Shown here: one piece after another, positions 1-32,308 of the stretch | Layout of the letters: every line of letters starts with the position of its first letter | Position numbering within the stretch: the stretch's first letter is position 1 | Assembly (NCBI GenBank): GCA_903916255.1 | Contig: CAIWVW010000036.1 | Coordinates: forward strand, 1 to 32,308 | Direction: 5' to 3' | DNA: 32,308 bases | Origin: an uncultured Bacteroidota bacterium | GTDB lineage: Bacteria > Bacteroidota > Bacteroidia > JABEUT01 | The notes under the pieces: model-generated | What the model was told of the DNA's origin: nothing | Seen by the model: the letters and a program-made list of their open reading frames with translations, nothing else | Database searches by the model: none | Program-made: the position numbers and the translations under genes

Positions 1-15
1 GTGGGCTTTGCCCAC
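1..15. repeat. short perfect hairpin at window edge
   Basis: GTGGGC and GCCCAC flank a TTT loop, giving a perfect 6-bp stem. No T-run follows on the plus strand, so it is not a classical intrinsic terminator. It may be the end of a structured intergenic repeat that starts outside the window. Confidence 0.5.
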
Positions 16-45
16 GCCGCAACTCCATAAAACCCCTGCAACTCT

Positions 46-70
46 GTCATTCCGAACGGAGTGAGGAATC
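46..70. repeat. dispersed intergenic repeat, imperfect palindrome
   Basis: A 25-base intergenic segment whose ends ATTCC (49-53) and GGAAT (65-69) are complementary. From memory, near-identical sequences (CATTCCGAACGNAGTGAGG) recur in the intergenic regions of many Bacteroidota genomes. Only one copy lies in this window, so the repeat status rests on that recollection. Confidence 0.45.
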
Positions 71-82
71 GCACAGTAAATT

Positions 83-115
83 TCTGGAACGGTCAGAAAA
101 ATTATCCTATATTTG
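83..115 (+). promoter_or_regulatory. promoter of the DUF3127 gene
   Basis: TATATTTG at 108-115 matches the Bacteroidota -7 consensus TAnnTTTG. A weak -33 element (TCTG, 83-86; consensus TTTG) lies 21 bases upstream. Predicted transcription start is near 121, giving a leader of about 35 bases before the ATG at 156. Confidence 0.5.
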
Positions 116-155
116 AACTCACTAATTTTATATAAAAACTTTAATACCACCAGCC

Positions 156-536
156 ATGCAATTTGAATTGACAGGAACCCTAAAACTGAAAAAGGACGAA
201 CAAAAAGTATCTGATACATTTAAAAAGAGAGAGTTCGTCGTTACTGATAATTCAGGTAATTCTAATTATCCTCAACATATATTGTTCCAGTTAAAGCAGG
301 ACAAATGCCGGATACTCGATAATTTCAATCCGGGCGATGAAGTAAAGGTTAGCTTTTTCATCAGCGGCCGCGAATGGCAAAAAGATGGAGTTGTAAAATA
401 TTTCACATCACTGGATGCATGGAGGGTAGATGCCGTTGATAAAGGCAGTTCATCATCATCAGGCAGTCAGGAAACATCATACGCTACGGAAGCTGCTTTA
501 CCGGCTACTGAAGAACAAGATGACCTTCCTTTCTAA
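156..536 (+). CDS. DUF3127 protein with SSB-like acidic tail
   Basis: A 126-residue cytoplasmic protein. Residues 1-92 resemble the DUF3127 family (for example the REWQKDG...YFTSLDAWRV segment at 72-91), a small beta-rich, probably OB-fold domain found mainly in Bacteroidota. A Ser-rich linker follows (about 97-108), then an acidic end with EE at 119-120 and the terminus DDLPF (122-126). That ending closely resembles the DDDIPF tip with which bacterial single-stranded-DNA-binding protein recruits DNA-repair partners. No biochemical function is established for the family to my knowledge; a role at ssDNA or in binding SSB partners is inference. It has its own promoter and lies upstream of an unrelated regulator gene. 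Confidence 0.8.
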   Translation: MQFELTGTLKLKKDEQKVSDTFKKREFVVTDNSGNSNYPQHILFQLKQDKCRILDNFNPGDEVKVSFFISGREWQKDGVVKYFTSLDAWRVDAVDKGSSSSSGSQETSYATEAALPATEEQDDLPF

Positions 537-540
537 ATGC

Positions 541-605
541 TAAATTGTGAATTGTAAATTGTTAATGAATTTCATTTACCATTAAGCATTTACAATTTAC
601 CATTG
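541..605. repeat. A/T-rich micro-repeat ahead of the response regulator
   Basis: Reiterated attgt(g/a)aatt-type units fill the 70-base gap between the DUF3127 stop and the regulator start. GTAAATTGT (554-562) and ACAATTTAC (592-600) form a 9-bp inverted repeat, so the leader could fold just ahead of the start codon. Confidence 0.55.
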
Positions 606-608
606 AAG

Positions 609-1298
609 ATGCATACCATTTTACTTGTTGAGGACGAAAAGAATTTGTTGTCCGCTATTAAGCTTAACCTTGAGTTAGAGGGTTATGAAGTTATTGCTTT
701 TATGACTGCCGAAGAGGCTTGGCATAAGTTTAAAGGTATGCACTTCAACCTCATTATTCTGGATGTGACCCTGCCGGGGATGAATGGCTATGAGTTGTGT
801 GAGAACATCCGCCGGACGGATAAGAAAACACCCATACTATTTTTAACTTCACGTAGTTCGCCGGAGGATAGAATATCCGGTTTAAAATTGGGGGCCGATG
901 ATTATTTGAGTAAACCCTTCCATTTGGAAGAACTGTTGCTTCGTGTTAAAGCATTATTAAAAAGGTCTCAACCGGAGGGTGAAACCAATGGATTGGAAGA
1001 ATACCAATTTGGTAAATGCAAAATAAATTTTAAAACATTCGAGGTATTTACTAAAGATAGCGAACGCAAGGAATTAAGCAAACGCGAAATTGATTTGTTA
1101 AGACTTCTTATAGAAAAGAAAAACGAGGTTATCCCACGTGAGTTAATTTTGAAAGAAGTTTGGGGATATGATGGAATTCCATCAACGCGCACCATAGACA
1201 ACCACATTGTAACTTTCCGGAAATATTTTGAAAATGACCCCAAGGCTCCATTGCATTTCCATTCTATACGGGGTGTAGGATATAAATTTACAGAGTAA
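609..1298 (+). CDS. OmpR-family response regulator
   Basis: A 229-residue two-component transcription factor. The N-terminal receiver (about 1-118) has acidic residues in LVEDE (E8, D9, E10), the phosphoacceptor Asp in LIILDVTLPG (D52), and the conserved Lys in DYLSKPF. The C-terminal winged helix (about 130-229) has the OmpR/PhoB ending with TIDNHIVTFRKYF and RGVGYKF. ATG 609 is chosen; an in-frame TTG two codons upstream (603) is also open. No histidine kinase is adjacent in the window, so its partner is unknown. The 3' end overlaps the convergent O-methyltransferase gene by 11 bases, with no terminator between them. Confidence 0.93.
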   Translation: MHTILLVEDEKNLLSAIKLNLELEGYEVIAFMTAEEAWHKFKGMHFNLIILDVTLPGMNGYELCENIRRTDKKTPILFLTSRSSPEDRISGLKLGADDYLSKPFHLEELLLRVKALLKRSQPEGETNGLEEYQFGKCKINFKTFEVFTKDSERKELSKREIDLLRLLIEKKNEVIPRELILKEVWGYDGIPSTRTIDNHIVTFRKYFENDPKAPLHFHSIRGVGYKFTE

Positions 1299-1935
1299 GT
1301 TTCCTTGCAATCATTAATCCGTCGCGGATGGGTACTAACACATTTTCTACTCTCGGGTCCTTCATCACCATTTTGTTGTATTCCATTAAAGAGCGGGTTT
1401 CTTCATCTGCTTTAACTTTTGGTTCGGTTACTTTACCGCTCCATAAAACATTGTCGGCAACAATGAATCCTCCCGGCCTCACCTTGTGAATGGCCAGTTC
1501 ATAGTATTTGCTGTAATTCTCTTTATCGGCATCCAGAAAAACGAGATCGAAGGTATGGTTGATTGCAGGTATAATATCCAATGCATTTCCGACATATGTT
1601 TTAATCTTATTTTCCATACCCGCTTCTTTAATATAGCGCATCACCATCGGATGCAATTCTTCGTTTATATCAATGGTGTGAACCATTCCTCCTTCTTTTA
1701 CCGCTTCGGCAAGACATAATGCGGAATAGCCTGTGAAAGTGCCTACCTCCAACACTTGTGTGGGGTTTACCATGCTGCAAATCATTTTCAAAAAACGCCC
1801 CTGTAAATGCCCCGAAAGCATGCGGGGCATCATTACTTTGGCATAGGTTTCCCTGTCCAATTTTTTCAAGATTTCAGGCTCCTGACGGGTATGCGCGTCG
1901 ACGTATTTTTCTATGTTTTCAGGTAAAAAGTCCAT
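1288..1935 (-). CDS. SAM-dependent O-methyltransferase (catechol/caffeoyl-CoA type)
   Basis: A 215-residue class I methyltransferase of the Methyltransf_3 family. The SAM-binding motif I is VLEVGTFTGYSA (61-72), followed by the acidic residue that ends strand 2 in HTIDI (D89). The metal site is visible as FLDADK (133-138) and ADN (160-162). Members methylate a hydroxyl of catechol-like substrates with a divalent cation; the substrate here is unknown. It is the last gene of a minus-strand operon, 18 bases after the FemAB-like gene. Its tail converges on the response regulator with an 11-base overlap. Confidence 0.9.
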   Translation of the reverse strand: MDFLPENIEKYVDAHTRQEPEILKKLDRETYAKVMMPRMLSGHLQGRFLKMICSMVNPTQVLEVGTFTGYSALCLAEAVKEGGMVHTIDINEELHPMVMRYIKEAGMENKIKTYVGNALDIIPAINHTFDLVFLDADKENYSKYYELAIHKVRPGGFIVADNVLWSGKVTEPKVKADEETRSLMEYNKMVMKDPRVENVLVPIRDGLMIARKLTL

Positions 1936-1953
1936 ATGTTTGTTTGTTTAATG

Positions 1954-2889
1954 TTATTGTAATTTTCTTTTGAATTGGATTTCCTTAATCCATTTTAATG
2001 GTGCCGATAAATTGTTCTTCCTGATTTTATTAAAGTTCACCTTTTCCGAACCAAAACCATTATAAAACCGTGCAATATTAGTGTCGGAAGAACCGTCAAA
2101 ATCAAACATTAGATTGCTTCCCGAGTGTTCTTCTATATATGAATTTATAAGGAAAGTCATGGCCTGTGTATCATATCCTTTTTCATTCACCCCTGAAAAA
2201 AGAAAAATAGCCCGCCCGTTACTTTGCAGGAAAAATGCTCCGGCGCAAAGTTCATTTTCACCGGAATAAGCGCCCCATAATTGCCCTGCACCTTTTTTTA
2301 TGCAAGCCTGCATAAGTTTATCCAGAAGAGTATATTGAGAGCTTGTATGGGAAAACTCCTTTCCCTTATTATTACGGAATAATTCTATGATTTTTTTCGG
2401 TGCAACATCCTTTTTTAGAGTTAGAGAATTTGCCTGTGCTTTCTTTAAATTCCTTTTTGCCTGGGTGGAATAATTGGCGAAAATGCTTTTGTAATCTGTA
2501 TTTAAATTTAACAAGTGAGTAACGCCCTGGCTTAATTCAAATAAACCGGAACTTACAGGGTTTTGCTCATTCAGATTCATCTCTATATACTTGTACTCCT
2601 CTGGTATTTTTGAAAGAAAACCCGCAACTTCTTTTTCTGTAATATGTCTTGTTGAAAATAGCCCCAATTGTTGTGTATAGGGTGGGGGATATGTGTAAGT
2701 ATAACCATATTTTTCGCCTTTTGGTAAGGGCAATATGCTTGTATAATCATCTTCTACCAAAGCATCCCATTCTTTACATACTATTTCCAGATACCATGAA
2801 TAAGCATAAATCAATCCATTCGGAGAATTGGAAATGCAAGCATCCCATTTTTCCTTATCAATTTCGTTATGCTTTATATAATATATCAT
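1954..2889 (-). CDS. FemAB/GNAT-like acyltransferase
   Basis: A 311-residue cytoplasmic protein resembling the GNAT-fold FemAB/BioF2-like acetyltransferase group. The region around 130-300 contains YSTQAKRNLKKA, then GAYSGENELCAGAFFL and FDFDGSSDTNIARFYNGFG, the pattern typical of these enzymes (FDF.G........FK..FG). Related proteins attach acyl or aminoacyl groups to cell-wall or polysaccharide precursors. It starts inside the end of the deacetylase gene (4-base ATGA-type overlap), so the two are translationally coupled. Substrate unknown; a role in modifying the sugar made by its neighbours is inference. Confidence 0.72.
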   Translation of the reverse strand: MIYYIKHNEIDKEKWDACISNSPNGLIYAYSWYLEIVCKEWDALVEDDYTSILPLPKGEKYGYTYTYPPPYTQQLGLFSTRHITEKEVAGFLSKIPEEYKYIEMNLNEQNPVSSGLFELSQGVTHLLNLNTDYKSIFANYSTQAKRNLKKAQANSLTLKKDVAPKKIIELFRNNKGKEFSHTSSQYTLLDKLMQACIKKGAGQLWGAYSGENELCAGAFFLQSNGRAIFLFSGVNEKGYDTQAMTFLINSYIEEHSGSNLMFDFDGSSDTNIARFYNGFGSEKVNFNKIRKNNLSAPLKWIKEIQFKRKLQ

Positions 2890-4196
2890 TTGGCTCCCGC
2901 TTCTAATATACTTTCAAAAACCGCTTTCCATCCTTTCCAATGCCCCATATCGTTCAGGCTATGATTGTGCCAGATGAAAATAAATTCGCCTTTGTATTTT
3001 TTTACTTTAGCCAAAAGTCCTTGCGTTACTGATATAGCTTCCTTCGGAGTTTGGTGCAGATATTCATTCAGCGTGCCATCCATTACTATGCTGGAATGCA
3101 ACTTTACAGGTAAAAGACTTTCAGCTTGCAAATCATAGAATAAAAATGGAGTACAAATACTTGCCCTGAATCCGGCTTGTCCGGCATAAGCCATAGTATA
3201 GTCATCTGTAATGCCAAGTTGTGTAAGGCAGCGGTAGGTTTCCGGCAGGTTTAACCGTAAAAAATGCTGGCGTGAACAGCATATTTTTGCAGGGATATTC
3301 CGTTCTACATTCACTATTTCTTGTGATACTATTTTCGCATCACTGTTTGAATTATAAGAAGGGTGTATTCCAATTTCTGCAAATGAATTTATTCTGTTTA
3401 CAAGCTTTTTGAAGCGGGTTGAATCGGGAGAAATATTTTTGTCGTTATGCCCGCGCTTCCCCGCAAGGAAAAAGTAAATCGGGCGTAAATTATATTTCCT
3501 GAAAATACTTTCCTGGTAATCGAATGTATCGTAAGGGTCTTTTTTCAAATGCATGAAAACCAATTTCTTTTCAATCGCTGTTTTCAATTGAAATTTAGAC
3601 AAAGCCTTGAAATATGAACCAATGGTAACCCCTGCTGTCCTGCCTAAATGGGCATAAGCGACATCAATATCAATAGTTGGGACAAATGAAAAAGTATTTT
3701 CAGAAAATGAAATAGCAGGATACTTTTTCAGGATTATTTTCTTCAATTCCTCCGCCCATAAATTAATTAGGGGTTCATGGAGGAAATTATTTTTATAGGC
3801 AAGGCTGTTTGAGAAATGGAAACGGGTATGCTCATCGGGCTTGTGCGAGAAATATTCTTCATAGCGGCTAACCAGGTAAAAGGCAACTGAAAAAATATCA
3901 AAAGGCAAATCCCTTGAATCAGTCGGGAAAAATATTTTCATATTGTTCCATTCCGATATATGAATATTTTGAGGTTTTATGCCTGTTTCTGCAAGTAAAC
4001 CCCAAGGTGCAATTTGCAATATATCAGTTGGGAATAATGAAGAAGAATAATTCAGTTTTGCTCCGCTATATGCCTTGAATGCCGCTTCATCAGAGGTAAT
4101 GGTAAACGGAGTTTTAATAAGCGAATCAAAAAAAAGCTGAAAGATATAATGCACCCGTTGGGTAACTTTAGGCGTATATATCAATAATCCCGACAT
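2886..4196 (-). CDS. polysaccharide deacetylase family protein
   Basis: A 436-residue protein. The C-terminal half looks like a polysaccharide deacetylase (NodB-like) fold: FVPTIDIDVAY supplies the Asp-Asp pair, EIGIHPSYNS a metal-binding His, GFRASICTPF the motif with the conserved Arg, and IWHNHSLND the terminal His motif. The N-terminal 160 or so residues form a separate domain of a kind I recall being paired with this deacetylase in Bacteroidota (possibly DUF7033). No signal peptide is visible, so it probably acts in the cytoplasm on a precursor. It lies 2 bases after wecB and overlaps the FemAB-like gene by 4 bases, which points to a sugar or lipid-linked sugar pathway. Confidence 0.82.
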   Translation of the reverse strand: MSGLLIYTPKVTQRVHYIFQLFFDSLIKTPFTITSDEAAFKAYSGAKLNYSSSLFPTDILQIAPWGLLAETGIKPQNIHISEWNNMKIFFPTDSRDLPFDIFSVAFYLVSRYEEYFSHKPDEHTRFHFSNSLAYKNNFLHEPLINLWAEELKKIILKKYPAISFSENTFSFVPTIDIDVAYAHLGRTAGVTIGSYFKALSKFQLKTAIEKKLVFMHLKKDPYDTFDYQESIFRKYNLRPIYFFLAGKRGHNDKNISPDSTRFKKLVNRINSFAEIGIHPSYNSNSDAKIVSQEIVNVERNIPAKICCSRQHFLRLNLPETYRCLTQLGITDDYTMAYAGQAGFRASICTPFLFYDLQAESLLPVKLHSSIVMDGTLNEYLHQTPKEAISVTQGLLAKVKKYKGEFIFIWHNHSLNDMGHWKGWKAVFESILEAGAK

Positions 4197-4198
4197 TG

Positions 4199-5344
4199 TT
4201 AGCTGAAGTTACGGACGATTTCCATACATATAAATTTGGCGGCTTTTCCATCGCCATACAAAGCAGGGTATGTATTTGTTTTCTTATTCCTGAAATAGTT
4301 GAACGCCTCTTTTATTTTCTTTCCATTGGCATCCGCTAACATGGAATTACCGCATTCCACCAATTCAACCCATTCGGTTTCGGGGCGTAATACGATACAT
4401 GGCTTATGCAGGAAAAAAGCCTCTTTCTGCACACCTCCGGAATCGGTCAATACCATACTGCACCGCTTCTCCAATAAAAGCATTTCGAGGAATGAAGCGG
4501 GTTGAATTATATGGAACAAAGCATTCCCTTTAATACTTTTCATTGCCGAAAGGTTCAGCTTATCCAGCGATGCGGAAGTACGCGGGTGCATAGGAAATAC
4601 CACCGCAATTTTTTCTTTAACACTAATTTCGTTGATGGCTTCTAATATGGCGTTCAACCTTTCCGGAACATCGGTATTACTATCACGATGGATAGTTACC
4701 AATAAATATTCTTGGTCTTTTAGCCCAAGATTATCAAGGATTCCGGAGTTTGCTTCCGCTACTTCTGAAAAATAAAGTGTGTTGTCGTACATCACATCTC
4801 CGCAATGGAAAATGCCGGGTTTGTTAATTGAAAATGGCGATTCATTATCCTGATTGAAACCTTCACGCAGTAAGTTATCATATCCTGATTGGGTGGGAGT
4901 AAAGAGCAAAGTAGAGCAATGGTCGCATACAATGCGGTTGATTTCCTCGGGCATAGTTTTATTGAAGGACCGCAATCCGGCTTCAATATGCACCAATGGA
5001 ATTTTAAGTTTAGATGCAGCTATAGCAGCCGCCAAAGTCGAGTTAGTGTCACCATAAACCACAATAGCGGCAGGCTTTTCAAGCAATGCGATGTTTTCAA
5101 TGCCTTCAATCATGGCTGCGGTTTGTTTGCCATGTGCGCCGGAGCCTACATTCAAATTATAAGTAGGTTGAGGTATACCCATTTCACGAAAAAACACATC
5201 CGACATTGTCTCATCATAGTGTTGCCCCGTATGCAGCAGCACTTCCTTAATCTCTTTACTGTAGTTATTTGTAATAGCCCTGTTTAAAGCGGAAGCTTTA
5301 ATAATTTGCGGCCTTGCGCCTATTACAGTTAAAATTTTTATCAT
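4199..5344 (-). CDS. wecB: UDP-N-acetylglucosamine 2-epimerase, non-hydrolysing
   Basis: A 381-residue cytoplasmic enzyme interconverting UDP-GlcNAc and UDP-ManNAc for surface polysaccharide synthesis. Family marks are GARPQIIKASAL near the N-terminus, HTGQHYD, YGDTNSTLA, HIEAGLRS, PEEINR, VTIHRDSN, and DSGGVQKEAFF near the C-terminus. Length matches the family (about 370-390). It is packed 3 bases after radC and 2 bases before the deacetylase gene. No UDP-ManNAc dehydrogenase gene is present in the window, so the downstream fate of ManNAc is not shown. Confidence 0.95.
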   Translation of the reverse strand: MIKILTVIGARPQIIKASALNRAITNNYSKEIKEVLLHTGQHYDETMSDVFFREMGIPQPTYNLNVGSGAHGKQTAAMIEGIENIALLEKPAAIVVYGDTNSTLAAAIAASKLKIPLVHIEAGLRSFNKTMPEEINRIVCDHCSTLLFTPTQSGYDNLLREGFNQDNESPFSINKPGIFHCGDVMYDNTLYFSEVAEANSGILDNLGLKDQEYLLVTIHRDSNTDVPERLNAILEAINEISVKEKIAVVFPMHPRTSASLDKLNLSAMKSIKGNALFHIIQPASFLEMLLLEKRCSMVLTDSGGVQKEAFFLHKPCIVLRPETEWVELVECGNSMLADANGKKIKEAFNYFRNKKTNTYPALYGDGKAAKFICMEIVRNFS

Positions 5345-5347
5345 AGT

Positions 5348-6058
5348 TTATAAAAGCCCTTCGTCTGCAAAGCTAAAGTATCCCGTGTCAGAAACAATTA
5401 TATGGTCCAAAACATTTATGTCGAGCAGTTTGGCGGTCTGTTTTACTTTTTGGGTCAGGTCCTTGTCTTCCTGGCTGGGCTTCAGGTTTCCCGACGGATG
5501 ATTGTGGCAAAGCACCATCCCTGTTGCAAAGTTATCGAGCGCATTTTTCAATATCAGGCGTATATCAGCCACAGTGCCTGTTATGCCGCCCATACTTACC
5601 TTTTGCGCCGAGAGTATTTTATTTGCCCTGTTCAGGTACATAACCCAAAATTCTTCATTACGTAAATCGGCTAAATGATGAAAATATTCAAACACATCCT
5701 TGCTTCCTTCAATCTTTTCTTTCTCCCGCACTTCGGCGGTACGCCTGCGTTTCGCCAGTTCTAGCGCGGCTACTATGGTGATGGCTTTCGCTTCGCCGAT
5801 ACCTTTGTACTTCTTTAAATCAGAGACGGAAAACTTACCCAGTTCGTTCAGATTATTGTGGGCATCTTTCAAAATTGACTTGCACAAATCCACTGCTGAT
5901 TCACCAGGAGTGCCTGAACCTATTAGTATAGCCAGCAGCTCCGCATCGGATAGTACGCTGGATCCTTTCAGCATCAGCTTTTCCCGGGGACGGTCCTCTT
6001 CGGCCCAACTGCGGATTCCGTTTATTTCCTTGCTTGTATCTTCTATGTGGTCAGACAT
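5348..6058 (-). CDS. radC: RadC family JAB/MPN-domain protein
   Basis: A 236-residue protein of the UPF0758/RadC family. Residues 30-105 hold a helix-hairpin-helix-like segment (KYKGIGEAKAITIVAALELAKR, 83-104). The C-terminal JAB domain has the metal motif H185-N-H187-P-S189-G190 with D198, plus an upstream Glu in NEEFW (134-138). Despite its name, a direct role in DNA repair is not established; a metalloprotease/nuclease-like JAMM activity is inferred from the motif. It is the first gene of the five-gene operon, with a -7 box (6078-6085) 20 bases upstream. Confidence 0.93.
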   Translation of the reverse strand: MSDHIEDTSKEINGIRSWAEEDRPREKLMLKGSSVLSDAELLAILIGSGTPGESAVDLCKSILKDAHNNLNELGKFSVSDLKKYKGIGEAKAITIVAALELAKRRRTAEVREKEKIEGSKDVFEYFHHLADLRNEEFWVMYLNRANKILSAQKVSMGGITGTVADIRLILKNALDNFATGMVLCHNHPSGNLKPSQEDKDLTQKVKQTAKLLDINVLDHIIVSDTGYFSFADEGLL

Positions 6059-6077
6059 TTGCCTGCTTGTTTAGGTA

Positions 6078-6085
6078 CAAAGATA
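6078..6085 (-). promoter_or_regulatory. -7 box for the radC operon
   Basis: On the minus strand the sequence reads TATCTTTG, a full match to TAnnTTTG, and is followed after 19 bases by the radC ATG. No good -33 TTTG lies at the expected spacing. Confidence 0.5.
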
Positions 6086-6096
6086 CAAGAGTACAG

Positions 6097-6124
6097 ATAT
6101 AAGCTATAAGATATGAGTTATAAG
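6097..6124. repeat. A/T-rich micro-repeat upstream of radC
   Basis: Reiterated units of the type ataagctataagatatgag, about 40-65 bases upstream of the radC start. Same style as the repeats at 16506-16540 and 19629-19659. Confidence 0.45.
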
Positions 6125-6288
6125 CGGGAAAACCAGCAAAATTCCTTCAAGTGAAATGTCCGGCTTTTATGCGTATTTGAAAATTGCAAAATGCCTTTTA
6201 TCCCTTACGGGGTATAGTATTGAGCCATGTCCGGATTTTTTGGAGATTTTGGACATTTTTAGTGACAGGCAAATGTGTGGCACTCGGC

Positions 6289-6308
6289 AGTCAATGACTT
6301 TTGGGGAA
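6289..6308 (+). repeat. 20-base direct repeat, upstream copy
   Basis: agtcaatgacttttggggaa, identical to the copy at 6407-6426, 118 bases apart. A TTTG at 6328-6331 lies at almost the same offset as the real -7 TTTG after the second copy, but without the TA at the right spacing. It looks like a decayed duplicate promoter. Confidence 0.75.
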
Positions 6309-6406
6309 GATAAAGAGGTTTTACAGGTTTGTTCAGTAAATAAGTGTTGAAAATAGGGAGACACTAAAGAGTGGTATCTATATAGTGTCGGATGTGATAA
6401 TATAAA

Positions 6407-6426
6407 AGTCAATGACTTTTGGGGAA
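6407..6426 (+). repeat. 20-base direct repeat, promoter copy
   Basis: Exact second copy of the repeat at 6289-6308. It contains the TTTG (6418-6421) that serves as the predicted -33 element for the 6476 gene, so a protein bound to the repeat would directly affect that promoter. Confidence 0.75.
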
Positions 6427-6450
6427 CAAGTAAAGCAATTATTATATTTG
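6418..6450 (+). promoter_or_regulatory. strong promoter of the two-repeat gene
   Basis: TTTG (6418-6421), 21-base spacer, TATATTTG (6443-6450). Both boxes match the Bacteroidota consensus at the right distance. Predicted transcription start is near 6456, leaving about 20 bases before the ATG at 6476. Confidence 0.7.
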
Positions 6451-6475
6451 TTGATGAATAAATGCTATTACAATT

Positions 6476-7015
6476 ATGGATAAAACGCGGTCGTATACCC
6501 AAGAAGAAATTCTGGCGCTTGCCCTCACTATAGAGCTTAACGACAAATCGGTCAATTCTTTTAAATGGTTGATGGAGCATAACTGCGTTGAGTTGGCTGC
6601 CTTGTGCGATGTATTGGTAAATGGCAAAGCTCCGGCAAGGGATTGGTTGGAGAAAAATAATTATACTACAATTACAACCTTTATAGATGCCATAAGTGCG
6701 GATGATAATGATAACGCAATACAGGCATTATTGCACAGCACGCACCCTGAGTGGGCTGCCGTTGCCAATATGGTAAATGATGGCGACGATGAAGCCGAGC
6801 AATGGCTGATTAAAAACGGATTGAAATATTTTGCAGCATTTGGAGATATTTTAGATAAAAAGATAGAAGAGAGCAATACCCGGGTCGAAACTGCTTCAGC
6901 AGGTGTGTTAGTTGCAGAGGTAGTTGCCGGAGCACTGTTAGGCGGATTTGGCGGAATGGGTTTTGCCGGAGGTGGTGGTAGCTTTGGTGGGGGAGGAGCA
7001 GGAGGGTTGTGGTAG
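6476..7015 (+). CDS. uncharacterised protein, two helical repeats and Gly-rich tail
   Basis: 179 residues, no family recognised. Residues 31-73 and 84-126 align without gaps as a tandem duplication; shared positions include L32/L85, E39/E92, A41-A42/A94-A95, G50/G103, A54/A107, W57-L58/W110-L111, K60-N61/K113-N114, F69/F122 and D71/D124. This suggests two copies of an alpha-helical hairpin. A hydrophobic Ala/Gly segment (about 143-164) could be a membrane helix, and the last 20 residues are mostly Gly with a terminal Trp. No signal peptide. Transcribed alone from a strong promoter. Its TAG stop is the first three bases of a hairpin repeat. Function unknown; membrane attachment or self-assembly through the tail is only a possibility. 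Confidence 0.8.
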   Translation: MDKTRSYTQEEILALALTIELNDKSVNSFKWLMEHNCVELAALCDVLVNGKAPARDWLEKNNYTTITTFIDAISADDNDNAIQALLHSTHPEWAAVANMVNDGDDEAEQWLIKNGLKYFAAFGDILDKKIEESNTRVETASAGVLVAEVVAGALLGGFGGMGFAGGGGSFGGGGAGGLW

Positions 7016-7048
7016 TCCGAGCCGGAAGGGTAGCGGAGCCCGGCAGGC
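7013..7048 (+). repeat. stop-codon-anchored hairpin repeat, two decayed copies
   Basis: TAGTCCGAGCCGGAAGGG is followed directly by TAGCGGAGCCCGGCAGGC. The first TAG is the stop codon of the 6476 gene. The two units match, in the same order, the pair following dnaN (minus strand, 10027-10068), with a base lost and stem mismatches, so this looks like a degenerate copy. Confidence 0.75.
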
Positions 7049-7124
7049 AAATATAAAAGGCAAAGAAGTTAGGGGAGATGACAAGGTTTCAACAGATATT
7101 CTCTTGATGAGAAAATATTTTATT

Positions 7125-7132
7125 TATTTTTG
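7125..7132 (+). promoter_or_regulatory. -7 box for the CHU_C protein gene
   Basis: TATTTTTG matches TAnnTTTG; CTTG at 7103-7106 is a possible -33 element 18 bases upstream. The ATG follows 17 bases after the box. Confidence 0.45.
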
Positions 7133-7149
7133 TAACAGATTAATAATTA

Positions 7150-9711
7150 ATGAAATTCATTAAAATTTGCAGTTGCTTGATTTTCCTGATGGGTTTGGGT
7201 GGGGGAAAGGTTTGGGGGCAGCAATGGTTGTGGGTAGAGACGGGCTATTGTCCAAATACTAATGATGGAAGTTATCCGAATGGAATTGCAGTTGCACCGC
7301 AGGGTAATATTGTAGCGGTTGGAGCAATTCATGGTTCAGTAACTTTTGGGTTTACTACAATAAGTACAGCTTCTCCATCTGTGGGTGATCCTTTAATTAT
7401 AAATTATTCTTCAACCGGAAATGTTATTTGGGCGATTACTGGAAAAGCAAATGCCGGAGCAGCAATAGCCGCAGTTTCTACAAACGCAGTTGGGGAAATT
7501 TATGTTACTGGATCCTATGCTGATACCTTAACTTTCGGTACATTATCAGTAAAAACTAATTACATTTTCAATACCTTTATTGCAAAGTTTGATCAAGCTG
7601 GTAATATTTTATGGATGAAAAGTTGCAACCCTACCGAAAATCAAAATGCAGGTAGTGCAATTGCTGTTGACAGGGCGGGGAATATTATTGTCACAGGCTA
7701 TTATTCCGATTCGATTTCATTCGGACAATTTCATTTGCCAGGCATTTCATATGCATATAACAACGCATTTGTTGTCAAGTTCGATTCAAACGGCAACATT
7801 CTTTGGGCCAATAGTGGAATGGCTACAGGTAGTTCGACTAATGGAATCTTTTCAGAATCTGTAACTGCTGACAGTTTAGATAATGTTTATATAGCAGGAA
7901 CTATGCAAGGGTCTGGGGTTTTTGGCACTTTCAGCCTACCCGTTGGCCGGACGGCATTCTCAAATACTTTTATCGCAAAATATGATTCAAACGGAAATAT
8001 ACAATGGGCTACTGGTAGCAATATCCAAGGAGGTGGAGCTACTGGGTGGAGAGATGCGACCTTAACTTGTGACATCTATAATAGCATTTATTTAAGTGGT
8101 ACAAGTGGAGATACCGTAATGTTTGGAAATGACAGTTTATTATCTGGAGGTGCATTTCTTGTAAAGTATAGTCCTAGTGGAAGTGTAATTTGGGCTAAAA
8201 GCGCAGTTCAGGTATCGCAGTTAGGATCAACGGAGGGCTATAATCTTTCAGCTGATAAATGGGGGCATATCTATTGGTGTGGGGAAATTAGCGAATATGA
8301 CACATGTATTATTGGTGGAATGCAATTTGAAAATTGGGGAACATATATTCAGCCGTGCTTCATGGTAAAAATGGATACGAGTGGAAGAACTCTTTGTGGA
8401 GTAATGAAAGGATTTAGCATAGACGGTGGTTTTTATTCTATCGCTGCTGACAAAGTTGGTCCAAATGTTTATTGGGCTGGTAATATAGTTGGATTTGATA
8501 CTAGTAGTTTCGGAACATATCATATCAATGTTGATGGTGATCCTACCTCTATTTTAATAAAATGGACATGTGATACTTGTTCTATCCCTTTAAGCATTTC
8601 ATCAACTTCCACGACCATTTGCCAAGGTCAAAATTCAGTCCTATATGCGAACGGAAGTACAGGTTATATTTGGAGTAATGGAGGAACAAATGATTCTACA
8701 GTTGTAAGCCCAGATATTTCCACAACTTATTCTGTGTTTGCTGGCAATGGAAATTGTTCAGGTATTTCAACTATCAAAATAAATGTTAACCCTAATCCAA
8801 CTCCTAATATTATATTTAACAATAGAATTTGTAGTGGTATGTCGGATACAATCACCGTCTCTGGTGGCTCAATTTATTTATGGAGCAATGGGGATACAAG
8901 TTCTGCAATTATTGTCAGCCCAATCTCCAATACAAATTATACCATTTCTATTTCCAATGGGCTCTGCTCTATAAATGACAGCGTAAATGTCCAGGTATAT
9001 CCATACCCAGTTCCGGGAATAACCGGGGAACAATTCATATGTTCAGGTCAGTCTGCAACTATTTCTGCTTCCGGAGGTTCTATTTATTTGTGGAATACAG
9101 GGGATACTACATCTTCTATTTCAATTAGCCCTTTAATTAATTCAACTTATTCTGTTACAATTTCCAATGGTGTTTGCGCAGTAAAAGACAGCGTGACCCT
9201 AATGATAAATCCTGGTCCTCTAATAAATGTCTGCTGCGACAGTAGCATCACTCATGGTGAAAGTGTACAACTAATATCATCTGGCGGCGGGAGGTATTCA
9301 TGGTCACCGGCCACAGCCTTGAGTTGCGATACTTGCCCCAATCCTATTGCAACCCCTACAGTTAATATAACCTACACCTTAACCATTGTCAGCGATAGCG
9401 GTTGTGTTTCTACCCGAACTGTTACTATCGATGTTTCCTGCGGCAATGTTTTTATTCCAACTGCCTTTTCTCCCAATCAGTTGGTTAATTCTATCCTTTA
9501 TGTCCGAGGCCCATGTATTGCCTCTATGGATTTTTGTGTGTTTGATCGTTGGGGAAATAAAGTTTTTGAATCCCAAAACCAAGATGAAGGTTGGGATGGC
9601 AGTTACAAAGGCAAACCTATGAATATGGGGACTTATGTTTGGTTTCTGAAAGCTACTATGCAGGATGGAGCAAGTATTGAGAAGAATGGGAATGTGACGT
9701 TGGTGCGGTAA
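7150..9711 (+). CDS. secreted beta-propeller/Ig-repeat protein with CHU_C sorting domain
   Basis: 853 residues. A signal peptide with the core LIFLMGLGG ends near VWGQ (about 24). Residues 30-470 hold repeats of about 70-80 residues of the pattern D..GNI.VTG...D...FG......NTFI.K.D..GNI.WA, typical of SBBP-like beta-propeller repeats. Residues 475-760 hold Ig/PKD-like repeats beginning ICSG and containing IYLWSNG or IYLWNTG. The final 85 or so residues (FIPTAFSPN ... FDRWGNKVFE ... GWDGSYKGKPMNMGTYVW) are the gliding-motility-associated C-terminal domain, a T9SS sorting signal. It should cross the outer membrane and be surface-bound or released. Ligand unknown. Monocistronic, convergent with dnaN. 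Confidence 0.88.
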   Translation: MKFIKICSCLIFLMGLGGGKVWGQQWLWVETGYCPNTNDGSYPNGIAVAPQGNIVAVGAIHGSVTFGFTTISTASPSVGDPLIINYSSTGNVIWAITGKANAGAAIAAVSTNAVGEIYVTGSYADTLTFGTLSVKTNYIFNTFIAKFDQAGNILWMKSCNPTENQNAGSAIAVDRAGNIIVTGYYSDSISFGQFHLPGISYAYNNAFVVKFDSNGNILWANSGMATGSSTNGIFSESVTADSLDNVYIAGTMQGSGVFGTFSLPVGRTAFSNTFIAKYDSNGNIQWATGSNIQGGGATGWRDATLTCDIYNSIYLSGTSGDTVMFGNDSLLSGGAFLVKYSPSGSVIWAKSAVQVSQLGSTEGYNLSADKWGHIYWCGEISEYDTCIIGGMQFENWGTYIQPCFMVKMDTSGRTLCGVMKGFSIDGGFYSIAADKVGPNVYWAGNIVGFDTSSFGTYHINVDGDPTSILIKWTCDTCSIPLSISSTSTTICQGQNSVLYANGSTGYIWSNGGTNDSTVVSPDISTTYSVFAGNGNCSGISTIKINVNPNPTPNIIFNNRICSGMSDTITVSGGSIYLWSNGDTSSAIIVSPISNTNYTISISNGLCSINDSVNVQVYPYPVPGITGEQFICSGQSATISASGGSIYLWNTGDTTSSISISPLINSTYSVTISNGVCAVKDSVTLMINPGPLINVCCDSSITHGESVQLISSGGGRYSWSPATALSCDTCPNPIATPTVNITYTLTIVSDSGCVSTRTVTIDVSCGNVFIPTAFSPNQLVNSILYVRGPCIASMDFCVFDRWGNKVFESQNQDEGWDGSYKGKPMNMGTYVWFLKATMQDGASIEKNGNVTLVR

Positions 9712-9738
9712 ATACAATAATAACGCACCACCATCGTA

Positions 9739-9762
9739 GGGGCGGACCCGAGTGTCCGCCCC
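9739..9762. repeat. GC-rich hairpin downstream of the CHU_C gene
   Basis: GGGGCGGAC, a 6-base loop, then GTCCGCCCC: a perfect 9-bp stem 28 bases after the 7150 gene stop. There is no T-run, so it may be a dispersed palindromic repeat rather than an intrinsic terminator, though it could stabilise the mRNA end. Confidence 0.65.
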
Positions 9763-9843
9763 CAAATCAAAACATCCGCCCCCCAAAACGAAACATCCAT
9801 GAAATACGGAAACATCCGTTACGAATGCGTAAATATTGGTTTA

Positions 9844-9958
9844 GGATATTGGGCAGACATGTGGAATCGGTTTTGGATATAGGGCAGACACATGGAATCG
9901 GTTTGGATATTGGGTAGAAACATGGAATTGGATTCAAAAATAGGGCAGACACATGGGG
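9844..9958. repeat. four degenerate tandem repeats of about 30 bases
   Basis: Units start at 9844, 9875, 9905 and about 9935, with the pattern ggatat(t/a)gggcagaca followed by catggaatcggtt. Units 1-3 differ at several positions each; unit 4 is partial. Head-to-tail arrangement without unique spacers excludes a CRISPR array. Confidence 0.7.
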
Positions 9959-9980
9959 CTGCCCCTACGGCGGGGTAAAT

Positions 9981-10010
9981 AAAAAACCCCTTGCAAATGC
10001 AAGGGGTTAA
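9981..10010 (-). terminator. intrinsic terminator of dnaN
   Basis: CCCCTTGCA and TGCAAGGGG form a perfect 9-bp stem with a 2-base loop (9987-10006). On the minus strand it is followed by TTTTTTATTT, the classic rho-independent layout, 60 bases after the dnaN stop. Confidence 0.88.
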
Positions 10011-10026
10011 TATTATAATAAATAAT

Positions 10027-10068
10027 TGCCTGTCGGGCTCCGACTAATAGCCTGTCCGGCTCGGACTA
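10027..10068 (-). repeat. stop-codon-anchored hairpin repeat pair at dnaN
   Basis: Read on the minus strand: TAGTCCGAGCCGGACAGGC, a TAT spacer, then TAGTCGGAGCCCGACAGGC and AA. The first TAG is the dnaN stop codon. Unit one folds as GTCCG-AGC-CGGAC and unit two as GTCGG-AGC-CCGAC: the central stem pairs differ between units but pairing is kept in both, a compensatory change. Confidence 0.85.
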
Positions 10069-11187
10069 GTTATTAAGCATCACCGGCATAACCAGCATGA
10101 GAAGCTCTTCGCCATCGGGTTGAGGGATGGGAGTAAGCACTCCGGCGCGGTTAGGGGTCGACATGCCCAAATCCACTTCATCGGAATCGAGGTTGGAAAG
10201 CATATCAAGCAGGAACTTCGAGTTGAAACCGATTTCCATATCCTCGCCGTTATATTGGCAGGCCAGTCTTTCATTCGCTTCGTTGGAGAAATCAACATCT
10301 TCACTGGAAAGGCTCAATGCGTTTCCGGCAATTTTCAGTTTTACCTGATGCGTGGTTTTATTGGACAGGATAGAGACACGGCGCAATGAACCAAGGAAAG
10401 CCTGGCGCGAAAGCGTGAGCTTGTTTGGGTTTTCTTTTGGAATAACCGCATCGTAGTTCGGATATTTTCCGTCTATCAAACGACAGGAAAGCGTGAGCGC
10501 ATCGATAGAGAACGATGCATTGGTTTTGTTATAGTCCAGTTTCACTTTACCGTCTTTAGTGGTAAGGATATTCTTCAGCAGGTTGAAAGGCTTTTTGGCA
10601 ATAATTATAGAGCTGTCGCCCTTTATGCCTGCCAATGGCTTTTTGAATTTCACCAAACGGTGAGCATCGGTGGCTACAAAAATCATTCCGGTTTCCGAGA
10701 AGTTGCAATATACGCCTGACATAACAGGGCGGAGGTCATCGTTAGCAACCGCGAAAATGGTTTTGTTGATAGCAGATACTAACGCATCGGCATCAATTTC
10801 CAGGGTGGTTGGGTTTTCGACGGTAAGCATTTTAGGAAACTCTTCCGGGTCGTGGCCAATAATTTTAAACTTACCCGATTCAGAATTGATTTCGATGCTG
10901 TATTTGTCGGTGTCCACTTTAAAAGTGAGGGGCTGGTCGGCAAAGTTTTTCAGCATTTCCATCAACAACTTGGCAGGGATGGTTATTTCGCCTGTGTCGT
11001 TCGATTCCACCTGAACGGTGGTGTTGATGGTGGTTTCAATATCGGAAGCGAATATGCTGAGGTTATTCTTTTTCAGTTGGAAAAGAAAATCATCGAGAAT
11101 AGGCAGTGCATTGCTGGAATTTAAAACTCCGCTAATGAGTTGCAACTCTTTGAAAAGGGTATTGCTGGAAACAACGAATTTCATCAT
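10066..11187 (-). CDS. dnaN: DNA polymerase III sliding clamp (beta subunit)
   Basis: 373 residues, the normal length for the beta clamp, a dimeric ring that tethers the replicative polymerase to DNA. It begins (M)MKFVVSSNTLFKELQLISGVL and shows three successive clamp domains. Recognisable parts include ILDDFLF, DPEEFP, ATDAHRLVKFK, DGKYPNYDAVIP and the C-terminal ending with QPDGEELLMLVMPVML. Two adjacent ATG codons are possible (11187 or 11184); family alignments favour MKF at 11184. A -7 box lies 28 bases upstream. Its TAG stop is part of a repeat, and a strong terminator follows. It is not next to dnaA here. Confidence 0.97.
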   Translation of the reverse strand: MMKFVVSSNTLFKELQLISGVLNSSNALPILDDFLFQLKKNNLSIFASDIETTINTTVQVESNDTGEITIPAKLLMEMLKNFADQPLTFKVDTDKYSIEINSESGKFKIIGHDPEEFPKMLTVENPTTLEIDADALVSAINKTIFAVANDDLRPVMSGVYCNFSETGMIFVATDAHRLVKFKKPLAGIKGDSSIIIAKKPFNLLKNILTTKDGKVKLDYNKTNASFSIDALTLSCRLIDGKYPNYDAVIPKENPNKLTLSRQAFLGSLRRVSILSNKTTHQVKLKIAGNALSLSSEDVDFSNEANERLACQYNGEDMEIGFNSKFLLDMLSNLDSDEVDLGMSTPNRAGVLTPIPQPDGEELLMLVMPVMLNN

Positions 11188-11215
11188 CTTATTTTAGATT
11201 ATTTACTAAGGGCAA

Positions 11216-11223
11216 CAAAAGTA
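11216..11223 (-). promoter_or_regulatory. -7 box for dnaN
   Basis: TACTTTTG on the minus strand, a full match to TAnnTTTG, ends 28 bases before the dnaN ATG. No convincing -33 element is visible. Confidence 0.45.
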
Positions 11224-11336
11224 TAGAAACTACCGAAGTAAAGCAGGGTAAAGCCAAACTTTAGTTATTCACTTTTTTTCAACAAACCCAACTTTTTAAG
11301 ATTTGCCGCAGATTCACAGTTTAAATTTAACTGCAA

Positions 11337-11412
11337 GTTGCCACAGATTACACAGATTAAAAATAGATATTTCATGCTACCACAAAGGGAAATCTGTTAA
11401 ATCTGTGGCAAC
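11337..11412. repeat. palindromic intergenic element between dnaN and the DUF4340 gene
   Basis: GTTGCCACAGATT (11337-11349) and AATCTGTGGCAAC (11400-11412) are perfect 13-base inverted arms around a 50-base centre. A related partial arm, ttgccgcagattcacag, lies at 11303-11319. It ends 8 bases before the stop-side end of the DUF4340 gene. It resembles non-coding palindromic repeats common in environmental Bacteroidota. Confidence 0.75.
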
Positions 11413-11419
11413 TTTGTAT

Positions 11420-12454
11420 TTACTTCTTCAGCATTTCATCGTTCCAATGCAAAAAGTAAGTGGCTGGTTGCAGCATTTTGCCAAAAACAAAGTACTGGCA
11501 AAGCACAAAATCTTTATCATTTACAAGGGCGAAGATACGGTCGGGGTCATATTTGTAGTCGATGCTATATTTTTCCTGCTGATGTTCGGCTGCAAAGCGG
11601 CGATATAATTTCAAAGTAGATATTTTACCTTTCACATCCTCTACTTTAATAACGGCAAATGGCGGGGAACTTAAAATGGAATCTTTTTTCGTTGTATTGG
11701 CGGGAACTTCCCACGATACACTTTGGTAATAAGTAAGGTATTGCTTTACAGCGACAGTATCGAGCGCAACAGCTTTTCTGCCCGTAACAGGATTATCGAA
11801 ACTAAATTGGTTTTTACCCAAAATGGTAATCCGGAAAGAGGAATCGACCTGCGGATAAAGAACGGTAACTGATTTAAGGTCGTAAGGATAATATTGGAAA
11901 ATAGTGCGGTCGCGCCAGTCGTCTTCCTTAATAAAATAGCGGGTGGTAAGGTAGCCATCAAAACCGGGTATGTAGGTAATATAAGGCTGCTTGTAGTTTA
12001 CTTCCGTTTCGGGTTGGGACAGCAGCATATAGGTTCCCAGTTCATCGGAGGTTTCTTCGCCCACATAATAAACCCTAACACGGGTATCGCCTTCATAAAT
12101 CTCAACCTTAACCGCTTGAGTAGCCATGGTTTTTATAACGGTGTTCCAGCCGCGCGGGTCGATGATAGATTTAACATCTACCATATTAATAGTATATAAA
12201 AGTGTATTAATACAGTCGTTTCTTGCGATGAACTTGCCATTCACCATCCACTGCCCTTTCCCCTGGCGGGTGAGGGTAACAGTATGGTTGGCTTTGTCAG
12301 CGATAAATATTTTGGTGATAGCGGCGGTATCTTTTACGGCGAAATCATGGTCGGAGCCACTGATAGTGGAGAAACCATTGCGGAAAAACTTGAAATATAA
12401 AGCTACCAGCAACAGCAGAAGAAAAACAATAATATAGAGGCGATTCTTTTTCAT
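11420..12454 (-). CDS. DUF4340 domain membrane-anchored protein
   Basis: 344 residues. The N-terminus is MKKNRLYIIVFLLLLLVALYF, a signal anchor or uncleaved signal with no lipobox. It is followed by a domain resembling DUF4340 (about 40-230), with ITKIFIADKANHTVTLTR, WMVNG and an RDRTIFQY segment. DUF4340 proteins often accompany gliding/ABC-transporter-like (GldG-type) systems, but no such genes are adjacent here. Likely held in the inner membrane facing the periplasm. Function not established. It lies between two palindromic elements and appears to be transcribed alone. Confidence 0.78.
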   Translation of the reverse strand: MKKNRLYIIVFLLLLLVALYFKFFRNGFSTISGSDHDFAVKDTAAITKIFIADKANHTVTLTRQGKGQWMVNGKFIARNDCINTLLYTINMVDVKSIIDPRGWNTVIKTMATQAVKVEIYEGDTRVRVYYVGEETSDELGTYMLLSQPETEVNYKQPYITYIPGFDGYLTTRYFIKEDDWRDRTIFQYYPYDLKSVTVLYPQVDSSFRITILGKNQFSFDNPVTGRKAVALDTVAVKQYLTYYQSVSWEVPANTTKKDSILSSPPFAVIKVEDVKGKISTLKLYRRFAAEHQQEKYSIDYKYDPDRIFALVNDKDFVLCQYFVFGKMLQPATYFLHWNDEMLKK

Positions 12455-12512
12455 ATTCTAAGTGATAAACAGGATGCTAAGGTAGTGAAAATAGACTTGA
12501 TGATACAAAATA

Positions 12513-12606
12513 GAACGCGGATGACGCTGATAGTTTAAGATTATTTATGATTTTTTTTATGACAAATCAGTGTTTTCATCATAAGCAATCCGCGTCATCA
12601 GCGTTC
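12513..12606. repeat. palindromic element abutting the ychF stop codon
   Basis: GAACGCGGATGACGCTGAT (12513-12531) and ATCCGCGTCATCAGCGTTC (12588-12606) are 19-base inverted arms with two mismatches and a 56-base centre. The right arm begins 3 bases after the ychF stop. A second member of the family is at 15373-15445. Confidence 0.78.
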
Positions 12607-12609
12607 CAA

Positions 12610-13707
12610 TCATACATTAAACCGGAAGTGCATAATGTCGCCGTCTTTCACAAGGTACTCTTTGCCTTGAATCATCAGTTTGCCTACTTCGCGGCAAGCA
12701 GCTTCGGAACCTAACTTAATAAAGTCATCATAAGCTATTACTTCCGCTTTAATAAACCCTTTTTCAAAATCGGTATGGATAACTCCGGCCGCTTGCGGGG
12801 CGCGGTCTCCAACATGGATGGTCCAGGCACGCACTTCCACTTCCCCAACGGTGAAATAAGTGGAGAGGTTAAGCAAATGGTAGGCTGCTTTAATCAGTTT
12901 ATTTACGCCGGGTTCATCCAATCCTAAATCATCTAAAAAGATTTTACGGTCCTCGGCGCTTTCCAATTGGGTTATTTCGGCTTCAATTCCTGCATCAATA
13001 ATGAGGACTTCCGCATTTTCATCTTTTACAGCTTGCTTAACTAAATCCGTATACTTATTGCCTTTCAGTGAACTCTGGTCCACATTGCAGACATATAATA
13101 CGGGCTTAACAGTAAGCAAATGCAAATCGGCAATAACGGCTTTGTCTTCATCCGATAAAACTACTGTGCGGGCAGATTTTCCTTCTGACAGGGATTTGAA
13201 ATACATATCTAAAATTTCCTTTTCCTTTTGGGCTTGTTTGTCGGAACCGACTTTAGCCGCTTTAGATACGCGCTGCAATCTCTTTTCTACGGTTTCAAAA
13301 TCCTTCAATTGCAATTCAGTATCAATAATTTCTTTGTCGCGGATAGGGTTTACTCCTCCTTCTACGTGGATAACATTGGCATCATCGAAACAACGCAACA
13401 CATGTATAATGGCATTCGTATCACGGATATTTCCCAGGAACTGGTTACCCAATCCTTCACCTTTGCTGGCCCCTTTCACGAGGCCTGCAATATCCACAAT
13501 CTCAATGGTTGCAGGAACTATCTTTTGAGGATTGGCAATAGCTGCCAGTTTGGCAAGCCTGTCGTCCGGAACACTAATCACACCCACGTTCGGTTCTATT
13601 GTACAAAACGGAAAATTCGCCGCCTGCGCCTTCGCATTCGAAAGGCAATTAAACAAGGTAGATTTCCCCACATTCGGCAAACCTACTATACCACATTGTA
13701 AACCCAC
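12610..13707 (-). CDS. ychF: YchF/OLA1-type P-loop ATPase
   Basis: 365 residues, normal for this universally conserved Obg-related protein, which binds ATP in preference to GTP and associates with ribosomes. The Walker A motif is GLPNVGKST (8-16), switch II is DIAGLVKGASKGEGLGNQFL, and the G4-equivalent is VCNVDQ, not NKxD, as expected for YchF. The coiled-coil insertion and C-terminal TGS domain (AWTIHVGDRAPQAAGVIHTDF...GD.MHFRFNV) are complete. A -7 box lies 16 bases upstream, predicting a leader of only about 10 bases. Confidence 0.97.
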   Translation of the reverse strand: MGLQCGIVGLPNVGKSTLFNCLSNAKAQAANFPFCTIEPNVGVISVPDDRLAKLAAIANPQKIVPATIEIVDIAGLVKGASKGEGLGNQFLGNIRDTNAIIHVLRCFDDANVIHVEGGVNPIRDKEIIDTELQLKDFETVEKRLQRVSKAAKVGSDKQAQKEKEILDMYFKSLSEGKSARTVVLSDEDKAVIADLHLLTVKPVLYVCNVDQSSLKGNKYTDLVKQAVKDENAEVLIIDAGIEAEITQLESAEDRKIFLDDLGLDEPGVNKLIKAAYHLLNLSTYFTVGEVEVRAWTIHVGDRAPQAAGVIHTDFEKGFIKAEVIAYDDFIKLGSEAACREVGKLMIQGKEYLVKDGDIMHFRFNV

Positions 13708-13723
13708 TTTTTTAAAATTTTGG

Positions 13724-13731
13724 CAAAAATA
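13724..13731 (-). promoter_or_regulatory. -7 box for ychF
   Basis: TATTTTTG on the minus strand matches TAnnTTTG. It ends 16 bases before the ATG, predicting a very short leader. Confidence 0.45.
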
Positions 13732-13746
13732 GACAAAAACAGCTAT

Positions 13747-13770
13747 GAGAGATAAGAGATGAGAGATAAG
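13747..13770. repeat. purine-rich micro-repeat upstream of ychF
   Basis: gagagataagagatgagagataag, reiterated gagataag units 40-60 bases upstream of the ychF start. Similar in position to the other start-proximal micro-repeats. Confidence 0.45.
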
Positions 13771-13816
13771 CGGTAAAATGTAATCTAAGCGTCCCTAAAA
13801 ACCTTATCATTTCAAT

Positions 13817-13928
13817 AACCTTAGTAGAAAAAAACGCACAAGTAATTTGACCTTATTATCTTATTTTGAGGTGGAATAAGGTAATAAGGTTGTGTAGTAA
13901 GGGGGAATGGGGTTTTTCTACTAAGGTT
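13817..13928. repeat. 112-base nested palindrome
   Basis: Outer arms AACCTTAGTAGAAAAA (13817-13832) and TTTTTCTACTAAGGTT (13913-13928) match over 16 bases. Nested inside, 13850-13865 (ACCTTATTATCTTATT) pairs with 13875-13890 (AATAAGGTAATAAGGT) over 16 positions with one G-U, around a 9-base loop. It lies between ychF and the GloVer gene, 23 bases beyond the stop of the latter. No transposase gene is inside. Confidence 0.85.
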
Positions 13929-13950
13929 AAAGCACAAATCGCGACAGTCT

Positions 13951-15345
13951 TTATTTATCTATAACTAATTTACCGCCACCAATAATATTCCCGTTTATAT
14001 CAATAATTCTGTAAAGATAAATGCCATTGGGCTGAATGCTTAAGTCCATAGTTTTGTCACCCTTGGTAGAGTTAAGTGTCTCTTGGAAAACCTTTTGCCC
14101 AAGCACATCAAACACTTCAATATTCATTATCCGAGGCGCACTATTTGATATTATAAAAGTGAATATTCCACTTGAGGGATTTGGAGAAATATATACCGTA
14201 TTGCTCCTTACTGAAAAACCGCCAGTTGCTACGTTACTATCAGTAAAGCTAAATATAACACCTTCATCATTTACACCTCCCCAATAGGTCATCCCATATA
14301 GGGTATTTCCAGAAATTATTAATGAACCATAAGGATACTTACCATTAATAGTTCCATTAAAATCATACAAATCTCTATAGTCACTACCATCAGTTCTGAT
14401 TGAAAATATCACCCCTTCTCCATATGCACCGCCATCCGGCGTCATGCCATATAATAAATTGTTTGATAAAGCCAATGAACCATATGGACTGCTTCCATTA
14501 GTATCATTAAAATCTAATAACCTTGTAAATCGAGTTCCATTAGTTTGGATAGAAAACACCACCCCATCGTTATAAGTCCCGCCTGAGGTTGTCATCCCAT
14601 ATAAAGTATCGCCTGAAATAATTAAATTACCCTGAAGATCACTTCCATTTGAACCGTTAAAATCGTACAAATCTTTATAACCAGTGCCATCAATATGCAC
14701 AGAGAAAACATTACCATTACCATGGGTTCCCCCATAATATGACGTTCCATATAAAGTGTCTCCTGATGCAATAAGTGAACCAAGAGGCGCGTGTGCATTT
14801 GTTGTATTAAATACTACCAAATCTAAAAAGTTATTTCCATTGGATTGTATAGAAAATAAATTTCCATGACATGATGCCCATTGTGTCATTCCATAAAGAG
14901 TATTTCCTATAAGCAGCAGAGAGCCATTTGGTATAGCACCGGTTGTATTACCATTAAAATCTATTAGGTTATTATATCCACTGCCGTTTTCTTGAATTGA
15001 GAAAATGTTGCCCCATCCGCTATCACCTCCGCTAGGCGTCATTCCATAAAGAGTATTTCCTGACTTTATTAGATTACCCAAAGGAAAGGCCCCATTAGTA
15101 TCATTAAAATCCAGAAGTTTCCCAAAGTTTAAGCCAGAGGTACGAATACTAAAAACAACCCCATCCCCATAAATCCCCCCTCCGTAAGTCATTCCGAATA
15201 ATGTATCTCCTGATAGTGTTAAACTACCATAAGGATAATCTCCACTTGAAGTTCCGGTAAAATCAAATATTTTATGATATTGTCCCTTACAAGGTGTAAA
15301 GAATGTAATGAACAATATTATTATAACTAGTTGTGCTTTTCTCAG
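13951..15345 (-). CDS. T9SS type A protein with seven GloVer repeats
   Basis: Seven tandem repeats of about 50 residues have the core GSL..SGNTLYGMT..GG....GVIFSI followed by DFN.TNG, the choice-of-anchor GloVer-type repeat (TIGR03803-like), probably a beta-propeller-like surface domain. The last 80 or so residues (VYISPNPSSGIFTF ... EVFDVLGQKVF ... GIYLYRI) are a T9SS type A sorting domain. No ATG fits: the first open start is TTG at 15315, which truncates the signal peptide. The frame is open to 15369 (stop at 15370-15372), and from CTG 15345 it encodes a convincing signal peptide (RKAQLVIIILFITFF, then KGQ). I place the start there. Function unknown; surface or secreted. Confidence 0.8.
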   Translation of the reverse strand: MRKAQLVIIILFITFFTPCKGQYHKIFDFTGTSSGDYPYGSLTLSGDTLFGMTYGGGIYGDGVVFSIRTSGLNFGKLLDFNDTNGAFPLGNLIKSGNTLYGMTPSGGDSGWGNIFSIQENGSGYNNLIDFNGNTTGAIPNGSLLLIGNTLYGMTQWASCHGNLFSIQSNGNNFLDLVVFNTTNAHAPLGSLIASGDTLYGTSYYGGTHGNGNVFSVHIDGTGYKDLYDFNGSNGSDLQGNLIISGDTLYGMTTSGGTYNDGVVFSIQTNGTRFTRLLDFNDTNGSSPYGSLALSNNLLYGMTPDGGAYGEGVIFSIRTDGSDYRDLYDFNGTINGKYPYGSLIISGNTLYGMTYWGGVNDEGVIFSFTDSNVATGGFSVRSNTVYISPNPSSGIFTFIISNSAPRIMNIEVFDVLGQKVFQETLNSTKGDKTMDLSIQPNGIYLYRIIDINGNIIGGGKLVIDK

Positions 15346-15349
15346 CTTA

Positions 15350-15357
15350 CAAATGTA
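15350..15357 (-). promoter_or_regulatory. -7 box directly before the GloVer gene
   Basis: TACATTTG on the minus strand matches TAnnTTTG. The predicted transcription start falls on or next to the CTG at 15345-15343, so the mRNA would be leaderless if that codon is used. Confidence 0.45.
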
Positions 15358-15372
15358 ATAATTTCTGCCTTA

Positions 15373-15445
15373 GATGACGCGGATTATTATGATTATTTAA
15401 GACAAAATCTGTGAGAATCTTATTAAATCTGCGTCATCCGCGTTC
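15373..15445. repeat. second member of the 12513-12606 palindrome family
   Basis: GATGACGCGGATT (15373-15385) pairs with AATCTGCGTCATC (15426-15438) with one mismatch; the right side continues CGCGTTC, as in the 12513 element. The centres also resemble each other (tgattatttaagacaaaatc against gattttttttatgacaaatc). Confidence 0.72.
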
Positions 15446-15525
15446 CATTGTTCCCATCAAAAAATTACTTTTCAACATTCCCCGCTTGTTTTCAACAAAG
15501 GGAATTAGGGGTGGTTAAATTGCCA

Positions 15526-15533
15526 TACTTTTG
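15526..15533 (+). promoter_or_regulatory. -7 box for the transketolase operon
   Basis: TACTTTTG matches TAnnTTTG, 23 bases upstream of the GTG start at 15557. The -33 region is weak. Confidence 0.45.
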
Positions 15534-15556
15534 GGCATTCACAAAACATAATTCCC

Positions 15557-16405
15557 GTGCCTACAATTCCCGAACTTAACAAGATTTGCTCCCAGGTGCG
15601 TAGGGACATAGTACGCATGACTTCAGCCGTCAATTCCGGGCATCCGGGCGGCTCTATGGGTTGCACCGAATTTTTCGTGGCCATGTATTTTGAAATCATG
15701 AAGCTCAACCCTTCCGCTTTCACCATGGATGGCAAAAACGAAGACCTGTTTTTCCTTTCCAACGGGCATATTTCGCCCGTGTGGTATAGTGTATTGGCGC
15801 ATCGCGGATTTTTTCCCGTGAATGAATTAAATACGTTCCGCAAGTTGAACACCCGGCTGCAAGGGCATCCAACTACTGCCGAGCATCTTCCCGGGGTGCG
15901 TGTAGCTTCCGGTTCATTGGGTCAAGGTTTGTCAGTGGCTCTTGGTGCGGCTCTCGCTAAAAAACTGAATAAGGACAGCAATTTTGTTTATACGCTTCAC
16001 GGAGACGGGGAAATGAATGAAGGCCAGATTTGGGAAGCAGCCATGTATGCCGCTGCCCATAAGGTCGACAATATTATATCGAGTATCGACGTTAATGGAT
16101 TACAGATAGACGGAACTACCGATGAGGTTCTTTCGCTCGGTGACTTGAAAGCCAAATGGCTCGCATTTGGCTGGGATGTGTTGGAGAGCAATGGTAATGA
16201 TATTGAAAATGTAATTGCCACTCTTAAGCAGGCGCAAAAGCATACCGGCAAAGGCAAACCTGTCATGATTCTGATGAAAACCATTATGGGCAAAGGTGTA
16301 GATTTTATGGAAAACCACCACAAATGGCATGGAACCGCACCGAATGCAGATGAACTGGCCAAAGCCCTCGGGCAACTGGAAGAAACGCTGGGAGACTACA
16401 AGTAA
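15557..16405 (+). CDS. transketolase N-terminal subunit
   Basis: 282 residues, the thiamine-diphosphate-binding half of a split transketolase, which transfers two-carbon ketol units in the pentose phosphate pathway. Visible are NSGHPGGSMG (26-35), FLSNGHISP (66-74), the ThDP/metal motif GDGEMNEGQIWEA (149-161) and the following NIISSIDVNGLQIDG. It starts with GTG. The C-terminal subunit gene follows at 17874, but a VWA-domain gene lies between them. Both halves look complete, so the enzyme should be an alpha2beta2 complex in the cytoplasm. Confidence 0.95.
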   Translation: MPTIPELNKICSQVRRDIVRMTSAVNSGHPGGSMGCTEFFVAMYFEIMKLNPSAFTMDGKNEDLFFLSNGHISPVWYSVLAHRGFFPVNELNTFRKLNTRLQGHPTTAEHLPGVRVASGSLGQGLSVALGAALAKKLNKDSNFVYTLHGDGEMNEGQIWEAAMYAAAHKVDNIISSIDVNGLQIDGTTDEVLSLGDLKAKWLAFGWDVLESNGNDIENVIATLKQAQKHTGKGKPVMILMKTIMGKGVDFMENHHKWHGTAPNADELAKALGQLEETLGDYK

Positions 16406-16434
16406 GTGAAAAGTGAAAAGTAAAAAGTGGAAAG
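16404..16434. repeat. A-rich micro-repeat between tktN and the VWA gene
   Basis: Reiterated aagtgaaa/aagtaaaa units fill most of the 62-base gap, 30-60 bases upstream of the VWA gene start. Confidence 0.5.
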
Positions 16435-16467
16435 CAACTAACCGAATTTCAATTTAAGGATGTTGAA

Positions 16468-17862
16468 ATGAGGAATCGTTTAATAAAACCAATTCTGTTT
16501 CTTATAGCTATCAGCTATCAGCTATTAGCCATCAGCTATAAAGCAATAGCACAACAGCAAAAGCAACATCTTACCACCCGTGTGCTGTTTATTTTTGATG
16601 CATCATTCAGTATGTCCGACAGGTGGCAGAATGATATTAAGATGGATGTTGCCAAAAAGATTCTTACTGAAATAATAGACAGTATCCGCAATGTGCCCGA
16701 CCTGCAAATGGGCCTTCGCACACTGGGAGCCGAACATTCACTTTATCCTGAACGCGATTGCCATGATACCCGTCTCGTAGTTCCTATTGCAGCCAACAGC
16801 GCCACAACCATCGAATATGAAATTCAGAAAATTCAACCGATGGGAACTACGCCGCTGGCCTATACGCTGGGACAATGCGCGGATGATTTCAAACCCTGCG
16901 ATAATTGCCACGATGTGATTATTTTGCTTACCGATGGCATCGAGGAATGTGGCGGCGACCCTTGCGAAGTAGCCAAACAACTACATGCAAGAGGCATTAA
17001 CCTGCGCCCGTTTATTATCGGAATAGGTAATGAAGACTTTGCCGGAACGTATAATTGCGTAGGGAAATTTTATGATGTAAAAAAGGAGCAGAACTTTAAA
17101 AATGCGCTCAAAATTGTAATCTCTCAGGCGCTGAATAACACTACCGCGCAGGTGAGCCTGATGGATGCCGGAGGGAAGCCTACCGAGACTGATGTGGCTA
17201 TGACTTTTTACGACCAGGTTACGGGGAAAAGGATTTATAATTTCATGCATACGATTAATGATTACGGCAATCCTGACACCATCTCTCTCGACCCGAATAT
17301 TACTTACCGTCTTGTGGTCCACACTATCCCCGAAGTGGAAAAAAGCAATATCACACTTATTTCCGGTAAGCATAATGTTATTCCGGTGGATGCGCCACAA
17401 GGCTATCTTCATTTTATGGTTGACGGCGAAAACGAATACAGAAGCCTTGCGGTGCTGGTGAAAAAGCATGACGATGACAAAACCCTGAATGTACAGTATG
17501 TGGAGTCTACAGAGAAATACCTGACAGGCAAATATGATTTTGAAATCCTTACGCTGCCGCGGATATATGAAACAGGGGTGAAAGTTTCGGAAAGGGCTAC
17601 AACAACCGTTACAATTCCGGCTGCGGGGATTGTTACCATTACTAAACTAACAGCCGGGCCCAGCAGTATTTTTGCCGATGAAGGCGGGAAAATGGTATGG
17701 GTTTGCAATTTGGATAATGCAAGTTTGAAACAGATTTTAGCCCTTCAACCCGGAACATACCATATTGTTTACCGTCCGCAGGATGTGAAACAAACTATAT
17801 TTACCATCGATAATAGTTTTGAAATAAAACCCGGAGAATCCACTATTGTAAATTTAGAATAA
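16468..17862 (+). CDS. exported VWA-domain protein
   Basis: 464 residues. A signal peptide (1 to about 29; core ILFLIAISYQLLAISY) ends near AIAQ. A von Willebrand A domain (about 36-230) has a complete MIDAS: D44-A-S46-F-S48, T127/T128 in MGTTPLAYTLG, and D156 in LLTDGIEECGG. Cysteine pairs occur around C144/C147 and C161/C166 and could form disulfides. Residues 240-464 form beta-rich repeats resembling carbohydrate-binding or fibronectin-like domains. Such proteins bind divalent metal and partner proteins in the periplasm or at the surface; the partner is unknown. It sits between the two transketolase genes, same strand, 12 bases before the C subunit gene. Part of the signal peptide is encoded by a micro-repeat. 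Confidence 0.85.
   Translation: MRNRLIKPILFLIAISYQLLAISYKAIAQQQKQHLTTRVLFIFDASFSMSDRWQNDIKMDVAKKILTEIIDSIRNVPDLQMGLRTLGAEHSLYPERDCHDTRLVVPIAANSATTIEYEIQKIQPMGTTPLAYTLGQCADDFKPCDNCHDVIILLTDGIEECGGDPCEVAKQLHARGINLRPFIIGIGNEDFAGTYNCVGKFYDVKKEQNFKNALKIVISQALNNTTAQVSLMDAGGKPTETDVAMTFYDQVTGKRIYNFMHTINDYGNPDTISLDPNITYRLVVHTIPEVEKSNITLISGKHNVIPVDAPQGYLHFMVDGENEYRSLAVLVKKHDDDKTLNVQYVESTEKYLTGKYDFEILTLPRIYETGVKVSERATTTVTIPAAGIVTITKLTAGPSSIFADEGGKMVWVCNLDNASLKQILALQPGTYHIVYRPQDVKQTIFTIDNSFEIKPGESTIVNLE
16506..16540 (+). repeat. coding micro-repeat in the VWA signal peptide
   Basis: agctatc occurs at 16506-16512 and 16513-16519, followed by agctattagcc and atcagctata. It is the same word style as the intergenic micro-repeats (compare 6097-6124), but here it is translated as the hydrophobic IAISYQLLAISYK of the signal peptide. 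Confidence 0.7.
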
Positions 17863-17873
17863 ATTAATCAAGC

Positions 17874-18827
17874 ATGAATAAATATTCCTATACAGAAAAG
17901 AAAGACACCCGTTCCGGTTTCGGAGCAGGATTATCTGAACTTGGAGAAAAGAACCCGAATGTGGTGGCCCTTTGCGCCGACCTTACAGGCTCCTTAAAGA
18001 TGGATGCTTTCGCAAAGAAACACCCTGAGCGCTTTTTTCAGGTGGGTATTGCAGAAGCCAATATGATGGGTATTGCCGCAGGCCTTACAATTGGCGGATA
18101 TATTCCGTTTACGGGAACATTTGCCAACTTTTCCACCGGAAGGGTTTATGACCAAATCCGTCAATCTATCGCTTATTCCAATAAGAATGTAAAGATATGC
18201 GCATCGCACGCAGGACTTACCCTTGGCGAAGATGGAGCAACGCATCAGATTTTAGAGGATATTGGCCTGATGAAAATGCTTCCGGGAATGACCGTCATTA
18301 ATCCCTGTGATTATAACCAAACCAAAGCCGCCACCATTGCAATTGCCGAACATAATGGCCCGGTTTACCTGCGTTTTGGCAGGCCTTCTGTCCCGATATT
18401 CACTCCGGCTGACCAGAAATTTGAAATCGGAAAAGCTATCACCTTTACCGAAGGAACCGATGTGACTATTTTCGCAACGGGACATTTAGTATGGACAGCG
18501 CTGGAGGCCGAATCTATATTGCGTGACAAGGGAATTTCGGTGGAGGTGATAAATATTCACACCATAAAACCGATAGATAAAGAAGCGATATTGAAATCGG
18601 TAAGGAAAACGAAATGCGTTGTTTCCTGCGAAGAGCATAATATGTTTGGCGGACTGGGCGAAAGCATTGCACATGTATTAGCTAATGAATTTCCTGCACC
18701 TATGGAATTTGTAGCCGTAAAAGATACCTTTGGTGAAAGTGGCACACCAAGTGACCTCATGAAAAAATATGGCCTGGATACTCCGGATATTGTGAAAGCG
18801 GTGGAGAAGGTGATTGGGAGGAAGTAG
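17874..18827 (+). CDS. transketolase C-terminal subunit
   Basis: 317 residues, the pyrimidine-binding plus C-terminal domains of a split transketolase. Marks are [47 protein letters not shown], the Phe-rich FTGTFANF, and [22 protein letters not shown] with its conserved His. The C-terminal domain contains [13 protein letters not shown] and [14 protein letters not shown]. It complements the N subunit at 15557; both are needed for activity. Start at ATG 17874, 12 bases after the VWA stop. Confidence 0.95.
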
Positions 18828-18850
18828 GGTTTATATTCTTGACAATATTA

Positions 18851-19510
18851 TCAGCGATGAAATCTTACGCTATCTTTATTGTGAGTTTGGAATGTACCAT
18901 TGGGTAAAATTTGGGTTTCACAAGTAATTGAATCCACGACATTGAATGCGCTTAGTTCTTCATTCTTAACATGTGCATATGTTTTAACTATATGAGTAAT
19001 TATCCTACCTGATTCCATTTCAGAATTAATATCTGGAATTAAAACCATTATCGAATCCCCAATATTATCAGGTCCTCCATTCCATCCCCCATTTAAAATA
19101 TAACTTGAAACAGGCTTGTTGTTTAAATCTAGAAGCACCATAAAAAGGGCATCAAAATCCTCGCCATTATACTCGATAATGATAGGTTGTATATTGCCTA
19201 CTTTTTCTTGTTTGGCAACAAAGAATGCTTTACCCAAATCTACATTAACCCCAGAATCTATAACAGGAGAAAGTAATTTATGTGCTTGTAAACTATCTAA
19301 GTAAGTAAATTCAATTTTCTTGCCTTCTTGTGTTACATATGAATTATTCTGATAAAAAGCGGCACCTAGATAAGTATTCTTTAAATTCTTCAAAGGAAAA
19401 TACTTATCAGGTAAATCGATATAAAGTTTACGCTGTTTATTCGTGCAGGATAATAATATGCATGTGATACTAATACATATTCCCAGTTCTATTTTTAGCG
19501 TTCTTCTCAT
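18851..19510 (-). CDS. uncharacterised lipoprotein
   Basis: 219 residues, no family recognised. The N-terminus MRRTLKIELGICISITCILLSC is a type II signal peptide with lipobox LLSC (Cys22), followed by TNKQ. The mature part (about 197 residues) contains KKIEFTYLDSLQAHKLLSPV, an IIEYNGEDFDALFMVLLD strand and VSSYILNGGWNGG, suggesting a beta-rich fold. It is anchored in the inner or outer membrane. It converges on the transketolase operon (stop to stop 23 bases) and is transcribed divergently from coaD. A -7 box ends 7 bases before its ATG, which predicts a leaderless mRNA. Confidence 0.75.
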   Translation of the reverse strand: MRRTLKIELGICISITCILLSCTNKQRKLYIDLPDKYFPLKNLKNTYLGAAFYQNNSYVTQEGKKIEFTYLDSLQAHKLLSPVIDSGVNVDLGKAFFVAKQEKVGNIQPIIIEYNGEDFDALFMVLLDLNNKPVSSYILNGGWNGGPDNIGDSIMVLIPDINSEMESGRIITHIVKTYAHVKNEELSAFNVVDSITCETQILPNGTFQTHNKDSVRFHR

Positions 19511-19517
19511 GTTTCAA

Positions 19518-19525
19518 CAAAAGTA
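19518..19525 (-). promoter_or_regulatory. -7 box directly before the lipoprotein gene
   Basis: TACTTTTG on the minus strand is followed by TTGAAAC and the ATG. The predicted start of transcription coincides with the start codon. No clear -33 box. Confidence 0.45.
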
Positions 19526-19595
19526 CATAAAACTAACTATAGTAACCTTCCCCCTCCCAAAATCGTATCAATTATAGCTGTAAACTGCAAAACCT

Positions 19596-19603
19596 TATCT
19601 TTG
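19596..19603 (+). promoter_or_regulatory. -7 box for coaD operon
   Basis: TATCTTTG matches TAnnTTTG, 61 bases upstream of the coaD ATG; the micro-repeat 19629-19659 then lies in the 5' leader. Confidence 0.5.
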
Positions 19604-19628
19604 CGATAGTAAAGTACTATTCCCTTCG

Positions 19629-19659
19629 TTCATAACTCATAATTCATAACTCATAACTT
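19629..19659. repeat. micro-repeat in the coaD leader
   Basis: ttcataactcataattcataactcataact: the unit (t/c)ataa(c/t)tc is reiterated immediately ahead of the coaD ATG at 19665. The same words reappear at 25643-25722. Confidence 0.65.
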
Positions 19660-19664
19660 GTTTT

Positions 19665-20126
19665 ATGCCAGGTATAGCAGTCTTTCCCGGTTCGTTTGAC
19701 CCTGTTACAAAAGGCCATGAGTCTATTGTGGAAAGGGCATTGCCTTTGTTCGATTCCATTATTGTTGCAATTGGGAGCAATTCTACTAAAACATCAATGT
19801 TCCCGGTGGAGAAGCGCAAACAATGGCTGGAGCAGACTTTTGCAAAACATTCCAACGTGAAGGTTATTGACTATGCGACCCTAACGATTGACTTTTGCCG
19901 CAAACATGGCGCTAACTATATTTTGCGAGGCTTGCGCACCGTTACCGATTTTGAATTTGAAAGCAATATAGCGCGGATGAACCGCATGATGGAACCTTCT
20001 ATTGAAACTATTTTTATGCTAACGCTGCCTGAGTTTTCTGCTATTCATTCCACCATTATCCGTGAAATAATTAAGAACGGCGGAGATGTGAGCCAGTTTA
20101 TTCCGGAAGCAGTTAAAAGTTTATAA
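19665..20126 (+). CDS. coaD: phosphopantetheine adenylyltransferase
   Basis: 153 residues, the usual size. It converts 4'-phosphopantetheine and ATP to dephospho-CoA, the penultimate step of CoA synthesis. The nucleotidyltransferase motif GSFDPVTKGH (9-18) has the T/HxGH signature; NYILRGLRTVTDFEFE (84-99) and HSTIIREI (128-135) are the other conserved blocks. The downstream TlpA-like gene begins inside a repeat that overlaps the coaD stop codon, so the two genes probably share a transcript. Confidence 0.97.
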   Translation: MPGIAVFPGSFDPVTKGHESIVERALPLFDSIIVAIGSNSTKTSMFPVEKRKQWLEQTFAKHSNVKVIDYATLTIDFCRKHGANYILRGLRTVTDFEFESNIARMNRMMEPSIETIFMLTLPEFSAIHSTIIREIIKNGGDVSQFIPEAVKSL

Positions 20127-20166
20127 AGTTGAAAGTTCATAAAGTTGAAAGTTCATAAAGTTAAAA
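20125..20166 (+). repeat. 16-base tandem repeat containing the start codon of the next gene
   Basis: aaagttgaaagttcat occurs at 20125-20140 and 20141-20156, with a partial third unit aaagttaaaa. The first copy overlaps the coaD stop, and the second contains the TTG start at 20145. Confidence 0.8.
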
Positions 20167-21578
20167 TCGGCGGGATTATCAGGTTCGTACTGGCTTTCTA
20201 CTTTATGAACTTTATAACTTTTAGTTTATTTGCGCAGCCTGCTACTATAGAAGGATATGCTCCCGCTTATAAAGGAAAGACAGTGTATCTTTCTACCTGT
20301 AAAGATTTTATTACATACACTCCTTTGCAAATTGAATCGGCAACAATTAGTGACAGCGGAAAATTCAAATTCCAGTTGGATGATTTGAAACGTACTACCT
20401 ATGTATACTTAACCATCCAAAACTATAAAGGAGATTTATATGTGGTTCCCGGAAACTATTACCGCGTGGTTTTTCCAGCGCCCGACAGCGACCATTACCA
20501 AAACCAATATATAGAGCATAAAGTAAATCTGGAACTATATATTGACGATAGCGCAGAAGTGAATAATCTCATCATGGATTTTAATACACAGTTTGAGAAA
20601 TTCTGGGTAAAAACATATACTTATTTCCTGAAAAAGGAAGCTCCGCGTTATGTCGATAGCTTTTATACTGCCATGCTCCAACGCTATAAAACCATTCATA
20701 ATCCTGACTTTACAGGTTATATGACATACACGGTAGCCGAAATAAGTAATAATATTTTAGAGGGACAAAAAACGCTCGGCGAAAAATATTTGAAAGGGAA
20801 ACCCATCCTGTATAACAATTATGAATACATGCAATTCTTTAATGATTACTTTAAAGATTACATGCAGAATTGCACTACTACCCGCGAGGGCGGCGACATT
20901 AATAAATATATAGCCAAGCCCGATTATCCCGGTCTGATGGAGGTATTAAAGATTAACCGCCTGTTGCGGAATGATTCGCTTTGCGAGTTGGTTTTGCTCA
21001 AAGGCCTGTACGAGTTTTACTACAGTGGCGGCTACGACCAGGAAAATATTATCAGTTTGCTGAAAACAATTTCAGGCACAACCAAAATAGAGGAGGATAA
21101 AAAAATTGCCGATGATATGCTGGCCTCTTTTTCGGGAGTGGTTCGCGGAGGCGGTGCGCCTGATTTTGCGTTGAAAGATTCCAAAGGAGAAGTAAGCAGT
21201 ATTATCGATTTTCGGGGAAAGCTGGTTTACCTGTGTTTTTTTAAAACGACCAGCAGCGCATCTATCAGCCAGATGGAGGTATTGCCTGCATTGTATAAAC
21301 AATATGGAAAGAAAATTAACTTTGTCTTTATCAGTGAAGATGAAAACTACGATGATTTGATGAATTTCCTGAAAGCAAATAAAAGCTTTACGTGGAATTT
21401 TTTGTGGGATGAAAAGCATAAAGTAATGCAGCAGTATGACGTGAAAACATTGCCCGAATATTTCATTGTAGGTACAAGTGGAAAATTCCTGCGCTCCCCT
21501 GCCGATGACCCAAGCCATGGTATTGAAAGCACATTTAACGACTTAACAAGGCCCGTAAAAGAAAAAGAAAAAAAATAA
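20145..21578 (+). CDS. exported thioredoxin-fold protein lacking the CxxC motif
   Basis: 477 residues. A signal peptide (core IIRFVLAFYFMNFITFSLF) ends near FAQ. The N-terminal part (about 33-110) resembles the DUF4369-like domain often fused to TlpA-type proteins, with a helical middle (130-330). The C-terminal AhpC/TSA-Redoxin fold starts at GAPDFALKDSKG (337-347). At the position of the FWATWCGPC active site it reads FFKTTSSAS (365-373), so both catalytic cysteines are replaced by serine (S370, S373). Thiol redox activity is therefore unlikely; a binding role is possible. The only open start is TTG 20145, since an in-frame stop lies at 20130. It probably sits in the periplasm. Operon with coaD and the S9 protease. 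Confidence 0.82.
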   Translation: MKVHKVKIGGIIRFVLAFYFMNFITFSLFAQPATIEGYAPAYKGKTVYLSTCKDFITYTPLQIESATISDSGKFKFQLDDLKRTTYVYLTIQNYKGDLYVVPGNYYRVVFPAPDSDHYQNQYIEHKVNLELYIDDSAEVNNLIMDFNTQFEKFWVKTYTYFLKKEAPRYVDSFYTAMLQRYKTIHNPDFTGYMTYTVAEISNNILEGQKTLGEKYLKGKPILYNNYEYMQFFNDYFKDYMQNCTTTREGGDINKYIAKPDYPGLMEVLKINRLLRNDSLCELVLLKGLYEFYYSGGYDQENIISLLKTISGTTKIEEDKKIADDMLASFSGVVRGGGAPDFALKDSKGEVSSIIDFRGKLVYLCFFKTTSSASISQMEVLPALYKQYGKKINFVFISEDENYDDLMNFLKANKSFTWNFLWDEKHKVMQQYDVKTLPEYFIVGTSGKFLRSPADDPSHGIESTFNDLTRPVKEKEKK

Positions 21579-21627
21579 CATGAACCATAGAGTGCTCACG
21601 GATTCCATAAAAAAAAGAATTAATCGA

Positions 21628-23805
21628 ATGAATAAAAAACAAATTACTTTTTTGCTGTGTGTATGTTTTGCATACTCTCTTTATTCTCAAAAACAAAATA
21701 TTACGATGGATGACATCTGGACCTATTATAAATTTCATCCGAAGGGTATCGATGAGTTGCGCTCCACATCAGACGGAGAGCGATATACAGCCCTTTCTAT
21801 GAGCACGAAGGGGCAGGTGGTTGTAGCATTTAGTTATGCTACAGGCAAGCCTGTAGATACGCTTGTAAGCGGCGACCAGCTGGAACAAGCAGGAAATAGA
21901 ATTCAAATAACCGATTACCAATTAGGTAAAGGCGAGAAAAATATTTTACTCTCTACTGCCAATGAACAAATCTACCGCCACTCTTCCATAGCGCGCTATT
22001 ATGTTTGGAACCGCGAGAAGAAAACCATCACCCAGATTATGGGCGATGACAAAGTTTTGTATGCCACATTTTCTCCGGATGGAAATGCGGTAGCATTTAT
22101 TTTTAAAGGGAATTTATATGTGCGGAATTTGCTCGACAATAAGCTTACCCAAATTACAAAGGATGGTTCCGATGATATTTTTAACGGTGTTAGCGATTGG
22201 GTATATGAAGAAGAATTTGTGGTTACGCAAGCCTATTTCTGGTCGCCGGACAGCAAGTCTGTGGCTTATTACAGGTTTGATGATTCAAAAGTTCCTGTTT
22301 TTTCCATGAATGAATACCATGATTCATTATATCCAACTGTATATAGTTTCCGTTATCCGAAAGCAGGAACTCCGAACCCTATGGTTGCAATAAAAATTTA
22401 CAATATACCTAATGGAACCACTACGAATATTATCCCTCCGGGTTCATTTGAATATGTACCGAGAATTAAATGGACGCTCTCGCCTTCGCAGCTGTCGGTG
22501 CAGTTTATGAACCGCCACCAAGACAGTTTGGTGTTTGTGTTGGCAGATGCGGCTACCGGAAAAACAACCCCTGTTTTCACTGAAACAAGTAAAACCTATA
22601 TTGAAATAAATGATGCGCTTACATTCCTGAATGGCAATAAGGAATTTATCTGGCAGGATGATAATGATGGGTATTCCCACCTATACAAATACTCGATTGA
22701 CGGCAAGGTTATAAACCAAATAACGAAAGGGAAATGGGATGTGATGAGTTTTAAGGGAGTGGATGAAAAAAACAAAACGGTGTATTATACTTCTTCTGAA
22801 ACTTCACCAATTGACAGGGATTTGGATTGCATTAAATTGGATGGTACGGGCAAGAAAAAACTATCCACGCTTACTGGTTTTAACGATGCAGATTTCAGTT
22901 CGGATTATCATTATTATATCAATACATTCTCTAATGCGGAGACGCCGAATTTAATAACGCTGCACAGTTCCGATGGCAAGCAATTGCGCGTGCTGGAAGA
23001 TAACAAGGACCTGAGGGATAATTTAAAGAATTACAATTTGGGCCAAAAGAAATTCTTCTCATTTACTACTTCACAAGGCAATAATTTGAACGGATGGGTT
23101 ATTACCCCACCCAATTTCGATTCCAATAAAAAATATCCGGTGCTGATGTATGTATATGGCGGGCCGGGCATAAACACCGTCAATAATTCATGGGATGGCG
23201 TGCAGGGCATGTGGTATCAAATGCTGGCGGAGAAAGGATATATTGTGGCTTCGGTGGATAACCGCGGCACGGGAGCCAGAGGTTCGGAATTTCAAAAATG
23301 CACCTATTTGCATTTGGGTAAACTGGAAACCGAGGACCAGATTGAAGGGGCGAAATATTTCCAATCGCGCAAGTATGTAGATGCAACCCGTGTGGGTATT
23401 TGGGGCTGGAGCTACGGCGGGTATATGGCTGCCAATTGCATAACCAAAGGTGCAGATTATTTTAAAATGTGTATTTCTGTAGCGCCTGTTACCGACTGGA
23501 AATTTTACGACAGCATCTACACCGAACGCTACATGCGCACCCCCGGTGAAAACCCCGATGGCTACCATGATGGCTCGCCAATTAATTATGCCGATGAAGT
23601 GAAAGGGCATTACATGTTGGTTGCCGGAACAGGCGATGACAATGTGCATTTCCAGAATACGGTGATGTTTACAAAGGCTCTGGAAAAAGCAGAAAAGCCA
23701 TTTACGTTAATGATGTTCCCTGATAAAAACCACGGCATTTACGGAGGAAATACAAGGCACTATCTCTTTACACAGATGACGGATTTTATTACGAATAATT
23801 TGTAA
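21628..23805 (+). CDS. dipeptidyl-peptidase IV-like serine protease (S9)
   Basis: 725 residues from ATG 21628, chosen because MNKKQITFLLCVCFAYSLYS is a clean signal peptide; ATG 21580 adds 16 polar residues. A beta-propeller (about 40-470) contains DWVYEEEF, the Glu pair that binds the substrate N-terminus in DPP4. The alpha/beta-hydrolase domain has the nucleophile in GWSYGGYMA (Ser codon 23410), the acid in AGTGDDNVHF, and the His in DKNHGIYGG. All catalytic parts are present. It should release X-Pro or X-Ala dipeptides from peptides in the periplasm or outside. It lies 1 base (49 from the chosen ATG) after the TlpA-like gene. Confidence 0.94.
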   Translation: MNKKQITFLLCVCFAYSLYSQKQNITMDDIWTYYKFHPKGIDELRSTSDGERYTALSMSTKGQVVVAFSYATGKPVDTLVSGDQLEQAGNRIQITDYQLGKGEKNILLSTANEQIYRHSSIARYYVWNREKKTITQIMGDDKVLYATFSPDGNAVAFIFKGNLYVRNLLDNKLTQITKDGSDDIFNGVSDWVYEEEFVVTQAYFWSPDSKSVAYYRFDDSKVPVFSMNEYHDSLYPTVYSFRYPKAGTPNPMVAIKIYNIPNGTTTNIIPPGSFEYVPRIKWTLSPSQLSVQFMNRHQDSLVFVLADAATGKTTPVFTETSKTYIEINDALTFLNGNKEFIWQDDNDGYSHLYKYSIDGKVINQITKGKWDVMSFKGVDEKNKTVYYTSSETSPIDRDLDCIKLDGTGKKKLSTLTGFNDADFSSDYHYYINTFSNAETPNLITLHSSDGKQLRVLEDNKDLRDNLKNYNLGQKKFFSFTTSQGNNLNGWVITPPNFDSNKKYPVLMYVYGGPGINTVNNSWDGVQGMWYQMLAEKGYIVASVDNRGTGARGSEFQKCTYLHLGKLETEDQIEGAKYFQSRKYVDATRVGIWGWSYGGYMAANCITKGADYFKMCISVAPVTDWKFYDSIYTERYMRTPGENPDGYHDGSPINYADEVKGHYMLVAGTGDDNVHFQNTVMFTKALEKAEKPFTLMMFPDKNHGIYGGNTRHYLFTQMTDFITNNL

Positions 23806-23830
23806 AAGGTTTCATTTTGGCGTATATTTG
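23799..23830 (+). promoter_or_regulatory. promoter of the Fic gene
   Basis: TTTG (23799-23802, overlapping the end of the protease gene), a 20-base spacer, and TATATTTG (23823-23830): both boxes are consensus. The ATG begins only 6 bases after the -7 box, so transcription should start at or next to the start codon. Confidence 0.65.
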
Positions 23831-23835
23831 ATTTA

Positions 23836-24630
23836 ATGAACTGGGAAAAGTTAAATAAACTTGTAAAGGATTTTAATGCACTTGGATTAAATAAGGTAGT
23901 AGATTTTGACCTGTTTAACCGGATTGCCATTGTTCACCATAGCAGTGCTATTGAGGGCAGTACGCTTACCTTACAGGAAACAGCTTTGCTAATTAATGAA
24001 GGTGTCACTGCCAAGGGGAAGCCCATGGCAGACCATCAAATGGTAACGGACCATTATGCCGCACTATTGTTTGTGCTCGAAAACGCTAAAAATAAAACGC
24101 CTATAACACCTATTTTTCTAAAGGAAATAAATGCGAAGGTTAATAAAAGCGCCGGACAAGTGCGGCAGACTGCACCTGGCGTGTGTGATGATACCAAAGG
24201 TGATTTCAGATTGGGAAATGTAACAGCAGGTTCAACCTATTTTGTGAATTATGATAAAGTTCCTAAAATGACAGACGAACTTTGCGCAAGCCTCCAACAT
24301 AAAATCGAAGAAGTAAAAGGAAATACAGAAGCAATTTACCAACTCTCATTCGATGCGCACTTTTACCTTGTAACCATTCACCCTTGGTTTGACGGAAACG
24401 GACGCACCTCCCGCCTTTTGATGAATTACATTCAGGCTTACCACCAACAGCCCCCTTCATTAATATTTATTGAAGATAAAGCATATTATATCGAAGCATT
24501 ATTGGAAACGAGAAGAATAGATAATATTAATATTTTCCGGAATTTTATGTGCAGCCAGCACATCAAATACCTGGAACAGGAAATTGAAAAATATAATCAG
24601 CGGAATAAGGGAATTAGTTTTGTGTTTTAA
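23836..24630 (+). CDS. Fic-domain protein with built-in inhibitory motif
   Basis: 264 residues. The active-site motif HPWFDGNGRTSR (182-193) is complete: catalytic H182, metal-binding D186, and N188/R190/R193 for nucleotide phosphates. Such enzymes transfer AMP (or another nucleotide part) to a protein hydroxyl. The inhibitory helix motif S/TxxxE(G/N) is present N-terminally as S36-S-A-I-E40-G41, making it a class II Fic that should be auto-inhibited. No separate antitoxin gene is adjacent. Targets unknown. The gene has its own promoter inside the end of the protease gene, probably makes a leaderless mRNA, and ends with a 4-base convergent overlap with the decarboxylase gene. No other start is plausible, as the next Met is residue 64. 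Confidence 0.92.
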   Translation: MNWEKLNKLVKDFNALGLNKVVDFDLFNRIAIVHHSSAIEGSTLTLQETALLINEGVTAKGKPMADHQMVTDHYAALLFVLENAKNKTPITPIFLKEINAKVNKSAGQVRQTAPGVCDDTKGDFRLGNVTAGSTYFVNYDKVPKMTDELCASLQHKIEEVKGNTEAIYQLSFDAHFYLVTIHPWFDGNGRTSRLLMNYIQAYHQQPPSLIFIEDKAYYIEALLETRRIDNINIFRNFMCSQHIKYLEQEIEKYNQRNKGISFVF

Positions 24631-25634
24631 ACAAACTCCTCCCGCTTCCTGTTAAGCCAACTCAACGCAGCTCCTGAAAGGAGTTTCTCTTTAATATCTT
24701 TGCTGAAACTCATGCTGCGAATCAATTCGCCGGGGCTCGTTTCGCCTAACGGAAATGGATAATCGGAGCCAAGGGCAATACGGTCAGCCCCAAACATTTT
24801 TACAATATAATCGAGCATGTTAGTATCATGCACCAAGGAGTCTAAATAGAATTTTCCAATATAATCGCGGGGATTTATTTTATTATCAATGGCAACTAAA
24901 TCGGGGCGGGAATTGAAGCCGTGTTCTATGCGGCCAATAGTAGCGGGAAAAGAGCCTCCGCCATGTGCGAAAGCTACACGCAGTTTCGGCAACCGTTCGA
25001 ATACTCCGCCAAATATCATGGAGCAAATTGCAAGTGATGTTTCTGCGGGCATACCTACCAACCAAGGCAACCAATATTTCTGCATTTTATCTTCGCCCAT
25101 CATTTCCCAGGGGTGTACAAAAACAGACATGCCGAGTTTTTTGCACGCTTCAAAAACAGGAAATAATTCCGGAGCATTCAAATTCCATTCGTTTACATGA
25201 GAACCTATCTGGATGCCACTCATACCAATACTTTTGCATCTTTCAAGTTCGCGGATGGCTAAGTCGGGGGCTTGCATGGGCAGTGTGCCGAGCCCAATGA
25301 ATTTCTTAGGGTATTTGTTAACTATATCTGCAATGTGGTCATTTAAAAATTCGGAAACCTCCAGACAATGTTTTGGGTTTACACGGTAACTGAACAAAAC
25401 CGGAATAGTCGACAATACCTGCACATCCACTTTGTGATGCGCGCATTCATCCATTCTTTTTTCGGCGCTCCAGCAATTATCCTCTATTTCGCGAAAGAAT
25501 TTATCGCCCTTCATCATCCTTGCACAACAAGGCTTGTGATGGTCGAGGCGGATAAAATCATCATACCCGAACTTTTTGGAATAGTCGGGCAGGTGTTCCG
25601 GAATAATGTGCGTGTGGATATCTATTGTCAGCAT
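24627..25634 (-). CDS. nbaD: 2-amino-3-carboxymuconate-6-semialdehyde decarboxylase
   Basis: 335 residues, matching ACMSD of the amidohydrolase superfamily. Metal ligands are H7-T-H9 near the N-terminus, H174 (FVHPWEMMG), H224 (AFAHGGGSFP) and D291 (LGSDYPFP). The enzyme decarboxylates the ring-opened product of 3-hydroxyanthranilate, diverting tryptophan carbon to catabolism rather than quinolinate/NAD. The gene for the preceding enzyme lies immediately upstream on the same strand. Cytoplasmic. The pairing with the dioxygenase makes this more likely than a generic amidohydrolase. Confidence 0.9.
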   Translation of the reverse strand: MLTIDIHTHIIPEHLPDYSKKFGYDDFIRLDHHKPCCARMMKGDKFFREIEDNCWSAEKRMDECAHHKVDVQVLSTIPVLFSYRVNPKHCLEVSEFLNDHIADIVNKYPKKFIGLGTLPMQAPDLAIRELERCKSIGMSGIQIGSHVNEWNLNAPELFPVFEACKKLGMSVFVHPWEMMGEDKMQKYWLPWLVGMPAETSLAICSMIFGGVFERLPKLRVAFAHGGGSFPATIGRIEHGFNSRPDLVAIDNKINPRDYIGKFYLDSLVHDTNMLDYIVKMFGADRIALGSDYPFPLGETSPGELIRSMSFSKDIKEKLLSGAALSWLNRKREEFV

Positions 25635-25642
25635 TAAAATTA

Positions 25643-25722
25643 ATTATGAGTTATAAATTATGAGTTATGACCAATATAGCGATAGTTATAGGCTTATAAC
25701 TTATAACTCATAATTTATAACT
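25643..25722. repeat. 20-bp perfect inverted repeat built of micro-repeats
   Basis: The arm agttataaattatgagttat (25649-25668) is exactly inverted at 25703-25722, with a 34-base centre. It fills the gap between the dioxygenase stop and the decarboxylase start, so the transcript could fold into a long hairpin in the middle of the operon. Confidence 0.85.
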
Positions 25723-25724
25723 AA

Positions 25725-26261
25725 TTACGTGGTTGGTTCGGTAACAAAGCGTTTGTCCGCTTCCATCACATGCCCGCATTTTTTGCAGGTTCTCAATTCT
25801 CCGGAATTATAAAACCGTTTGAAAACAGGGATAAAATCTTTTTCTATACTGGTCAGGTAAAAATGTTCTTCATATAATTTGTTGTTGCATTTTTCGCAAA
25901 ACCACATCAACCCATCATTTTCATCGGGATGGCGTTTGCGCTCCATAACTAACCCAACAGTGTTTGCAGGGCGGTTTGGCGAGTGCGGAGTATTGGGCGG
26001 GAGCAGAAAAATATCGCCTTCGTTCAACGGAACATCCACAGCCTTTCCATCCTCTTGTATGCGGACTATAATATTGCCTTCCAACTGGTAGAAAAACTCT
26101 TCGCTCATATTGAAATGGTAATCTTTGCGGGCGTTTGGGCCGCCAACCACCATTACAATAAATTCGGTGTCTTCATAAACCACTTTGTTGCCGACAGGAG
26201 GTTTCAGTAAATGGCGGTTGTCATCTATCCATTTTTTGAAATTGAACGGGCGCTTTATCAT
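25725..26261 (-). CDS. nbaC: 3-hydroxyanthranilate 3,4-dioxygenase
   Basis: 178 residues from ATG 26261; a TTG ten codons upstream (26291) is open but less likely. It opens the ring of 3-hydroxyanthranilate to aminocarboxymuconate semialdehyde. Cupin iron ligands are H49, E55 and H93; substrate-binding Arg are R45 and R97. Two C-x2-C pairs (C122/C125, C159/C162) make the rubredoxin-like iron site of bacterial enzymes. Spacing closely follows the family. It lies directly upstream of the ACMSD gene, forming a two-step kynurenine-degradation module. The other genes of the pathway are not in the window. Confidence 0.95.
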   Translation of the reverse strand: MIKRPFNFKKWIDDNRHLLKPPVGNKVVYEDTEFIVMVVGGPNARKDYHFNMSEEFFYQLEGNIIVRIQEDGKAVDVPLNEGDIFLLPPNTPHSPNRPANTVGLVMERKRHPDENDGLMWFCEKCNNKLYEEHFYLTSIEKDFIPVFKRFYNSGELRTCKKCGHVMEADKRFVTEPTT

Positions 26262-26362
26262 AGCTAAATCGTGTAGGTTAATAGGTGGCAAGTTACTAAA
26301 AAATAAATTGACGATGATGCACTATGCTATTTGCCGGTTGTTGGGGAGGCTACTATTAATTT

Positions 26363-26767
26363 TTAAAACCCATTGGCAACCACGGCATGGCCAAAGCCGC
26401 AACCATTGTTTAAATCCTTTGTTTTTTCTTCCAAAGTTACGCCACCCGATGTGTTAAAATTGAATGTAATAATACAGGTTGCATCCTCTGTTGTGGTATG
26501 AACGGCAATACCGTTTTTATAAAGTAAGGTATCCTGAAAAGAGCCCGAATTATAACTGGGTGCACCTTTGCATACATAAAAGTCGACAAAAATGCGGTTA
26601 GAATCTACCTGTTTAACCTTTATGTTACCGAAATACCCATAGGTATCGCCATCTTTCACGGTAGTTTTACTGTCCAAAGAATAATAACCTGAGGGGTTAG
26701 CAGGGTAAAAGGTTTGGCCCTTTGCAATTGTGCCGAGCAAAATAAATAGCAGTATTACATTTTTCAT
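26363..26767 (-). CDS. small secreted protein, uncharacterised
   Basis: 134 residues, no family recognised. The signal peptide MKNVILLFILLGTIAKGQ is cleaved after about Gln18. The mature part (about 116 residues) is rich in Thr, Gly, Asn and Tyr, with alternating strands such as NRIFVDFYVCKGA, TLLYKNGIAVHTTTED and CIITFNFNTSGG; three Cys (two in the C-terminal half, one in FYVCKGA) could form a disulfide. A compact beta-sandwich is likely. It lies 11 bases after the 26779 gene, so they probably share a transcript, and 101 bases before the dioxygenase gene. Confidence 0.7.
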   Translation of the reverse strand: MKNVILLFILLGTIAKGQTFYPANPSGYYSLDSKTTVKDGDTYGYFGNIKVKQVDSNRIFVDFYVCKGAPSYNSGSFQDTLLYKNGIAVHTTTEDATCIITFNFNTSGGVTLEEKTKDLNNGCGFGHAVVANGF

Positions 26768-26778
26768 GAAGTGTAAGG

Positions 26779-27222
26779 TTACCTTTTTGTTTTGCTATGC
26801 GCAATACTGTCTTTTCTGTGTTGGGCCACATTCGCTTTGGCTTTCCTTTCGTTGCTTGCTTTCTTTAAATATGTTAGATAGAAACCTATGGCTGCCAGTA
26901 AAAATGTACCTATGGGAAGAATTCTTCTTGTTTTTTCAAGAAAGTTGCGGGTATATTTTTTCTTGATGTATTTTTTATAATCTCCTTTAAATTCCACACC
27001 TTTTTGGCCCAGTTCGATAATATCGGCTCCCGGCCCTCGGTGTGAAAGCCCTTCATCTATAAGTACGAGAAGTGCTTTATTATATATTCCTATTAATTCT
27101 ACAGCGGTGCGTTCGCTATAGCCCTGTGTTTGATGCGCCAGGAAATCGGAAAAAACTATTCTTCCGTTCATGTCATCATGTACGGCTTTTAATAATATTT
27201 CAGCTGCTTCGTGGACCTCCAT
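26779..27222 (-). CDS. uncharacterised protein, winged-helix-like domain and one membrane helix
   Basis: 147 residues. Residues 1-78 are helical and end in ALLVLIDEGLSHRGPGADIIELGQKGVEF, a pattern reminiscent of a winged-helix fold (helix, EGL turn, then I.L...G). A basic stretch (YKKYIKKKYTRNFLEKTRR) precedes a single hydrophobic helix at about 102-118 (ILPIGTFLLAAIGFYLTYL) and a lysine-rich tail. No signal peptide. A membrane-tethered protein with a cytoplasmic N-domain is likely by the positive-inside rule. Function unknown. A -7 box ends 4 bases before the ATG, which predicts a leaderless mRNA shared with the 26363 gene. Confidence 0.68.
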   Translation of the reverse strand: MEVHEAAEILLKAVHDDMNGRIVFSDFLAHQTQGYSERTAVELIGIYNKALLVLIDEGLSHRGPGADIIELGQKGVEFKGDYKKYIKKKYTRNFLEKTRRILPIGTFLLAAIGFYLTYLKKASNERKAKANVAQHRKDSIAHSKTKR

Positions 27223-27226
27223 GCCG

Positions 27227-27234
27227 CAAAATTA
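27227..27234 (-). promoter_or_regulatory. -7 box directly before the 26779 gene
   Basis: TAATTTTG on the minus strand is followed by CGGC and the ATG. Predicted transcription start is at the start codon. No clear -33 element. Confidence 0.4.
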
Positions 27235-27314
27235 ACTATTCGCAATGAATTGCACGTTTGACTAAAACTTATAGAAGTGGTTTGAAGACCTCAAATGAGG
27301 TTTTGTGCTGAAAA

Positions 27315-28433
27315 TTATTTCTTTTCTGCGAATGCTGTAGATGTGCTTCCGCCATAGCTGAATGTGCCCGAAATGGCAAAATGGTCCGACAAGTCTTTGT
27401 GCTTAACGTCCCACTTTTTACTGAATACTGCAATTTGCGTGTTTCCGCTGATGGGTTGCTCTGGCGGGGCCGAATACATGATATAGTCGATTAGTTGGGG
27501 CTTATTATTGGTGCCTATTACCAAATCGTTTTTGGTGTAATCATACGAATAGCATTTGTCGCCTTGCAATGGGCATTGGGTAAATTTAATTGCAGCCACC
27601 ATATGGTTATAGCAAGCGGAATCATCATGGATGGTATTAAAATCACCGGCAACAAACTGGGGTATGTTTTCTTCGGCATACGGTTCCAGCAATTGTTTTT
27701 TCAATTCGGCATATTGTTTGTCGCGTATGGGTTGTACATTCTTTCCGCTGTTCAGGTCCGATTGCAGATGTGTGCCCACCAATTGGAAACAGAAACCATC
27801 TTTTTGCCCTTCCACTAATATAGCTCCTTTAGTTGCGAGCCTGTCAGAACCATTGGCTTCTTTATAATAGATTTGTTTCACCACATCAATCGGCACTTTG
27901 CTGATAATCCATACACCGCAACTTGTTTTCCAGCGCGAGTTTTTACCCGGGTCGCCCGATTCATAGGGGAAGCAGGCTTTCAAACTGTCGCGGATAAGGT
28001 TGCGGGCCTTATTATCGAAGGCTTCTTCAAACACAATTACATCGGCATCCACATTCTTTAATGTATCTGCAATTTGTTCGGCCCTTTGCATTTGCCCGGT
28101 GTGGACAAACAAACGGGGCAGCATATATATGTTCCAGGTAATTATTTTGAGTTGGCCGCCTTTGCTTTGATTGTCGCATTGGCTATTGGCAAAACACGGG
28201 TACAGGGAAATTAAAACCAAAAGAAGGTATTGATAAATATGAAAATTTGAGCCGGAGCCAAAATATTTGCTTAGTAAGAATGAATGGTCCTTGTTCTTGT
28301 TCCGTTCTCCGCCGGATTGCAAAAAATCGGAAACAGAAATCAGCCTGTCTTCAAAATAGCCGGATGTTTTGGCTGTTTCTTGGGGGGCTGCGAAGTTCGT
28401 CGTGTTGTTTTTGTTTTCCGATTTTATTTCCAT
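27315..28433 (-). CDS. sphingomyelinase-like phosphodiesterase (EEP superfamily)
   Basis: 372 residues. Residues 94-360 resemble bacterial neutral sphingomyelinases of the DNase I-like superfamily: LKIITWNIYMLP (N101), VIVFEEAFDNKA (metal-binding Glu, E137), CGVWIISKVPI, LVGTHLQSD (H222), VAGDFN (D264, N266), LIDYIMY and LSDHFAISGTF (D350, catalytic H351). The catalytic set is complete. A hydrophobic export segment lies at about 68-84 (LLLVLISLYPCFANS), preceded by an unusual polar 65-residue N-terminus. No ATG exists between, so either the extension is real or a non-AUG start nearer the signal is used. Predicted to be exported and to cleave a phospho-(sphingo)lipid; substrate not proven. Confidence 0.82.
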   Translation of the reverse strand: MEIKSENKNNTTNFAAPQETAKTSGYFEDRLISVSDFLQSGGERNKNKDHSFLLSKYFGSGSNFHIYQYLLLVLISLYPCFANSQCDNQSKGGQLKIITWNIYMLPRLFVHTGQMQRAEQIADTLKNVDADVIVFEEAFDNKARNLIRDSLKACFPYESGDPGKNSRWKTSCGVWIISKVPIDVVKQIYYKEANGSDRLATKGAILVEGQKDGFCFQLVGTHLQSDLNSGKNVQPIRDKQYAELKKQLLEPYAEENIPQFVAGDFNTIHDDSACYNHMVAAIKFTQCPLQGDKCYSYDYTKNDLVIGTNNKPQLIDYIMYSAPPEQPISGNTQIAVFSKKWDVKHKDLSDHFAISGTFSYGGSTSTAFAEKK

Positions 28434-28923
28434 GCCCTCGATTATTTAGTTGGTTAGGTTATAAGGATAGATGATGTAGCTTTCGAAAGGGTTGTTCCTT
28501 GATTAAGGCGTAAAGAACAAGCGCATGTTCTTTCGATTGATTTAAGAGATATCCCTTATTTTTCATGCTCCAAAGGTCTGCACAGCGTATTATGTAAGTA
28601 TTGTCACAATCTTATTAAAATTTAATATAGCTTAAAATATGTTTTTAAATTATTGATAATTAGGTAGTAATGAATAATATTGTAGGTTTTAAACAATGAT
28701 GCGTTTGTAAATATCGAAGGAATAAAATACCTGCATGTATGCCGGAAGTATAGATAGGCTGGAATTAATTTATTTGATATTCAATGATTTATTGCTTTTG
28801 TGATAGTATTCTGTTTAAATATTTAAAATCTACCCAACCTTTGCTTGAGTAATAGCGTAATGGTTTGGTAGTAAGCCTCAAAATACACATTCACCAAATA
28901 AATACAATTTAAAACAAAACAAC
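28434..28923. other. 490-base A/T-rich intergenic region between divergent genes
   Basis: No credible gene. An 8-bp hairpin is at 28512-28533. I found no full TAnnTTTG box close to either start (only TAGCTTTC at 28477-28484), so promoters here are unassigned. Confidence 0.55.
28512..28533. repeat. 8-bp inverted repeat, possible operator
   Basis: AAAGAACA, the 6-base centre agcgca, then TGTTCTTT. No T-run on either strand. The symmetry and position between divergent genes would suit a regulator site, but no regulator is identified. Confidence 0.4.
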
Positions 28924-30651
28924 ATGAAAACATTAACTAATCAAAAAAAATCCGTCAGAAAAGCCCTGATGTTTGCTTTTTTCCTGTTGGGTAATATTAC
29001 CCTTAGCAGTTATAAGAGCATGGCGTGTACAGCCAGTTTTACCTATACAGCAGGAGTAAACGGGCATTATACATTTACCAGTACATCTACCGGAATTGGA
29101 GCAGGTACATTTTACAGTTGGAATCCCGGTGATGGCAGTGGCTGGCAATATGGAAGCACAATGTTCAGCCATATTTATTTAACCAATAATACATTCAATG
29201 CCCGCCTTGCAATTTATGACAGCTCGTTAAGTTGCATGGATACAACTCCTGTTATTCCAATTACTGTAACGAATGTAACTACACCGTGTACCTTATCGGC
29301 CAGGTTTACTGCATCAGTAGGGTCAAACGGAGTGGTTACTTTTACCAGTACTTCTACCGGAACAAATGGCAACACCTTATATTTTTGGGACCAGACTGAC
29401 AGCAACCAGCGTGTTCAGGGGGCATCCACCTATATTCATACTTACGAGTACCAGGGTACCTACGGAGTGTGGCTAATTGTAGAAGATACTGGCAGCGCAT
29501 ATTGCATCGATTCAGTATATGAAACTGTTTACGTAGGAACAGCAGATAGTTCGCATTGCCATTTACATCCTAACTTTACCTATACCGTTGGTGTTAACGG
29601 TGAAGTATCTTTTACCAGCACATCGACAGGCACAGAGCCCGGTGACTGGTATGCCTGGACACCCGGCGATACCAGCGGACATAGCAGCTATACAAACGGT
29701 ACCTATAGTTATACCTATATGTACAACGATACATACTTTGTAAAATTGGCTATATACGGAGACTCTAATTGTTCTGATTCGATAATACTACCAGTTACAG
29801 TTACGGGAGCCTGCAATTTGGCAGCTAATTTCTCCATAACATATGACACAAATAGCGACAACGGACAAGTTGTATTTACAAATACTTCTGCGGGCACTAA
29901 TGGCGGAACAAAATTTTATTGGGATCCGGGAGATGGTTCCGGTATGAGGTTATGGTATGATACGTTGACATACGGGTATCCGTTTAATGGAAACTATAAT
30001 GTAACTTTATTAGACTCTAATGCGTCGGGCTGCACATCTTATAGTACCAAATTGGTTACCGTTACTGAAAAAGATTCACTGCAAGCCTGCTTTACCTACA
30101 TATCAGATAGCTTGCATCCCGGGCAATATGATTTTACCAGTTGCTCCAAAGGGGTTACTCCTTATACTTATTATAAATGGACCTGGGGGGATGCAACACC
30201 ATCCGATTCCGGATTGGGTATGTCAACTGCCAACCATACTTATTACATCAATGGGCCTTACAGTGCAACCCTAACCATCTGGTACACTGTTCTGCCAATA
30301 GTTAGAAGGCATTCCGCTTCAGGAAGATATGACGAATCATCTTACACACTGGTAATAAATGTAACTACAGTTACGGGTATTCAATCGCTGTCTGATAATT
30401 CCATCTATACAATATATCCTAATCCTACCAATGGATTATTCCATGTTGCGGTTAACGGTTTGACTAATGATAAGAAGGCTGAAATCCGCATATCGAATAT
30501 GATGGGCCAGGTTATATATCAATCCAATGCTTCAATAAACGGAGGCAATATTTTGAGCGATATTAACCTGAATGCTGCCGGCGGAGTCTACCTGTTGCAA
30601 GTAATTTCAAACAGCAATACCTACACTACACGCATAGCTATTCAGAAATAG
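28924..30651 (+). CDS. secreted PKD-repeat protein with T9SS type A domain
   Basis: 575 residues. The N-terminus has a signal peptide (core ALMFAFFLLGNITL, ending near SMA-C). Five PKD-like repeats of about 90 residues follow, each with a start such as C.L.A.FT, then G..(V/Y).FTSTSTG and a strand pattern TY.H.Y...G.Y.V.L.I. The last 80 residues (IYTIYPNPTNGLFHV ... IRISNMMGQVIYQS ... AAGGVYLLQVIS) are a T9SS type A sorting domain. PKD repeats usually serve adhesion or substrate contact at the surface; no catalytic domain is seen. Its terminator follows at 30677. Confidence 0.9.
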   Translation: MKTLTNQKKSVRKALMFAFFLLGNITLSSYKSMACTASFTYTAGVNGHYTFTSTSTGIGAGTFYSWNPGDGSGWQYGSTMFSHIYLTNNTFNARLAIYDSSLSCMDTTPVIPITVTNVTTPCTLSARFTASVGSNGVVTFTSTSTGTNGNTLYFWDQTDSNQRVQGASTYIHTYEYQGTYGVWLIVEDTGSAYCIDSVYETVYVGTADSSHCHLHPNFTYTVGVNGEVSFTSTSTGTEPGDWYAWTPGDTSGHSSYTNGTYSYTYMYNDTYFVKLAIYGDSNCSDSIILPVTVTGACNLAANFSITYDTNSDNGQVVFTNTSAGTNGGTKFYWDPGDGSGMRLWYDTLTYGYPFNGNYNVTLLDSNASGCTSYSTKLVTVTEKDSLQACFTYISDSLHPGQYDFTSCSKGVTPYTYYKWTWGDATPSDSGLGMSTANHTYYINGPYSATLTIWYTVLPIVRRHSASGRYDESSYTLVINVTTVTGIQSLSDNSIYTIYPNPTNGLFHVAVNGLTNDKKAEIRISNMMGQVIYQSNASINGGNILSDINLNAAGGVYLLQVISNSNTYTTRIAIQK

Positions 30652-30676
30652 TGTAGTCGTTAGTTTGTTTTAATTC

Positions 30677-30706
30677 AAAGCCCTGAATTATGCGGGGCTT
30701 TTTTTA
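30677..30706 (+). terminator. intrinsic terminator of the PKD gene
   Basis: AAGCCC (30678-30683) and GGGCTT (30695-30700) form a stem, followed by an uninterrupted T-run (to 30705), 26 bases after the stop. Confidence 0.8.
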
Positions 30707-30798
30707 TGGCCAATATCCATTAACATCTCTTAACATAGTTTGCATTAAACCTACTTTAAACGCTATCGTCTTACTAGCGAAACCAAACCAAAAAAGCC

Positions 30799-31002
30799 AT
30801 GAAACTCTTAGCAGTAATTTTTACCCTTGTGCTGCTTTTTACAGCAGCAGGAAAATCGGAAGCCGGATGTTACAGATATTATCGTTGTGGTCCTCGTCCT
30901 GTTGTTGTGTGCAGAGACTACCACAGAGCCTGGGTTCCCGGATATTGGAGATGGGATTGGAGGTGCCATCGCTATTTCTGGATTCACGGCTACTGGTACT
31001 AA
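30799..31002 (+). CDS. tiny exported WxxGxW-type repeat protein
   Basis: 67 residues. Signal peptide MKLLAVIFTLVLLFTAAGKSEA is cleaved near residue 22. The mature 45 residues are very rich in Tyr, Trp, Arg, His and Cys and include WVPGYWRWDW and WIHGYW, matching the short WxxGxW/YxWxPGYW repeat seen in small exported bacterial proteins. Four Cys (in AGCYRYYRCG, VVVCRDY and WRCHRY) may form disulfides. Function unknown; likely cell-envelope-associated. It lies between two terminators and so appears to be its own transcription unit. Confidence 0.75.
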   Translation: MKLLAVIFTLVLLFTAAGKSEAGCYRYYRCGPRPVVVCRDYHRAWVPGYWRWDWRCHRYFWIHGYWY

Positions 31003-31056
31003 CCCTTTTTGTGTGAGGGTTATACCGGCCCGGATGATTCTTTAGCCGGGGATAAA

Positions 31057-31086
31057 AAAAGTCTCCCGATTTATCGGGAGACTTTT
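31057..31086. terminator. bidirectional terminator between convergent genes
   Basis: GTCTCCCGAT (31061-31070), TT, ATCGGGAGAC (31073-31082): a perfect 10-bp stem flanked by AAAA and TTTT, extending to 14 bp. It serves the plus-strand 30799 gene and, by symmetry, the minus-strand 31150 gene. Confidence 0.88.
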
Positions 31087-31127
31087 ACATTTAATTCTTT
31101 TGCCCCAAACCCCTAAAGGGGCTTTGA

Positions 31128-31152
31128 GTGACTGCCAGTCGGGCTCCGACTA
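31128..31152 (-). repeat. stop-codon-anchored hairpin repeat at the oxoamine synthase
   Basis: On the minus strand: TAGTCGGAGCCCGACTGGC, then AGTC. The TAG is the stop codon of the 31150 gene. The stem GTCGG-AGC-CCGAC is intact and equals the second unit at dnaN. A further CCCC/GGGG mini-hairpin lies at 31110-31121. Confidence 0.82.
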
Positions 31153-32308
31153 AATCACAGCCATTTTCTCTCTCGAGTATTCCCCGGCTTTCAATTTCTT
31201 ATTCACTTCGCTGAAGGCTTTGATTGAATATTCCACATCAGCCAGCGTATGCATAGCCGTAGGGATAATCCGCAACAAAATAATTCCTTTAGGAACCACA
31301 GGATATACCACTATCGAACAGAAAATTCCATAGTTCTCTCTCAAATCGAATGTAACATTGGTAGCTTCAGGAACAGTACCGTTTAAAAATATTGGTGTAA
31401 CAGGCGATTGGGTAACCCCGATTTCAAATCCTGCTTTCTTCAATCCGCTTTGCATAGCGTTGGTAATTTCCCAAAGTTTGGCCTTATATTCCAGGTGGTT
31501 GCGCATTAATTCCAAGCGCTTCAAAGCGCCAATAACAATAGGCATAGGCATACTCTTGGCAAATATCTGCGAACGCATATTGTAGCGCAAATATTCCACC
31601 ATGTTTTCGTCTCCGGCTAAGAACCCGCCGATAAGCGCGAATGACTTGGCAAAAGTTCCGAAATAAATATCGATTCCATCCTGGCAACCTTGCTCCTGTC
31701 CTGTTCCACCGCCTTGCGGGCCCATAGTTCCAATACCATGCGCATCATCTACAAACAAGCGGAATTTATATTGCTTTTTCAGTTCTACTATATCTTTCAG
31801 TTTGCCCATTACGCCCGACATTCCAAACACACCTTCGGTGATAACCAATATAGAACCATCGGTATCTTTCACATTGGCTTCGGCGCGCTGGAGGCACTTT
31901 TCAAGGCTCTCCATGTCGTTGTGGTTATACGCAAAGCGTTTGCCCATGTGCAGGCGGACGCCATCTACTATACAAGCGTGCGATTCAGCATCATATACAA
32001 TAATATCGTGGCGGTCAACTAAGCAATCGATAGCAGAAACCATGCCCTGGTAACCGAAGTTCACTAATACGGCATCTTGCTTTTGTACAAATGCGGCTAA
32101 CTCTGCTTCCAGCTGCTGGTGAAAGTTCGAGTCGCCTGACATCATACGGGCGCCCATCGGCAGCGCCATACCATATTGAGCAGCTGCTTCACCATCTACC
32201 TTGCGTACTTCAGGGTGATTGGCTAAACCTAAGTAGTTATTCAAACTCCAGTTGAGGCACTCTTTCCCGCGGAATTTCATGCGGGGCGAAACTTCACCTT
32301 CCAGTTTA
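31150..32308 (-). CDS. alpha-oxoamine synthase family PLP enzyme, 5' end outside window
   Basis: At least 386 residues; reading continues to the window edge (KLEGEVSPR precedes the internal Met at 32280), so that Met is not the start. It belongs to the family of 2-amino-3-ketobutyrate CoA ligase, 8-amino-7-oxononanoate synthase and serine palmitoyltransferase, which condense an amino acid with an acyl-CoA. Marks are WSLNNYLGLANHPEV, GARMMSGDSNFHQQLE, the HACIVDG loop, FVDDAHGIGTMG and the Schiff-base Lys in GTFAKSFALIGGF. Which reaction it does cannot be fixed here. Bacteroidota use a serine palmitoyltransferase for sphingolipids, and this is one candidate. Its TAG stop lies in a repeat. Confidence 0.88.
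   Translation of the reverse strand, partial: KLEGEVSPRMKFRGKECLNWSLNNYLGLANHPEVRKVDGEAAAQYGMALPMGARMMSGDSNFHQQLEAELAAFVQKQDAVLVNFGYQGMVSAIDCLVDRHDIIVYDAESHACIVDGVRLHMGKRFAYNHNDMESLEKCLQRAEANVKDTDGSILVITEGVFGMSGVMGKLKDIVELKKQYKFRLFVDDAHGIGTMGPQGGGTGQEQGCQDGIDIYFGTFAKSFALIGGFLAGDENMVEYLRYNMRSQIFAKSMPMPIVIGALKRLELMRNHLEYKAKLWEITNAMQSGLKKAGFEIGVTQSPVTPIFLNGTVPEATNVTFDLRENYGIFCSIVVYPVVPKGIILLRIIPTAMHTLADVEYSIKAFSEVNKKLKAGEYSREKMAVI

Follow-up and report, generated by a model that had tools for sequence, protein, structure and literature searches.

A nested double palindrome in a Bacteroidota genome is very probably a gene-less derivative of an IS200-like element with two-box inverted ends

INTRODUCTION

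Known HUH/Y1 enzymes cut and join single DNA strands held in hairpins. To our knowledge, the hairpins of the known IS200/IS605 members are subterminal, and terminal inverted repeats are absent from them. Subterminal structures of IS200/IS605 elements are also described in the classification of TnpA-Y1 proteins by Quentin et al. (2018, PMC6006769), in the sections of that work used here; for TnpA-Y1 subclass 1.2 the same sections list no REP and describe the proteins as generally without terminal IS200 structures. With neither REPs nor, in general, IS-like ends on record for subclass 1.2, the DNA on which its enzymes act had been left open. Y1 genes between terminal inverted repeats have been described as TIRYTs or TIRtrons (Di Nocera et al. 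2013, PMC3733652). According to the consulted sections on these elements, the 26 published TIRYTs correspond to subclasses 2.1, 2.2 and 2.5 (PMC6006769), and many have GGGGWSAS repeats. A third described system is that of the REPINs and their RAYT transposases (Bertels and Rainey 2011, PMC3116915).

The window analyzed here, the whole stretch of DNA under study (32,308 nt), is the entire contig C36 of a 149-contig, 3.74 Mb genome of an uncultured Bacteroidota bacterium. An initial annotation of its sequence had pointed out a nested double palindrome of 112 bases next to ychF and had offered three readings of it: a non-autonomous mobile element, a structured RNA or a transcription barrier. Here we compare this element with its copies in the same genome and elsewhere, and with the transposase gene found between the same ends.

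RESULTS

Structure of the window element

A repeat search of the window placed the outer arms of the element at 13816-13832 and 13913-13929 (17 nt, 100% complementary) and the inner arms at 13850-13865 and 13875-13890 (16 nt, 94%), the sole non-Watson-Crick position of the latter being a T opposite a G. The perfect 16-base outer arms of the initial annotation were thus confirmed, each being one base longer outward (17 bp), and so was its second 16-position stem with one G-U pair. The element was also rightly called gene-free, as no ORF of at least 60 aa overlaps it.

Read from the left element end, the outer arm at 13816-13832 (+ strand) comprises box A and the first bases beyond it, TAACCTTAGTAGAAAAA, and is followed by what remains of the left spacer (13833-13849), which separates box A from box B. 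The left inner arm at 13850-13865 (+ strand) is an imperfectly doubled box B, ACCTTATTATCTTATT, which in relatives appears as the tandem ACCTTATTACCTTATT. The halves meet in the loop at 13866-13874, the place that is taken by a transposase gene in long copies. The right half repeats this arrangement on the - strand, with box B as its reverse complement at 13875-13890, the right spacer remainder at 13891-13912, and box A as its reverse complement at 13913-13929, the right element end. Within the right spacer, positions 13894-13905 have the sequence GTAGTAAGGGGG, which is like the box A reverse complement and is possibly a decayed extra box.

Perfect arms of 16 nt at a distance of at most 120 bp were found in none of 100 window shuffles, compared with seven observed, a number that counts in the other palindromes of the window. 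Strong inverted repeats are also present at 25639-25725, 20116-20222, 11335-11414 and 543-604, with sequences unlike that of the element.

Copies in the same genome and in relatives

A DNA search of the own genome with the element gave box-sized matches on many contigs, of which the stronger places were read; weak matches (about 26 to 30 bits; C2, C4, C28, C35 and others) are outside the copy count. Fourteen compact elements were found, on C36, C79, C10, C91 (three), C116, C146, C69 (two), C103, C34, C139 and C6, a modest copy number. The initial annotation had suggested a search for other copies and would have given up its reading for a single-copy sequence, an objection that falls away here. 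A covariance model derived from the compact copies recovered these 14 places, with 27 matches on the two strands, and no extra one among the best 40 of 2278 own-genome candidates, which were scored under strict filters; given these filters and at most 40 scored candidates per genome, weak copies may be missed. C142 was rejected as a copy because it holds a single box-like stretch without a partner. Besides the compact left-right form, right-then-left pairs are present at C33, C34 and on either side of the C79 transposase gene. The three elements of C91 (182-554, locus L056 of the own genome, G000) stand in tandem about 145 bp apart with similar intervening stretches, that is, as a duplicated unit which includes the element.

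With the covariance model, copies were found in five of 99 relatives, namely in G002, which belongs to the same genus, G017 (three), G036, G040 and G068.

Anatomy of the ends

The element is built of two halves of about 45 bp, one at either end, each consisting of box A (AACCTTAGTAGAAAA), about 24 nt, and box B (ACCTTATTA); one half is the reverse complement of the other. Box B lies about 34 nt inward of box A and is often doubled. Since the two ends are inverted, the gene-less compact form reads as a nested double palindrome. The majority consensus of the own-genome compact copies is TTTTAACCTTAGTAGAAAA ... ACCTTATTAATAAGGT ... TTTTCTACTAAGGTTAAAA. Across 135 element ends, conservation starts at A(-1)ACCTTA and drops steeply toward the outside, where T is mildly preferred at -3 to -5; the conservation of the boxes is partly by choice, because the DNA pattern used for the collection demanded exact AACCTTARTAGAA and ACCTTATTA within one half. 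The set chosen by this pattern also underlies the counts on end conservation, spacers, box A agreement and target duplication. GTAG is part of box A, yet in the folds pairing runs between the two halves.

In 50 elements, the left spacers span 20-29 nt (mostly 22-27, counted from the end of the 10-nt box) and the right spacers 21-30 nt (mostly 21-27, counted from the 10-nt box); from box to box, the compact elements measure 81-156 bp. The complementarity of left and right spacers was at the level of chance, with a duplex mean of -4.15 as against -4.27 ± 0.20 for re-dealt pairs (C91b, C91c, L203, L148 and second pairs per locus left out), indicating that pairing is confined to the boxes. In 68 elements, the variable letters in box A, at positions 7, 10 and 11, match at the two ends of an element more often than in shuffles, with kinship ignored and with C91b, C91c, L203, L148, second pairs and two of 11 further loci left out. 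The ends differ at position 7 in 10 of the 68. Such agreement is as expected if one enzyme reads both ends.

The sequences flanking the boxes were slightly more complementary than shuffles, with a mean of 4.06 out of 10 versus 3.59 ± 0.20 and 25 of 2000 shuffles as high; a few loci show TCTTCA..TGAAGA. Flank pairing was rejected as a feature of the element, as the excess is located at -3 to -5 and was read as the T preference.

A Y1 transposase gene between the same ends

In the long copies on C30 and C79, the halves are about 470 bp apart and enclose an ORF for a protein of about 150 aa. Both proteins match Pfam Y1_Tnp (PF01797) with 64.6 and 57.6 bits (cut-off 23), and they are 82% identical to each other. 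The own genome has seven PF01797 matches in total, of which only those of C30 and C79 lie between box pairs; the gene on C106 has box-like matches nearby, without box B and without a flanking pair. Against the NCBIfam IS200 model NF033573 (cut-off 55), the C79 protein scored 57.2 bits and the C30 protein 47.4 bits. Against the RAYT model NF047646, C79 reached 22.4 bits versus a cut-off of 80, and C30 gave no match at an E-value of 0.001. The HxH and tyrosine motifs are invariant in seven aligned proteins, and WQ is present in six of them, C30 having LQ. The TnpA proteins of IS608 and ISDra2 were among the best structural matches of the predicted fold (a modest model, mean pLDDT 71), and the REP transposase 4er8 was a weaker one.

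A protein with 80% identity is located between the same ends in G068. In G002, G017, G036 and G040, compact copies are present, no close Y1 relative was found, and none of the Y1 genes read there has an exact box pair.

Association of the gene with the ends

The link between gene and ends was approached by two independent searches. The DNA pattern of one half was run over a collection of genome contigs and matched at least 115 stretches, for which 80 loci are listed. Among these 80 loci, 41 contain only compact left-right elements, 11 only right-left pairs and 22 a single half, whereas four are long left-right pairs and two are mixtures that include a long pair. All six long pairs among the loci listed (260-700 bp apart) hold this Y1 gene or its remains. 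The gene is open in L144, L152 (from Ferruginibacter paludis) and L183 (71-82% identity) and damaged in L189, where the tyrosine motif is missing and stops occur near the end; L136 and L172 have gene pieces only, the L172 match comprising 18 residues. In L187, from a Calditrichales MAG, the gene is present and the ends are degenerate. Halves alternate as right-left-right-left arrays around the Y1 gene in L183 (80-1080) and L189 (6330-7720), in the manner of BIME clusters.

The second search used the protein profile alone, in 395 genomes of the phylum, and yielded eight new relatives in eight genomes. Box A with at most one mismatch was present on both sides in seven of the eight; the remaining one, L288, lies near a contig end and has box A on one side. 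In L283-L286, L288 and L289, box A ends in TAA instead of TAG on at least one side.

When 66 Y1 rows were compared, 14 of the 16 clade rows proved to have box A at both flanks, versus none of the 50 others (four of them duplicates), seven of which have one box. Seven of the 16 clade rows had been found through the boxes (C79, C30, L144, L152, L183, L187 and L189), and among those found by protein, eight of nine have boxes on both sides. The 16 clade rows form one branch with a support of 100/100 in a tree of 59 Y1 rows, calculated without the four duplicates and three rows shorter than 120 aa. The motif Y[IV].NQ..HH was matched by 14 of the 16 clade proteins, L189 and L287 deviating. At the level of sequence, the DNA-pattern and protein searches agree on the link between the gene and the ends.

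Inverted flanking units of another build were observed around other Bacteroidota Y1 genes of similar motif (L074, L075, L076, L085, L088, and C111 in G000, which is L279), composed of a hairpin (e.g. GTCCC..GGGAC), about 10 nt and RTAG. REP-like ends in subclass 1.2 may be wider than reported.

Besides Bacteroidota, the record titles among the listed pattern-scan matches name KSB1, Calditrichales, Kapabacterium, Neomarinimicrobiota, Chloroherpeton and Desulfococcaceae, labels that can include binning errors, above all for MAGs. Among the matches listed, L187 is the only one outside Bacteroidota in which the gene was seen. Spread by plasmids or phages found no support, tblastn giving no match in plasmids at 1e-30 or in phages at 1e-20. 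A scan of viral contigs with the 16-mer arm gave 32 stretches, mostly chance matches; two contained another exact box A at a distance of up to 700 bp, and in neither was there an exact box B alongside. One contig filed as viral (L042:4584-4699, IMG/VR 3300000227_000370) has a box A pair about 116 bp across and no exact box B.

Genomic placement of the element

The gene next to the window element (13951-15315, - strand) encodes a protein with the C-terminal secretion sorting domain PF18962, and the distance from the element to the start of its stop codon is 21 bp. In G002, ychF and the transketolase gene are adjacent: homology ends at window position 13762 and resumes at 15463, with 71 bp in between in G002, so that a stretch of about 1.7 kb (13763-15462) containing both the element and the 13951-15315 gene is missing there. 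The transketolase gene adjoins ychF in five of the seven genus loci read (G002, G003, G009, G008 and G006). A match to the 13951-15315 protein is missing from all seven, and the five gaps between ychF and transketolase are all free of box A at up to one mismatch; the element and the gene are therefore absent from the relatives that were read. As the stretch missing from G002 includes the neighboring gene, the comparison dates the locus and not the element alone. The comparison with an empty site, suggested in the initial annotation, accordingly succeeded at the level of genes and stopped short of a base-precise site: three genus searches found the orthologous genes, and the gaps between them are too diverged for such a site.

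DISCUSSION

From the sequence comparisons above, the window element is very probably a non-autonomous mobile element that consists of the two joined ends of an autonomous IS200-like HUH/Y1 transposase element. The first guess of the initial annotation is supported by the 14 compact own-genome copies, by the copies elsewhere and by the gene-bearing partner with the same ends. As in MITEs, the ends are common with the gene-bearing copy, the gene is absent, and the element is multi-copy (14 compact and two gene-bearing); forms with a decayed gene between such ends (L136, L172 and L189) are also found. The best reading is that of a REPIN/MITE-like element which would be mobilized by a Y1 transposase of the subclass-1.2 type whose own gene has two-box terminal inverted repeats. 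To be weighed against this reading are the modest copy number, the four genomes (G002, G017, G036 and G040) in which compact copies and no close Y1 relative were found, the differences between the ends at box A position 7, the C30 score below the NCBIfam IS200 cut-off, the modest structure model, and the overlap of two compact copies with small predicted ORFs (C146, 78 aa, and C103, 144 aa).

Instead, the elements could form a REP-like family that has been domesticated and is retained because it serves the host, the transposase then being a maintenance enzyme and not a selfish element. The pairs in both orders and the alternating arrays, which resemble REP dimers and BIMEs, and the low copy number of the transposase are consistent with such a role, but the transposase is patchy (nine of the 395 phylum genomes at an E-value of 1e-45, the own genome included), its two copies in the own genome have diverged (82% identical), it is present in a contig assigned to another phylum (L187), and decayed copies exist. 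As this is the pattern of a mobile element, we consider domestication unlikely.

A structured RNA, or a 3'-end hairpin that stabilizes or terminates the mRNA of the 13951-15315 gene, with the repeats kept for that role, would account for two observations. The RNA fold of the element has -42.4 kcal/mol versus -21.8 ± 3.6 in 200 dinucleotide shuffles (z -5.8, none as low), and folding is strong on both strands, with z-scores of -7.7 and -7.5 for the two DNA strands. In addition, with mechanically predicted ORFs and with C91 entered once, 11 of 16 own-genome places (compact, right-left and gene-bearing ones pooled) lie at most 70 bp from a stop codon pointing at them; for random extragenic positions in these stretches the share is 27% (p 0.0007). 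The RNA reading is nevertheless quite improbable: the whole window has no Rfam match at gathering score, the spacers between the boxes pair no better than chance, and an RNA does not explain the same halves around a transposase gene. The structured-RNA guess of the initial annotation is disfavored by the first two of these results, and its transcription barrier by a search of 13400-14300 that found no intrinsic terminator, i.e. no G+C-rich stem followed by a T run, a result that also speaks against the hairpin as a terminator. A barrier to transcription may be a side effect of the element.

It is hardly credible that the ends belong to an unrelated DDE-type transposon, as its double-stranded terminal inverted repeats, with the Y1 gene as a mere passenger. 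In favor of this reading, the symmetric two-box ends resemble classical TIRs and the boxes are conserved without spacer pairing; against it, all six long pairs among the 80 loci listed have this Y1 gene or its remains, both ends are present in eight of nine clade members found by protein, and no direct repeats of 2-9 bp above shuffles flank 52 compact copies. The last test, which had been suggested in the initial annotation and found the target duplications absent, covered boundaries 0-6 bases outside ACCTTA, with printed lengths of 2, 4, 6 and 9, and left out C91b, C91c, L203, L148, second pairs, long pairs and elements at most 25 bases from a locus end; a DDE-type transposon with target duplication was rejected on this result. 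A lack of target duplication fits a Y1 enzyme. The double palindrome of an integron attC site was also considered and rejected, in view of the distance of about 34 nt between box A and box B and of the Y1 gene between the halves in long copies.

If the element is a derivative of the Y1 element, the transposase of C30 and/or C79 would recognize the paired boxes, most likely in single-stranded DNA, with box A paired to box A and box B to box B, cut through its tyrosine and paste the element elsewhere. By analogy with characterized enzymes, the compact element would fold in single-stranded DNA through pairing of its boxes and be processed in trans. As known IS200/IS605 elements have no terminal inverted repeats, single-strand chemistry at the present ends is proposed by this analogy. 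Copies might be common just downstream of stop codons because insertions at such places would be nearly harmless, or because the T-richness of gene ends would make them favored targets.

We further propose, tentatively and with rather more doubt than confidence, that these elements are a separate group in which an IS200-type single-strand transposase acts on symmetric two-box terminal inverted repeats in place of subterminal hairpins, an arrangement that would make the two strands, and likewise the two ends, equivalent, that the group has spread between phyla, and that its gene-less double-palindrome derivatives are widespread and undescribed. The fixed two-box ends, with gene-bearing and gene-less copies and the same pairing of gene and ends in distant genomes, offer this enzyme group a concrete candidate substrate that can be tested in vitro, and with it the question of whether a hairpin that folds by itself is required at each end by Y1 enzymes. 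They would also explain a class of intergenic palindromes otherwise taken for terminators or for RNAs of no known kind.

Among the described systems, the IS200/IS605 elements IS608 and ISDra2 share with the present ones the HUH/Y1 catalytic motifs, the fold and the lack of target duplication, and differ in that the elements described here have two-box terminal inverted repeats. By its motifs the protein belongs with TnpA-Y1 subclass 1.2, judging from the consulted sections of PMC6006769: it has the Y---Q--HH signature (here YILNQPEHH), WQ, a length of about 150 aa, a low copy number and a Bacteroidota host. Unlike subclass 1.2 as presented in those sections, the genes described here have two-box inverted ends and gene-less derivatives. 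In the open-access literature covered by partial listings, we found no description of box A/B ends for this transposase group.

Similar to the TIRYTs, as far as the excerpts of PMC3733652 describe them, the present Y1 gene is enclosed by terminal inverted repeats whose dispersed family includes dimers and clusters. Here, in contrast, the protein has subclass-1.2 motifs, with a YILNQ signature and not the class 2 Y---NP of the published TIRYT groups, and the ends have ACCTTA boxes. In form, REPINs are closest to the element, according to the available portions of PMC3116915: both are short, mostly extragenic inverted doublets, capable of forming a hairpin and tied to a Y1 gene with matching flanks. 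Unlike in the REPIN/RAYT system, the single half here is without a hairpin of its own and the protein is below the RAYT NCBIfam cut-off; also lacking is a 5' GT[AG]G at the base of a hairpin formed by the half itself, as in a REP sequence. Terminal inverted repeats around Y1 genes were already known; what is new is their two-box form around the gene of a subclass-1.2-type transposase, together with derivatives that lack the gene and read as double palindromes.
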